The notes under the pieces were generated by a model that was not told the origin of the DNA, ran no database searches, and saw nothing but the letters and a program-made list of their open reading frames with translations. Shown here in pieces: positions 1-49,941 of a stretch of DNA of 49,941 nt (the stretch's first letter is position 1; every line of letters begins with the position of its first letter). Origin of the DNA: Bacillota bacterium (lineage in GTDB: Bacteria; Bacillota; Negativicutes; Sporomusales; CTSoil-080); NCBI GenBank assembly GCA_017889625.1, contig JAGGAD010000009.1, positions 1 to 49,941 of the forward strand, in the 5' to 3' direction. The position numbers were made by a program, and so were the translations under genes.

Positions 1-161
1 CAGTACATAAAGATATGATTGAACGTTTGCCTAGTATCAATAAACGACTGGCGAATAAAGTTCGGAATATTTTAGAGATAAATAAAGCGGAACGCCATAT
101 TCGTGGCGGAGAAGCAACGAGAAAGAAATATAAAGACGGTAAAGAAAATAGCGTAAAATAG
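1..161 (+). CDS. spoIIID: SpoIIID, sporulation transcription regulator (3' part only)
   Basis: Partial gene cut by the window edge; the reading frame begins at base 3 and stops with TAG at 159-161, leaving 52 residues. The fragment starts VHKDMIERLP and contains RHIRGGEATRKKYK, which closely matches my recollection of the C-terminal half of SpoIIID (helix-turn-helix end followed by a basic tail). SpoIIID is a small DNA-binding protein that controls mother-cell genes during sporulation, so its presence marks the organism as a spore former. The next gene is mbl, the same order as in Bacillus subtilis, which supports the call. The promoter and N-terminal half lie outside the window. Confidence 0.9.
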   Translation, partial: VHKDMIERLPSINKRLANKVRNILEINKAERHIRGGEATRKKYKDGKENSVK

Positions 162-288
162 AGGATTTTTGTGGATAAGGTAGAATCAATCCATAAATAT
201 AAAATAAAGGTATTTAATTACTAAAATACTTTTATTTTTGCGCTATGGTTGGACAAGCTTAATGATGCTAAGGGGGCAGGATCGGTAC

Positions 289-1317
289 ATGTTTGGAATG
301 TCAATGGATATTGGTGTGGATTTAGGAACGGCTAATGTTTTGGTGTATATAAAGGGCAAGGGTATCGTGCTACGTGAACCATCAGTGGTGGCTATCGATC
401 GGGATACCAATCGGATTTTGGCAATAGGCGAAGAAGCGCGTCGTATGCTGGGACGTACTCCTGGCAATATTGTTGCTACTCGGCCTCTGAGAGAAGGGGT
501 AATTGCAGACTATGATACAACTGAAAGTATGTTAAGGCATTTTATTCAGAAAGTGGCTAGCCATAGTATGTTCTTTAAGCCACGTATAATGGTGTGCATA
601 CCGTCTGGCGTAACAACGGTAGAAAAACGGGCGGTATTAGAAGCTGCTGTCCAAGCTGGGGCGCGAAAAACATACTTGATTGAAGAGCCGCTTGCAGCTG
701 CTCTGGGGGCGGGCCTGGTTATTTCTGAGCCTTGTGGGTCAATGGTAGTTGATATTGGGGGAGGTACCACTGATGTAGCGGTGCTGAGCCTTGGGGGGAT
801 TGTAGTAAGCGAATCGCTGAGAGTGGGTGGCGATAAATTTGATGATGCCTTGGTACGGTATATTAAAAAAGAATATAACCTTATGATTGGTGAACGTACG
901 GCAGAAGAAATCAAAGTTAATGTTGGTACGGCATTCCCTTCAGGCCGTAATGAATCAATGGAAATTCGTGGACGGGATTTAGTATCAGGTTTGCCTAAAA
1001 CTATGAGAATTGGCTCGAACGAAACTCAGGAGGCATTGGCAGAGCCAATCGCAATGATTGTTGATTGTGTAAAATCAGTACTAGAAAGAACTCCGCCAGA
1101 ACTAGCGTCAGATATAGTTGATCGGGGAATAGTTATGACCGGGGGCGGTGCGCTTATTCACGGACTAGATAAATTAATTAGCAAGGAAACGGGAATTCCG
1201 ACTTACTTGGCAGAAGATCCACTTTCTTGCGTAGCGCTAGGTACGGGTAAAGCCTTGGATTCTCTGGAAACGCTGCAAGATTCACTGGCAATTACTAAAA
1301 AAATCACTCTGGGCTAG
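289..1317 (+). CDS. mbl: MreB/Mbl-type actin-like cell shape protein
   Basis: Bacterial actin homologue that polymerises under the inner membrane and guides lateral wall synthesis. The 342-residue protein has the first phosphate motif [11 protein letters not shown] near its start, the second, [13 protein letters not shown], in the middle, and the adenosine motif [13 protein letters not shown] near the end. A start at 238 would add 17 residues unlike the family; ATG 289 follows a GGGGGCAGG-like site and gives the usual short N-terminus ([13 protein letters not shown]). Position between spoIIID and flgF/flgG points to Mbl, but internal segments such as [13 protein letters not shown] look MreB-like, so the paralogue assignment is not firm. 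A terminator follows at 1324-1370. Confidence 0.92.
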
Positions 1318-1323
1318 ATTATG

Positions 1324-1370
1324 AATAAAGCCAGGTGCATGAGCATTGCTTAGCATCCTGGCTTTATTTT
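1324..1370 (+). terminator. Intrinsic terminator after mbl
   Basis: AATAAAGCCAGG (1324-1335) pairs perfectly with CCTGGCTTTATT (1357-1368) and runs into TTTT. It separates the spoIIID-mbl unit from the flagellar genes. Confidence 0.85.
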
Positions 1371-1453
1371 CCTAAAAATAGTTAGCTTTTTTTTTTAGTT
1401 TTACTTAAGAAAATGATAAATATCTTCGATTGATATAAATGGGAGGTGAATAG

Positions 1454-2212
1454 ATGATACGGGGGATTTATGCTGCAGGTTCGGGAATGATAGCTGAATC
1501 AATTCGCAATGATGCTATTGCCAATAACTTAGCTAATGCCAATACTGCGGGCTACAAAAAAGATATTGCGGTCAACAAAGACTTTCGTGACATACTAATT
1601 ACACGAATTCATGATAAGTCAGGTAATGCCGAAATTGGCAGCACTGGTGTGGGGACTGTTATTGATGAGATAGCTACCAATCAAAGTACTGGGATTATGC
1701 GCCAAACTAACAATCCGTTAGATGTCGCTATAGAGGGCAAAGGATTTTTTGTTATAGAAACTCCTAATGGCGTTAGATATACCCGTAACGGGTCATTTAG
1801 TCGCAACTCTCAAGGTGAACTAGTTACGTTGGATGGATACCGTGTTATGGGTGATAATGGCCCTATCCGGTTGGGCAAAGCCGCCAACGTTTGTATTGGT
1901 GACGATGGTCGAGTTACAATTGATGGTAATGGCCGGAATGCTGCGGAGGTGGGCAAGCTACGGATAGAAAGCTTTGCTGATGAGCGGCAGCTTACCAAGG
2001 AAGGCTCTAGCCTTTTTATTGCCGTGCAGGGAAACGGTACGCCTAGTAACGCCTTGGTACACCAAGGGATGCTGGAAATGTCAAATGTGAATGTAGTATC
2101 TGAAATGGTTAATATGATTGCTGGATATCGGGCTTATGAAGTAAACTCAAAGGTTGTTCAAGCCCATGATCAACTTTTAGACAAGGCAGTTAATGAAGTA
2201 GGTAGAATATGA
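1454..2212 (+). CDS. flgF: Flagellar basal-body rod protein, FlgF/FlhO type
   Basis: Structural protein of the flagellar rod, exported through the flagellar type III apparatus. The 252-residue product opens with MIRGIYAAGSGM and NNLANANTAGYKK, the hallmark N-terminal motif of rod/hook proteins, has the central domain motif NPLDVAIEGKGFF, and ends in the conserved C-terminal helix (MSNVNVVSEMVNMIAGYRAYEVNSKVV, shown here only as its ends MSNVNVV and YRAYEVNSK). GGGAGGTGA precedes the ATG. It starts the operon flgF-flgG-flgA-flgH-flgI-flgJ. FlgF and FlgG are paralogues; the assignment rests on gene order and the closer match of the next protein to FlgG. Confidence 0.9.
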   Translation: MIRGIYAAGSGMIAESIRNDAIANNLANANTAGYKKDIAVNKDFRDILITRIHDKSGNAEIGSTGVGTVIDEIATNQSTGIMRQTNNPLDVAIEGKGFFVIETPNGVRYTRNGSFSRNSQGELVTLDGYRVMGDNGPIRLGKAANVCIGDDGRVTIDGNGRNAAEVGKLRIESFADERQLTKEGSSLFIAVQGNGTPSNALVHQGMLEMSNVNVVSEMVNMIAGYRAYEVNSKVVQAHDQLLDKAVNEVGRI

Positions 2213-2350
2213 TGTTGGCGATAAAATTTTTGCCAACTAAATAATGATAAAACGGAGTAAGCCGTGGGGCTGGACTATAGAAAAGAGGCCCTATTAGCTG
2301 CGGAATGACTGAAGTAGCTAACACTTAATAACCTGGAGGTATAATTACTT

Positions 2351-3139
2351 ATGATGCGTGCGTTATGGACAGCCGGTTCAGGAATGATGGCCCAACAGGC
2401 TAATATCGATGTTGTATCCAATAACTTGGCCAACGTTAACACCAGCGGGTTTAAGAAAAGCCGCATTGACTTTGCGGATTTAATGTATCAAACTATTCGC
2501 CAGGCTGGAGCGTCCACTGGTGCAGGAACTCAGCTTCCTACTGGGATCCAGATGGGGCATGGTGTTCGCCAAGTGGCGACACAAAAGATATTGACAGAGG
2601 GCAGCTTTCAGCAGACTGGCAATGCATTGGACATGGCTATTGAAGGTGATGGCTTCTTTCAAATTACGACTCCAGATGGAACGATTGCGTATACTAGGGA
2701 TGGTTCATTTAAACGCGACAGTCAAGGTCGGATTGTAAACTCAGAAGGCTATCCGCTGGAACCGCAGATTACTATTCCTCAAAATGCCACTAATATCAGT
2801 ATTTCTAGTGATGGCATTGTGTCAGCTGCAATTCCTGGGCAAGCAGCCGCTCAAGAAATAGGTCAATTGCAAATCGCTAGATTTGTCAATCCAGCTGGGC
2901 TGGATAGCGTTGGCCGTAATCTTTTGATTGAAACAAGTGCGTCAGGAGCGCCAACCGTGTCTAATCCTGGCGGAGATGGTGCAGGAACTTTGGCTCAACA
3001 GTACTTAGAAATGTCCAATGTTCAAGTTGTAGAAGAAATGGTTAATATGATTGTGGCGCAACGCGCTTATGAAATTAACTCTAAAGCTATTACCACCGCT
3101 GATGAAATGCTAGGCCAGGCTGCTAATCTTCGTCGGTAG
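2351..3139 (+). CDS. flgG: Flagellar distal rod protein FlgG
   Basis: Distal rod protein through which torque passes from the rod to the hook; in diderms this part of the rod crosses the P and L rings. The 262-residue product begins [16 protein letters not shown], typical of FlgG, with [15 protein letters not shown], the domain motif [15 protein letters not shown] and the C-terminal motif [11 protein letters not shown]. Two ATG codons (2351, 2354) follow a GGAGG; the first is taken. The 138-nt gap from flgF holds two small hairpins. The gene ends directly against flgA. Confidence 0.95.
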
Positions 3140-4132
3140 ATGAAAATTATGGGGAAAAGAATAGTGCTACTTGTGGCCGTTCTGATTCTGTTAATCGGTC
3201 AAGCCTGTTGGGCAGGAGCTGTGGTCGACGTTAATAGTGAAGCGACAATTACTGGACCGGAAATAGTACTTGGCGATTTGGCAGTCATTAGCAGTGATAA
3301 TGTCGAACAGCGAAGACTACTTGAAAATCTAAAACTTGGCAGTGCTCCATTTCCAGGGAATAGGGTATTATTTACAGCTCAGTCCTTTGGGGCGCGGCTA
3401 GCTGGGACCGGGCTTGATATTAGTAATGTAGAGTGGCATATTCCGGCAACTATTAATATAGTTACTGCGGGACAAAATATTAGTGCTGATGGTATCTTGA
3501 ATGTAGCTATTAAAGCTATGAAAAAAAAACTGGGAATTTTAGACGATAAAGAAAATGATCGAATTATCATTACTGCGATTAGTAACCCTCAAGCGTTAAT
3601 AGCACCGTTGGGGCCTGTGGAATATAAAGTCGAAATTCCTTATGGTATTCGGTACAATGCGCCAACAACAGTAAATATAAGTATTAATATTAAAGACCGC
3701 TATTTTACTACTGTAAATGCAAAATTCCAGATTAATGCTTATGAAAATGTAATCAGTGCGGGGCGGAATATTGCTGCATTTGAAGTACTAAATGAGAATA
3801 GTATTTGCGTTGAACGCAGAGATCTTGGCCGACTGACCGGATATATTACTGATAAAACAAAAGTACTTGGTCTTATGACTCGCCGACCGATAGCAGCAGG
3901 AACGCCACTGAATGACAGCATGTTAGCTAAGCCGCCGGTAGTGACACGGGGCAGTGCGGTGACTATCATTGTGCGAAGCGGTGATAGTATAATAACTGCC
4001 AGTGGTATGGCATTACAGCAAGGCAGTGAAGGTGAAGTTATTCGAGTTCAAAACCTGGACTCGAAGCGAGTCGTTAGTGCTTGTGTGGTAGATAAAGAAA
4101 CAGTTCAGGTAATGATTTACAGCGGAAGGTAA
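3140..4132 (+). CDS. flgA: Flagellar P-ring assembly chaperone FlgA
   Basis: Periplasmic chaperone needed to assemble FlgI into the P ring. The 330-residue product has a signal peptide (about residues 1-25, hydrophobic VLLVAVLILLIGQACWAGA) and a C-terminal SAF-like region around VISAGRNIAAFEVLNENSI, with the closing segment GEVIRVQNLDSKRVVSA seen throughout this family. ATG 3140 directly abuts the flgG stop; ATG 3149 is an alternative start and neither has a strong ribosome binding site, suggesting translational coupling. It stands next to flgH and flgI, as expected for a ring-assembly factor. Confidence 0.9.
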   Translation: MKIMGKRIVLLVAVLILLIGQACWAGAVVDVNSEATITGPEIVLGDLAVISSDNVEQRRLLENLKLGSAPFPGNRVLFTAQSFGARLAGTGLDISNVEWHIPATINIVTAGQNISADGILNVAIKAMKKKLGILDDKENDRIIITAISNPQALIAPLGPVEYKVEIPYGIRYNAPTTVNISINIKDRYFTTVNAKFQINAYENVISAGRNIAAFEVLNENSICVERRDLGRLTGYITDKTKVLGLMTRRPIAAGTPLNDSMLAKPPVVTRGSAVTIIVRSGDSIITASGMALQQGSEGEVIRVQNLDSKRVVSACVVDKETVQVMIYSGR

Positions 4133-4143
4133 AGGTGATTGTT

Positions 4144-4743
4144 ATGTTTAATATACTAATAAAGCCAAAGCTGCTACTAGTTATGGCCTTAATGGTGACA
4201 CTCCTTGCCGGGCCGCTTTCGAGTGGGGCTGCTGCAATTTCGTTATGGAAGGATAGTTCTAACTTATATGGTGATCGTAAAGCTACGCAGATTGGTGATA
4301 TTATAACAGTTATTATAAGTGAAAGCTCCAGTGCAGTTCGAAGTGGAGCTACCACTAATACTAAATCAGCTAGCGGATCAACAGATAATGGTAAGGGACT
4401 GTTTAAGTTCGTCAATTCATCAAGTTATGGTGGTAGTGACACATTTCAAGCCAAAGGATCACTTACCAACTCTAATCAGCTTTCAGCGAAACTTTCTGTA
4501 CAGGTTATTGCGGTTAAGCCCAATGGCAACTTGGTAATCTCAGGGAGCCAGATCACCAAACAAACAGGTGAGGAGCAGCGCATAACTATTACCGGAGAAA
4601 TTCGACCAGATGATATATCTATCAATAATACGATATATTCAAGTTATGTAGCTAATGCTCAAATTAAAATTGATGGCAAGGGATCAATTGCGGATAAACA
4701 GCGGCAGGGACTATTGAGCCAAATTCTTAACTTCCTGTTTTGA
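4144..4743 (+). CDS. flgH: Flagellar L-ring protein FlgH
   Basis: Forms the ring through which the flagellar rod passes the outer membrane, so it is direct evidence of a diderm envelope. The 199-residue protein has a signal peptide, then SLWKDSSNLYGDRKATQIGD and the late motif RPDDISINNTIYSS, and ends GLLSQILNFLF, all typical of FlgH. ATG 4144 lies just after AAAGGTGA and is preferred over GTG 4135. Unlike well-studied FlgH proteins there is no lipobox and no cysteine at all, so it cannot be an N-acylated lipoprotein. Confidence 0.93.
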   Translation: MFNILIKPKLLLVMALMVTLLAGPLSSGAAAISLWKDSSNLYGDRKATQIGDIITVIISESSSAVRSGATTNTKSASGSTDNGKGLFKFVNSSSYGGSDTFQAKGSLTNSNQLSAKLSVQVIAVKPNGNLVISGSQITKQTGEEQRITITGEIRPDDISINNTIYSSYVANAQIKIDGKGSIADKQRQGLLSQILNFLF

Positions 4744-4760
4744 GGAGGAAAGGGATTATA

Positions 4761-5789
4761 ATGCGAAAGAAAATTGCAATTAGCCTAGTAATGTTATTTA
4801 TGTTTTCAAGCATTGGCATAGCCATGGCGGGGGGACAAGCTGTCACACGAATCAAAGATATTGCTAAGATTCAAGGCGTACGAGGAAACCAATTAGTGGG
4901 GTATGGCTTAGTAGTTGGGTTAGCTGGAACCGGCGATTCGTCTAAAAGTGCGTTTACGGTACAATCGATAGCTAGTATGCTAAAAAATTTTGGGGTAACC
5001 GTATCAGCCAGTCAATTGCAGGGGAAGAATGTGGCAGCGGTTATGGTAACTGCTGATTTAGGACCTTTTGTTAAATCCGGCGATAACATTGATATAACAG
5101 TGTCATCTTTGGGGGATGCAAAAAGCTTGCAAGGGGGCATACTGTTACAGACGCCGCTTAAAGCTGCCACAGGATTAGTTTACGCAGTTGGACAGGGCTC
5201 ATTGTCTCTGGGAGGAAATAATACGAAACTTTTCTCAACAGTTGCTAAAATTCCTAATGGAGCAATAGTAGAGCGGGATGTACCGACCAAGATAGAAAAT
5301 AATGGTAGTATTGCACTGACTTTGAATAATCCTGATTTTACAACTGCTAGCCGAATTGCTAAAACTATCGAGCGGGAATTTGGCGTAAGTGTGATGGCAG
5401 TAGATGCCGGCACAGTTGAAATCAAGGTTCCTGGGGAATATGCAGACAATCTGGTGGGATTTATTGCGTCGTTAGAAGAACTGACGGTACGACCAGATAG
5501 TATTGCTAAAATAATAATTAATGAGCGGACCGGAACGGTAGTCATGGGTGGTAATGTAACGATTGATACAGTTGCGGTGGCACACGGGGGCTTATCGGTA
5601 AAAGTCGGTGGTCAAAAGTCGAGCTCAAGCGAAGCTAACCCAAATGTAGTAATATTGCCAACAACTGCTAGTATCGGAGATCTTGTCAATGCGCTTAACG
5701 CGGTTGGAGCAGCGCCACAAGAGGTCATTGCTATTATTCAGGCAATAAACGCCTCAGGTGCGCTTCATGCCGAACTTCAGTTTATTTAG
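4761..5789 (+). CDS. flgI: Flagellar P-ring protein FlgI
   Basis: Periplasmic protein that forms the P ring around the rod at the peptidoglycan. The 342-residue product has a signal peptide ending near SIGIAMAGG, then TRIKDIAKIQGVRGNQLVGY with GLVVGLAGTGD, the diagnostic FlgI N-terminus, and NPDFTTASRIAKTI and INERTGTVVMGG further on. ATG 4761 is chosen because it follows GGAGGAAAGG; an upstream TTG at 4740 lies before that site. Tightly packed between flgH and the FlgJ-like gene, with FlgA as the expected partner. Confidence 0.95.
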   Translation: MRKKIAISLVMLFMFSSIGIAMAGGQAVTRIKDIAKIQGVRGNQLVGYGLVVGLAGTGDSSKSAFTVQSIASMLKNFGVTVSASQLQGKNVAAVMVTADLGPFVKSGDNIDITVSSLGDAKSLQGGILLQTPLKAATGLVYAVGQGSLSLGGNNTKLFSTVAKIPNGAIVERDVPTKIENNGSIALTLNNPDFTTASRIAKTIEREFGVSVMAVDAGTVEIKVPGEYADNLVGFIASLEELTVRPDSIAKIIINERTGTVVMGGNVTIDTVAVAHGGLSVKVGGQKSSSSEANPNVVILPTTASIGDLVNALNAVGAAPQEVIAIIQAINASGALHAELQFI

Positions 5790-5801
5790 GCGGTGAGTAC
5801 C

Positions 5802-6131
5802 ATGGAGATTAACGGAAAAGCTAATATGATAGTTGCACAAAATACTTTGGGAAGTAAATCAAGCCAAAGTGACAAGGACGCAAAACTTAAAGCAAGCTGT
5901 CGCGAAATGGAATCAGTTTTTCTTGATCTTTTGCTCAAGCAGATGCGGCAAACAGTGCCCAAAAGTGAGCTAATGAGTAAATCTTCAGGGGAAGAAACCA
6001 TGCAGTCGATGCTTGATGGAGAAGTAACAAAAGATATGGCGAAAGCTGGCGGGATGGGGTTAGCAGATTTGCTTTACCGTCAGCTTTCAGAGCGAGTAAG
6101 TGTTAACAACAAAAGCCAGGCACCCAGATAG
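5802..6131 (+). CDS. flgJ: Rod-binding protein, FlgJ N-terminal domain only
   Basis: Rod-cap/scaffold protein for flagellar rod assembly. The 109-residue product contains CREMESVFLDLLLKQMRQTV and a C-terminal GLADLLYRQLS, matching the N-terminal rod-binding domain of FlgJ. The muramidase half found in enterobacterial FlgJ is missing, so a separate wall-cutting enzyme must open the peptidoglycan. ATG 5802 follows AGGCGGTGA; GTG 5793 lies inside that site. Its last codons form the left arm of a terminator that closes the flagellar operon. Confidence 0.87.
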   Translation: MEINGKANMIVAQNTLGSKSSQSDKDAKLKASCREMESVFLDLLLKQMRQTVPKSELMSKSSGEETMQSMLDGEVTKDMAKAGGMGLADLLYRQLSERVSVNNKSQAPR

Positions 6132-6143
6132 TGCTTGGCTTTT
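6112..6143 (+). terminator. Terminator overlapping the flgJ stop codon
   Basis: AAAGCCAGGCAC (6112-6123) pairs with GTGCTTGGCTTT (6131-6142; one G-T pair) around a 7-nt loop that holds the stop codon region, followed by T and C-rich sequence. The U tract is short, but the hairpin is strong. Confidence 0.7.
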
Positions 6144-6185
6144 CGTCTCCTAATTGCCAAAAACACAAATAAGGAGGGGCATTAT

Positions 6186-7610
6186 GTGCTTGGTTATAGA
6201 AGGGTTATAAGTTTCGTTGTGTGTGTGGTTTTATTTTCATCATTATCACTAGTTTGGGCAGCACCAAAAGGCAGTACCTTTGAAAAATTGCGTTATAGCC
6301 AGAATCAGGAAAGAGTGCGCATTGTATTTGATTTTGATAGTTTACCTGAATATAATGCGGTTTTAGAAGAAAAACCTTTAAGATTAATTATTGAAATTAA
6401 TGGTGCTATAAAAAATGGGGTCAGCACTCAAATGCTGTTTAATGACCCTTTCGTCAAGGGATTGGTGCTGGAAGAAAATGGACCTAGCCATATTAGGGCA
6501 ATAATAGATCTCAGGCAATTTGTAACGCATAATGTATTTTTGCTTAAAGACCCCAATCGGCTAGTCATAGATTTAGGTAAAGTTTTTGATCAAAAAATCG
6601 ATGAAGAAGTTATGCCGGGAATAACCCACACTTCGTGGATTAAGAGCTATTCTTTCGGGCCGGTTGAATCGGATGTATTGACGATCTTTCCTGAATCTAG
6701 TACTAAAGTAGTACCGGTATTATCTGATGGCGTTATTAATGGAATAGAACCGTTATCTAAGATCAGTTCGAGGGTAAAGGCAATAGCAGCCATCAATGGT
6801 TCGTATTTTTCTCAGACTGGGGAAATAATCGGTTTACTAAAACTCAACGGTAAAATTGTTAGTACACCAACAATACCGCGCTCAGCACTAGGAATAAGGC
6901 CGGATGGGTCAATATTTATTGACCAGGTGGAATATCACGGCCAAATTGAATTAGCGGGTGGCGATACGATAAATATCAATGGTGTAAATCGAGAACGGTA
7001 TACTGACGAAATAATTTTGTATAATGAGTATTATGGGGCAACGACTGCTACCAACAACTACGGTACTGATGTTGTAATAAATGATAAGGGAATTGTTACT
7101 GCCATTACGAACGGGAATACGCCGTTAGTGGCCGGATACAGGGTGATCTCCGGACATGGCCAAGGGCAAGATGCATTAAAAAAAATAGCCATTGGCGATC
7201 ATCTAGTAGTAACGGAAACGCTAGGCGATGAGTGGGATAAAACAGTTTATGCGTTAGGGGCAGGACCGATGCTGGTTAAAGACGGTAACGTATTTTTAAC
7301 TACTCAGCAAGAAGAATTTGGCCCGGATGTTGCCGCAGGAAGGGCACCGCGAACGGCGCTGGGGGTGACTAAGGATGGGGCGATTTTACTTGTTGTGGTA
7401 GATGGGCGGCGTCAAGGTAGTGCCGGCTTATCGTTGGCGGAATTGGCGGTTTTTATGAAAGACATCGGAGCCGTTAATGCATTGAACCTGGACGGTGGCG
7501 GATCAAGTGAGATGATTATTCATGATACCGTAGTAAACAAGCCTTCCGATGGCCGGGAACGAAAGATTGGTGACGGTTTAGCAATAATTGAGTCGATGCT
7601 TGTTAATTGA
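6186..7610 (+). CDS. Secreted AMIN-like / phosphodiester glycosidase (NAGPA) domain protein
   Basis: Exported protein of 474 residues with a signal peptide (VISFVVCVVLFSSLSLVWAA). About residues 25-125 look like an AMIN domain (RVRIVFDF, PLRLIIEING, PNRLVIDLG), a module that binds cell-wall or envelope sugars. The C-terminal part has NAGPA-family features: INGSYFSQTGEIIGLL, GRAPRTALGVTKDG, VVVDGRRQGSAGLSL and NLDGGGSSEMII. Family members cleave sugar-phosphodiesters; the substrate here is unknown. GTG 6186 is chosen because AAGGAGG at 6171-6177 sits 8 nt upstream; an ATG two bases earlier is in another frame with a short run. It starts a three-gene group after the flagellar terminator. Confidence 0.82.
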   Translation: MLGYRRVISFVVCVVLFSSLSLVWAAPKGSTFEKLRYSQNQERVRIVFDFDSLPEYNAVLEEKPLRLIIEINGAIKNGVSTQMLFNDPFVKGLVLEENGPSHIRAIIDLRQFVTHNVFLLKDPNRLVIDLGKVFDQKIDEEVMPGITHTSWIKSYSFGPVESDVLTIFPESSTKVVPVLSDGVINGIEPLSKISSRVKAIAAINGSYFSQTGEIIGLLKLNGKIVSTPTIPRSALGIRPDGSIFIDQVEYHGQIELAGGDTININGVNRERYTDEIILYNEYYGATTATNNYGTDVVINDKGIVTAITNGNTPLVAGYRVISGHGQGQDALKKIAIGDHLVVTETLGDEWDKTVYALGAGPMLVKDGNVFLTTQQEEFGPDVAAGRAPRTALGVTKDGAILLVVVDGRRQGSAGLSLAELAVFMKDIGAVNALNLDGGGSSEMIIHDTVVNKPSDGRERKIGDGLAIIESMLVN

Positions 7611-7651
7611 CAGCAATACTGTATAATGAAATTATAAATGGAGGTGGTATG

Positions 7652-7966
7652 ATGTACCGTTCCAAGAATATCATTATGCTGGCGATAGTTGTGGTAATGT
7701 TGATGGTCACTTGGGCCTTTGCTTCGGCCGCAATAGTTAACGATCAAAAAAGTGTGCTGTCAGGGACTGTTATCGCTAATAGCTTAGTATCGGTTGGAGC
7801 AGTGGTGCGTGAAGGCGATGTATTGGTAGTTGTTGATACAATTACTGGGCCAGCGCCGGCAGTAAGAGCCAATGTTGACGGTAAAGTAACAGAAGTATTA
7901 GTTAAACCAGGAGATATTATTAAAACGGGTAATGCTGTTGTTAGAATTGAACAGGCTGATAAATAG
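7652..7966 (+). CDS. Secreted biotin/lipoyl-like hairpin domain protein
   Basis: Small protein of 104 residues: a signal peptide or membrane anchor (MLAIVVVMLMVTWAFASAA) and then one biotinyl/lipoyl-type beta fold (SGTVIANSLVSVGAVVREGD, VRANVDGKVTEVLVKPGD, GNAVVRIE). The central hairpin that carries the modified lysine in biotin carriers reads TGPAPAVRANVDG, without an A-M-K-M motif, so it is probably not biotinylated and resembles the hairpin modules of periplasmic adaptor proteins. The second ATG of an ATGATG pair is chosen at 7 nt from GGAGG (7640-7644). Its exact role is unknown. Confidence 0.75.
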   Translation: MYRSKNIIMLAIVVVMLMVTWAFASAAIVNDQKSVLSGTVIANSLVSVGAVVREGDVLVVVDTITGPAPAVRANVDGKVTEVLVKPGDIIKTGNAVVRIEQADK

Positions 7967-7980
7967 AAAGGAATGATTAG

Positions 7981-9837
7981 ATGGCATTCGTGGTCAGGAC
8001 ATTTCGGACGGCGTTAATAGCGTTCCTGCTTTTTTTGCCGATTACAGTGGTGCAAGCTGCACCTGATATTATGCCACTTGACCAAATTAAGGCGGGTATG
8101 CATGGTATTGGTAAAACGGTAGTAGCAGGATCGGCCATTGAACCATTTGATGTTGAAATATTGGGAGTAATGAAGAATCAAGGGCCATCCGGTGACCTGA
8201 TTTTGGTACGGACATCCGGTGACGTAATCAATCGGACAGGTGGTATTGCCGAAGGAATGAGCGGCAGTCCCGTGTATATTGATGGAAAACTAGTCGGTGC
8301 TATTGCCTATGGTTGGGCATTTGCTGATTCAAAAGTTGGCATGGTAACGCCTATTGAGGATATGTTAAAACTTTGGGATATTCCCGGAGGCGTTAACCAG
8401 GAACCAGAACAAACCGCAACTCAACCAACGGGATTAGAGACGTTAGCCACCCCGATAATGGCGGCTGGCTTTAGTCCTCAGGCTTTAGAAATGTTAAAAG
8501 ATAAGTTAAAGGCGGTAAACCTTGTACCGGTAGCTGTTGGTAGCGCTCCTGACGGAACAGATTTCGGTAAGCTTGAGCCAGGCAGTGCCCTTGGCGTAGA
8601 ATTAATTCATGGGGATGTAAGCTTGGCCGCTATCGGGACAGTTACTTATGCGGAAGATAATAAAATTTTAGCGTTTGGTCATCCTTTTTTAAAAAAAGGC
8701 TTGAGTAATTACTTATTAACTAATGCATATATTTTTACCACAGTTGGTAGTGTACAAAGTGCCTTCAAAGTAGGAGCTACTGGTTCAGTAATCGGTACGG
8801 TTAATCAAGACCGTGGGGCAGGAATTGCTGGTGATACAAGCATTAAACCAGATGTAATTCCGATGAATGTTACTGCAAATGACCGAGACCAAGGAAAATC
8901 TCGCTTATTCAGAGCGGAGCTAATTCGTGATGAACAGCTTACCCCAGCATTAGGGACGGTTACAGTGGCTAATGCTATTGAAAAAGTTTTGGATCGTACA
9001 GGACCCGGTACAGCAACGATCTCTTTTGAAATTACAGGAAAAAACATTCCTGGCGGCGTGTTAAAACGGGACAATATGTTTTTCAACTCAGAAAATATTG
9101 CACCAGTGGCCGTTTCGGAACTTAGTGAAGCTTTGTCGCTATTAGCCACAAATAAATTTTGGCCGGTAGATATTTCTGATATTAAAGTAAATGTTGATCT
9201 TGAAGCCGAGCAACGCACTGCTACGATTATGAGTGCTAAGGCAAATGTAACAGATGTAAAGCCGGGCGATCAAATTGAAATAACGGTTAATCTGATGCCA
9301 TTCCGTGGACAGCCATTTGAACGTAAAATGTACTATACCATCCCTCAGAATCAGCCAAATGGTCCGTTGACGTTAGAAGTACGGGGCGGGGGGACGTTGC
9401 CGCTGATTCAAGTATTAGCTAAGCAACAAAATGTTGGCAACGAATTATTGCAACTGGCGGAAAAACTTAAGTCGCAGACTTTTCCCGAAATGCTTAACCA
9501 ATTAATTGGGCGCGAACATAATAATGATATTGTAATTGAAGTGCTGGATCTTGCGGCAGCTGCTATACCGAAAGACGGGGTAGCTCAAGTTGTGGTACCG
9601 GCAAATGTTACTGGTATAAAGCCTAATCCAGAAACTAATAAGGCAACTACGCAAAATCAGGTGGATGTTAGCGGTGCTAATCGGTCTGAAGCGGTAAGAA
9701 GCATTGAGAGTACAGAATATATTGTTGACTGTGATGCACAGGTAGTTGTGAATGTTAAAAGTAGGACTAGTTCTAAGAAAAGTAGTCAAAGCAAAACTAT
9801 AAGTCGTCAATTGATAAATCAGTCTGGCATTCATTAA
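7981..9837 (+). CDS. SpoIVB-like S55 peptidase homologue, exported
   Basis: 618-residue exported protein with a signal peptide (to about VVQAAPD). Residues 84-97 read INRTGGIAEGMSGSPV and match the active-serine segment of SpoIVB (QGMSGSP); Ser94 would be the nucleophile. A GHP motif with His234 (KILAFGHPFLKKG) resembles the SpoIVB histidine segment, but in SpoIVB it comes before the serine, so the order here is reversed. An Asp (81) lies 13 residues before the serine. No PDZ domain precedes the peptidase part. The C-terminal third (about 400-618) has no recognised motif. Role may be envelope proteolysis or a non-catalytic chaperone; the substrate is unknown. Confidence 0.8.
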   Translation: MAFVVRTFRTALIAFLLFLPITVVQAAPDIMPLDQIKAGMHGIGKTVVAGSAIEPFDVEILGVMKNQGPSGDLILVRTSGDVINRTGGIAEGMSGSPVYIDGKLVGAIAYGWAFADSKVGMVTPIEDMLKLWDIPGGVNQEPEQTATQPTGLETLATPIMAAGFSPQALEMLKDKLKAVNLVPVAVGSAPDGTDFGKLEPGSALGVELIHGDVSLAAIGTVTYAEDNKILAFGHPFLKKGLSNYLLTNAYIFTTVGSVQSAFKVGATGSVIGTVNQDRGAGIAGDTSIKPDVIPMNVTANDRDQGKSRLFRAELIRDEQLTPALGTVTVANAIEKVLDRTGPGTATISFEITGKNIPGGVLKRDNMFFNSENIAPVAVSELSEALSLLATNKFWPVDISDIKVNVDLEAEQRTATIMSAKANVTDVKPGDQIEITVNLMPFRGQPFERKMYYTIPQNQPNGPLTLEVRGGGTLPLIQVLAKQQNVGNELLQLAEKLKSQTFPEMLNQLIGREHNNDIVIEVLDLAAAAIPKDGVAQVVVPANVTGIKPNPETNKATTQNQVDVSGANRSEAVRSIESTEYIVDCDAQVVVNVKSRTSSKKSSQSKTISRQLINQSGIH

Positions 9838-9847
9838 GCGGCAATGG

Positions 9848-9892
9848 AAAAAGGGGAGTCATCTACAGTTAATTGTAGGCGACTCCTCTTTT
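9848..9892 (+). terminator. Intrinsic terminator after the S55 peptidase gene
   Basis: AAAGGGGAGTC (9850-9860) pairs with GACTCCTCTTT (9881-9891, one G-T pair), with CTACA/TGTAG extending it inside, then TT. It ends the 6186-9837 group. Confidence 0.85.
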
Positions 9893-9909
9893 GATTGAAG
9901 CGTAGTACT

Positions 9910-9938
9910 TTTACAAAAAAACTATAGACTAGTATAAA
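9910..9938 (+). promoter_or_regulatory. Sigma-A-type promoter of the mla operon
   Basis: TTTACA (9910-9915) and TATAAA (9933-9938) are separated by exactly 17 bp, directly after a terminator and upstream of mlaE. Predicted start is near 9945, leaving a leader of about 187 nt. Confidence 0.65.
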
Positions 9939-9944
9939 AGCTTG

Positions 9945-10131
9945 GAAACTAAAGGTGTAAACTTTCAGCAGGGAAACATACCTAGTTTATGGAATGGTAC
10001 AAAAATAGGTTATGGTCTGCATAAATTTAGATTAAGCAGTAAGAAAGACATATTTAACCGAAACGCCGCATAGGCGTAAATAAGATCGAAAAAGTACGGG
10101 ATTAAAGCCTAAAAAGGGAAAGGAACATAGC
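9945..10131 (+). promoter_or_regulatory. Leader of the mla operon with candidate RNA structures
   Basis: Non-coding stretch between the predicted transcription start and mlaE. It holds an imperfect long hairpin (GCAG 9968-9971 with CTGC 10017-10020; ACATACCTA 9976-9984 against TAGGTTATGGT 10006-10016) and a small one (ACGCC 10063-10067 with GGCGT 10073-10077). I cannot match it to a known riboswitch class. Confidence 0.4.
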
Positions 10132-10905
10132 ATGGTAGTACGCCTTTTGGAAAAAATCGGGCATAACGTTATTAGCGGGCTAGAAAACGGCGGAAAAGTT
10201 ATTAGGTTGTCAACGGATGCTGTAGTACAGCTTCGCCACAAACCCAATTGGAATCATGTTCTGCAACAGATGGTTCATCTTGGCGTGGATTCATTGCCGA
10301 TTGTGATGTTGACGATGCTGTTTACTGGCATGGTATTGACGGTGCAAACTGCGCATGAATTTATTCGTTATGGGGCTCAGGCGTCTGTCGGCGGAGTAGT
10401 ATTTATTGCGATGGGGCGGGAATTGGCACCAGTTCTGACGGCAGTTGTTATTGCCGGACGAGTTGGGGCGGCAATAACAGCTGAAATTGGTTCAATGAAA
10501 GTCACTGAGCAAATTGATGCGCTAAAAGTAATGGCGACTAATCCGGTAGCGTATCTAGTAGTACCTCGGCTAATTAGCTGCATAGTGATGTTACCGATAC
10601 TAGGTATATTTGCTAATGTAATCGGGACCGTGGGCGGTTATTTGGTGGCGACAAGCTACTCTGGTATTAGTTCATTTTCGTATTTACATTCAATAAAATT
10701 GTTTGCAGTAATAACGGATGTTACCGGTGGACTGATTAAGACGATGGTCTTTGGGGCAATTGTTGCTATTATCGGCTGTTACAAGGGGTTGAACACAGCT
10801 CAAGGAGCCGAGGGAGTGGGGCGAGCTACTACTGGATCGGTAGTAACATCAATGATCTTAATATTTATTAGCAACTATTTTTTGTCGCTGATGCTATACC
10901 GCTAG
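10132..10905 (+). CDS. mlaE: MlaE-family ABC transporter permease
   Basis: Inner-membrane permease of the Mla phospholipid transport system. The 257-residue protein has several hydrophobic segments and the conserved family core GRELAPVLTAVVIAGRVGAA followed by EIGSMKVTEQIDALKVM. ATG 10132 follows AAAGGAAC. The ATPase mlaF begins 9 bases later and mlaD follows, so the three form the classic MlaFED core; mlaB and mlaC are absent, as expected if MlaD itself crosses the periplasm. Direction of transport cannot be read from sequence. Confidence 0.93.
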   Translation: MVVRLLEKIGHNVISGLENGGKVIRLSTDAVVQLRHKPNWNHVLQQMVHLGVDSLPIVMLTMLFTGMVLTVQTAHEFIRYGAQASVGGVVFIAMGRELAPVLTAVVIAGRVGAAITAEIGSMKVTEQIDALKVMATNPVAYLVVPRLISCIVMLPILGIFANVIGTVGGYLVATSYSGISSFSYLHSIKLFAVITDVTGGLIKTMVFGAIVAIIGCYKGLNTAQGAEGVGRATTGSVVTSMILIFISNYFLSLMLYR

Positions 10906-10914
10906 AGGTGAATT

Positions 10915-11676
10915 ATGATTAATCTAAAAAACGTTTCAATTAGCTTTAATGGCAAACCAGTGATCAAAGATATTAATTTAGATGTCGAACAAGGGGAAAC
11001 AATGGTCATTATCGGTCCAAGTGGTTCCGGCAAAAGCACATTAATTAGGTTAATGATTGGACTAATAAAGCCAGACGGTGGCGAAGTATGGATTGATGGG
11101 CAGGAAATTTCCCAGGTCAATGAAGATAAACTAAACGATTTGCGGCGTAGCATGGGGATGGTTTTTCAGTATTCGGCCTTGTTTGATTCGATGACCGTTG
11201 GTGAAAATGTTGCGTTTGGCCTTCGTCAGCATACCAAAATGAATGACCAAGAAATTGCGCGTGTTGTTAGGCGAAAACTGAAGATGGTTGGGCTATCCGG
11301 TCAAGAAAATAAAATGCCTAATGAATTATCAGGTGGAATGAAAAAACGGGTCAGCCTGGCGCGGGCTACTGCGCTAAACCCCAGAATTATTCTTTATGAT
11401 GAACCGACAGCAGGTCTAGATCCCCTGATGTCAGCGACAATTTCACGGCTTATTTCTAGCACCCGGCGTATATTAAAAGTTACATCTGTAGTGGTTACGC
11501 ATGATATGGCGAGTGCTTTTTGGGTTGCTGACCGCATTGCCATGATTTACGATGGGCAAATTATTGCCTGTGGTACCGTAAGTGAAATCAAGGAATCGTC
11601 GGATCAACTTGTACAGAAATTTATTAATGGCATGTCAAGTCCTGGGCAAGCGGCCAAGAGGAGGGCAAAAATATGA
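10915..11676 (+). CDS. mlaF: MlaF-family ABC transporter ATP-binding protein
   Basis: Cytoplasmic ATPase that powers MlaE. The 253-residue protein has Walker A GPSGSGKST, Q-loop VFQYSALFDSMTV, signature LSGGMKKRVSLAR, Walker B ILYDEPTAGLDP and an H-loop VVTHDM. The GGMKKR signature is characteristic of MlaF/Ttg2A rather than of import ATPases. GAGGTGA precedes ATG 10915. It overlaps mlaD by the ATGA junction (11673-11676), which indicates coupled translation. Confidence 0.95.
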   Translation: MINLKNVSISFNGKPVIKDINLDVEQGETMVIIGPSGSGKSTLIRLMIGLIKPDGGEVWIDGQEISQVNEDKLNDLRRSMGMVFQYSALFDSMTVGENVAFGLRQHTKMNDQEIARVVRRKLKMVGLSGQENKMPNELSGGMKKRVSLARATALNPRIILYDEPTAGLDPLMSATISRLISSTRRILKVTSVVVTHDMASAFWVADRIAMIYDGQIIACGTVSEIKESSDQLVQKFINGMSSPGQAAKRRAKI

Positions 11677-12956
11677 TTTTAAGTGCGGAAGCAAAAGTAG
11701 GAGCAGTAGCAGTAGTCGCATTTCTATTACTAATGGCAATGGTCGCTAATTTAGGTAATTTGAATTTTTGGGGCGAAAAAGGTTACCCGATCAAGGCGGT
11801 ATTTAGTGATGTCGGCGGATTGGTTGCCGGCAGCGGAGTAAGATATGCTGGGGTCGATGTAGGACGTGTAGACCTTGTTCAGACCGGGGTGGATGGCATT
11901 ACTGTTAGTATGCGCATAAACCATGATATTAAAATACCCGTAGGTTCACGGTTTATCATTAGTACCGACGGACTTATGGGTGAAAAATTTATCAGTATTA
12001 CACCGACCGCTAATAGTGAGGCCGGATTTATAGCTCCAGATACAGTGGTGCGTGGTGAAACGGCTAACGGTTTAGACAAATTAATAAGCAGCGGCGATAG
12101 GGTATTGGGGGAAATAGAAAAGCTGGTGTTGTCACTTAATGATGTACTTGGTGACGAGAAGGTTAAAGCATCGCTGAAGGCCACGGCCTTAAATGCTAAA
12201 GAAATAACCGACCGACTGAACGAATTAACCACGACCTTGGCCAGAATGGCCAGCAATAATGAACAAAATGTTGATGCGATGGCAACAAACCTAAGAATAA
12301 TGTCCGCTAGTTTAAGAGATGTCGCTGGCAGGGTAGATGTATTAGTTGCCAATGTCGATAATAATGGTCAAACGGCAAACGATGTTAGGGAAGCAATCAG
12401 TAATCTAAAAACTACTAGTATCCGAGTTGAACGAATGGCATCAGCCTTAGAAGGTGTAGTCACCGATCCGGGTACAGCCAGCGATCTTAAAGAAACTCTC
12501 AAAAACGCGCGGGAAGCCAGTGCGCGTGCTAATAAAAAATTAGCCCAGTTGGATAACATTAAAGTTGATACGGGAGTTGACCTTTTATATAATACCCACT
12601 CATCTAAATATCAAAGTAATGCCGATGTAAGAATCCGCACTTCCGATAATGCCTTTGCGGTCATTGGAGTAAATAATATCGGTGAAGGAAGCACCGGTAA
12701 CCTGGAGATAGGGCGAGGCAATGACAAGTTTGACACTAGAGTGGGACTAATTGAAGGTAAAGCCGGTATTGGAGCAGATGCGGCTGTAGGCAGTCAACTA
12801 AGGCTTTCTCTAGATATCTATGACCCCAATGATCCTCGGGTAAAACTACGCAGCCAGTATAAAATTGGACCAGATACCTTTCTTGTTGGCTTGACAGATA
12901 GTCTAAACAAGAACCCGGAAGAAAACACCTATATAGGATTACGTCACGATTTTTAA
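11673..12956 (+). CDS. mlaD: MlaD/MCE protein with coiled coil and C-terminal barrel-like region
   Basis: 427-residue MCE protein. Residues about 7-27 are a membrane anchor (VGAVAVVAFLLLMAMVANLG); about 38-120 form the MCE domain (VFSDVGGLVAGSGVRYAGVD, GLMGEKFISITPT); about 130-290 are helical and probably coiled coil (LNELTTTLARMASNNEQNVD). The last about 130 residues alternate in beta fashion (VRIRTSDNAFAVIGVNNIG, LRLSLDIYD) and end in YIGLRHDF with a terminal Phe, the usual signature of an outer-membrane barrel. This matches the transenvelope MlaD described in Veillonella parvula. E. coli MlaD (about 180 residues) has neither extension. Confidence 0.88.
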   Translation: MILSAEAKVGAVAVVAFLLLMAMVANLGNLNFWGEKGYPIKAVFSDVGGLVAGSGVRYAGVDVGRVDLVQTGVDGITVSMRINHDIKIPVGSRFIISTDGLMGEKFISITPTANSEAGFIAPDTVVRGETANGLDKLISSGDRVLGEIEKLVLSLNDVLGDEKVKASLKATALNAKEITDRLNELTTTLARMASNNEQNVDAMATNLRIMSASLRDVAGRVDVLVANVDNNGQTANDVREAISNLKTTSIRVERMASALEGVVTDPGTASDLKETLKNAREASARANKKLAQLDNIKVDTGVDLLYNTHSSKYQSNADVRIRTSDNAFAVIGVNNIGEGSTGNLEIGRGNDKFDTRVGLIEGKAGIGADAAVGSQLRLSLDIYDPNDPRVKLRSQYKIGPDTFLVGLTDSLNKNPEENTYIGLRHDF

Positions 12957-12972
12957 TAGTATTAAATGATTT

Positions 12973-13010
12973 TGCCACTCAATCGCTAACTAACGGTGGG
13001 TGGCATTTTT
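12973..13010 (+). terminator. Intrinsic terminator after mlaD
   Basis: TGCCACTC (12973-12980) pairs with GGGTGGCA (12998-13005, one G-T pair), followed by TTTTT. It separates mlaEFD from tamB. A lone TATAAT at 13092-13097 upstream of tamB has no acceptable -35 box. Confidence 0.8.
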
Positions 13011-13123
13011 ATATTTTGTACATACTAAGGTTAATTTTGGAAAGATAAAGGCAGAAATGTCCTTGAAGGAAGCGGTTGTATAGCTGTCGAATATAATTAA
13101 TACTCTAAACCGGGAGGCTCAAT

Positions 13124-16100
13124 ATGCGGTCTAAGGTAATAATAATAATCACCTTAGTGATATTAATATTTGTTGGCATCACGACCGCTTATTGGCACAG
13201 TAAAGGCCAGGCAGTAATGGCGGAAGTTAAAGGCGTGTTGTCGGAAGAACTGACCAAAAGAGTTGGGAGTAATGTCTCTGTTGGAGACATTACTATTGTT
13301 GCGTTTAATAAGCTAGCTATTCAAAACCTAAGGATTAGTGATGATAGCGGGACTATTTGTGACAGTAAGACAATTACGGTAAAATTCAAGCCGCTGTCGA
13401 TATTAACGGGAGCTGTTTTCCCTGCGGCAGTGGCGGAAATTAGCATTGATGCACCCACGGTGTATTTAAAACAATATAATGATGGCAAGTGGAACATTGA
13501 TGATATTTTGGTCAAAGCCACTGAAACTGATAATGACTTTGCGGGAAAAGTGACGATAAATAATGCGATGATCGCGATTACAACGCCGAACGGAAACTGG
13601 AAATTTGAAGAAGTAACCGGGTGTATCGATTTTGGATATATGCTAGGTGATACAATTGATGGTGCAGCCACATATATGGGAAATCCGGTAGAAGTAGTTG
13701 GCGTGGTAAATAAAACTGGATGTAGTGTGGTGGAAATACGTACGCCACGATTTGACCTTCAAAATTTAACGGAGTTTATGCCACAAAATGTTCGAGTGAC
13801 GGGTCTTAGCGGACAGCTTAGTAATGTCAAAGCAAATGTCCGGTATGAACAAGGCCAAATCACGTATGCTTGTCAAGCCGGCCTTGATAATGGCGCTTTT
13901 GATCTAGACGGAGTACCCGTGCGTCAGGCAAAGGGAGAGATATATTTTACGGAACATAACCTTTCGTTATTCGACTTGACAACTAAGGTCTATAATCAAG
14001 ATATCGCCGTAAAAGGTGAAATCAACTTTGAAGATGGCACTCCTAATATTAATTTAGCAGTTTCATCGCCGTATTTTGATCTCAACGTGCTAAACTGTAG
14101 CGATATGGCTGGAATAATAAACTTTGATACTGTAGTAAGCGGATCGGTGGATAACTTGACCGCTAGCGGCGAAGCGAACCTTGTTCAGGGCGCATTTGGC
14201 GGATATAACCTCAACAATGCAAAAGTAAACTTTACTTATTGTGACAAAATTATAAAGGTTAATCAAGCTAACGCCCGTATGTTTGACGGCGATATTAATG
14301 CCGTGGGACAAATAACTACCGATGATAAAAATTTTGAATTTCAAATAAGCGGTAACGGCGTAGATTTGGGGCAGTTGCCGATGTTAGCACAAAGGTTAAC
14401 TGGCAAAGGTGACTTTGAATTATGTCTTTCGGGAACCGGAAGCGTAGCGCAAGCTAACCTGGCAGGTATCGTTAGAGTAGCAGAAGGGCAAGTTTGTGGT
14501 GTACCCTTTAAAGAAATATTAGGGAACATTAATAAAACCGGCGATGACCTAGGTATAGACAGTATGAAAATAGATTTTGGCACAGGATCGCTAGTAGCCA
14601 AAGGAAAAATAGAAAATAAGATACTTTCAATTGATTTTGCTGGACAAGAAATCCCGTTAGCGTCCATTGCCACCTCTGTAAATGGACTGGTTTTGACTGG
14701 TGTTGCCGATTGTCGTGGCGTAGTTACTGGGTCACTAGATAATCCTAACATTATTGCTGATGTCCATGCCTATAATGGAGAAATATTCTATCAGCCATAC
14801 GCCACGCTCACCGGGAATATAAGTGCAACAAAAGAAAAAATTGTGTTGACGGATATCATAGCAATCCAAAATGATGCTAGCCAATGCGGCAGCGGTACAA
14901 TCGATTTAACCGGAAATGTATCGCTAGATAGTGGAAAAACCCAAGAGGGTGGCAGTCAGTGTATAGATGGCACGATTGGCTTAACCGGGGATAAACAACT
15001 TGACCTTACCATAATAACCAAACGGGGCAGAGCGGAAAATCTGATGAAACTCCTTTCCCCTGGTGAAAACCTAACCGGTAATGTTGATAGCCAAATATGG
15101 ATTACTGGACCAATGGCAGCCTATAATGCCGAAGGTCAAGTCCGGCTGTACGAAGGTAGTTTCCGGGGCCAACTTGTCAACAATATTCAAGGGTCATTTC
15201 GCCGCAAGAACAATATCACTGAATTGAATAACTTTGAAATTGAAGCACTCAATGCTAAAGCAAAGCTGTTTGGCACTATCTCAGCTGATAATAGCCTAGA
15301 CATTAATATTTTGGCGCAAGATGTTGAACTTGCGGAACTTCATATTAACTACCCTTATCCAGTTAAAGGAAAAGCGAGATTTAATGGTAAATTGACTGGT
15401 AATGTTGACAATATAACTTTTCACGGCAGTATTGCTGGTGAGGGCATTGTACTCAATGGACAGAAGCTAAAGGATGTTAGTGGGGAAATCGATATAAATG
15501 GTGATGAAATAAATATACCATCTTTTAGTTTTATGCATAATGAGGGAAAATTTACTTTTGACGGAAGTACAAATATAAAATCTGGTGGGGTCTACGGTCA
15601 TTTAAATACTGAGAATGGGAATATAGCTGGAATATTGAGTATACTAAACCTAAAAGCAAAAGAGGTGGATGGTTGTCTTAATGGACGGGTAACTGTCTGG
15701 GGATCAATGGCTAAACCTAATGTGTGGCTGACGGGAACTTTGACCCACGGCAAAATAAAAAATTATCCGCTTGAAAATATTGATGTAGACGTTTCTTTAG
15801 AAAATAACATAGTGACATTCGAGAAATTTGATGCAACCGCAGGTGCTGGCAAACTGGCTATCCGGGGGACCGCTCAAATAGATGGCCCAATTAATTTAGA
15901 AATTGGAGCGAGAGATATTGATGCTGGACTGCTAGCGGCGTGGTTTGATGCTAATCTTTTGGTTACTGGTAAACTCGGGCTTACGGCCCAGGTATCTGGT
16001 AACTGGTCGAACCCACATGCTGCCGTATCATTGGATATAGCTAATGGCGGCTTGGAAAATGCTACTTTTGATGCTTTATATGGAATGTTCATTTTAGATA

Positions 16101-17512
16101 ATAGCATTATTGATGTGAAGCAAATACTGTTTACTAAAGGGCCGTATCGGGCCAGCGTTTATGGAACGATACCATTGGCAGCGTTAAATAAGACCGGTTG
16201 GTCTAAAGCTACTAGTTCAGATCAGATGGATTTAATGGTACGACTAGATCAAGCTGATTTAAGTATTTTGCCGATTCTAACTAAGGAAGTAGCTTGGGCG
16301 GCAGGAAAAACCAACGGCGAAATCAAGGTTGGGGGGAATTTGACCAAACCCTTACTTTATGGTAGTATCGTTATCGACAAGGGAATTATAAAAATGACGT
16401 CCCTGGCTGAACCAATCCAAAATGTGGGGGTTGATATTCAGCTTGAAGGTGATAAAATTAATGTTAAGTCCCTGACGGGCCAGATGGGAAAAGGCAATTA
16501 CTGCTTAACTGGTACTGCTATGCTCCAAGGCATGGGCCTTGGTGACTATAATATGGCGTTAGTATTGAATAAACTTGGAGTTAGCCATAAATATTTTAAA
16601 GGGCCATTAAGCGGTACGCTGACATTTGCAGAAAGCGGCGGCATCCCTAAGCTCAGTGGAAAAATAATATTAGAAGATATGGTAGCTAATATACCATTTG
16701 TGCCCGAATTTCCTGATTCAGGTTTGAATATAGGGTTAGATCTTGAGTTTGTTGCGCAAAATAAGGTCCGGCTAAGGAACTCGTATATGTACGACTTGTG
16801 GGTGGATGGCAAAGTTAATTTTGCCGGAACTACCAAGCGGCCAATTGCGACCGGTGAAATAAATGTTATCCGTGGGACAGTGAGCTATCTGCGAAATCAG
16901 TTCAAAGTACGTAGTGGACATGCAGAGTTTAACCAAGTCGGATCGTTTATTCCGGTAATTGGCCTTAATGCGGAAGCTTCGCTTGATAAAACCACTTTGT
17001 ACATGTCGGTTAATGGGCCGTTGACTGCGATGGAAGTAAAACTTTCATCTGAGCCAGAGCTTACTCAACAAGAAATACTCTCCTTGTTAACCCTCAGAAG
17101 CCGTTATTTTGAAAACTCGCGAACAGTATCGGAAAATCGTGACACTGGGCTTGGGCGGGAAGAATTTATCGGACTTTTGGATGCCGGTTTACAAATGCGA
17201 TTCTTAGGGGAGGCAGAAAGTTCGTTTCGCGATTACTTTGGCTTGGATGAATTCAGGCTGGTGCGGGGAACCCTTTCTTCAGATACCTCAGTAGCCAGTC
17301 GTGAAGCGACAACTACTGATAGTCAGCAATATAATTTATCTTTTGGTAAATACGTATCCAATAAATGGTTCTTACAATATTGGATGGGTGTTGATAAAAC
17401 GCGGAATGGTTTTTTAATTCGCTATGACGTTAACAAGTGGCTTAGCTTTACTGGTGAGCAAGATGAATTGGGAAATCAGCAAATCGGGGTGGAGACTAGA
17501 TTTAAATTCTAG
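13124..17512 (+). CDS. tamB: TamB-family (DUF490) transenvelope protein
   Basis: Very large AsmA-like protein (1462 residues). It has one N-terminal membrane segment (about 4-22, VIIIITLVILIFVGITTAYW), then over 1100 residues of repetitive beta-rich sequence with recurring GxIxG and 'V.G.I' patterns typical of the hydrophobic-groove fold, and the DUF490 domain over the last about 330 residues (GEINVIRGTVSYLRNQFKV, LTQQEILSLLTL), ending in ETRFKF with a terminal Phe. Family members are thought to conduct phospholipids between membranes or assist barrel assembly with a BamA/TamA partner. No tamA is present; BamA, five kb downstream, is the likely partner. GGGAGGC precedes ATG 13124. Confidence 0.92.
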   Translation: MRSKVIIIITLVILIFVGITTAYWHSKGQAVMAEVKGVLSEELTKRVGSNVSVGDITIVAFNKLAIQNLRISDDSGTICDSKTITVKFKPLSILTGAVFPAAVAEISIDAPTVYLKQYNDGKWNIDDILVKATETDNDFAGKVTINNAMIAITTPNGNWKFEEVTGCIDFGYMLGDTIDGAATYMGNPVEVVGVVNKTGCSVVEIRTPRFDLQNLTEFMPQNVRVTGLSGQLSNVKANVRYEQGQITYACQAGLDNGAFDLDGVPVRQAKGEIYFTEHNLSLFDLTTKVYNQDIAVKGEINFEDGTPNINLAVSSPYFDLNVLNCSDMAGIINFDTVVSGSVDNLTASGEANLVQGAFGGYNLNNAKVNFTYCDKIIKVNQANARMFDGDINAVGQITTDDKNFEFQISGNGVDLGQLPMLAQRLTGKGDFELCLSGTGSVAQANLAGIVRVAEGQVCGVPFKEILGNINKTGDDLGIDSMKIDFGTGSLVAKGKIENKILSIDFAGQEIPLASIATSVNGLVLTGVADCRGVVTGSLDNPNIIADVHAYNGEIFYQPYATLTGNISATKEKIVLTDIIAIQNDASQCGSGTIDLTGNVSLDSGKTQEGGSQCIDGTIGLTGDKQLDLTIITKRGRAENLMKLLSPGENLTGNVDSQIWITGPMAAYNAEGQVRLYEGSFRGQLVNNIQGSFRRKNNITELNNFEIEALNAKAKLFGTISADNSLDINILAQDVELAELHINYPYPVKGKARFNGKLTGNVDNITFHGSIAGEGIVLNGQKLKDVSGEIDINGDEINIPSFSFMHNEGKFTFDGSTNIKSGGVYGHLNTENGNIAGILSILNLKAKEVDGCLNGRVTVWGSMAKPNVWLTGTLTHGKIKNYPLENIDVDVSLENNIVTFEKFDATAGAGKLAIRGTAQIDGPINLEIGARDIDAGLLAAWFDANLLVTGKLGLTAQVSGNWSNPHAAVSLDIANGGLENATFDALYGMFILDNSIIDVKQILFTKGPYRASVYGTIPLAALNKTGWSKATSSDQMDLMVRLDQADLSILPILTKEVAWAAGKTNGEIKVGGNLTKPLLYGSIVIDKGIIKMTSLAEPIQNVGVDIQLEGDKINVKSLTGQMGKGNYCLTGTAMLQGMGLGDYNMALVLNKLGVSHKYFKGPLSGTLTFAESGGIPKLSGKIILEDMVANIPFVPEFPDSGLNIGLDLEFVAQNKVRLRNSYMYDLWVDGKVNFAGTTKRPIATGEINVIRGTVSYLRNQFKVRSGHAEFNQVGSFIPVIGLNAEASLDKTTLYMSVNGPLTAMEVKLSSEPELTQQEILSLLTLRSRYFENSRTVSENRDTGLGREEFIGLLDAGLQMRFLGEAESSFRDYFGLDEFRLVRGTLSSDTSVASREATTTDSQQYNLSFGKYVSNKWFLQYWMGVDKTRNGFLIRYDVNKWLSFTGEQDELGNQQIGVETRFKF

Positions 17513-17528
17513 CAAAAGGTGACGTGTG

Positions 17529-18179
17529 ATGCTAAAAAAATATTTAGCGGAATTAAATAAGGTACGCCTGTTGAAGCTGGACGAAGAGAAAGCTTTATGG
17601 CAGTCTTATAAAGACACGGGAGATCTTGACAGTAGGCGGCGTATCATTGAACATTATCAACCGCTAGTATTTAAAGTAGCTCTTCAATGGCGGGCTGATG
17701 AACCAATAATTTTGGACTTGATGCAGGAAGGCACCGTAGGATTGATTGAAGCTGCAGAGAATTATGACCATAACCGCGGCGTAGCTTTTAGCATATATGC
17801 CTACCACCGCATTCGCGGTCGGATGTTGAATTATCTTTCGCGGGAAGGTAAACTTAATTGGGTATATATGGATTCGCCGTTAAATGAAGAAGAAGGCAGT
17901 AAAACCCTTGGCGATTGTTTAGTCGACAATAAACTGGAAGTACCAATGCAAGTTGAAATTAACTACTTGGTGGATCAAGTCAAAACCGCGTTGGGGCGTC
18001 TGCCTGCTAAAGAACAAGTTGTAATTGCTGGAATGTATTTAGAAGAACAAGAACCTAAGCAATTAGCAGAATCTCTTGATATAAGTATCTCGCATATTTA
18101 TCGTTTGCAAAAACAGGGAATTCGCCGGGTTCGGGGGATGTTGTCCCGATTAATGCAAGATATGAAAAAAACATTATAA
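17529..18179 (+). CDS. Sigma-70 family RNA polymerase sigma factor
   Basis: 216-residue alternative sigma factor with region 2 (LVFKVALQWRADEP, DLMQEGTVGLIEAAENYD, FSIYAYHRIRGRMLNYL) and region 4 (LGRLPAKEQVVIAGMYLEEQ, LAESLDISISHIYRLQKQG). It lacks region 1.1 and apparently region 3, so it resembles sporulation/flagellar-type or ECF-like small factors but I cannot place it in a named group. ATG 17529 is chosen over GTG 17526 because AAAGGTGA lies 5-7 nt upstream. It sits inside the outer-membrane cluster directly after tamB (16-nt gap), suggesting co-transcription and a possible link to envelope control. Confidence 0.88.
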   Translation: MLKKYLAELNKVRLLKLDEEKALWQSYKDTGDLDSRRRIIEHYQPLVFKVALQWRADEPIILDLMQEGTVGLIEAAENYDHNRGVAFSIYAYHRIRGRMLNYLSREGKLNWVYMDSPLNEEEGSKTLGDCLVDNKLEVPMQVEINYLVDQVKTALGRLPAKEQVVIAGMYLEEQEPKQLAESLDISISHIYRLQKQGIRRVRGMLSRLMQDMKKTL

Positions 18180-18323
18180 ACTGGTAAATAGGCTGAACTA
18201 GGGTGAATCCGGGCGTAAACTTTGTATAATCGTGATAAACGCCTAAATATGCCCATGGATGGTTGACCAATCTTTGACCTCTTTGGATGACTATATATCA
18301 TGGTTATAACAGGGGTGGTTAAA

Positions 18324-18926
18324 ATGGCTGATTTTAAACGACAAATGTTTGGACACTTGCGTTCAGCTAAAATTTGGCTGGCACGCGCTGAAGAATCATT
18401 TGACAACGATAGTGATGTTCGTGGTGAACTTAACCTATTTTTGGCGCAGGCCGAGCTGCAACACGCTAGAGAAAAGAATTTATCCCAGCGGTGGCAGTAC
18501 AAATATCCGCTTATTCGGCATGTGTTATCGGTGGCCTTGGCAATGGTTTTTGTATTCGGCGGTTATGGTGCGTATCAGTTGGCGATTCGCCAACCTTCGA
18601 TGACGTCAGCTCCGTCGCTTGCGGTAAACGAACCGATGACGGTTAGTGAAAGCAAGGTTGCTCAGGCTGTAGTTGCGGTAAATCCTGCAGATGCTGAAAC
18701 TTCTGCAGTTCCTGTAACTGCTCAAACCACCAATCAGCCTACCTTATCAGAGCCGCCGGTTGGGCCTGTGGTAATCAATAGTCCGGCTTTATCATCGCCA
18801 ACTGTAACAGTAGCCGAGGTAAAGCATCAATCGGCAGCTACGTCGGCTGCAAAAGAAAAGTTATTGTCGCCAGATGAGATGGAGAAGGTTATCCGTGCGG
18901 CTGAAAAGTCGCTACGAGGCCAATAA
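18324..18926 (+). CDS. Single-pass membrane protein of unknown function
   Basis: Unrecognised 200-residue protein. Residues 1-65 are a charged, probably helical cytoplasmic domain (HLRSAKIWLARAEESFDND, LFLAQAELQHAREKN); about 66-87 form one membrane helix (VLSVALAMVFVFGGYGAYQL); the rest is a Pro/Ala/Val/Ser-rich outer tail with a final charged helix (LSPDEMEKVIRAAEKSLRG). ATG 18324 follows AGGGGTGG at the right distance; an upstream ATG at 18300 lacks one. It lies between a sigma factor and bamA. The topology would suit a membrane-bound partner of the sigma factor, but no anti-sigma motif is visible. Confidence 0.72.
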   Translation: MADFKRQMFGHLRSAKIWLARAEESFDNDSDVRGELNLFLAQAELQHAREKNLSQRWQYKYPLIRHVLSVALAMVFVFGGYGAYQLAIRQPSMTSAPSLAVNEPMTVSESKVAQAVVAVNPADAETSAVPVTAQTTNQPTLSEPPVGPVVINSPALSSPTVTVAEVKHQSAATSAAKEKLLSPDEMEKVIRAAEKSLRGQ

Positions 18927-18947
18927 ATTCAATAAAGGAGGTAATGC

Positions 18948-20723
18948 ATGAGAACAACAACTCGCTTTAGCAAACTACTTTTAGCGACTGCTTTAACAAT
19001 GTGCATTATGTTTAGTGCTGTTGCCCCAATGTATGCGGCGGATTTAACTGGCAAAACAGTTACCGCAGTAGAAGTTTCCGGTAATATTACTGTACCGGAA
19101 AGCACCATTATGGCGGCGGTACAAGTTAAACCTGGTGACACGTTTGAAGCGGAAAAAATTAAGCAAGATATGAAGGCAATCTACGATCTTGGCAACTTCT
19201 TTGATGTGACTGTGAACTTTACCGAAGTTCCAGAAGGTGTCAAAATTGTATTCGCAGTAATGGAAAATCCAACATTGAGTGACATTGTAATTAAAGGAAA
19301 CACTAAGGTCTCCACTGAAAAACTAAAGAGTTTATTGACAGTGGACAAGGGTAAGGTATTAAATACCAAAGCCCTGCGAGAAAACGCCCGTATAATCGAA
19401 AACTACTATCATGATCAGGGTTATATTTTAGCTCGGGTCAGTGATGTATCCTTAGGTGACGGTGGGAAAATAAACCTGACCATCAACGAAGGTACGCTTG
19501 AGGACATCGTTATCAAAGGTAATGAAAAAACTAAATCCTATGTTATTACCCGTGAGATGAAAGTTAAACAGGGCGAACCTTTTAACGCCAATGATGCTCG
19601 GCGGAGCATGCAAAGACTGTACAACCTTGGCTTCTTTGAAGATGTAAACATGAAGCTAAATGCTGGGGTTCAGCCTAACTCCGTGGTGCTAGAGACTGAT
19701 GTAACCGAACAGAAAACGGGGACCTTCTCCATCGGTGCCGGCTACAGTGAATCTGACGGTATGGTAGGGATTATTGAAGTTGGTGACAACAACTTCCGTG
19801 GTACTGGCGACGCCGCTAAAGTATATTGGGAATTCGGCGGCGATTCAATATCAAACGGCTATCGATTCTCCTATACTAAGCCGTGGTTAGATAAAAAACA
19901 GACTTCGTTAAGTGTTAACTGGTATGACTTGACGAATAAATACAGCGACTATGGAACACTATCAAGCTCAAGTAATTATACAACCGTAGAAGATGGTACT
20001 TCGTCAACGTGCCGTTCTACGTATTACAAAAATGTAAAAGGTTTTGATCTTACTTTGGGCCGGGCCCAAGGCGAATACCTGCACAATTATTTCACCATAA
20101 AAAACCGTAGAGATACTTGGGTTAAGGCATACTCTGGGGTGGACTATAGCGGAAGTGCTTATGACGCCTATCGGGAGGAAAACTTTGGCTTGACTCGTAG
20201 TGCGTCCTTCTCGAGAGTTTTCGATTCTCGGGATAACGTCTTCAGTCCGACTGAAGGAACGCGGTTTGCAGTAACTGCTGAATTTGCGGGAAGAGCTTTA
20301 GGCGGAGATTTTAACTTTAACAAGTATACGGTAGAAGACCGTAACTACTTTAAAGTGGGACATAGCCAAGTAATTGCCACACGGGTAACTGCTGGTTATG
20401 CTGAAGGTAACCTGCCGCTGTCCCAAAAATTCTCGGTTGGTGGCTCGGATAGCTTACGTGGCTATGATGACGATCAGTTCACTGGTAAGAAAATGATGGC
20501 GGCAACGGTAGAATACCGATTCCCTATTGTTAAAAAAGTCGAAGGGGTTTTCTTTGGCGACTTAGGCAATGCATGGGATCGCGATGATTATAAACTAAAT
20601 GATCTTAAGGGCGACGTTGGTTTTGGAATCCGTCTCAATACACCGCTGGGACCAATCCGTTTGGATTATGCCCGGGGTGAAAATGGCGGTAAAACGTCCT
20701 TTAGTTTTGGTGGTCAATTCTAA
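18948..20723 (+). CDS. bamA: BamA, outer-membrane protein assembly factor
   Basis: Central component for folding outer-membrane barrel proteins. The 591-residue precursor has a signal peptide (to about MYAADLTGK) and three POTRA domains: about 33-105 (VTAVEVSGNITVPESTI), 106-180 (LSDIVIKGNTKVSTEKL) and 181-260 (LEDIVIKGNEKTKSYVI). The remaining 330 residues form the barrel, with the conserved FSVGGSDSLRGYDDDQF motif and a C-terminal FSFGGQF. E. coli BamA has five POTRAs. AAAGGAGG precedes ATG 18948. It is likely also the partner of TamB. A hairpin follows at 20734-20758. Confidence 0.96.
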   Translation: MRTTTRFSKLLLATALTMCIMFSAVAPMYAADLTGKTVTAVEVSGNITVPESTIMAAVQVKPGDTFEAEKIKQDMKAIYDLGNFFDVTVNFTEVPEGVKIVFAVMENPTLSDIVIKGNTKVSTEKLKSLLTVDKGKVLNTKALRENARIIENYYHDQGYILARVSDVSLGDGGKINLTINEGTLEDIVIKGNEKTKSYVITREMKVKQGEPFNANDARRSMQRLYNLGFFEDVNMKLNAGVQPNSVVLETDVTEQKTGTFSIGAGYSESDGMVGIIEVGDNNFRGTGDAAKVYWEFGGDSISNGYRFSYTKPWLDKKQTSLSVNWYDLTNKYSDYGTLSSSSNYTTVEDGTSSTCRSTYYKNVKGFDLTLGRAQGEYLHNYFTIKNRRDTWVKAYSGVDYSGSAYDAYREENFGLTRSASFSRVFDSRDNVFSPTEGTRFAVTAEFAGRALGGDFNFNKYTVEDRNYFKVGHSQVIATRVTAGYAEGNLPLSQKFSVGGSDSLRGYDDDQFTGKKMMAATVEYRFPIVKKVEGVFFGDLGNAWDRDDYKLNDLKGDVGFGIRLNTPLGPIRLDYARGENGGKTSFSFGGQF

Positions 20724-20733
20724 TAGGGGAAAA

Positions 20734-20758
20734 AGAGTCAGGTCTAGCACCTGACTCT
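20734..20758 (+). terminator. Hairpin after bamA, possible weak terminator
   Basis: AGAGTCAGGT (20734-20743) pairs perfectly with ACCTGACTCT (20749-20758) over a 5-nt loop. There is an A tract before it but no T tract after it, so it may attenuate or stabilise the message rather than fully terminate. Confidence 0.55.
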
Positions 20759-20768
20759 AACCTTATCA

Positions 20769-22091
20769 ATGGCAAAATTTCAATGGCAGGGGGTGACGCT
20801 TATCGCTGGACTGAGATTTCGCCGGATAATTTTTTGTTTGCTAATTATTATAGTGGTGGCACCGTTAGGACTTGTATGTGCTGAAGAAGAATCAGCTGAT
20901 TCAGTAACCGTAAGTGTTAAGGCCAGCAAAGTGTCACTCCCTGACCGAGTAGCCAAGCGAATGGAGCTAAGTATTGCTACCGTTGGCGAACAAGTAATTG
21001 TTGGCCGTAAGGTAGGCGAGATTGCTACTAACCGAGAGGCCTATGAACGGATAATTAAAGAAGTGTTTGATCGGGTATTAGTAGGCTACTCGGTAGAACG
21101 TGCTACGATTACGGCTGGCAAGGTTACGCATATTGATGTAGTTCTTTCGCCATGGGGCGATATTGTGCGTGATATTAAGCTGGAGATAGACTTTGGGGCC
21201 ATGAGACCGGAAACAGTTTCTTTAATAAAACAGGACTTAGGCAATCTTGAAGCTGAAATAAGAAATATTCTCGTGGGAATGCCTGTTGAGTCGGTGGATT
21301 GGAGCGGCGGAGTGACCAAGCTGGTTATTCGCGAAGCTCTTGCGGAGCAATTACCCGAATTTCGAGCTAATTTGGAAATAGTGCCCGGGCCGACGACAGT
21401 AGTAAAATTAGCGCTATTACCAGCTGGACCTACTGTTCAGGATACCAGGATTATTATTCGATCGCAAAGTATTCCCAATATCTTACTGTTAGAGGCTCGT
21501 CCACCGGTGGAAGAGGCGGCAACCAAGCTTAGGGGACTGCCGGTAGCTTTTGTTGAGCGTCACGGCGACTTCTTTAATAAGCAGATAAATGATTCGCTCA
21601 TTAATCACGCGGTCGTTAAACGGTATGGGTTGACGTTAAATGTAAATATAAGTGCGGGAACTGATACCGAAGTTAAAATTAACGCTGAGACTAATAAGTA
21701 TCGAGTAACTTTAGAAGGCTTGCTTGATGTAGGGCGAAAAGAGGATAACACCTCAGCGATACTTCATTTTGGGAGATATTTTGCGAAGCAACATGAGTTT
21801 TTCGTTGAGACAACTTTTATTACGTCGACTGTTGCTTGGAAAGTTGCCCCTGGCTGGGGTTATCATTGGGATAAATGGTTTGAGGCTGGTTTAAAATATG
21901 ATTTAAATAACCAATGTAGTATTATCTGGGCTAAACGCGACCTTGGTAAAAATTGGAGCTTAAGACTGGAACGCCTGGCGGACAGTGGTTACACTGAACT
22001 GGGGTTGCGCTATAAATTGCATGAATTTTTAAGTGCTGAATATGTATTTACCAGTGATACTAAATGGCTGAGGTTAGTAGGTAACCTATAG
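20769..22091 (+). CDS. Unknown exported protein with POTRA-like and barrel-like regions
   Basis: I do not recognise this 440-residue protein. It has a signal peptide (FCLLIIIVVAPLGLVCAEEE). About residues 45-310 are alternating alpha/beta modules reminiscent of POTRA units (EAYERIIKEVFDRVLVGYSV, FVERHGDFFNKQINDSLI). The last about 130 residues alternate in beta fashion with many aromatic residues (FFVETTFITSTVAWKVAPGW, WFEAGLKYDLNNQCSIIW, YTELGLRYKLHEFLSAEYVF) and could form a small barrel. The start is uncertain: ATG 20769 has no ribosome binding site; GTG 20793 lies next to a GGGGG run. Its position between bamA and the skp-like genes suggests a role in outer-membrane protein assembly. Confidence 0.7.
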   Translation: MAKFQWQGVTLIAGLRFRRIIFCLLIIIVVAPLGLVCAEEESADSVTVSVKASKVSLPDRVAKRMELSIATVGEQVIVGRKVGEIATNREAYERIIKEVFDRVLVGYSVERATITAGKVTHIDVVLSPWGDIVRDIKLEIDFGAMRPETVSLIKQDLGNLEAEIRNILVGMPVESVDWSGGVTKLVIREALAEQLPEFRANLEIVPGPTTVVKLALLPAGPTVQDTRIIIRSQSIPNILLLEARPPVEEAATKLRGLPVAFVERHGDFFNKQINDSLINHAVVKRYGLTLNVNISAGTDTEVKINAETNKYRVTLEGLLDVGRKEDNTSAILHFGRYFAKQHEFFVETTFITSTVAWKVAPGWGYHWDKWFEAGLKYDLNNQCSIIWAKRDLGKNWSLRLERLADSGYTELGLRYKLHEFLSAEYVFTSDTKWLRLVGNL

Positions 22092-22098
22092 AATATCC

Positions 22099-22127
22099 TT
22101 GAACAAGGAAAAGCGGCCTGCTATAAT
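22099..22127 (+). promoter_or_regulatory. Strong sigma-A-type promoter of the ompH genes
   Basis: TTGAAC (22099-22104) and TATAAT (22122-22127) are 17 bp apart, with an extended -10 TGC directly before TATAAT. Predicted start near 22134, about 38 nt before the first ompH-like gene. It is one of the best promoters in the window. Confidence 0.8.
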
Positions 22128-22171
22128 GAAGAAGTAAAAATTATGTCAAGTACTGAAAGAGGGGTATTTAA

Positions 22172-22636
22172 GTGCTGAAAATTGATAAAAGACAAGTAAA
22201 AATTGTATCACTAGCGGTGGTAGTGTTTTTCTTGCTGGGGATAGTCGGAATTGCCGCATCACAAAGCAGCAAAACCTATGCTGCACCATCCTCGAATATC
22301 GGGATCGTGAATTATAACGCGATTATCCAGCAACATCCTGATACCGCAAAAGCTGAAGAAACCTTAAAAGCCGAATATGAAAATCTTAAAAAAGAATATG
22401 AAACCAGGTCGGCATCCATGAGCGATCAGGAGAAACAAGACTATCAATCTCAACTCCAGCAACGGATGTCGCAAAAACAACAAGAATTATTAAAAGAAAT
22501 TACTGATAAAGTTGATGCAACTGTAAAAGGGATCGCTGAAGCTAAAGGGTTAACCGTAGTAATTGATAAAAACTATGTAGTATACGGTGGACAGGATATT
22601 ACCGACGAAGTGCTGAAAAAAATCACCGGTAAATAA
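22172..22636 (+). CDS. ompH: OmpH/Skp-family periplasmic chaperone (copy 1)
   Basis: Periplasmic holdase that keeps unfolded outer-membrane proteins soluble on their way to BamA. The 154-residue precursor has a signal anchor/peptide (IVSLAVVVFFLLGIVGIAAS), the family start IGIVNYNAIIQQHP, a Glu/Lys/Gln-rich helical hairpin (about 60-125) and the closing motif AEAKGLTVVIDKNYVVYGGQ with DITDEVLKKI. A GTG start follows GAGGGG. A strong extended -10 promoter lies just upstream, fitting a chaperone needed in quantity. Two longer or lipidated relatives follow. Confidence 0.9.
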   Translation: MLKIDKRQVKIVSLAVVVFFLLGIVGIAASQSSKTYAAPSSNIGIVNYNAIIQQHPDTAKAEETLKAEYENLKKEYETRSASMSDQEKQDYQSQLQQRMSQKQQELLKEITDKVDATVKGIAEAKGLTVVIDKNYVVYGGQDITDEVLKKITGK

Positions 22637-22648
22637 TTATTTGATTCT

Positions 22649-22688
22649 GCCGAGCCGGTTGAACTGAGCTCGGCTCTTTATCTTTACA
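22649..22688 (+). terminator. Probable terminator after ompH copy 1
   Basis: GCCGAGC (22649-22655) pairs with GCTCGGC (22668-22674), followed by TCTTTATCTTT. The broken T tract may allow some read-through into the next genes. Confidence 0.65.
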
Positions 22689-22729
22689 AAGCCTGAACGA
22701 TCGAAAAAAATTCGAGAAAGAGGGTGTTG

Positions 22730-23650
22730 GTGTTGCGTAGTTGGATTAAGACCTGTTTTGTCGCTGTAGTAGTTGTTCTATTAGGTATTACAGCAGGCTG
22801 CAATTTCAATCCGTTTCGGGATACCAAGCCTTCTTTGCAGTCTACGGTAGGGCTGATAAACATGGCTGATGCTATAAAAAATCATCCCAAAAACGCCAAT
22901 TTGCAGAAATTGCAGAATGAATATAATATGATGGTTGGGCAAACTGCTACCGTAGAGCAGAAACAGGCCGCCAGCGATATGTCGAGTAAGCTTACCGGCC
23001 TAAATGATGCTGCCAACGAGGAATTTAATACTAAAATGGTGGCAAAGCAAAATGAGATGAACACAGAGCTTCAAGCTTCCGCGAAAGAAGTTGAAGCTCA
23101 GCTTGGCGAGCAAATGGATGCCTATACCAAAGAGTTGCAGAAAGAGTACGAATCAAGGATTATCAGCTTGCAATTGAAGATGAAAACCTTAGAACTGTCC
23201 AAAGAACAGGCTGAAGCCTTGAATGCGGAAGCTGATAAATTGCAAAAAGAGCGTTCCGAAAAAATTAGTGCGAAACACCAGGAGTTAGCTGGTAAGCTGA
23301 ATGAGATTATGGCGGATAAACAGGCTGCCGCTAAAACTGAAATTGATGACTATGGGCAAAAAATTCGCGCAGAAATTGGTCAAACACTTAGGAGTAAGCA
23401 GACCGCGCTGCAAAATCAAAATGCGTTGGGGTCAAACTCGCCAAATGGAGTGCGAAGTGAAGAAGAACAGAAAATAGTATTTAAACAACAGGAAATAAAA
23501 GTACTACAAGACTTCATTATTAATGACATTAAGGACAAGGTAGCAGTGGTTGCGGCTAAATTGGGGTTAGAATTAGTGCTGACGGAGGCAAAAGTTAACG
23601 TCAATGCTGTTGACATTACCAGCCAGGTCACTGCTGAGATTAATAAATAG
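22730..23650 (+). CDS. OmpH-like lipoprotein with long coiled coil (copy 2)
   Basis: 306-residue relative of OmpH/Skp. A signal peptide ends in a lipobox-like ITAGC, so the mature protein would be lipidated. It keeps the family start VGLINMADAIKNHP and end AAKLGLELVLTEAKVNVNAV with DITSQVTAEI, but the helical part between is about twice the usual length (about residues 60-260, very rich in Glu, Lys, Gln, Ala). The long arm could make a taller chaperone cage or span part of the periplasm. Start uncertain: GTG 22730 or TTG 22733 after AAAGAGGG; GTG 22724 overlaps the ribosome site. Confidence 0.8.
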   Translation: MLRSWIKTCFVAVVVVLLGITAGCNFNPFRDTKPSLQSTVGLINMADAIKNHPKNANLQKLQNEYNMMVGQTATVEQKQAASDMSSKLTGLNDAANEEFNTKMVAKQNEMNTELQASAKEVEAQLGEQMDAYTKELQKEYESRIISLQLKMKTLELSKEQAEALNAEADKLQKERSEKISAKHQELAGKLNEIMADKQAAAKTEIDDYGQKIRAEIGQTLRSKQTALQNQNALGSNSPNGVRSEEEQKIVFKQQEIKVLQDFIINDIKDKVAVVAAKLGLELVLTEAKVNVNAVDITSQVTAEINK

Positions 23651-23700
23651 CCTTAGCGAGCATAATAGTTTTGTAGATTACGATGATTGGAGGATTCCAT

Positions 23701-24120
23701 ATGGGCAGAAAATCTATTTGGGCAGTGTTTATAATTGCTATCATGGCTATGGGGTTACTATTGGGTGGTTGTGGAACCAGCAACAATGTTGGGATTGTTG
23801 ATGTAGAAAAGGTTATGAATGAAAGTCCGAAGGCTAAAGTCTTCAGAGATCAATTGAGTACAAAGTTCAACGAACTTAACGCTCAACTTGAAAAAGATAA
23901 GACCGGACTTAGCCCGGAGGAATTTCAAAAGCGCCAGGAAGCAGCTTATTCAGACTTGGTAAAACTGCGGACCGATCTTGAAAGCCAAATTGATGCAAGC
24001 ATGAAGCAAGCGCTTGATCAAGTTGCTCAAGAAAAAAAAGTCAGCGTAATATTGTATAAAAATGGTGTTGCCCAGGGTGGCACCGATGTTACTGATGCTG
24101 TCATAGGTAAGATGCAATAA
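23701..24120 (+). CDS. OmpH-like lipoprotein (copy 3)
   Basis: 139-residue OmpH/Skp relative with a clear lipoprotein signal: hydrophobic AVFIIAIMAMGLLLGGC, cleavage before Cys. It then reads VGIVDVEKVMNESPKAKVF, a helical Glu/Lys-rich body, and ends VAQEKKVSVILYKNGVAQGG with DVTDAVIGKM, the same closing pattern as copies 1 and 2. ATG 23701 follows GGAGGATTCC; an earlier ATG at 23683 precedes that site. Third member of a tandem family between bamA and lpxD. Confidence 0.85.
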   Translation: MGRKSIWAVFIIAIMAMGLLLGGCGTSNNVGIVDVEKVMNESPKAKVFRDQLSTKFNELNAQLEKDKTGLSPEEFQKRQEAAYSDLVKLRTDLESQIDASMKQALDQVAQEKKVSVILYKNGVAQGGTDVTDAVIGKMQ

Positions 24121-24151
24121 TCCCTCGAGGACTAGGTTTGGAGTGTGTCGC

Positions 24152-25177
24152 TTGAAAAAAACACTAAAGGAAGTTGCTAAGTTAATCGACGGAACGCTGC
24201 TAGGCGATGCTAACCCTGAAATTTCAGGTATAACTAATATTGATGATGCTGGTGCAACCGAAATCACCTTTGCAGTGCCGCCGCATCTTGATAAAGCGGC
24301 ATTATGTGCTGCCGCTGCGGTAATTATTCCCGAAACCATTACTGAATTTACTAAACCGGCTATCCGGGTAGCAAATCCAAGAATAGCGTTCACGAAACTT
24401 TTGTCGGTATTTACACCGCCGCGGATTGTTAAGCCGGGGATTCATTCCACCGTGGTAGTGGGGGACAATGTTCGTATGGGCGATAATATCGCAATACAGG
24501 CTTATACTGTAGTAGCCGATAACGTAGCCATTGGCGATAATACTATAATCTATCCGAATGTTTACATTGGTGAGGATGTAACAATAGGCAAAGATACGGT
24601 AATTAATCCGAATGTAACTATTTACCCAGGATGCAAAATTGGGTCGCGGGTGATAATTCATAGTGGCACAGTTATTGGGGCGGATGGTTTTGGCTTTATT
24701 AATGTTGGCGGAACTCACTATAAAGTTCCTCAGATTGGAAATGTCATAATTGAAGATGATGTTGAAATCGGGGCTAATGCAGCTGTTGATCGTGCAACAA
24801 CAGGCTCAACGATAATTGGCAGAGGGACTAAAACCGATAACTTTGTTCATTTAGCGCATAATGTAGTTATCGGCGAAAGCTGCTTATTTGCAGCCTTTAA
24901 TGGAATTTCTGGCAGTGCTAAAATTGGCAATAACGTTACTTTTGGCGGCCAGGGAGGTAGTGCAGGTCACTTAAGTATCGGCGATAATTGTATATTTGCT
25001 GGTAGAGCAGGCGTTATCAGTGATGTTCCTGCCAATTCATTCTATGCTGGGTTTCCGGCCGGTCCTCACCGGGCTTGGTTGAAGACGGAAGCCGCAACGC
25101 GAAAAGTTCCTGATTTGATCAAGAAGGTGCAGGCATTAGAAAAACGCTTAGCAGAACTAGAAAAACAGGGCAACTAG
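24152..25177 (+). CDS. lpxD: LpxD, UDP-3-O-acylglucosamine N-acyltransferase
   Basis: Third enzyme of lipid A synthesis; adds the second acyl chain to UDP-3-O-acyl-glucosamine using acyl-ACP. The 341-residue protein has the N-terminal uridine-binding domain (DGTLLGDANPEISGITNIDDA), a left-handed helix of hexapeptide repeats (IGDNTIIYPNVYIGEDVTIG), the catalytic-region motif FVHLAHNVVIGE, and a C-terminal helix. TTG 24152 (MKKTLKEVAKLID) is chosen at 8 nt from GGAG; GTG 24143 is the alternative. skp-lpxD adjacency is common in diderms. A terminator overlaps the stop codon. Confidence 0.95.
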   Translation: MKKTLKEVAKLIDGTLLGDANPEISGITNIDDAGATEITFAVPPHLDKAALCAAAAVIIPETITEFTKPAIRVANPRIAFTKLLSVFTPPRIVKPGIHSTVVVGDNVRMGDNIAIQAYTVVADNVAIGDNTIIYPNVYIGEDVTIGKDTVINPNVTIYPGCKIGSRVIIHSGTVIGADGFGFINVGGTHYKVPQIGNVIIEDDVEIGANAAVDRATTGSTIIGRGTKTDNFVHLAHNVVIGESCLFAAFNGISGSAKIGNNVTFGGQGGSAGHLSIGDNCIFAGRAGVISDVPANSFYAGFPAGPHRAWLKTEAATRKVPDLIKKVQALEKRLAELEKQGN

Positions 25178-25192
25178 CTTGCCCTGTTTTTT
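25161..25192 (+). terminator. Intrinsic terminator overlapping the lpxD stop
   Basis: AACAGGGCAA (25164-25173) pairs with TTGCCCTGTT (25179-25188), loop CTAGC containing the stop codon, then TTTTTT. A strong terminator inside the lipid A cluster that makes the next gene a separate transcription unit. Confidence 0.9.
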
Positions 25193-25259
25193 GTACGATC
25201 AACATCGATGCGTGGACAATGTCTGTGGTATAAAGTTAACAACAGATATTAAGAAAATA

Positions 25260-25290
25260 TTGGCAGGATTAGTAACACGCGGTATAGAAT
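25260..25290 (+). promoter_or_regulatory. Candidate promoter upstream of the lpxL-like gene
   Basis: TTGGCA (25260-25265) with TATAGA (25283-25288) at 17 bp, or TAGAAT (25285-25290) at 19 bp. The perfect inverted repeat at 25305-25354 lies immediately downstream of the predicted start, an arrangement that suits repression. Confidence 0.5.
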
Positions 25291-25304
25291 ATTTAAAAAT
25301 AATC

Positions 25305-25354
25305 ATTACATATATTGTATATTGACTAAACAGTCAATATACAATATATGTAAT
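25305..25354. repeat. 23-bp perfect inverted repeat, likely operator
   Basis: Left arm 25305-25327 and right arm 25332-25354 are exact reverse complements around AAAC; the centre reads TTGACTAAACAGTCAA. The repeat ends 29 nt before the lpxL-like start. A second promoter-like pair, TTGACT (25322-25327) and TATATG (25345-25350) at 17 bp, lies inside it. A regulator dimer site (TetR-like core) or a 5'-UTR hairpin are both possible; there is no T tract, so it is not a typical terminator. Confidence 0.75.
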
Positions 25355-25383
25355 AAAACTTAAAAATATTTGCAGGAGCAGTT

Positions 25384-26250
25384 ATGCAATATCATCTATT
25401 AAAAATTATAAGCAAGATAGTATGCCTTTTACCCTACTCAACTCGCGCTAAACTGGGTGATTGGCTTGGTGAGCTATGTTGGCCTCTTGTGCCGCAGCGG
25501 CGTAAAACTATGGCGGTCAATAATGTCATGCAAAGCTTTGGCCTTGATGAACCGGCAGCTTTAAGCCTAGTTAAAAAAAGTGCAACCCGGTTTGGTCGAA
25601 TGTTTATGGAAGTGATGTATTTTCCTAAGTTGAATAAAGGCAACATTTCAAAGTGGGTTACCTTTCAGGGGCAGGAATACTTAGATCAAGCCTTAGCCTA
25701 TGGGCGGGGAGTTATTCTTGCTACAGCGCATCAAGGTAATTGGGAACTTTTAGGACAGACATTGACTTTGAGCGGCTATCCGGTAGCGGGGGTAGCACAG
25801 AAACAGACCAATGCGGCGATGGATAGATTTTTTGTAGAATATCGTCAATTAGCGGGGATGCATGTCACCTATAAAACTGGAGTACGGGAAATGATTAATC
25901 TATTGGGGCAGGGGTGGATAATTGGTTTATTGATGGACCAGGATGCCAGTGATAAAGGTGTATTCGTTGACTTTTTTGGTCGACGGGCTGCTACTCCGGC
26001 AGGATCTGCGGTATTTGCCAGGATGAAAGAAGCGCCGATTGTCCCTACGTTTATCACCGAAAACGGTGATGGCACCCATACCGTTATTATTCATCCTCCT
26101 CTCTGGGTCGAAAAAACGAAAAATCGTGATGAAGATATTTTTCTTACTACCCAAAAACTTACCAATATTATTGAAAAAACCATCAGAGAGTATCCCCAGG
26201 AATGGTTTTGGTTACATAATCGATGGAAGACACCACCACCAACTAAATAA
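25384..26250 (+). CDS. lpxL: LpxL/HtrB-family lipid A acyltransferase (copy 1)
   Basis: Inner-membrane enzyme that adds a secondary acyl chain to Kdo-lipid A. The 288-residue protein has the family catalytic motif TAHQGNWELLG (H-x4-E), an N-terminal membrane-associated stretch, GLLMDQDASDKGVFVDFFG and the closing EYPQEWFWLHNRWKT. ATG 25384 follows GGAGC. It is its own transcription unit between two terminators and carries a 50-bp palindrome upstream, so it is probably regulated apart from the rest of the pathway. A second copy lies at 42341-43228. Confidence 0.9.
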   Translation: MQYHLLKIISKIVCLLPYSTRAKLGDWLGELCWPLVPQRRKTMAVNNVMQSFGLDEPAALSLVKKSATRFGRMFMEVMYFPKLNKGNISKWVTFQGQEYLDQALAYGRGVILATAHQGNWELLGQTLTLSGYPVAGVAQKQTNAAMDRFFVEYRQLAGMHVTYKTGVREMINLLGQGWIIGLLMDQDASDKGVFVDFFGRRAATPAGSAVFARMKEAPIVPTFITENGDGTHTVIIHPPLWVEKTKNRDEDIFLTTQKLTNIIEKTIREYPQEWFWLHNRWKTPPPTK

Positions 26251-26254
26251 AATT

Positions 26255-26291
26255 AAGCCCAGTTGCTTTTAAATAAGGACTGGGCTTTTTT
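26255..26291 (+). terminator. Intrinsic terminator after lpxL copy 1
   Basis: AAGCCCAGT (26255-26263) pairs with ACTGGGCTT (26279-26287), then a run of T to 26291. Confidence 0.88.
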
Positions 26292-26420
26292 ATTGCAACC
26301 ACCTTAATGGGGAGAGCAATGTTTACCGAATTTTGTTATGCCGGTAGTAGAAGGATTGGGAAAATAGATGTGGAATAATAAAGCCTTGACCATTACAAGG
26401 CTAGAAGAAAGGGGAACTAC

Positions 26421-27044
26421 ATGAAAAAAGTATTGCTAGTGGGTGCTATCATTTTCAGTATTAGTGCTGTTGGTTTAGCTGCACCATCCGTAAGCGGTTC
26501 TACTGGTCTTATAAATAATCCGTCAGCAGATGTTTTGCGGTCAGGACAGTTTTCTATTGGCTATTACAATCTTAACGATGGTGGCGCGGGAAGCTTAAAT
26601 ATGAATATTGCCACTAACCTTGAAGTAGGAATTGCTGGATTTAGAATGGATAATAGTGCGGGAAATCACACTCTTCTCAATGCTAAATATGCTTTAGCTC
26701 CGGAAAGTGTCCTTACACCCGGAATTGCCGTGGGGATAGAAGATGTTGCTGATGAACGGCAGCGTACTCTGTACGCTGCCGCCAGTAAAGCCTTACCCTT
26801 TGGCTTTAGAGTTCACGCTGGAGTTGGTACTGGGCGGTATAATGGATTATTTGGAGCCATTGAAAAAACCATTAACCCGATTATGATTACTGGTAAGGAT
26901 ATGTTCCCGGCCACGACGCTTATTGCTGAGTATGATGGTAACCACATGAATTATGGGGCGAGGATGTCAATTGTGCCAGGGGTAAAAGTCGATGGTGGCT
27001 GGCGCGATAGTAATTGGTATGTTGGTGTAAGCTTTACAAATTAA
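26421..27044 (+). CDS. Small YjbH-like exported beta-rich protein
   Basis: 207-residue exported protein with a signal peptide (VLLVGAIIFSISAVGLAAP). The start of the mature part, PSVSGSTGLINNPSADVLRS, resembles the YjbH/DUF940 family of outer-membrane proteins, and the rest alternates in beta fashion (QFSIGYYNLND, NLEVGIAGFRMD, YGARMSIVPGVKVDGGW), ending NWYVGVSFTN. It is far shorter than E. coli YjbH (about 700 residues). A 7-bp hairpin (AGCCTTG 26382-26388 with CAAGGCT 26396-26402) lies just before the ribosome site. Function unknown; outer-membrane location is inferred. Confidence 0.65.
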   Translation: MKKVLLVGAIIFSISAVGLAAPSVSGSTGLINNPSADVLRSGQFSIGYYNLNDGGAGSLNMNIATNLEVGIAGFRMDNSAGNHTLLNAKYALAPESVLTPGIAVGIEDVADERQRTLYAAASKALPFGFRVHAGVGTGRYNGLFGAIEKTINPIMITGKDMFPATTLIAEYDGNHMNYGARMSIVPGVKVDGGWRDSNWYVGVSFTN

Positions 27045-27105
27045 AATTTAAAATACTGCTGCACTAAAAATTCATAAGTTAGTATGCTATCACAATTAAA
27101 ATTAA

Positions 27106-27160
27106 CATAAGCACAGAACCACCTGTTCCCAGTTTAGGAACGGGGGGTTCTGTGCTTATG
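27106..27160. terminator. Long hairpin after the YjbH-like gene
   Basis: A 15-bp perfect stem pairs 27106-27120 (CATAAGCACAGAACC) with 27146-27160 (GGTTCTGTGCTTATG); inside it, GTTCC (27125-27129) pairs with GGAAC (27137-27141). Only TTT follows, so this may be a terminator for either direction or a message-stabilising structure. Confidence 0.6.
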
Positions 27161-27206
27161 TTTGCGTGATGATGGACTTCCAGTATATACATAAAAGGTA
27201 AAACAT

Positions 27207-27245
27207 ATATACGTGTAGACGCAAAAGTGATATACGTGTTATAAT
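27207..27245 (+). promoter_or_regulatory. Extended -10 promoter with a 10-bp direct repeat
   Basis: TGTTATAAT (27237-27245) is an extended -10 box; no good -35 is present. ATATACGTGT occurs at 27207-27216 and again at 27230-27239, 23 bp apart, flanking the usual -35 area and touching the -10. The repeats look like a regulator site for the ABC pair that follows. Confidence 0.6.
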
Positions 27246-27272
27246 AGTCTCCGGAAAAGAGGTGGATTGGTC

Positions 27273-29612
27273 GTGAATTTTATAAAAAAATTATTTAAAA
27301 ATACTTTTGAACGCGATATTTTAATTTTGATGCTTGTCAGCATAATTGTAGGATCGGTGTTGGCGGCTTCGGTGTCACTGACGGCCAACGCTTACTTTTC
27401 AAAGACGTTGGCAAATCTAGTCGGTGACTATGGTGAATATGATTTGATTATAAATGTGCGAGAAGAAATGAAAGACGATGCCGCACAACAACTGCAAAAA
27501 ATTATTGATGATGCTTTTCCAGGCGCGAAGTTAAAAGAAGGACCTACCTTAACTGGAAAGACAAGTTTTTTTGTAGCTTTACCTGAACAGTATAAAACGA
27601 AAAAAATCTATGAAGATTTGGGAAAAACCTTCGGCAGTATTCCTGGTGGTGCTGGTATTGGTTTTATGACCGAGCCACGCATCACGGTTCGAGGTGTGCC
27701 GGAAGGCGCTAAAAATATGATAGTAGAAAAGATTTCGCAAATGGATGGAGTGAAATTTGCTTTTCGGGATGGTGCTTCGGTTGGTGTATTGTTAACTGGA
27801 CTGGATAAAGTGGCAACTGTCAATAACAGTGTGCAATCACTATTAAAACAATATCAAGTAATTGAGATTAGCTTTCCGGTAGGCAGTGAACCGTCAAATC
27901 CAATACGTCTTGGCGAAGCAATTGCAAACGACATGTGTCAGCAACTAAAAGTTAATTTTGCTCAGAATGTATCGGTAGACGGTAAAAATGACGATATGAC
28001 TTATGCGGTAAGTACCATGATGGAGCTAAGACGGTTTTTAGGGGCCTATGCTTCAACGGTAACGATTAAGCCAGCACTTGGAGTTAAGCTTCTAAAAGGT
28101 GATGTAGCTATCTTTCAAGGTGGTTCAACCGCTGGGGTAGTGAGTGGCCAGGCGCCAGTTCAAGGCAATGTTATTGTAGAAATTACAGAGATTGGGCCTA
28201 ACGGTGTTGGACAAGGTATCATCACCCAGGGTGATGCTAAACAGCTGGCCGGAAGTATGGGCTATCGCTTAGAAAAAAACGTGGCTAGTGAGCCAATTGG
28301 TGTGGCTAGCTATCGTAATCCACGCCAGGATTTAGGTAACGCTCTAAATGAGACTGCTAAACTGGTTAATAACATCCCTGGTTTTATCCAGGATGCTAAA
28401 AATATTAGCAATACTGGAATAAGGGTATTGGATAACTACAATAATGGCATGGTCGCTGTTGAAAGGACCTTGAGTGATATTGAGTCAGCCGGCAGTACTA
28501 TTCAGTCGGCAACCAGCGGTTTAGCGGGCATTGATACTAGTGGGCTTCAAAATCAAATTGATAACTCTTCCAGAGCTATGGGGGGATTAGTTGGAACCCT
28601 TGAAGTACTAAAATTAGTGCAGGCTGACACTGGCGGCGCAATTGATAATTTGAATACTACGCGACACAATTTGGATAATATGAAAAACACATTGGCGAGT
28701 TTGGACAGTGTGGCGGCTAATGCGCGTCAGGCTAAGACCACTATAGATCAGGTCGTAGCCGATGCAAACAGTACCGTGGCAATTCTTAAAAGCTTTGACG
28801 CTAATAGTGCTCGGCATAGTCTAACTGATGCCGATAGCCGCTTGGATAAAATAGCGACTAGCATTGATGCCCCGGCTATTACAACTCAACTTAGCTATCT
28901 GGCCGGTGCAGTGCCCAACCTTAAAGACGAAGATATTAGTCATACTGTTCGTATTTTGGATAAATTCATTGCTGGTCAGGTTATTCCTGGTGAAAGAATC
29001 CAGATACTGACCACAAATGATATTAGTGTTGATGCGGCGTTGCCAATAGTTTATCGTCAGGCTGGGCATCAAAATGTAGCACTTTACTCGGCGGCTGTGG
29101 GGGTAATTGAACCTAATGCCAGAGGAGAATTATATCGGGTATTAAGCGAAATTAAAGCGATACTGGCAGGGTTAACCGCTATTGTCGTAACAGTACTATT
29201 CTTAGTATTTGATCATACGACCGTAATGTCGGTTATGCGACGCAACCGTAAAGTTCAGTTGAGTAAGGAAACGGGGTTGCTGGTTAAGGTAAAACGTTTT
29301 ATCACTGGACTTATTGTGCCGGAAAGAAAATACGGTATGGAGGTAGGGGCGATCATGCTAACGGCGATGTTTATCCTTGCTGGTGGCGGCATACCGTACT
29401 TTCCATGGATTGGAGTCCCGATACTGGGGGCGCTCTTAGGTCTGATTGTCGCTAGTTATTGTGATAAAATAAGTCCGGTGGCTACTGAAGAAGTAGTAGC
29501 TGGTGAGGCACTTGGTTTATCCTATGATGAAATTATGCGGGAAATTGTTATTCCTAGTGCTAGACCGGGACTGTTGCAAAAATTAAATAGTCGTAAGATG
29601 AAATTTAACTAA
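27273..29612 (+). CDS. Large ABC-type permease with giant periplasmic region and C-terminal EAA motif
   Basis: 779-residue membrane protein of unknown substrate. One membrane helix lies near the N-terminus (about 15-40), three near the C-terminus (about 640-660, 697-715, 718-738), and about 590 residues lie between them in the periplasm. That region starts FtsX/MacB-like (GDYGEYDLIINVREEM) and continues with about 230 helical residues rich in Asn, Asp, Thr (LDNYNNGMVAVERTLSDIES). The cytoplasmic tail GEALGLSYDEIMREIVIPSA, then RPG, resembles the EAA coupling loop of import permeases but nothing follows it. GTG 27273 sits 7 nt from AGAGGTGG. The ATPase gene follows 14 nt later. Confidence 0.75.
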   Translation: MNFIKKLFKNTFERDILILMLVSIIVGSVLAASVSLTANAYFSKTLANLVGDYGEYDLIINVREEMKDDAAQQLQKIIDDAFPGAKLKEGPTLTGKTSFFVALPEQYKTKKIYEDLGKTFGSIPGGAGIGFMTEPRITVRGVPEGAKNMIVEKISQMDGVKFAFRDGASVGVLLTGLDKVATVNNSVQSLLKQYQVIEISFPVGSEPSNPIRLGEAIANDMCQQLKVNFAQNVSVDGKNDDMTYAVSTMMELRRFLGAYASTVTIKPALGVKLLKGDVAIFQGGSTAGVVSGQAPVQGNVIVEITEIGPNGVGQGIITQGDAKQLAGSMGYRLEKNVASEPIGVASYRNPRQDLGNALNETAKLVNNIPGFIQDAKNISNTGIRVLDNYNNGMVAVERTLSDIESAGSTIQSATSGLAGIDTSGLQNQIDNSSRAMGGLVGTLEVLKLVQADTGGAIDNLNTTRHNLDNMKNTLASLDSVAANARQAKTTIDQVVADANSTVAILKSFDANSARHSLTDADSRLDKIATSIDAPAITTQLSYLAGAVPNLKDEDISHTVRILDKFIAGQVIPGERIQILTTNDISVDAALPIVYRQAGHQNVALYSAAVGVIEPNARGELYRVLSEIKAILAGLTAIVVTVLFLVFDHTTVMSVMRRNRKVQLSKETGLLVKVKRFITGLIVPERKYGMEVGAIMLTAMFILAGGGIPYFPWIGVPILGALLGLIVASYCDKISPVATEEVVAGEALGLSYDEIMREIVIPSARPGLLQKLNSRKMKFN

Positions 29613-29626
29613 AGTGGGGGGATAAT

Positions 29627-30400
29627 ATGCTTATCATAAATAACTTATCCAAACGCTTTGGCAAAGTAAAGGCTGTAGATGGTTTGAATTTAACCGTTAA
29701 CCGGGGAGAAACAGTAGTACTGATGGGGCCGTCGGGCTGTGGTAAATCCACAACCATTCGCACAGTAAACCGGCTTATTGATCCGGATGCTGGCAGTATC
29801 ATCTTTGCCGGGCAAGATATAACTGGATTAGGGCAGGAAGAACTGCGTCAAGTCCGTAAACGGATAGGTTTTGTATTTCAGCAATTTAATTTGATTGGCC
29901 GATTGACGGCGTTAGAAAATGTCATGCTGGGCTTAGTAATGGGGGGCATGGAACGCGAAGTCGCTTATAATAAGGCTATTGTCGCTATAGACAAAGTAGG
30001 CTTGTCCAACTTCAGGGATCAAAAGCCTAATGAGCTGTCCGGGGGACAACAACAGCGGGTCGGAATTGCCAGAGCGTTGGCGTATGAACCGGAGCTGATG
30101 CTGTGGGATGAACCTACAGCTTCGCTTGACCCCATATTAGTGCGAGAGGTGCTTGTAGTAATGGAAGAATTGGCGAAATACCGCGCAAGCACCATGGTAG
30201 TAGTAACCCATGAATTGCCGTTCGCTCTTCACGTCGCTGACCGCATTATCCTGATGGATAATGGGCGGGTGGTGGAAGAAGGAGTGCCATCGAAAGTATT
30301 TGTTAAACCAGCGTCTGATATTGGTCAGCGGTATAAAGAATTGATTGAATATCAGATGAACACCAATGCGTTGACATTGGCGGGGCAAAAAGTGGCCTAA
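29627..30400 (+). CDS. ABC transporter ATP-binding protein, GlnQ-like
   Basis: 257-residue ATPase with Walker A GPSGCGKST, Q-loop FVFQQFNLIGRLTALENVML, signature LSGGQQQRVGIARAL, Walker B LMLWDEPTASLDP and H-loop VVVTHEL. The overall pattern is that of polar amino acid importers (GlnQ/GltL), although no substrate-binding protein or ordinary permease lies nearby. It is almost certainly the energiser of the upstream 779-residue permease, whose C-terminal EAA-like motif would dock onto it. GGGGGG precedes ATG 29627. Substrate and direction are unknown; location in a lipid A/outer-membrane cluster argues for an envelope role rather than amino acid uptake. Confidence 0.9.
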   Translation: MLIINNLSKRFGKVKAVDGLNLTVNRGETVVLMGPSGCGKSTTIRTVNRLIDPDAGSIIFAGQDITGLGQEELRQVRKRIGFVFQQFNLIGRLTALENVMLGLVMGGMEREVAYNKAIVAIDKVGLSNFRDQKPNELSGGQQQRVGIARALAYEPELMLWDEPTASLDPILVREVLVVMEELAKYRASTMVVVTHELPFALHVADRIILMDNGRVVEEGVPSKVFVKPASDIGQRYKELIEYQMNTNALTLAGQKVA

Positions 30401-30419
30401 CAGCCTAAAAATGTAAAGC

Positions 30420-30448
30420 TTGCAGGAGTTGTAAAAGTTATGTAGAAT
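30420..30448 (+). promoter_or_regulatory. Candidate promoter of the lpxC-fabZ-lpxA group
   Basis: TTGCAG (30420-30425) and TAGAAT (30443-30448) are 17 bp apart. The -35 is poor. The predicted start near 30455 falls inside the inverted repeat at 30453-30480. Confidence 0.4.
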
Positions 30449-30452
30449 TAGT

Positions 30453-30480
30453 GATAGTTAATCATTAAGTGATAACTATC
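30453..30480. repeat. Inverted repeat before lpxC, possible operator
   Basis: GATAGTT (30453-30459), one unpaired A, ATCA (30461-30464) pair with TGAT (30470-30473) and AACTATC (30474-30480): 11 bp around TTAAG. It overlaps the predicted transcription start and ends 18 nt before ATG. LpxC is the committed step of lipid A synthesis, so a control site here would be meaningful. Confidence 0.55.
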
Positions 30481-30498
30481 TAAGTTTGGGAGGATTTT

Positions 30499-31320
30499 AT
30501 GCCACGTCAATCAACGATTACAACTGCTGCTGCGCTTACCGGTATTGGCCTTCACTCCGGTCGCAGTGTATCTATTGAAATTAGACCAGCTGCGGCTGGA
30601 ACCGGAATAATATTTGTCCGGGGAGATTTGCCCGGAAAGCCGAGAGTGAAAGCTACGGCAAATAATGTTACCGGGACGCTTAGAGCGACAACTCTAGAAG
30701 ATGGCGGGGCTAAAGTTTTTACGGTTGAACATTTGCTCGCGGCCTTTGTGGCGTTAGGAGTAGATAACTGTGAAGTTGAAATGACAGCGGCAGAGCCGCC
30801 AGTTACGGATGGTTCTGCGTTGCCGTTTGTACGATTGATTCAACAGGCTGGAATTGTTGAACAAGATGCGCCGTGTTCATATATTAATATTACAGAGGCG
30901 TTGACGGTGAGGCTGTCGGATAAATTTATCACTATTTTACCGTACGATGGATTTCGGGTAAGCTTTACTTCGGTGAATCCGCATCCGTTAATTGGCGTTC
31001 AGTACGGCGATTATGAGATTACTTCTGACTCGTTCATTCAAGAAATTGCTTCAGCCAGGACGATTGGCTTCATGCATGAAGTTGAAGCTCTACAGGCGCA
31101 GGGATTGGCACTCGGAGGCAATATCGAAAATGCTGTAGTGTATGATGACGACAAGATATTAACTCCGCTTAGATTTCCAGATGAGCTTGTACGGCATAAA
31201 ATACTTGATGTTATTGGAGATTTGGCACTGGTAGGGCGGATCAAAGGCCATGTTGTTGCTGTGAAGTCCAGCCATGAACTAAATACTTCTTTAGCTAAAA
31301 AAATACTGGCAAGTTTGTAG
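30499..31320 (+). CDS. lpxC: LpxC, UDP-3-O-acyl-N-acetylglucosamine deacetylase
   Basis: Zinc enzyme that removes the acetyl group from UDP-3-O-acyl-GlcNAc, the first irreversible step of lipid A synthesis. The 273-residue protein has the substrate motif LTGIGLHSGR, zinc-site histidines in VEHLLAAFVALGVDN and in VRHKILDVIGDLAL (His plus Asp), and the late loop KGHVVAVKSSHELN with the catalytic-region His. GGGAGG precedes ATG 30499. It is followed at once by fabZ and then lpxA, an order conserved in many diderms. Confidence 0.97.
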   Translation: MPRQSTITTAAALTGIGLHSGRSVSIEIRPAAAGTGIIFVRGDLPGKPRVKATANNVTGTLRATTLEDGGAKVFTVEHLLAAFVALGVDNCEVEMTAAEPPVTDGSALPFVRLIQQAGIVEQDAPCSYINITEALTVRLSDKFITILPYDGFRVSFTSVNPHPLIGVQYGDYEITSDSFIQEIASARTIGFMHEVEALQAQGLALGGNIENAVVYDDDKILTPLRFPDELVRHKILDVIGDLALVGRIKGHVVAVKSSHELNTSLAKKILASL

Positions 31321-31344
31321 ATGATACGAGGAGGATTGCTAACC

Positions 31345-31773
31345 ATGTTGACCGTTACTCAAATTCAAAATATAATTCCCCACCGCTACCCTTTTTTATT
31401 GGTTGATCGGATTATTGAAATCGAGCCGATGAAACGGGCTGTGGGAATAAAAAATGTTACAATAAATGAACATTTTTTTCAGGGCCATTTTCCGGGTAAA
31501 CCAATAATGCCTGGGGTGATTATGCTTGAAGCTATGGCGCAAGTCGGTGGCGTAGCGATGCTGTCAACCGAAGAGCATCACGGGAAGTTAGCCTATTTTG
31601 TAGGGATGGACCGGGTGAAATTTCGTCGGCCGGTAGTGCCGGGGGATCAACTGCGCATGGTCGCTGAGCTTATTAAAGCGCGCGGCTCTATGGGAAAAAT
31701 TTGGGCCGAAGCTTTTGTTGAGGATGAACTGGTTGCGGAGGGGGAATTTATGTTTGCTCTGATGCAACCATAG
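31345..31773 (+). CDS. fabZ: FabZ, 3-hydroxyacyl-ACP dehydratase
   Basis: Dehydrates 3-hydroxyacyl-ACP in fatty acid synthesis, competing with LpxA for the same substrate, which explains its place among lpx genes. The 142-residue protein shows [14 protein letters not shown], the catalytic His/Glu region [19 protein letters not shown] and [16 protein letters not shown] 31345 lies 10 nt after GAGGAGG (31328-31334); the in-frame ATG 31321 lies before that site and would be read through it. Confidence 0.96.
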
Positions 31774-31795
31774 GCGCTATTTTGAAAAAAGCTGT

Positions 31796-31936
31796 ATGAT
31801 ACGGGTGGAAAAGAGAGGCAATTTAATTTTTTCGCCGATTATGAGTGTTTTTGACAGAATACAGGATGCAATATTTAGACTGGCTGGTCCGATTATATAT
31901 ACAGAAAGTATAAATGGCCTGCCGGTTGCGCAATAG
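31796..31936 (+). CDS. Possible small protein between fabZ and lpxA
   Basis: A 46-codon reading frame fills most of the 180-nt gap. It begins ATG 31796 (MIRVEKRGN) with an internal ATG at 31841 (MSVFDRIQDAIFRLAGPIIY). The segment from the second start looks like an amphipathic-to-hydrophobic helix. Neither start has a good ribosome binding site and a TTGACA (31851-31856) lies within it, so it may be only leader sequence for lpxA. Hypothetical, low confidence. Confidence 0.25.
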   Translation: MIRVEKRGNLIFSPIMSVFDRIQDAIFRLAGPIIYTESINGLPVAQ

Positions 31937-31953
31937 TAAGGAGATGATGTGCT

Positions 31954-32769
31954 GTGAAGCCAGAAACAGTCGTAATACCAATACGAAAAATACACGAAAC
32001 AGCGGTGATTCATCCGGGCGCTCGTATCGGTAAAGATGTTGAAATTGGACCTTATGTAGTTATCGGTGAGAATGTACTCATTGGTGATGGGACCAAAATA
32101 GGTGCTCATGCTGTTATAGATGGCTGGACGAGTATTGGGAGAAATTGTGTTATCTATCCTAGCGCATCTATTGGATCTGAACCTCAGGATTTAAAATTCC
32201 AGGGTGAGAAGAGCTACGTCTTTATTGGCGAGAATACCAAAATTAGAGAATTTACCACCGTGAACCGGGCAACTGGTGAAGGTGAAGAAACTCGGATTGG
32301 TTCAAATTGCCTGCTTATGGCATATACTCATGTTGCCCATAACTGTGTTATTGGTAATAATGTGGTTATGTCGGCAGCGGCAATGCTAGCTGGACACGTT
32401 GTAGTAGAAGACCGGGCCGTAATTGGTGGCCAGGCGGGTGTGCACCAATTTGTAAAGATTGGCCGTAATGCAATGGTTGGCGCAACTTCTAAAGTTGTGC
32501 AAGATGTACCGCCGTTTGTTACCGTTGATGGACATCCGGCCAGAGTAGTTGGCCTTAATAATGTAGGGATAGCTAGAGCTGGGATTGGTGATGTTGCTCG
32601 ACGTAATCTGAAAAAAGCCTATCGAAGTTTATATCGCAGTGGGCTTTCGTTGCCGCAGGCGATTGCGGTAATGGAGCAAGAACTGGAATCTTGTGAAGAA
32701 GTAGAACATCTCATGCGGTTCCTGCGCAATGCTGAACGAGGCATTTGTCGTGGCCGTAGGGATGAGTGA
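31954..32769 (+). CDS. lpxA: LpxA, UDP-N-acetylglucosamine O-acyltransferase
   Basis: First enzyme of lipid A synthesis; transfers a 3-hydroxyacyl chain from ACP to UDP-GlcNAc. The 271-residue protein has hexapeptide repeats (IHPGARIGKDVEIGPYVVIG), the motif IREFTTVNRATGEGEETRIG, the catalytic histidine region LLMAYTHVAHNCVIGNN, HQFVKIGRNAMVGATSKV, and a helical C-terminus. It starts at GTG 31954; AAGGAGATGATG lies about 8 nt upstream. Chain-length preference cannot be judged. It runs into lpxI within 16 nt. Confidence 0.96.
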   Translation: MKPETVVIPIRKIHETAVIHPGARIGKDVEIGPYVVIGENVLIGDGTKIGAHAVIDGWTSIGRNCVIYPSASIGSEPQDLKFQGEKSYVFIGENTKIREFTTVNRATGEGEETRIGSNCLLMAYTHVAHNCVIGNNVVMSAAAMLAGHVVVEDRAVIGGQAGVHQFVKIGRNAMVGATSKVVQDVPPFVTVDGHPARVVGLNNVGIARAGIGDVARRNLKKAYRSLYRSGLSLPQAIAVMEQELESCEEVEHLMRFLRNAERGICRGRRDE

Positions 32770-32785
32770 GAATAAGGAGCTTAGA

Positions 32786-33589
32786 ATGAGAAAAGTCGGT
32801 TTACTGGCTGGTGTTGGACGCCTGCCGGTTGAATTTGCCCGTGCCGCAAGCGGCATGGGCATTGCCGTGATTGCTGTGGTCGTTGCGCCTGGGGTTGACC
32901 CGGAGCTAACCTTGGTTGCGGCAAAAACCTATACTATTAGTATTGGCGAACTAAGCCGGATAATTGAGACCCTTAAAGAAGAAAATGTTCAAGAGGTTAC
33001 GATGCTAGGCAAAGTGACCAAAGAACTTTTGTTTAGCGGTGCAGTAGTGCCGGATGGCCGGATGCAACGTTTGTTGGTGGGCCTGAAAGACTATAATGAT
33101 GATACCTTGATGCTGGCGTTTGTTCGTGAACTAGCGGCTGAAGGTATTGGCGTGCTTGATCAAACTGCGCTTATCCGTGCGCTTATGCCAATGCCGGGAG
33201 TATTGACGAGCCGAAAACCAACAACAAATGAACAAGAAGATATGGATTATGGATACAAAATGGCTAAAGAAATCGGTGGGCTGGATATCGGTCAAACCGT
33301 TGTTGTAAAAGATCGGGCCGTGATGGCTGTAGAAGCCATTGAGGGAACTGATGAATGTATTCGCCGTGGGGCTAGATTAGCTAGAGGCGGTGCCGTCGTC
33401 GCTAAAGTGGCAAAGCCTAATCAAGATATGCGCTTTGATGTGCCTGGGGTCGGCCCGGATACTATTCGTGCTATGCTGGAAGGCGAGGCGACAGCCTTAG
33501 TGATAGAAGCTGGAAAAACATTATTGGCAGAAAGGGATAAGGTACTTTCCCTGGCTAATGAGCATGGAATTACCATTGTAGCCAAGTAA
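32786..33589 (+). CDS. lpxI: LpxI, UDP-2,3-diacylglucosamine pyrophosphatase
   Basis: Hydrolyses UDP-2,3-diacylglucosamine to lipid X and UMP. The 267-residue protein has MRKVGLLAGVGRLPVEFARA at its start and KDRAVMAVEAIEGTDECIRR with LVIEAGKTLLAERDKV later, typical of the LpxI (DUF1009) family. It replaces LpxH, which is not seen here. ATG 32786 is chosen because AAGGAG lies 6 nt upstream; in-frame starts further upstream fall inside lpxA. A hairpin terminator follows. Confidence 0.95.
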   Translation: MRKVGLLAGVGRLPVEFARAASGMGIAVIAVVVAPGVDPELTLVAAKTYTISIGELSRIIETLKEENVQEVTMLGKVTKELLFSGAVVPDGRMQRLLVGLKDYNDDTLMLAFVRELAAEGIGVLDQTALIRALMPMPGVLTSRKPTTNEQEDMDYGYKMAKEIGGLDIGQTVVVKDRAVMAVEAIEGTDECIRRGARLARGGAVVAKVAKPNQDMRFDVPGVGPDTIRAMLEGEATALVIEAGKTLLAERDKVLSLANEHGITIVAK

Positions 33590-33607
33590 TTTTCACCACA
33601 GGGGCAT

Positions 33608-33655
33608 AGATATAGAGAGTAGTGAGGGAAACTATCTCTATATCTTTATTTCTTT
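33608..33655 (+). terminator. Probable terminator after lpxI
   Basis: AGATATAGAGA (33608-33618) pairs with TCTCTATATCT (33635-33645), extended inside by TAG/CTA after one bulge, then TTATTTCTTT. An outer ACCACA/TGTGGT pairing may enclose it. The 205-nt gap that follows up to lpxB has no clear promoter. Confidence 0.65.
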
Positions 33656-33794
33656 GTGGTTGTGCTTTTTCCTGACTCAAAAAGGTTTGAGCTTGCGTCG
33701 GGGAATCTGGTGCAGGCCAAATCTTTTATTATTTTACATATAAACCATAATCTGCAATAAAAGCGTTTGTCACACTATTAATGGAGGCCGGTTT

Positions 33795-34946
33795 ATGCTT
33801 AAAGTTATGATCTCAGTTGGAGAGGCTTCAGGAGATTTGCACGGAGCAAGTGTTGCCGAGGCTCTGAAAAAGCTCGAGCCTAGTGCCAAACTATTTGGTA
33901 TGGGCGGTAGTACGATGCGGACTGCTGGCGTAGAGATAAACTTTGATATAGCTGATTTAGGGGTAATTGGATTTGTAGAAGTTATCCGTAATCTACCCCG
34001 ATTATTTAAGTTGCGTGATCAACTGGCCGAATTAATGGTGCGGGAGCGTCCTGACGTATTAGTGATTATTGACTATCCAGACTTTAATATTCGTTTGGCA
34101 AAAATAGCTAAAAAATTAGGTATTCCCGTTGTTTCATATATACCACCGACCGCCTGGGCTTGGCGGCGGGGGCGGGCCAAGGAAGTAGCAAAAACGGTGG
34201 AGCGGGTAGCCTCGATCTTTCCATTTGAAGCTGAAGTTTACCAAGAAGCTGGTGCTAATGTCACATTTGTCGGTAATCCATCCCTAGACATTGTAAAAAG
34301 TACCATGACCAAAGAAGAAGCTTATCAGTATTTTGATGCTGATCCGGCTAAAAGGATAATACTATTAATGCCGGGAAGCCGTAACCAGGAAATAATTAAC
34401 TTGTTGCCGGTTATGTTAGAGGCTGCAGAAAAAGTCTGCCAAAAAGCCCCGGATTGCCAATTTTATATTCCGGTAGCATCGACAATATCTCGGGAAATAT
34501 TACAAAATATTGTTAGCGAATTTAATATTTCGGTAAAATTTACAACAGATAAGAACTATGACCTGATGAATATTAGTACGGCGTCTATAGTTGCCTCCGG
34601 TACGGCGACCTTGGAAACTGCGTTAATGGCGCTACCGACCGTTATCATTTATAAATTGGCGACTATTACATATTGGTTGGGTAGATTGCTAGTTAAAGTA
34701 CCTTATTTCGGCTTGCCAAACATCATTGCCGGGCGCAAAGTTGTGCCGGAACTATTGCAAAATGAAGCTAACAGTGAGAACATTGCGAATGAAGTGTTAA
34801 AAATGCTTAATGATAGCATAGTTCGCCAACAAATTGTAAGCGATTTAATTGAAGTTAAGACTAAATTAGGACAATATGGAGCGATAGAAAGAGTGGCCAA
34901 AGTTATATTAGAGGTAGCAGAAGCTAATCATGGAGGAACCTCATGA
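33795..34946 (+). CDS. lpxB: LpxB, lipid A disaccharide synthase
   Basis: Glycosyltransferase (GT19) that condenses lipid X with UDP-2,3-diacylglucosamine to the lipid A disaccharide. The 383-residue protein begins MLKVMISVGEASGDLHGAS, has VDYP-type DVLVIIDYPDFNIRLAK, VSYIPPTAWAWRRGRAKEV, FVGNPSLD and LLMPGSRNQEI, and GTATLETALMALPTVIIYK. GGAGG precedes ATG 33795. Its end overlaps the start of msbA by four bases, so these two are translationally coupled. Confidence 0.97.
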   Translation: MLKVMISVGEASGDLHGASVAEALKKLEPSAKLFGMGGSTMRTAGVEINFDIADLGVIGFVEVIRNLPRLFKLRDQLAELMVRERPDVLVIIDYPDFNIRLAKIAKKLGIPVVSYIPPTAWAWRRGRAKEVAKTVERVASIFPFEAEVYQEAGANVTFVGNPSLDIVKSTMTKEEAYQYFDADPAKRIILLMPGSRNQEIINLLPVMLEAAEKVCQKAPDCQFYIPVASTISREILQNIVSEFNISVKFTTDKNYDLMNISTASIVASGTATLETALMALPTVIIYKLATITYWLGRLLVKVPYFGLPNIIAGRKVVPELLQNEANSENIANEVLKMLNDSIVRQQIVSDLIEVKTKLGQYGAIERVAKVILEVAEANHGGTS

Positions 34947-36682
34947 ACGTATATCGGCGTCTGTTTCGGTATATGAGACCATATTTTTTCCGGGTTATTG
35001 CTGCCTTTTTTTGCATAATTATGGCGGCATTAGCTAATTTGTATGTTCCGTGGGTCCTTAAAGATGTAATTGATGATGTACTTACCGCGAAAAACATGGA
35101 TTTGCTAAATATCATTGCTGTGGGCATTGTGGTGGTCTTTTTTCTGCGGGGAATCTTTTTTTACGGGCAGAACTATTTGATGTCCTACGTGGGGCAACGG
35201 GTGATAATTGACTTGCGAGAGGCACTCTATCGTCATCTGCAGAGATTGTCGTTGTCCTACTTTGAATCTCGCCGTATTGGCACAATCATGAGTTATATTA
35301 CCAACGATGTAACGGCATTGCAGATAGCAATGGTTGAGAATGTTATTGAAGTTGTAACCGAATCGGCGATATTAATTGGTTCCTTATGTGCGATGTTCTA
35401 CATCCATTGGAAATTGTCAATATTGACAATTATAACCCTGCCAATGGTCGCACAAGCGATGAATGTTTTTGGTAAAAAGTTACGCATTGCTAGCGGCGTT
35501 ATGCAGGACAAAATAGCCGATATCACATCAGTGTTACAAGAGACCGTACTAGCCGTTAGAGTGATTAAATCTTTTGCGCGGGAAGATTATGAAATTGAGC
35601 GGTTTAACCGGGAGAATTATCATAATTTCCGGGCTCAGATGAAAACGGCTCAGCTGTTAGCGCTGTTAACTCCAATAATCGAATTTTTAGCGGCCATTGG
35701 TGTAACTGTAATTATTTGGTACGGAGGACGGGAAGTAATTGCGGGCAACTTGACTGCGGGAACACTCATTGCTTTTTTGATTTATGTTGTTAATATTTCT
35801 AACCCGATAAAACGGCTAAGCCGGTCGTATGGGAGTATTCAACGAGCGGCTGCAGCCGCGGAACGGGTTTTTGGTGTCCTTGAGACTGAACCTCAAATTA
35901 AAGATGTTCCTGGAGCGGTTATTTTGCCAGAAATTCAGGGAACAGTAAATTTTAATAAGGTTAGTTTTGAATACAAACCAGGCGAAAAAGCCCTAACTGA
36001 AGTATCTCTCACGGCAAATCCGGGTCAGGTTGTGGCCATTGTTGGTCCTAGCGGGGCAGGAAAATCAACTATTGCCAATTTAATTCCACGTTTTTATGAC
36101 GTAACGGATGGCCTGATTACGATTGATGGTATTGATATAAAGCAAGTTGCCATTAAGTCTTTACGGCTTCAAATCGGAATTGTTCCCCAGGAAACAATCT
36201 TGTTTAACGGTACCGTATATGAAAACATCCTATATGGAGATCTTGACGCTACTAAAGAACAAGTTGTTGCCGCAGCTAAAGCGGCGAATGCCCACAAATT
36301 TATCATGGATATGCCTGATGGTTATGACACCAGCATTGGCGAAAGAGGAACTAAATTATCCGGTGGACAGCGACAACGTATTGCTATTGCCAGAGCTATC
36401 TTAAAAAATCCTCGCGTGCTAATACTGGATGAGGCTACTTCAGCCTTAGACACCGAAAGTGAAGCTCTAGTACAGGACGCACTAGATAAACTTATGCTTG
36501 GACGGACGGCGTTTATTATTGCCCATAGATTGACTACTGTCCAGCGAGCCAATATTATTTTGGTAATGGATAAAGGGCGGATTGTTGAAACTGGCACTCA
36601 TGCCGTGTTAATAAAAGCCGGTGGTCTATACAGCAAGCTCTATCAAGCTCAGTTTGACTCTAAAGACAAAGTATCTGGTTGA
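34943..36682 (+). CDS. msbA: MsbA, lipid A-core flippase
   Basis: Homodimeric ABC exporter that flips lipid A across the inner membrane. The 579-residue protein has an N-terminal six-helix membrane domain (to about 320) and a C-terminal ATPase with Walker A GPSGAGKSTIANLIPRFYD, signature LSGGQRQRIAIARAI, Walker B VLILDEATSALDTES and H-loop IIAHRLTTVQ. GGAGG precedes ATG 34943. It lies between lpxB and waaA, which assigns lipid A as the probable substrate rather than drugs. Confidence 0.95.
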   Translation: MNVYRRLFRYMRPYFFRVIAAFFCIIMAALANLYVPWVLKDVIDDVLTAKNMDLLNIIAVGIVVVFFLRGIFFYGQNYLMSYVGQRVIIDLREALYRHLQRLSLSYFESRRIGTIMSYITNDVTALQIAMVENVIEVVTESAILIGSLCAMFYIHWKLSILTIITLPMVAQAMNVFGKKLRIASGVMQDKIADITSVLQETVLAVRVIKSFAREDYEIERFNRENYHNFRAQMKTAQLLALLTPIIEFLAAIGVTVIIWYGGREVIAGNLTAGTLIAFLIYVVNISNPIKRLSRSYGSIQRAAAAAERVFGVLETEPQIKDVPGAVILPEIQGTVNFNKVSFEYKPGEKALTEVSLTANPGQVVAIVGPSGAGKSTIANLIPRFYDVTDGLITIDGIDIKQVAIKSLRLQIGIVPQETILFNGTVYENILYGDLDATKEQVVAAAKAANAHKFIMDMPDGYDTSIGERGTKLSGGQRQRIAIARAILKNPRVLILDEATSALDTESEALVQDALDKLMLGRTAFIIAHRLTTVQRANIILVMDKGRIVETGTHAVLIKAGGLYSKLYQAQFDSKDKVSG

Positions 36683-36706
36683 TATGTCAAATAGGAGGGG
36701 TGCCAT

Positions 36707-38008
36707 ATGAAGGTAATATATAACATATTGGCTGTTGTTATAGTAATAATGGCAATACCAGTTTTTATATATCGACTTATTAGAGAAGATGGCTTTGGCG
36801 AACGGTTAAAACAGAGCTTCGGTTTTTTGCCGGAAGACACGGTTAAAGTGGTAGCCAATAAGGAGTGTATTTGGTTGCACGCCGCATCGGTTGGTGAGAT
36901 TGTTGCCACTAGTCCGATTGTAAAAGAAATTCGTAAAGTTATGCCCGATGCGCTAATCCTTATATCGGTAGTTACAACAAATGGGTACGCTATGGCTAAC
37001 CGAATTATTCCGGAAGCTGACGCCGTTATTTATTTTCCGCTAGATCTGCCATGGTTAGGGAAAAGTGTAATTAAACGGATTAACCCCAAAATCTTTCTAT
37101 TGGTAGAAACAGAATTATGGCCAAATTTCCTGCAAGCTGCGAAAACCTATAATATCCCGGTGCTGATGGTCAATGGACGGATCAGTGATAAAAATGTTCA
37201 CCGCTATCGATATTTGAGCAGTGTGCTTCGTGAAATGTTAAGTACAGTAACCCGGTTTTGTATGCAGTCGACGATTGATGCCGAATATATAATTACTTTA
37301 GGGGCAGATCCCCATAACGTATATGTTACTGGAAATACCAAATTTGATCAGACTTATACCGAAGTAAGTCCCGCACAAAAAGAAGATATAGCTTCTAGCT
37401 TAGGCTTTAGCAAGCGAGGACCGATCTTGGTAGCTGGCAGTACTCATAGAGGCGAGGAAACCTTGATATTCTCAGCGTTTAACCAAGTGAAAAAAAGTTT
37501 TCCCCAGGCTGGGCTGGTTATTGCACCGCGAGATATTATGCGGGCAGAGGAAGTACATGCCTTAGCGGTAAAACATAATTTAAAGGCAAAGCGCCGTACC
37601 AAAACTACCGCGGACGATACCGATCACGATATAATTATTTTAGATACTATCGGTGAACTTGGAAAAATATATAGTATTGGAGAAATAATTTATGTAGGTG
37701 GTAGTTTAGTACCGTTAGGTGGCCATAATATCCTAGAACCTGCTGCTCATGGCAAACCGATTTTAGTTGGACCGCATATGTTCAATTTTAAAGACAGCTA
37801 TGCGCTGCTTAGTGAGTGCGGCGCGTGTGATACGGTTGTTGATGACATTGAATTAGGCAACAGTCTGCTAGAGATACTGGGTAATGAAGAAGTACGGATA
37901 AATATGGGCGATAAAGCTCTGGCGGTTATTGTTGAAAACCGCGGCGCTGCTCAAAAAAGTGTGCAGCATCTTAGAGAAATTTTAGCAGTTAGGTTAGCTG
38001 CAAACTAA
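36707..38008 (+). CDS. waaA: WaaA/KdtA, Kdo transferase
   Basis: Transfers Kdo from CMP-Kdo to lipid IVA at the inner membrane. The 433-residue protein has an N-terminal membrane anchor (ILAVVIVIMAIPVFIYRLI), the acceptor-side motif IWLHAASVGEIVATSP, ADAVIYFPLDLPWLGK, LVETELWPNFL, VMVNGRISDKN-like VLMVNGRISDKNVHRY, FVTGNTKFDQ-like YVTGNTKFDQ, AGSTHRGEE and a C-terminal GGSLVPLGGHNILEPAAHGK. GT30 enzymes add one or two Kdo units; the number here cannot be told. AGGAGGGG precedes ATG 36707. Confidence 0.96.
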   Translation: MKVIYNILAVVIVIMAIPVFIYRLIREDGFGERLKQSFGFLPEDTVKVVANKECIWLHAASVGEIVATSPIVKEIRKVMPDALILISVVTTNGYAMANRIIPEADAVIYFPLDLPWLGKSVIKRINPKIFLLVETELWPNFLQAAKTYNIPVLMVNGRISDKNVHRYRYLSSVLREMLSTVTRFCMQSTIDAEYIITLGADPHNVYVTGNTKFDQTYTEVSPAQKEDIASSLGFSKRGPILVAGSTHRGEETLIFSAFNQVKKSFPQAGLVIAPRDIMRAEEVHALAVKHNLKAKRRTKTTADDTDHDIIILDTIGELGKIYSIGEIIYVGGSLVPLGGHNILEPAAHGKPILVGPHMFNFKDSYALLSECGACDTVVDDIELGNSLLEILGNEEVRINMGDKALAVIVENRGAAQKSVQHLREILAVRLAAN

Positions 38009-38032
38009 TTTAGTGGTAGAGGCGGTAAAAGT

Positions 38033-39190
38033 ATGCGCCAGCGTGAAGCGTTGCAAGTTTATTTATATCAAATAGTTTATGGCGAAACTGGTGGAGTAAT
38101 GGCTCAAATTGTGCTGTTGCTGCTTAAAGGTATGTCTTATCTCTATGGTTTGGCGGTAAGAACCAAATTAGGACTCTATAAATGTGGCCTAGTAAGACAG
38201 CACCGTCTGCCATGCCGGGTAATTAGTTTAGGCAATATTACAGTAGGCGGAACCGGAAAAACACCCACGGCCCAGCTTTTGGCAACCGCTATTCGGGATA
38301 TGGGGTACCGGGTAGTTATACTTAATCGGGGATACCGGTCAAGCTGGCAGGGGCAAATTGGGTTGGTATCTGACGGTCGGCGGATGTACATGTCGGTTAA
38401 TGAGGCTGGAGATGAAGCCTATCTGTTGGCGAAAAATTTGCCGGGAGTGTCAGTTGTCATAGGTAAAAACCGTACGATTACCGGTGACTATGCAGTAGAG
38501 AATCTTAATGCCGATGTCATTATCTTAGATGATGGCTATCAGCATTGGCAATTGGCGAGGGACTTGGATATAGTATTAATCGATGCTATTAATGTATTTG
38601 GCAATAATTGCCTTTTGCCGCGAGGAACACTTCGTGAACCACTAAGAAATCTTAATCGGGCGGGAGCCTTCCTTTTGACCAAAGTCGATCAGGCTACGGA
38701 TGATGGTAAAGACATTATAAAGGGCGCTTTAGCTAAATATAATAAGAAAGCTCTAGTAGTAGAAAGTATCCATAACACCAGATATTTTATTGAAGTGGAA
38801 GATTGGTATAAGGGCGTGCGCCCTGAAAAAGTAATGTTAGAAGCGGCGAAGGGGCACAAACTCTTAGTATTTTCAGCTATTGGTAATCCGGGTTCGTTTG
38901 AACAAACCATTTGGGATCTTGGTGGAGAAGTAGTTGCTACAGAGCGGTTTCCTGATCATCATGATTACACGATGGCTGAGATGCAGGCTGTTATGCAAGA
39001 GGCGCAGGATAAAAATGCGTATGCCTTGGTTACTACTGAAAAAGATGCGGTTAAAATTCCGTCGGAATTTATTCATTCTGACCGCCCGCTTCCTATTTAC
39101 GTTTCAGTAATGGAAGTGCAATTTATTGATGGTCAACAGCAACTAATGGACCTTATTAAGCAGGTTGCAAATAAGGAGAATCGAAAATGA
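38033..39190 (+). CDS. lpxK: LpxK, tetraacyldisaccharide 4'-kinase
   Basis: P-loop kinase that phosphorylates the 4' position of the lipid A disaccharide. The 385-residue protein has a hydrophobic N-terminal stretch (IVLLLLKGMSYLYGLAV), Walker A in GNITVGGTGKTPTAQLLA, NRGYRSSWQG, GDEAYLLAKNLPGV and VIILDDGYQHWQLARDLD. ATG 38033 is used; an in-frame ATG at 38099 after GGTGGAG would give a 363-residue protein and is a reasonable alternative. It overlaps kdsB at ATGA (39187-39190). Unusually, waaA precedes lpxK. Confidence 0.94.
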   Translation: MRQREALQVYLYQIVYGETGGVMAQIVLLLLKGMSYLYGLAVRTKLGLYKCGLVRQHRLPCRVISLGNITVGGTGKTPTAQLLATAIRDMGYRVVILNRGYRSSWQGQIGLVSDGRRMYMSVNEAGDEAYLLAKNLPGVSVVIGKNRTITGDYAVENLNADVIILDDGYQHWQLARDLDIVLIDAINVFGNNCLLPRGTLREPLRNLNRAGAFLLTKVDQATDDGKDIIKGALAKYNKKALVVESIHNTRYFIEVEDWYKGVRPEKVMLEAAKGHKLLVFSAIGNPGSFEQTIWDLGGEVVATERFPDHHDYTMAEMQAVMQEAQDKNAYALVTTEKDAVKIPSEFIHSDRPLPIYVSVMEVQFIDGQQQLMDLIKQVANKENRK

Positions 39191-39933
39191 ACATCCTATG
39201 CGTTATTCCGGCGCGGTATGCGTCGACTCGTTTACCGGGAAAACCGTTAATCATGCTAGCTGGTAAGCCGATGATTCAACATGTCTATGAGCAAGCTAAA
39301 AAAGCAGTTCGTCCTAAGCAAGTGATTGTAGCAACAGACCATGAATTGGTTAAACAAGCGGTAGATGCATTTGGCGGTAACGTTATAATGACTTCGCCGG
39401 ATCATGCCACCGGGACCGATCGATTAGCTGAAGTGGCCTCACACTATGATAATATTGATATTGTGATAAATGTTCAGGGGGACGAACCGCTGATAGCACC
39501 GGAAGTTATTGATCAACTTGCGGCTGTTTTTGATGATGCTTCACCGGATGTTGTGATGGCGACCTTGATGACAAATATGGATGAAAATGAATACAATAAT
39601 CCCGCGGCAGTTAAAGTAGTAACTGATTTAAACGGTCATGCGCTATACTTTTCCCGTTCGATGATACCTTTTCCCAGAAATAAACATAAAGGGTTGGCAG
39701 TATATAAACATATAGGTGTTTATGCTTATCGGCGCGATTTTTTACTTCATTATGCCGCCTTGCCGACTACTCCATTAGAACAGGCTGAAAGTCTTGAGCA
39801 ATTACGTGTACTTGAACATGGCTATAAAATTAAAGTCCTAAAAACAGACTTTAAATCAGTTGGTGTAGATACCCCGGAAGATGCTCAAATAGTAAACGAA
39901 ATATTGATTAGAGACGGAGGTTTGAGTAAATGA
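39187..39933 (+). CDS. kdsB: KdsB, CMP-Kdo synthetase
   Basis: Activates Kdo with CTP to CMP-Kdo for WaaA. The 248-residue protein shows the nucleotide-binding start VIPARYASTRLPGKPL, TSPDHATGTDRLAEVA, INVQGDEPLIAPEVID, FSRSMIPFPRN and KHIGVYAYRRDFL, all conserved in KdsB. AAGGAG precedes ATG 39187. It overlaps lpxK on one side and kdsA on the other, so the three are coupled. Confidence 0.97.
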   Translation: MNILCVIPARYASTRLPGKPLIMLAGKPMIQHVYEQAKKAVRPKQVIVATDHELVKQAVDAFGGNVIMTSPDHATGTDRLAEVASHYDNIDIVINVQGDEPLIAPEVIDQLAAVFDDASPDVVMATLMTNMDENEYNNPAAVKVVTDLNGHALYFSRSMIPFPRNKHKGLAVYKHIGVYAYRRDFLLHYAALPTTPLEQAESLEQLRVLEHGYKIKVLKTDFKSVGVDTPEDAQIVNEILIRDGGLSK

Positions 39934-40754
39934 ATGCCGTAACTGTGCAAAATATTAGTATAGGTAAGAAAAATCCGCTGGTTTTAATTGCCGGACCTTG
40001 TGTAATTGAAAGCCCGGAACGAACCCTAAAAATCGGACAAGCGGTAAAAGAAATTGCGGATCGTCTTGGTATTCCTTACATATTTAAGGCCTCCTATGAT
40101 AAAGCTAATCGGTCATCATTTAAATCTTTTCGCGGGCCGGGAATTGAAGATGGTTTAGCAATTTTGGCTAAAATAAAAGAAGAACTTAAAGTACCAGTGC
40201 TTAGCGATATTCATAGCATTGAGCAAGTTGATCCGGCGGCGAGTGTACTGGACGTAATGCAAATCCCAGCATTCCTTTGTCGGCAGACTGATTTAGTATA
40301 TAAAGCCGCGACGACTCAAAAACCGGTTAATGTTAAAAAAGGTCAATTCTTATCGCCCAATGATATGAAAAATGTCATCCAAAAAATACGTGAGGCCGGA
40401 AATGAAAATATTCTTCTGACGGAGCGAGGGGCAACTTTTGGCTACAACAATTTGGTAGTAGATATGCGGTCTTTGCCGATTATGCGCTCGTTTGGATTTC
40501 CGGTAGTCTTTGATGCCACGCATAGCGTTCAATTGCCTGGTGGAGCTGGGACAACATCTAGCGGTCAGCGCGAGTATGTCGAATATCTAACCCGTGCGGC
40601 AGTGGCGGCCGGGGTGGATGCGTTATTTATGGAAGTGCATGACAATCCGGCGGAGGCGTTATCAGATGGCCCTAATATGCTTTACCTTGAACAAATTGAG
40701 CCGTTATTAAAGGATGTATTAGCAATTGATGCTGTTGTAAGGAAACATAAATAA
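39930..40754 (+). CDS. kdsA: KdsA, Kdo-8-phosphate synthase
   Basis: Condenses arabinose 5-phosphate with phosphoenolpyruvate to Kdo-8-phosphate. The 274-residue protein has VLIAGPCVIESPERTL, FKASYDKANRSSFKSFRGPG, DIHSIEQVDPAASVLDVMQI, QIPAFLCRQTDL, TERGATFGYNNLVVDMRS and FDATHSVQLPGG. The Cys in LIAGPC at the metal position suggests the metal-dependent class. GGAGG precedes ATG 39930, which overlaps the kdsB stop. Confidence 0.97.
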   Translation: MNAVTVQNISIGKKNPLVLIAGPCVIESPERTLKIGQAVKEIADRLGIPYIFKASYDKANRSSFKSFRGPGIEDGLAILAKIKEELKVPVLSDIHSIEQVDPAASVLDVMQIPAFLCRQTDLVYKAATTQKPVNVKKGQFLSPNDMKNVIQKIREAGNENILLTERGATFGYNNLVVDMRSLPIMRSFGFPVVFDATHSVQLPGGAGTTSSGQREYVEYLTRAAVAAGVDALFMEVHDNPAEALSDGPNMLYLEQIEPLLKDVLAIDAVVRKHK

Positions 40755-40772
40755 GGGAGGGAGCTTACTCCT

Positions 40773-41744
40773 ATGATTATTGAACAAGCCAAAAAAGTAC
40801 TAGAAATTGAAGCTGAATCGATAAAGGCCCTTATCCCGAAAATAAATGGTCAGTTTACCGCCGCAGTTGATATGATTCTTGAATGTCAAGGACGGGTAAT
40901 TGTTACTGGCATGGGGAAATCAGGATTAGTTGGGAAAAAGATTGCGGCTACGTTAGCTAGTACGGGAACGCCGTCATTTTTTCTCCATCCAGCGGAAGGC
41001 ATTCATGGTGACCTTGGCATGGTAACGGCAAAAGATGTTGTAGTTGCGCTGTCATACAGTGGTGAAGTCCATGAAGTGCTTAGCATATTGCCGAGTGTAA
41101 GACGAATTGGGGCGAAAATCATCAGCATGACTGGTCGGGAACAGTCAACCCTGGCCAAAAATTCGGATATTACCTTAGATGTAGCAGTAGAAAAAGAAGC
41201 ATGTCCCCTGGGATTAGCTCCTACAGCCAGTACTACAGCCACGATGGCAATGGGGGATGCACTTGCAGTAGCCTTGCTTTCAAAACGAGAGTTTACTCGT
41301 GAAAACTTTGCCTTGTTTCATCCGGGAGGAACCCTTGGGCGTAAATTGTTGTTAACTGTAGAAAATGTTATGCATAGCGGTGAAGAAAATCCGATAATAG
41401 AAATAGGTAGCACCGTTAAAGAAGCCTTGTTTGTCATTACGGACAAAGGTTTAGGAGCAACCTCGGTTGTTGAAACTAATGGACGCCGTCTCTTGGGGAT
41501 AATTACGGACGGAGATATCCGTCGCAGTTTAGAAGCTGGGCTTGAATTCCTGAATAAATCGGTTGAGGAAGTAATGACCAAGACCCCGCGGACTGTTACC
41601 AAAGACAAGCTGGCTGCTCAAGCCCTAAACATTATGGAAAAAAATTCTCCCCGGCCGATTACAGTTTTGCCGGTGGTTGATGAAGCCGGGCAGTCAATTG
41701 GAATGATTCACCTTACTGACTTATTGCGTCAAGGAGTGGTATAA
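40773..41744 (+). CDS. kdsD: KdsD, arabinose-5-phosphate isomerase
   Basis: Converts ribulose 5-phosphate to arabinose 5-phosphate, the first Kdo-specific step. The 323-residue protein has an N-terminal SIS domain (VIVTGMGKSGLVGKKIAATL, FLHPAEGIHGDLGMV, ALSYSGEVHEVL, CPLGLAPTASTTATMAMGDA) and two C-terminal CBS repeats (VMHSGEENPIIEIGSTVKEA and VMTKTPRTVTKDKLAAQAL). GGGAGGG precedes ATG 40773. Its stop overlaps kdsC by one base. Confidence 0.96.
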   Translation: MIIEQAKKVLEIEAESIKALIPKINGQFTAAVDMILECQGRVIVTGMGKSGLVGKKIAATLASTGTPSFFLHPAEGIHGDLGMVTAKDVVVALSYSGEVHEVLSILPSVRRIGAKIISMTGREQSTLAKNSDITLDVAVEKEACPLGLAPTASTTATMAMGDALAVALLSKREFTRENFALFHPGGTLGRKLLLTVENVMHSGEENPIIEIGSTVKEALFVITDKGLGATSVVETNGRRLLGIITDGDIRRSLEAGLEFLNKSVEEVMTKTPRTVTKDKLAAQALNIMEKNSPRPITVLPVVDEAGQSIGMIHLTDLLRQGVV

Positions 41745-42289
41745 TGGACTATGAACTCCGGGCGAAAAAAGTCAAACTGCTGGTGTTTGATGTCGATGGG
41801 GTGCTTACTGGCGGCGAACTATTTTTAGGCGCTGAAGGTGAAGTCATGAAAACTTTCAATACCCAGGACGGCCTGGGTATTGCAGCTGCGCATCGGGCGG
41901 GATTAAAAACCGCGATCATCACCGGACGGTTAAGTGAAATGGTTAAACGTCGGGGCCAAGAATTGGCTATTGGTGATGTGGTTCAAGGGGCGCAAGATAA
42001 AGTTGCGGCACTAGGTCAGCTTATAACCAAACATGGCTTAGCAGTAGACGAAGTTGGGTATGTTGGTGATGATCTAAATGACCTTGGCGTAATGAATAAA
42101 GTAGGTTTAGCATGTGCAGTGGCTAACGCTGTGCCTGAAGTAAAGAAGATAGCTCACTTTATGGCTCAGTATCAAGGCGGACATGGTGCAGTACGGGAAA
42201 TTATCGAAATGGTGCTTAAAGTACAAGGCAAGTGGGATACGGTTGTAGCAACTTATTGTCAAGCGGGCGCACTTAATGCCGGACAATAA
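41744..42289 (+). CDS. kdsC: KdsC, Kdo-8-phosphate phosphatase
   Basis: HAD-family phosphatase that releases Kdo from Kdo-8-phosphate. The 181-residue protein has the catalytic motif LLVFDVDGVLTGGEL, motif II IITGRLSEMVKRR and the acidic motif VGYVGDDLNDLGVM, and no cap domain, as in KdsC. AAGGAG precedes ATG 41744 inside the end of kdsD. With KdsD, KdsA and KdsB it completes the Kdo pathway in one contiguous run. Confidence 0.96.
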   Translation: MDYELRAKKVKLLVFDVDGVLTGGELFLGAEGEVMKTFNTQDGLGIAAAHRAGLKTAIITGRLSEMVKRRGQELAIGDVVQGAQDKVAALGQLITKHGLAVDEVGYVGDDLNDLGVMNKVGLACAVANAVPEVKKIAHFMAQYQGGHGAVREIIEMVLKVQGKWDTVVATYCQAGALNAGQ

Positions 42290-42340
42290 GTCATACTGTC
42301 AGTAATAAATTAGATTACCCTGCATTGAGGAGGACTCAAG

Positions 42341-43228
42341 GTGGCGATAGCCTGGCAGTACTATACGTTGAAAATAGTCAGCTTTATTGTATGTCGGATG
42401 CCTTATTCGTGGATTCTTGGTATAGGCAAATTTTTAGGACGTATTTACTATCTGGTGGCAGTTCGGCAACGCGAACGGGCATTAAGACAGGCTCAAGAAA
42501 GTCTGGGGTTGTCTGCCGAAAAAACTGAGCAAATTATTAGACTATCGTTTATAAACCTTGCGCAGTCCTTTTTAGAAATATCGTATACTCCGGCGCTGAC
42601 TAAAAAAAATATCCAGCAATACATTGAAATTGAAAACAAGCACTATTTAGAGCAGGCAGTAAGCAAGGGCATCGGAGTTGCTGTCTTAACTGGCCATATT
42701 GGAAATTGGGAATGGCTGGGGGCTGGTTTGTCGCATTATGGTTTTAGAGTTGCCAGCATTGTCAAACGCCAGCCTAATGACCAGTATATGCGAATCTTGA
42801 CTGAAATCCGTGAACAAGCAGGAATTGAATGTTATACCAGGGGTACTGCTGAATTGGTATCTGCGGTAAAGGCGCTTAAAAAGGGCCGGATGTTGGGCTT
42901 TTTGACTGATCAGGATGCTGGCCCGGACGGGATGTTTGTTGATTTTTTAGGGAAAATGGCCTCAACCTATACCGGAGTAGCAGTTTTTTCGCAACGATTT
43001 GAGATTCCGGTAGTACCTGTCTTTATAATACGTCGGCCTGAAGGTGGACATAAAATTGTTGTTGGTCCTCCGGTTGAAATTGAACCAAGCGGTAATCAAG
43101 AGAACGATATAAAGAACATGGTTATTAAAACTACGCAGATTGTGGAAAGTGCTATTAGGCAATACCCTGAGGAATGGTTGTGGTTCCAAAAGCGCTGGAA
43201 TACAAAATGGGAAGGTGAAAAAGCGTGA
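42341..43228 (+). CDS. LpxL/HtrB-family lipid A acyltransferase (copy 2)
   Basis: 295-residue relative of copy 1 (25384-26250), with the same catalytic motif (LTGHIGNWEWLGAGL, H-x4-E), GFLTDQDAGPDGMFVDFLG and a C-terminal QYPEEWLWFQKRWNT. One of the two probably adds the first and the other the second secondary acyl chain; which does which cannot be decided. GTG 42341 is preceded by GAGGAGGAC. Unlike copy 1 it has no dedicated promoter or operator and ends overlapping lptC, so it is expressed with the Kdo/Lpt run. Confidence 0.9.
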   Translation: MAIAWQYYTLKIVSFIVCRMPYSWILGIGKFLGRIYYLVAVRQRERALRQAQESLGLSAEKTEQIIRLSFINLAQSFLEISYTPALTKKNIQQYIEIENKHYLEQAVSKGIGVAVLTGHIGNWEWLGAGLSHYGFRVASIVKRQPNDQYMRILTEIREQAGIECYTRGTAELVSAVKALKKGRMLGFLTDQDAGPDGMFVDFLGKMASTYTGVAVFSQRFEIPVVPVFIIRRPEGGHKIVVGPPVEIEPSGNQENDIKNMVIKTTQIVESAIRQYPEEWLWFQKRWNTKWEGEKA

Positions 43229-43773
43229 AACGAACTACAGGTGTTTTGATTATCTGCGTCGTGCTTATTGTGCTAGGCGGTTTATATTATTTCAACAAAG
43301 AGGAAACAGTTACGCCGGAGTCGAAAGCTTCAGTTGAAAAAGCAGCCACTGATATCGTTTTTGAAGGTGGAGCCATTGTCGAACGTAAAGGCGGTCAAAA
43401 ATTATGGGAGCTCTCGGCCGATGCAATTAACGTAGATCCGACAAGCCAAAAGGTGCTCTTTGATAATTTGCGGGGAACGCTTTATCAAAGTGGTGGTGGC
43501 GAACTGCGAATAACTGCCAGGACGGCTTCGTTTGACAATAATACAAGAGAACTTAGTATGGATGGCGATATAAAAGCTGTGTCCACTGATGGGGCAGAAT
43601 TTACGGCGGTAAAGGCCCAATGGGTCGGAAAAGAAGACAAAATTTATGCTAGCGGTGGTATAACCCTTAGCAGAGGGGATACCGTTATTACTGGAAATCA
43701 GTTGGAAAGTGATTCGAAACTAGTTAAAGTAAAAATATTGGGTAATGCCCACGTAAGTAAAAAGGAGGAGTGA
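43225..43773 (+). CDS. lptC: LptC, inner-membrane LPS export protein
   Basis: Bitopic protein that receives LPS from the LptB2FG extractor and passes it to LptA. The 182-residue protein has an N-terminal membrane helix (GVLIICVVLIVLGGLYYF) and a beta-jellyroll body (GGAIVERKGGQKLWELSADA, TARTASFDNNTRELSMDGDI, YASGGITLSRGDTVITGNQL). GTG 43225 overlaps the stop of the acyltransferase gene. Followed after 4 nt by lptA. Confidence 0.9.
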   Translation: MKRTTGVLIICVVLIVLGGLYYFNKEETVTPESKASVEKAATDIVFEGGAIVERKGGQKLWELSADAINVDPTSQKVLFDNLRGTLYQSGGGELRITARTASFDNNTRELSMDGDIKAVSTDGAEFTAVKAQWVGKEDKIYASGGITLSRGDTVITGNQLESDSKLVKVKILGNAHVSKKEE

Positions 43774-43777
43774 TACC

Positions 43778-44491
43778 ATGAGCCGTAAGCTAATGATTTT
43801 AATTTTGGCTGTTGTATTTTCCTTCGCTACTATACCCCTCATCCATGCTGAATCATCCAATACTGTAGATTTAGAGGCGGATTCAATTGAATTTGATTCA
43901 GCGCAAGGTGTTTTTAATGCTCAAGGCGGGGTGAAACTTACCCGCGAAGGCGCGGTGATTACTGGTGACCGCGTGACTTATAACACAAAGTCCAAAGAGG
44001 CAGTTATAACCGGACAAGTTAAAGTGACCCGACAAGATGCTGTCCTGATAGCGGCGGAAGTACGGTCTTACAATGACAACTATATTGTAGCTACTGGTGA
44101 AGCCCGGCTGGAAAAAGGAGACAGTGTGTTAACCGGGCCTAAAATCGAGTATTGGTCTGATAAAGCATATTCGATTGTTACTGGACAAGCCAGACTTACA
44201 ATGCCGGATGGAATTATGACAGCCGAAAAAATAGAAGCTTTTAATAACGAAGACCGGGCGGTAGGCAGTGGCAATGTTCATATTGTCAGCGATAAACGCA
44301 GCTTAGATGCGGTAGCTGAAGAAGCGGTGTATTATGGGGCAAAAAATGGACAAGGCAAGATAATACTAACTGGTAATGCCCGGGCGGTTCAAGAAGGCAA
44401 TACCCTAACCGGGGACTCCTTGACAATCTATCTAGATAATAAGGTGATAGATGCGCAAGGCCGTACCAAATTAGTAATTACGCCGCAGTAA
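43778..44491 (+). CDS. lptA: LptA, periplasmic LPS-bridge protein
   Basis: Forms the beta-jellyroll bridge that carries LPS across the periplasm. The 237-residue precursor has a signal peptide (MILILAVVFSFATIPLIHAE) and repeated OstA-type units: FDSAQGVFNAQGGVKLTREG, AVITGDRVTYNTKSKEAVIT, YIVATGEARLEKGDSVLTGP, KIILTGNARAVQEGNTLTGD. It is longer than E. coli LptA (about 185 residues), possibly allowing a longer bridge per subunit. AAGGAGGAG precedes ATG 43778. Confidence 0.93.
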   Translation: MSRKLMILILAVVFSFATIPLIHAESSNTVDLEADSIEFDSAQGVFNAQGGVKLTREGAVITGDRVTYNTKSKEAVITGQVKVTRQDAVLIAAEVRSYNDNYIVATGEARLEKGDSVLTGPKIEYWSDKAYSIVTGQARLTMPDGIMTAEKIEAFNNEDRAVGSGNVHIVSDKRSLDAVAEEAVYYGAKNGQGKIILTGNARAVQEGNTLTGDSLTIYLDNKVIDAQGRTKLVITPQ

Positions 44492-44518
44492 GCTTAGCAA
44501 GAAACGGGGATACAAAGA

Positions 44519-45241
44519 ATGTATATAGCTACACAAGATCTGGTGAAGACCTTTAAAGGCCGTAGTGTAGTAAACGGTGTCAGCATAAGGGTCGAACAAG
44601 GAAAAGTAGTGGGCCTTTTGGGCCCTAATGGTGCCGGCAAAACCACCACCTTTTATATGATTGTCGGACTGGAGCGCCCCAGCTCCGGTCGAATTATAAT
44701 TAACGGTGAGGATGTAACTGACATGCCAATGCACCAGCGATCGCGGTTTGGTGTAAGCTATTTGCCGCAAGAAGCTTCGATTTTTCGAAAACTTACGGTA
44801 GAAGATAATATTACCGCGATACTTGAACTTAATAGCAAAATAACGGCTAATGATCGGCGTGCAAGGATGAATGGTCTTTTAGACGAGTTTACCTTGAATC
44901 ACATCCGGACTCGCAAAGGATCGCAACTTTCGGGCGGGGAACGGCGCCGGGTGGAAATTGCTCGGGCGCTTGCTACCGATCCGACCTTTATATTGCTTGA
45001 TGAACCGTTTGCCGGCATTGACCCCATGGCAGTATCAGATATTCAAGAAATGATTGGTTACCTGAGTCAACGCGGCATCGGCGTACTCATTACCGACCAT
45101 AATGTCAGAGAAACATTGACCATCGTTGATACTGCTTATATACTAAGTGAAGGTCGCATTCTCATAGATGGAGATAGGGACACCATTGCTACCAGTGAAA
45201 TTGCTCGCAAATTTTATCTTGGCGATAAATTTCAACTATGA
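44519..45241 (+). CDS. lptB: LptB, LPS export ATPase
   Basis: Cytoplasmic ATPase that drives extraction of LPS from the inner membrane. The 240-residue protein has Walker A LLGPNGAGKTTTFYMIVGLE, Q-loop VSYLPQEASIFRKLTVEDNI, signature LSGGERRRVEIARALA, Walker B FILLDEPFAGIDPMAVSDIQ and H-loop ITDHNVRETL, the standard LptB pattern. The ribosome binding site is weak (GGGGAT). A single LptF/G-type gene follows. Confidence 0.96.
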   Translation: MYIATQDLVKTFKGRSVVNGVSIRVEQGKVVGLLGPNGAGKTTTFYMIVGLERPSSGRIIINGEDVTDMPMHQRSRFGVSYLPQEASIFRKLTVEDNITAILELNSKITANDRRARMNGLLDEFTLNHIRTRKGSQLSGGERRRVEIARALATDPTFILLDEPFAGIDPMAVSDIQEMIGYLSQRGIGVLITDHNVRETLTIVDTAYILSEGRILIDGDRDTIATSEIARKFYLGDKFQL

Positions 45242-45274
45242 TACACACTAAAAGTAAGTGCTGAGGAGTTTGGA

Positions 45275-46357
45275 ATGCGTATACTCGACAAATATATCCT
45301 GAAAGAACTGATGGGACCGTTCATATTTGGTATTTGTGCATTTTCCAGTATTTTTATTGGTTCTAGTACGCTTTTTAGAATAGCCGAATACGTTACAAAA
45401 TATGGTGCGCCGATAAGTCTGGTAGCAAAACTGTTTATCTACAGCTTGCCAGCGATTGTCGTATTGACATTTCCTATGTCAATGTTATTAGCCTCTTTGT
45501 TGTCGTTTGGGCGTTTATCAGGTTCAAGCGAAATAACAGCGATGAAATCCGGCGGAATTAGCTTTTATCGGTTGGCAGCCCCGGTAATGATTATGGCTTT
45601 CTTGGTTAGCATTTTTGCGGCTGTTTTTCAAGAAACCGTAGTACCGGCTTCGACTGCTGCCTATAATCATATCGTCAAATATGAAATTCAACGTAACGCT
45701 ATGCCGCAGGCACAAGAACATATTATCCAAAAAGAAGTAAAAAATGGAGTTCTCAACAGATTGCTCTATGCCCGGAAATTCAGCGGCGACACCATGTCCG
45801 CGGTAAGCGTTCAAGAATTTGACAATGAGAATCTAGTCAGGGTTGAGAATGCAGAAAAAGCGGTATGGCAGGACAATCGATGGGTAATGTATAACGGTGT
45901 TATATATGACCTAACCTCCGAGGGCGGGCTAGAGCGATCAATGCATTTTGATCAGCAGATATTGCCGATAGAACAAAAACCGATTGACATATCGCGGGAA
46001 CAGAAAAAACCTGAAGAAATGACCATAAAAGAACTTAAGCAACACATAAATACTCTTCGTAAAGAATATGTTAAAACAAGTTCTTATGAAGTTGAATTGC
46101 ATCACCGGTTGACAGTGCCGATGGCCAGCTTTGTCTTTGCTCTTATCGGAACTCCTTTGGGCTTACAGCCGAATCGATCTAGCTCGTCAATCGGGTTGGG
46201 ACTTAGCATTATTATTATCTTTATTTACTACATTATAATGACTATTACCACCGCGCTAGGCGAGGGCGGCGCAATTCCAGCTGTTGTCGCTGGCTGGCTT
46301 CCCAATGTAATTGGGATAATTGTAGGCGGTTGGCTTATCTGGAAGAACTCGCGGTAG
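45275..46357 (+). CDS. LptF/LptG-family LPS export permease
   Basis: Membrane partner of LptB. The 360-residue protein has the YjgP/YjgQ pattern: MRILDKYILKELMGPFIFG at the start, three N-terminal helices (LVAKLFIYSLPAIVVLTFPM, MLLASLLSFGRLSGSSEITA), a periplasmic jellyroll (about 130-265), and three C-terminal helices (VPMASFVFALIGTPLGLQPN, GLGLSIIIIFIYYIIM). GAGGAG precedes ATG 45275. E. coli uses separate LptF and LptG; only one such gene is present here, so it is not labelled as either. Confidence 0.92.
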   Translation: MRILDKYILKELMGPFIFGICAFSSIFIGSSTLFRIAEYVTKYGAPISLVAKLFIYSLPAIVVLTFPMSMLLASLLSFGRLSGSSEITAMKSGGISFYRLAAPVMIMAFLVSIFAAVFQETVVPASTAAYNHIVKYEIQRNAMPQAQEHIIQKEVKNGVLNRLLYARKFSGDTMSAVSVQEFDNENLVRVENAEKAVWQDNRWVMYNGVIYDLTSEGGLERSMHFDQQILPIEQKPIDISREQKKPEEMTIKELKQHINTLRKEYVKTSSYEVELHHRLTVPMASFVFALIGTPLGLQPNRSSSSIGLGLSIIIIFIYYIIMTITTALGEGGAIPAVVAGWLPNVIGIIVGGWLIWKNSR

Positions 46358-46361
46358 ATAC

Positions 46362-46408
46362 TAAGCTAGCAGGCTCATGATCTTTTTGATTAGGAGCCTG
46401 CTAGCTTA
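46362..46408. repeat. 15-bp perfect inverted repeat after the lpt genes
   Basis: TAAGCTAGCAGGCTC (46362-46376) pairs exactly with GAGCCTGCTAGCTTA (46394-46408) over a 17-nt loop. There is no T tract on either side. It lies just after the last lpt gene and likely ends or protects the long message, or is a protein-binding site. Confidence 0.65.
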
Positions 46409-46516
46409 ACATTAGTCAGGTAAATAATTCTTTGTGGATAGATACAGGAAACTCGAATAGTAGTCAGAATTATATAGGTAAATAGGTGGGCAAAGCGAGA
46501 AGGAGGACAGTTCGCC

Positions 46517-47746
46517 ATGTACGGAGTTATACTAATCGCTGTTTTAGCTATAATGGGGGGGCTTATTGCCTATATTGGCGATAAATTAGGCACTAAAGTA
46601 GGAAAACGGAAATTATCTGTGTTTGGTCTTAGACCTAAACATACCTCAATTCTAGTTACTATTATCACCGGAATAATGATTGCGACCGTGACCTTAGGGG
46701 TGATGGCGTTGGTCTCGAACGATGTCCGGACTGCACTTTTTGGGATGGAAACATTAAAAGCGGAATTATTTTCATTAACTAAAGAGGTAAGCGACAAAAA
46801 CGTTGAACTTGATACCAGCCGGGCAGAATATGATAAAAAGAATGAAGAATACAAATTACTTACAGAAAAAATAAACACAACCTTAGCCGAGCTAGCGAGA
46901 ATTAGTTCCGAATTAGCGGCAGTAACCAGCGAACGTGACCGAACAATGGCGGAACTCCAACGGGTGCAAGGCAGCCTTGATAAATCACAATACGAAGTAG
47001 AAACCCTGCAAGCCACCAAAAAACAATTAGATGCCAGGGTGGCCTCGCTGAATCAGTCCAAAGATAAACTGCAAAGCGATGTAACCTCATTAAACGAACT
47101 TACGGGAAGTTTAAAAAAGAATATCGAAGTTATGAGGGTAGGGAAAATGGTATATCGAGCGGGAGAAATTCTTTCAACCGCTGCGATAAAATGTGGTCAG
47201 CCACTCGATGATACTAGGCAGGCTTTATTAGATATCATTGGAACAACTAACCATTATATTATCAGAAATCTTGGACTAAAAGATGAGAATCTGCAAGTCC
47301 TTCTAATCAGCCCGAATCAATTTGACCAAGTGGCGGGGGAAATCGCTAATTCCCAAGAAGATGTGGTTGTTAGAATATCCTCGCTCGGCAACATGGTATA
47401 TGGAGAACATGTTATTGGACAAATTGATCTGTTCCCTAAAAGACTAATTTATTCAGCGGGCCAAGTTGTACATTCTCAACTTTTTGACACGGTTGGCGAT
47501 TCTGAACAAGTACAGGGGATGTTAGTAGTATTCTTGCATAATGTTAACCTTCAAGCTACCAGCCAAGGGGTCATGGCCGATCCGCTGCAAGGCTCAGTTG
47601 GCTCAATAAGCGCTTCACAAGTATTTGAAACTATCAACAAAATAAAAAAACAAACCGGAAAATTTGAATTGATGGCAGTGGCGAAAGATGATATATATAA
47701 CGCCGGGCCATTACAAATAGAAATAAGAGTACAAAGTTTATACTAA
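46517..47746 (+). CDS. DUF3084-like membrane coiled-coil protein
   Basis: 409-residue protein of unknown function resembling DUF3084 proteins. It has two N-terminal membrane helices (about 1-22, VILIAVLAIMGGLIAYIGD, and about 45-67, ILVTIITGIMIATVTLGVMA) joined by a basic loop with KRKLSVFGLRPKHTS, then a long coiled coil (about 80-205, LKAELFSLTKEVSDKNVELD) and a compact C-terminal domain (LAPs such as VYRAGEILSTAAIKCGQPLD). GAAGGAGGA precedes ATG 46517. It is placed between lpt genes and the porin, and ends at a strong terminator. Cytoplasmic or periplasmic side of the coil cannot be fixed from sequence alone. Confidence 0.8.
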   Translation: MYGVILIAVLAIMGGLIAYIGDKLGTKVGKRKLSVFGLRPKHTSILVTIITGIMIATVTLGVMALVSNDVRTALFGMETLKAELFSLTKEVSDKNVELDTSRAEYDKKNEEYKLLTEKINTTLAELARISSELAAVTSERDRTMAELQRVQGSLDKSQYEVETLQATKKQLDARVASLNQSKDKLQSDVTSLNELTGSLKKNIEVMRVGKMVYRAGEILSTAAIKCGQPLDDTRQALLDIIGTTNHYIIRNLGLKDENLQVLLISPNQFDQVAGEIANSQEDVVVRISSLGNMVYGEHVIGQIDLFPKRLIYSAGQVVHSQLFDTVGDSEQVQGMLVVFLHNVNLQATSQGVMADPLQGSVGSISASQVFETINKIKKQTGKFELMAVAKDDIYNAGPLQIEIRVQSLY

Positions 47747-47785
47747 GCTAGAGTAAAAGAATTAACCGAATAGATGATTTTCAAG

Positions 47786-47818
47786 ACTGCCGACAAAATT
47801 TTGTCGGCAGTTTCTTTT
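47786..47818 (+). terminator. Intrinsic terminator after the DUF3084-like gene
   Basis: ACTGCCGACAAAA (47786-47798) is followed directly by its reverse complement TTTTGTCGGCAGT (47799-47811), then TTCTTTT. The palindrome is perfect over 26 bp. Confidence 0.88.
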
Positions 47819-48190
47819 ATAAGATCCTCAAAATATGGCACTAAAAGGCGGTTATCCCATAACCATACACTTTTGGGATAACTACGCCAACTTCTGAATG
47901 ACGAAGAAGATGACCCACTAAGCCATGGACAATAAGGGTGAAGGTGTGTTTACATTTTTTACTTGGTCTAAAACAACAAAAAAACGTGCAAAACCACTTG
48001 CTATAATCGCGATATTATGTAAATATATATACGTGAACAGCAATGCATTAAACAATAGACAAAGCTTAATAATACCAATAACTTCTACAATGAACTCAGC
48101 AGGAAAAACAAAAACAGTCGCGAAATTATGTTAACTAGAACCTACTAAAAGCGGTAGGGACATCAGCTAAAAATCGACGAGGACGAAATA
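47819..48190 (+). other. Non-coding region upstream of ompM with structured elements
   Basis: No convincing gene. A strong hairpin pairs GGCG plus GTTATCCCA (47847-47859) with TGGGATAAC (47874-47882) and CGCC (47885-47888); a smaller one pairs CTTCT (47891-47895) with AGAAG (47905-47909). They lie before the predicted ompM promoter, so they may belong to a small RNA or be a decayed element. A 69-codon frame at 47925-48134 has no ribosome site and no recognisable sequence. After the promoter the leader is A-rich. Confidence 0.5.
47999..48007 (+). promoter_or_regulatory. Extended -10 promoter of ompM
   Basis: TGCTATAAT (47999-48007) is a perfect extended -10 box; the -35 area is an A tract without TTGACA, which may act as an UP-like element. 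Predicted start near 48014, giving a leader of about 283 nt. Confidence 0.6.
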
Positions 48191-48288
48191 CATGAGGAAA
48201 CGTGGATACTCATGAAAAACTCCTTGAAGATTGCGGTAGATGTTGGTGGCAGCACCTCGCTAAAAAATCTAAACAAATTTTCAAGGAG
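48191..48288 (+). promoter_or_regulatory. Structured ompM leader that hides the ribosome binding site
   Basis: A first hairpin pairs CATGAG (48191-48196) with CTCATG (48209-48214). A second, 13 bp with one G-U pair, joins CTCCTTGAAGATT (48220-48232) to AATTTTCAAGGAG (48276-48288), which covers AAGGAG of the ompM ribosome binding site. An inner hairpin GGTG-GCAG-CACC sits between them. The second structure would block translation unless opened. Confidence 0.7.
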
Positions 48289-48296
48289 GATTCACA

Positions 48297-49454
48297 ATGA
48301 AAAAGAGACTGTTGAAAGTAGCTATCACTACTGCCCTCACTGTTGCATTTGCGGTACCGGCATTCGCTAATCCGTTCTCTGATGTACCTGCTAAACACTG
48401 GGCTTATGACGCAGTAAACAAACTTGCTAAAGCTGGCATAGTTGACGGCTTTAATGATGGCACTTTCCGCGGTGAGAAGACTGTTACCCGTTATGAAATG
48501 GCGCAAATCGTAGTTAAAGCTATGAACAAAAACATGGGCCCAGACCAAAAAGCCCTTGTACAGAAGTTGGCTCAAGAATACGCTGCTGAAATGAAAGACA
48601 TGGGCGTTAAGGTTGACAGCCTGCAAAATCAAATCGATAATATGGTTAAATTCTCAGGCGATGCTCGTGTTCGCTACTACAATGCCGATAACGTAGGCGT
48701 AGGAACTGGCGGCAATGCTGAAGAATACCGTTTCCGTCTTGGCGCAACTGCAAAAGTAAATGATGACATTACTTTATATGGCCGTGTCACTACTGGTAAC
48801 CAAAACATCAATAATGCGCTTGGTACTGCTTCAATTGATGCAGCTAACGCTGAGACCACTATTTTAGGCATGGATACCGTAATTGGTCGTCAAGATTTCA
48901 ATCTTGGTCAAGGCCTCTTGGCTAGCAATGGCAACCTTAACGGTGTAACTGTAAAACATGGCGCATGGATGGCTTTTGCTGGTAAAGAATCTGACGGTAC
49001 AAATATGGAAAAAGCTTACGGTGGTCAAGTAAACTTTAAATTAGGTGCTCCGGTAGTTGCGTCTTACCTGACGTTGGGCTCGAACCACTACTATTCTGCA
49101 GGTACTGGTTTCAACTTCCTTGGTACGAAAATAACCGGTGAATATGCTAAAAATAGCACCACCAGTGCTAAAGGCTACCAAGTTAAAGCCGGCCTTGGCA
49201 AAACTGGTTTGACCGTTGGGTACAAAGATATTGATGCAGGCGCTCTGCCGTATGATTCGGTATTGAACTTGAAATCAAGCATTGCAGCACCAGCTCTTGT
49301 TGATTTCTACACTGCATCCAAAACTGCTCATGTAAAAGGCATGGAATATGAATACAACACTGACTTAGCTAAGAACACTAACCTTAACGTTCTTTACCAG
49401 TCCATTAAAGATGGCGGTAAAAACGTTAGAGCGACTGTTAACGTAGCGTTCTAA
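48297..49454 (+). CDS. ompM: OmpM-type outer-membrane porin with SLH domain
   Basis: Major outer-membrane protein of Negativicutes type. The 385-residue precursor has a signal peptide (to about AVPAFANPF), an SLH domain (about 25-80: FSDVPAKHWAYDAVNKLAKA, GIVDGF, FRGEKTVTRYEMAQIVVKAM) that binds polyamine-modified peptidoglycan, a short coiled coil (about 85-112, VKVDSLQNQIDNMVKF), then a beta barrel of about 270 residues ending ATVNVAF. It therefore both forms a pore and ties the outer membrane to the wall. Codons are visibly biased to C-ending forms (AAC, GGC, TAC), as in highly expressed genes. AAGGAGG precedes ATG 48297 but lies in a hairpin. Confidence 0.94.
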   Translation: MKKRLLKVAITTALTVAFAVPAFANPFSDVPAKHWAYDAVNKLAKAGIVDGFNDGTFRGEKTVTRYEMAQIVVKAMNKNMGPDQKALVQKLAQEYAAEMKDMGVKVDSLQNQIDNMVKFSGDARVRYYNADNVGVGTGGNAEEYRFRLGATAKVNDDITLYGRVTTGNQNINNALGTASIDAANAETTILGMDTVIGRQDFNLGQGLLASNGNLNGVTVKHGAWMAFAGKESDGTNMEKAYGGQVNFKLGAPVVASYLTLGSNHYYSAGTGFNFLGTKITGEYAKNSTTSAKGYQVKAGLGKTGLTVGYKDIDAGALPYDSVLNLKSSIAAPALVDFYTASKTAHVKGMEYEYNTDLAKNTNLNVLYQSIKDGGKNVRATVNVAF

Positions 49455-49479
49455 AAATAACTATCGATGCTTAGCGCTG

Positions 49480-49509
49480 CCCCTGCTCGTATGAGCAGGG
49501 GATTTTTTT
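49480..49509 (+). terminator. Intrinsic terminator after ompM
   Basis: CCCCTGCTC (49480-49488) pairs with GAGCAGGGG (49493-49501) over a 4-nt loop, then seven T. It is the strongest terminator in the window, as expected after a highly expressed gene. Confidence 0.95.
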
Positions 49510-49570
49510 ATCCTAAAGTAAACAGGAATATATTACCTGACACCGAAAACAATAGACCGGGGGTGAGTAA

Positions 49571-49941
49571 ATGGATGAGGTTGTAATTGCCGTGGACCCA
49601 GGACGACAAAAATGCGGAATTGCGGTTGCCAAGCGAGATAGTGTATTAATCAAGCAAGTGGTCGAAACAGCTGGATTGGCTGAAGTAATTAGTGAATTTG
49701 CGGATCGCTTTGCGGTTAAAACAATTGTGGTCGGCGACCGGACGAGCCATAACGCTGCTATTAAAATTATCAAAAGCGCGGTGGGGGACGGTCGTAAACT
49801 CAATATCGAATTAATTGATGAGCACCGCTCCACCGATGAGGCCAGGGGGCGATATTGGTTGGACAATCCGCCACGCGGCTTAGCTAGGCTATGGCCAGTT
49901 ACGATGCGGGTGCCGCCGGTACCGGTCGATAACTATGTGGC
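49571..49941 (+). CDS. YqgF/RuvX-like RNase H-fold nuclease (3' end cut off)
   Basis: Gene open to the window end; 123 codons visible. It begins MDEVVIAVDPGRQKCGIAVA, the first acidic motif of the RNase H-like fold (Asp in VDPG), followed by VVGDRTSHNAAIKIIKSAV and IELIDEHRSTDEARGRYW, which fit the YqgF/RuvX arrangement of motifs (pre-16S rRNA processing or Holliday junction nuclease fold). GGGGGTGAG lies before ATG 49571. Sequence similarity is moderate, so a different RuvC-like family is possible. Confidence 0.65.
   Translation, partial: MDEVVIAVDPGRQKCGIAVAKRDSVLIKQVVETAGLAEVISEFADRFAVKTIVVGDRTSHNAAIKIIKSAVGDGRKLNIELIDEHRSTDEARGRYWLDNPPRGLARLWPVTMRVPPVPVDNYV

Follow-up and report, generated by a model that had tools for sequence, protein, structure and literature searches.

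Proteins of the Omp85 superfamily (BamA, TamA, TamL and FhaC) carry tandem POTRA domains in the periplasm followed by a C-terminal barrel in the outer membrane, and BamA binds substrates and partners through its POTRA domains. Apart from these, a 2014 survey knew of just one POTRA protein, FtsQ (PMC4104836). Among the diderm Firmicutes, Veillonella parvula has neither BamB-E nor any known outer-membrane lipoproteins, and the question has been put explicitly of whether unrelated proteins have taken the place of such components (PMC10665443). With neither BamB-E nor a known envelope stress system, diderm Firmicutes must build and survey their outer membrane in some other way. The stretch of DNA that we analysed (49,941 nucleotides, hereafter the window) encodes a protein of 440 amino acids, P440 (20769..22091, plus strand), that is a concrete candidate for such a replacement. 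Its partners and its lineage pattern make the replacement question testable. The signalling systems closest to the locus in outline are cell-surface signalling of the FecA-FecR-FecI type and sigmaE-RseA, with which it shares a sigma factor, a neighbouring single-pass inner-membrane protein with a cytoplasmic N-terminus, and an outer-membrane barrel with periplasmic domains.

P440 consists of a signal peptide, three POTRA-fold domains and a C-terminal 10-strand barrel, the latter two as predicted by modelling. The gene is present in one copy in its genome, and its homologues preserve the reading frame at 30–68% identity. Since it is single-copy, class-wide and conserved in frame, the ORF is real far beyond chance; a chance ORF was ruled out by this conservation together with the single-copy synteny. 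Many homologues start at the alignment column of an in-frame GTG at 20793, which makes this codon the likely true start. The signal peptide (residues about 1–38; 20769..20882, plus strand) appears, by eye, to be cleaved after VCA. It ends in GLVCA with no consensus lipobox, and in the family alignment most homologues carry AxA-type ends with no Cys at that place. Searches by sequence of Pfam, NCBIfam and the PDB gave zero significant matches, either for the single protein or for the family profile, and a search of open-licence papers found none on P440.

To obtain a structural view, the full protein was modelled by AlphaFold2 with 52 homologues (mean pLDDT 88.8, pTM 0.69), and its N-terminal part was also modelled alone (residues 40–309, pLDDT 90.6). 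In order, the full model shows a helix at residues 7–36, which is the signal helix, three modules in which a strand is followed by two to three helices and a further pair of strands, and finally ten strands at residues 311–439. The three predicted beta-alpha-alpha(-alpha)-beta-beta modules stand in tandem in residues 45–307. From the model, the structure matches and the homology of the repeats, they were delimited as POTRA-fold domains 1 (residues 45–128; 20901..21152), 2 (residues 135–218; 21171..21422) and 3 (residues 225–307; 21441..21689), all on the plus strand. With this region as query, 50 of the 50 best Foldseek matches in the PDB were POTRA chains of the Omp85 family (BamA, TamA, Toc75 and relatives), and VIA-align reached Z scores of up to 7.6 spanning all three domains. 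The RMSD was mostly 10–18 Å over whole arrays, which we put down to differing hinge angles between the domains; a single CdiB POTRA aligned at 3.3 Å across 80 residues.

The three repeats are also mutually related by profile (hhalign 87–95%), and the POTRAs of the neighbouring BamA are clearly related to each other. Between the two proteins, hhalign stayed under 5%, which makes a relation undetectable, and the Pfam POTRA families PF07244, PF08479 and PF08478 matched neither the window's P440 (P0001) nor any of the 52 family members. As profile similarity to the BamA POTRAs is undetectable, the POTRA assignment rests on fold, not on sequence; judged by the fold of the predicted model, P440 bears three POTRA domains.

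The C-terminal part of P440 (residues 311–440; 21699..22088, plus strand) is modelled as a closed barrel, beginning at about residue 308; the count of ten strands depends on the AlphaFold2 prediction with its 52 sequences (pTM 0.69). It runs to the last residue of the protein, where it ends in WLRLVGNL, as in many outer-membrane proteins. In structure, it comes closest to the 10-strand barrel of OpcA (Z 13.5) and to the designed 10-strand transmembrane barrel TMB10 (Z 13.0). The strands alternate between hydrophobic and polar residues, and the polar inner face is conserved and includes the invariant residues R399, E424 and R435. This alternation and the charged inner residues fit a membrane barrel with a charged interior, so that an outer-membrane location of P440 is predicted and would be expected. 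A soluble barrel of the nitrobindin/FABP type (Z 9–10) was rejected, because the conserved charged residues lie opposite the hydrophobic face and membrane barrels match best. A first-pass annotation, made from the DNA letters, had proposed a signal peptide, POTRA-like alpha/beta modules and a C-terminal barrel. The first two agree with the signal helix in the model and with the matches of residues 45–307 to BamA, TamA and Toc75 arrays in Foldseek and VIA-align. The barrel was recovered as well, closed over residues 308–440, with 10 strands instead of the 8 suggested for comparison.

Similarity to the barrel of P440 was seen in further proteins. In hhalign comparisons of the segments 21699-22088 (P440), 17200-17512 (TamB) and 12600-12956 (MlaD) of the window, the P440 barrel was weakly similar to the C-terminus of TamB (68%) and to the MlaD barrel (38%), both encoded in the same operon; by these profiles, a common origin of small outer-membrane anchors is possible. 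Separately, in genome G379, a locus (L196, about 4496–5053) encodes a 185-aa signal-peptide protein between bamA and skp with a P440-like barrel and no POTRAs. Neither sigma factor nor orf208 was detected at that locus, and the protein may perhaps be a barrel-only relative or ancestor of P440.

The arrangement of tandem POTRAs before a C-terminal barrel is that of the Omp85 superfamily, and the number of three POTRAs is that of TamA. However, the P440 barrel has 10 strands in about 130 residues against 16 strands in Omp85 proteins, and P440 has no PF01103 or POTRA match in Pfam. An Omp85 domain (PF01103/TIGR03303) was not found in P440, whereas BamA next door matches at 4e-44, and the RGY/RGF motif of the L6 loop is absent, by reading, from residues 305–440. 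On these grounds, namely strand number, PF01103 and the RGY/RGF motif, membership in Omp85 was rejected. OpcA and the designed TMB10 have barrels of the same geometry but lack POTRAs, at a sequence identity of about 10%. Thus, as far as the searched libraries show, P440 belongs neither with the Omp85/TpsB superfamily nor with FtsQ and represents a further kind of POTRA protein. The model predicts a new architecture for an outer-membrane protein, i.e. three POTRAs on a small 10-strand barrel.

To describe where P440 occurs, several genome sets were searched. P440 was found in 56 of 60 relatives, and its profile matched in 237 of 300 sampled Negativicutes genomes. A pattern scan of genome contigs with the single sequence recovered zero relatives, and one based on the alignment recovered 126 P440-encoding loci. 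The best 80 of these 126 are titled Negativicutes or Bacillota, bar one MAG labelled Acholeplasmataceae (L097); it has a full Negativicutes-type outer-membrane operon and is almost certainly misbinned or mislabelled. Outside Negativicutes, the phylum sample contains 13 genomes with a P440 match at E 1e-30 or better; they belong to seven other family groups and are scattered over other diderm classes. Matches at E 0.04 in G303 and G349 were discounted, as they cover 34 residues. In the phylum sample as a whole, P440 is present in 25 of the 101 Omp85-positive genomes versus 0 of the 297 Omp85-negative ones. The family is therefore wider than Negativicutes, yet confined to Omp85-bearing genomes in this sample.

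In the window, bamA (18948..20723, plus strand; three POTRAs and an Omp85 barrel) flanks P440, and the common gene order is tamB, sigma, orf208, bamA, P440, skp. Of 80 Negativicutes loci, 79 have P440 immediately 3′ of bamA and the 80th is at a contig end; the non-Negativicutes loci with bamA on the same contig show the same placement. The position directly between bamA and the skp genes, given by the first-pass annotation, was thus confirmed. The tie to bamA is strict: P440 adjoins bamA wherever checkable and is missing from all Omp85-less genomes of the phylum sample. Its further proposal, a lineage-specific partner standing in for BamB-E, held up only in part. The POTRA-like modules, the predicted barrel and the tie to bamA speak for it, but 76 of the 101 Omp85-positive genomes have no P440, and P440-less Negativicutes keep BamA followed by skp with 28–156 bases between them. 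In Veillonella parvula, the skp genes vpar_0528-30 are directly behind bamA, vpar_0527 (PMC5491611), and BamB-E are missing too (PMC10665443). P440 is thus no general substitute for BamB-E. Several lineages, Veillonella by the literature included, keep BamA and lack both BamB-E and P440, and because BamA and skp persist where P440 is absent, BAM works without it. We saw no extra POTRAs in the BamA of P440-less genomes that could serve as compensation. Many Negativicutes (L051-L163) carry an N-terminal extension of BamA before POTRA 1 that is long, seemingly disordered, very variable in length and independent of P440. Compensation by BamA additions was rejected, as these extensions look disordered and are present both with and without P440.

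Upstream of bamA, the locus contains two genes that accompany P440. A sigma-70 family sigma factor with regions 2 and 4 (17526..18179, plus strand) lies between tamB and bamA, and orf208 (18300..18926, plus strand; likely start ATG 18324) directly follows it. In an alignment of 33 orf208 members, a conserved cytoplasmic N-terminal piece of ~55 residues precedes a single transmembrane segment, whose orientation is positive-inside in 83 of 88; a periplasmic linker rich in Pro and Ala follows, and the protein closes with a conserved C-terminal peptide. No match in the sequence and family libraries, including the Pfam anti-sigma families, marks orf208 as an anti-sigma factor. Anti-sigma genes usually directly follow their sigma gene, and from its topology and gene order, orf208 is a candidate anti-sigma factor or transducer. 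A sporulation sigma factor is unlikely, because the module occurs in Megasphaera, Phascolarctobacterium and Selenomonas, which are generally known as non-sporulating genera.

The gap between the sigma factor and orf208 contains a DNA element (TGACC..TGRCCTCTT..GACTATATA..GGTTATAAY; 18263..18318, plus strand) that is conserved in Sporomusales-type genomes ahead of orf208-bamA-P440. With up to 2 mismatches allowed, 7 of 10 genomes contained the pattern, in most cases a single time and immediately ahead of orf208; two of the ten had one additional weak match. The window's own element is too divergent for that pattern and was located by its own sequence. Most of the ten genomes scanned have no clear second copy, and hence the element gives no independent evidence of a wider regulon.

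The three genes are inherited together. Among 300 Negativicutes genomes, P440 and orf208 occur together in 235, P440 alone in 2, orf208 alone in 0 and neither of them in 63, counted without orf208 matches to the linker only; weak orf208 matches (E 1e-3 to 1e-8) were discounted as mainly low-complexity linker. Outside Negativicutes, all 13 of 13 P440 genomes carry orf208 and Omp85, and the sigma factor of the locus was found in 6 of 6 P440-bearing versus 0 of 11 P440-less genomes tested. Negativicutes loci without P440 also lack the sigma factor and orf208, and their tamB-bamA gap shrinks from ~1,400 to mostly 40–330 bases. One such gap, in L156, measures 927 bases and holds a transposase-like ORF (11684–12199) between tamB and bamA, whose sequence looks like the IS200 type.

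On a tree built from the BamA proteins of 90 loci, 13 changes of P440 were counted, and well-supported branches force at least 9 of them. The sigma factor and orf208 change in the same way as P440 in about 8.4 of 9 independent pairs and hardly ever in the opposite one (sign test on independent pairs, median p about 0.008, on a quick BamA tree with some long branches). Because a retained bamA separates the sigma factor and orf208 on its upstream side from P440 on its downstream side, the joint change is not one simple deletion; possibly, the whole stretch was swapped by recombination with a P440-less relative. The repeated joint loss or gain of the three genes is a mark of shared function; which way information flows between them is not evident from co-occurrence.

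A few genomes outside Negativicutes separate the genes. G311, G511 and G630 keep the sigma factor and orf208 and have no P440, and in 3 of 3 the C-terminal peptide of orf208 is absent, one orf208 being only 134 aa long. In the P440-bearing genomes outside Negativicutes, the orf208 match reaches the peptide in 13 of 13; the absence side of this correlation consists of only three P440-less genomes. The simplest reading of these sequences would be that the C-terminal peptide of orf208 meets P440.

From this pattern we infer, at a probability of roughly one half, a trans-envelope regulatory module of sigma factor, orf208 and P440 that is linked to BAM within the tamB-bamA-skp operon and has P440 as its outer-membrane end. 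The joint occurrence of P440 and the two genes ahead of bamA, for a sigma factor and a membrane protein, had escaped the first-pass annotation and argues for regulation or signalling rather than for a structural Bam subunit. In such a module, the sigma factor would act in the cytoplasm and orf208 in the inner membrane, with the POTRAs of P440 in the periplasm and its barrel in the outer membrane. The sigma factor would be held by orf208 through the conserved cytoplasmic N-terminus, and orf208 would span the periplasm and dock its C-terminal peptide on the P440 POTRAs, for instance by strand addition. Beside BamA, P440 might report the quality of outer-membrane protein assembly. A change in its state would alter orf208, and the sigma factor would be freed or held, thereby adjusting the orf208-bamA-P440 unit, which has the conserved element ahead of it, and perhaps more. 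We regard it tentatively, with the odds somewhat against it, as an undescribed envelope-sensing system of diderm Firmicutes in which P440 reads the state of BAM and signals via orf208 to a dedicated sigma factor controlling bamA.

As with FecA-type receptors, the predicted P440 barrel is encoded with a sigma factor and a single-pass regulator. It differs from FecA in having POTRAs instead of an STN domain and a 10-strand instead of a TonB-dependent 22-strand barrel, with no Pfam match. Neither orf208 nor P440 has detectable homology to the FecA-FecR-FecI system, and the P440 module is built into the bam operon. P440 resembles BamB-E in its genetic association with bamA and its predicted place at the outer membrane facing the periplasm; unlike these lipoproteins, it is a barrel-anchored POTRA fold that is not universal in its lineage and is tied to a sigma factor. 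Together, the three genes look like a circuit by which diderm Firmicutes monitor or adjust the assembly of their outer membrane, and the P440-less genera of Negativicutes are ready natural comparisons.

The main rival to this circuit, which we consider unlikely, is an accessory assembly factor with sigma-regulated supply. As a lineage-specific part of BAM, P440 would take over substrates from Skp with its POTRAs or bind BamA with them, its barrel would replace the lipid anchor of BamB-E, and the sigma factor and orf208 would control its supply. P440 directly adjoins bamA and skp everywhere, BamA itself binds substrates and partners through its POTRAs, and co-loss implies a shared function without direction, so that the sigma factor could simply control such an accessory. 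V. parvula, with neither BamB-E nor known outer-membrane lipoproteins, and the barrel anchors that serve other functions of this envelope, e.g. the MlaD barrel, also fit (PMC10665443). However, many BamA-bearing genomes do without P440 and have no compensating BamA POTRAs, three quarters of the Omp85-positive genomes counted above (76/101) lack P440, and the joint presence of the orf208 peptide and P440 would stay unexplained.

This peptide, found only with P440 at the end of a long Pro/Ala-rich linker, would also suit a physical bridge between the membranes, in which orf208 is anchored in the inner membrane and binds P440 at the outer one, while the sigma factor has no more than a regulatory role. 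In a bridge, however, the conserved cytoplasmic domain of orf208 would be unneeded, and OmpM is already described as the outer-membrane tether of this group (PMC10665443), which makes such a role improbable. We think it very improbable that P440 is a TamA-like partner of TamB with a shrunken barrel, used for lipid or protein transport: its 10 instead of 16 strands, the lack of any Omp85 sequence signal and the retention of tamB where P440 is absent stand against the three POTRAs of TamA, its place among the best Foldseek matches, the tamB gene in the same operon and the weak profile similarity between the barrel and the C-terminus of TamB (probability 68% in hhalign). The trans-envelope circuit is the reading that we prefer.

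Finally, two features of the intergenic regions were noted. Between bamA and P440, positions 20723-20766 can form a strong hairpin with a perfect inner stem of 10 bp (-20.3 kcal/mol, z -4.5) and no T run, which could be an attenuator or an RNA processing site. Between P440 and skp1 (22092-22172), a sigma-A-like promoter sequence (TTGAAC ... TATAAT) was recognized by eye, which suggests that the skp genes may be transcribed apart from bamA-P440.
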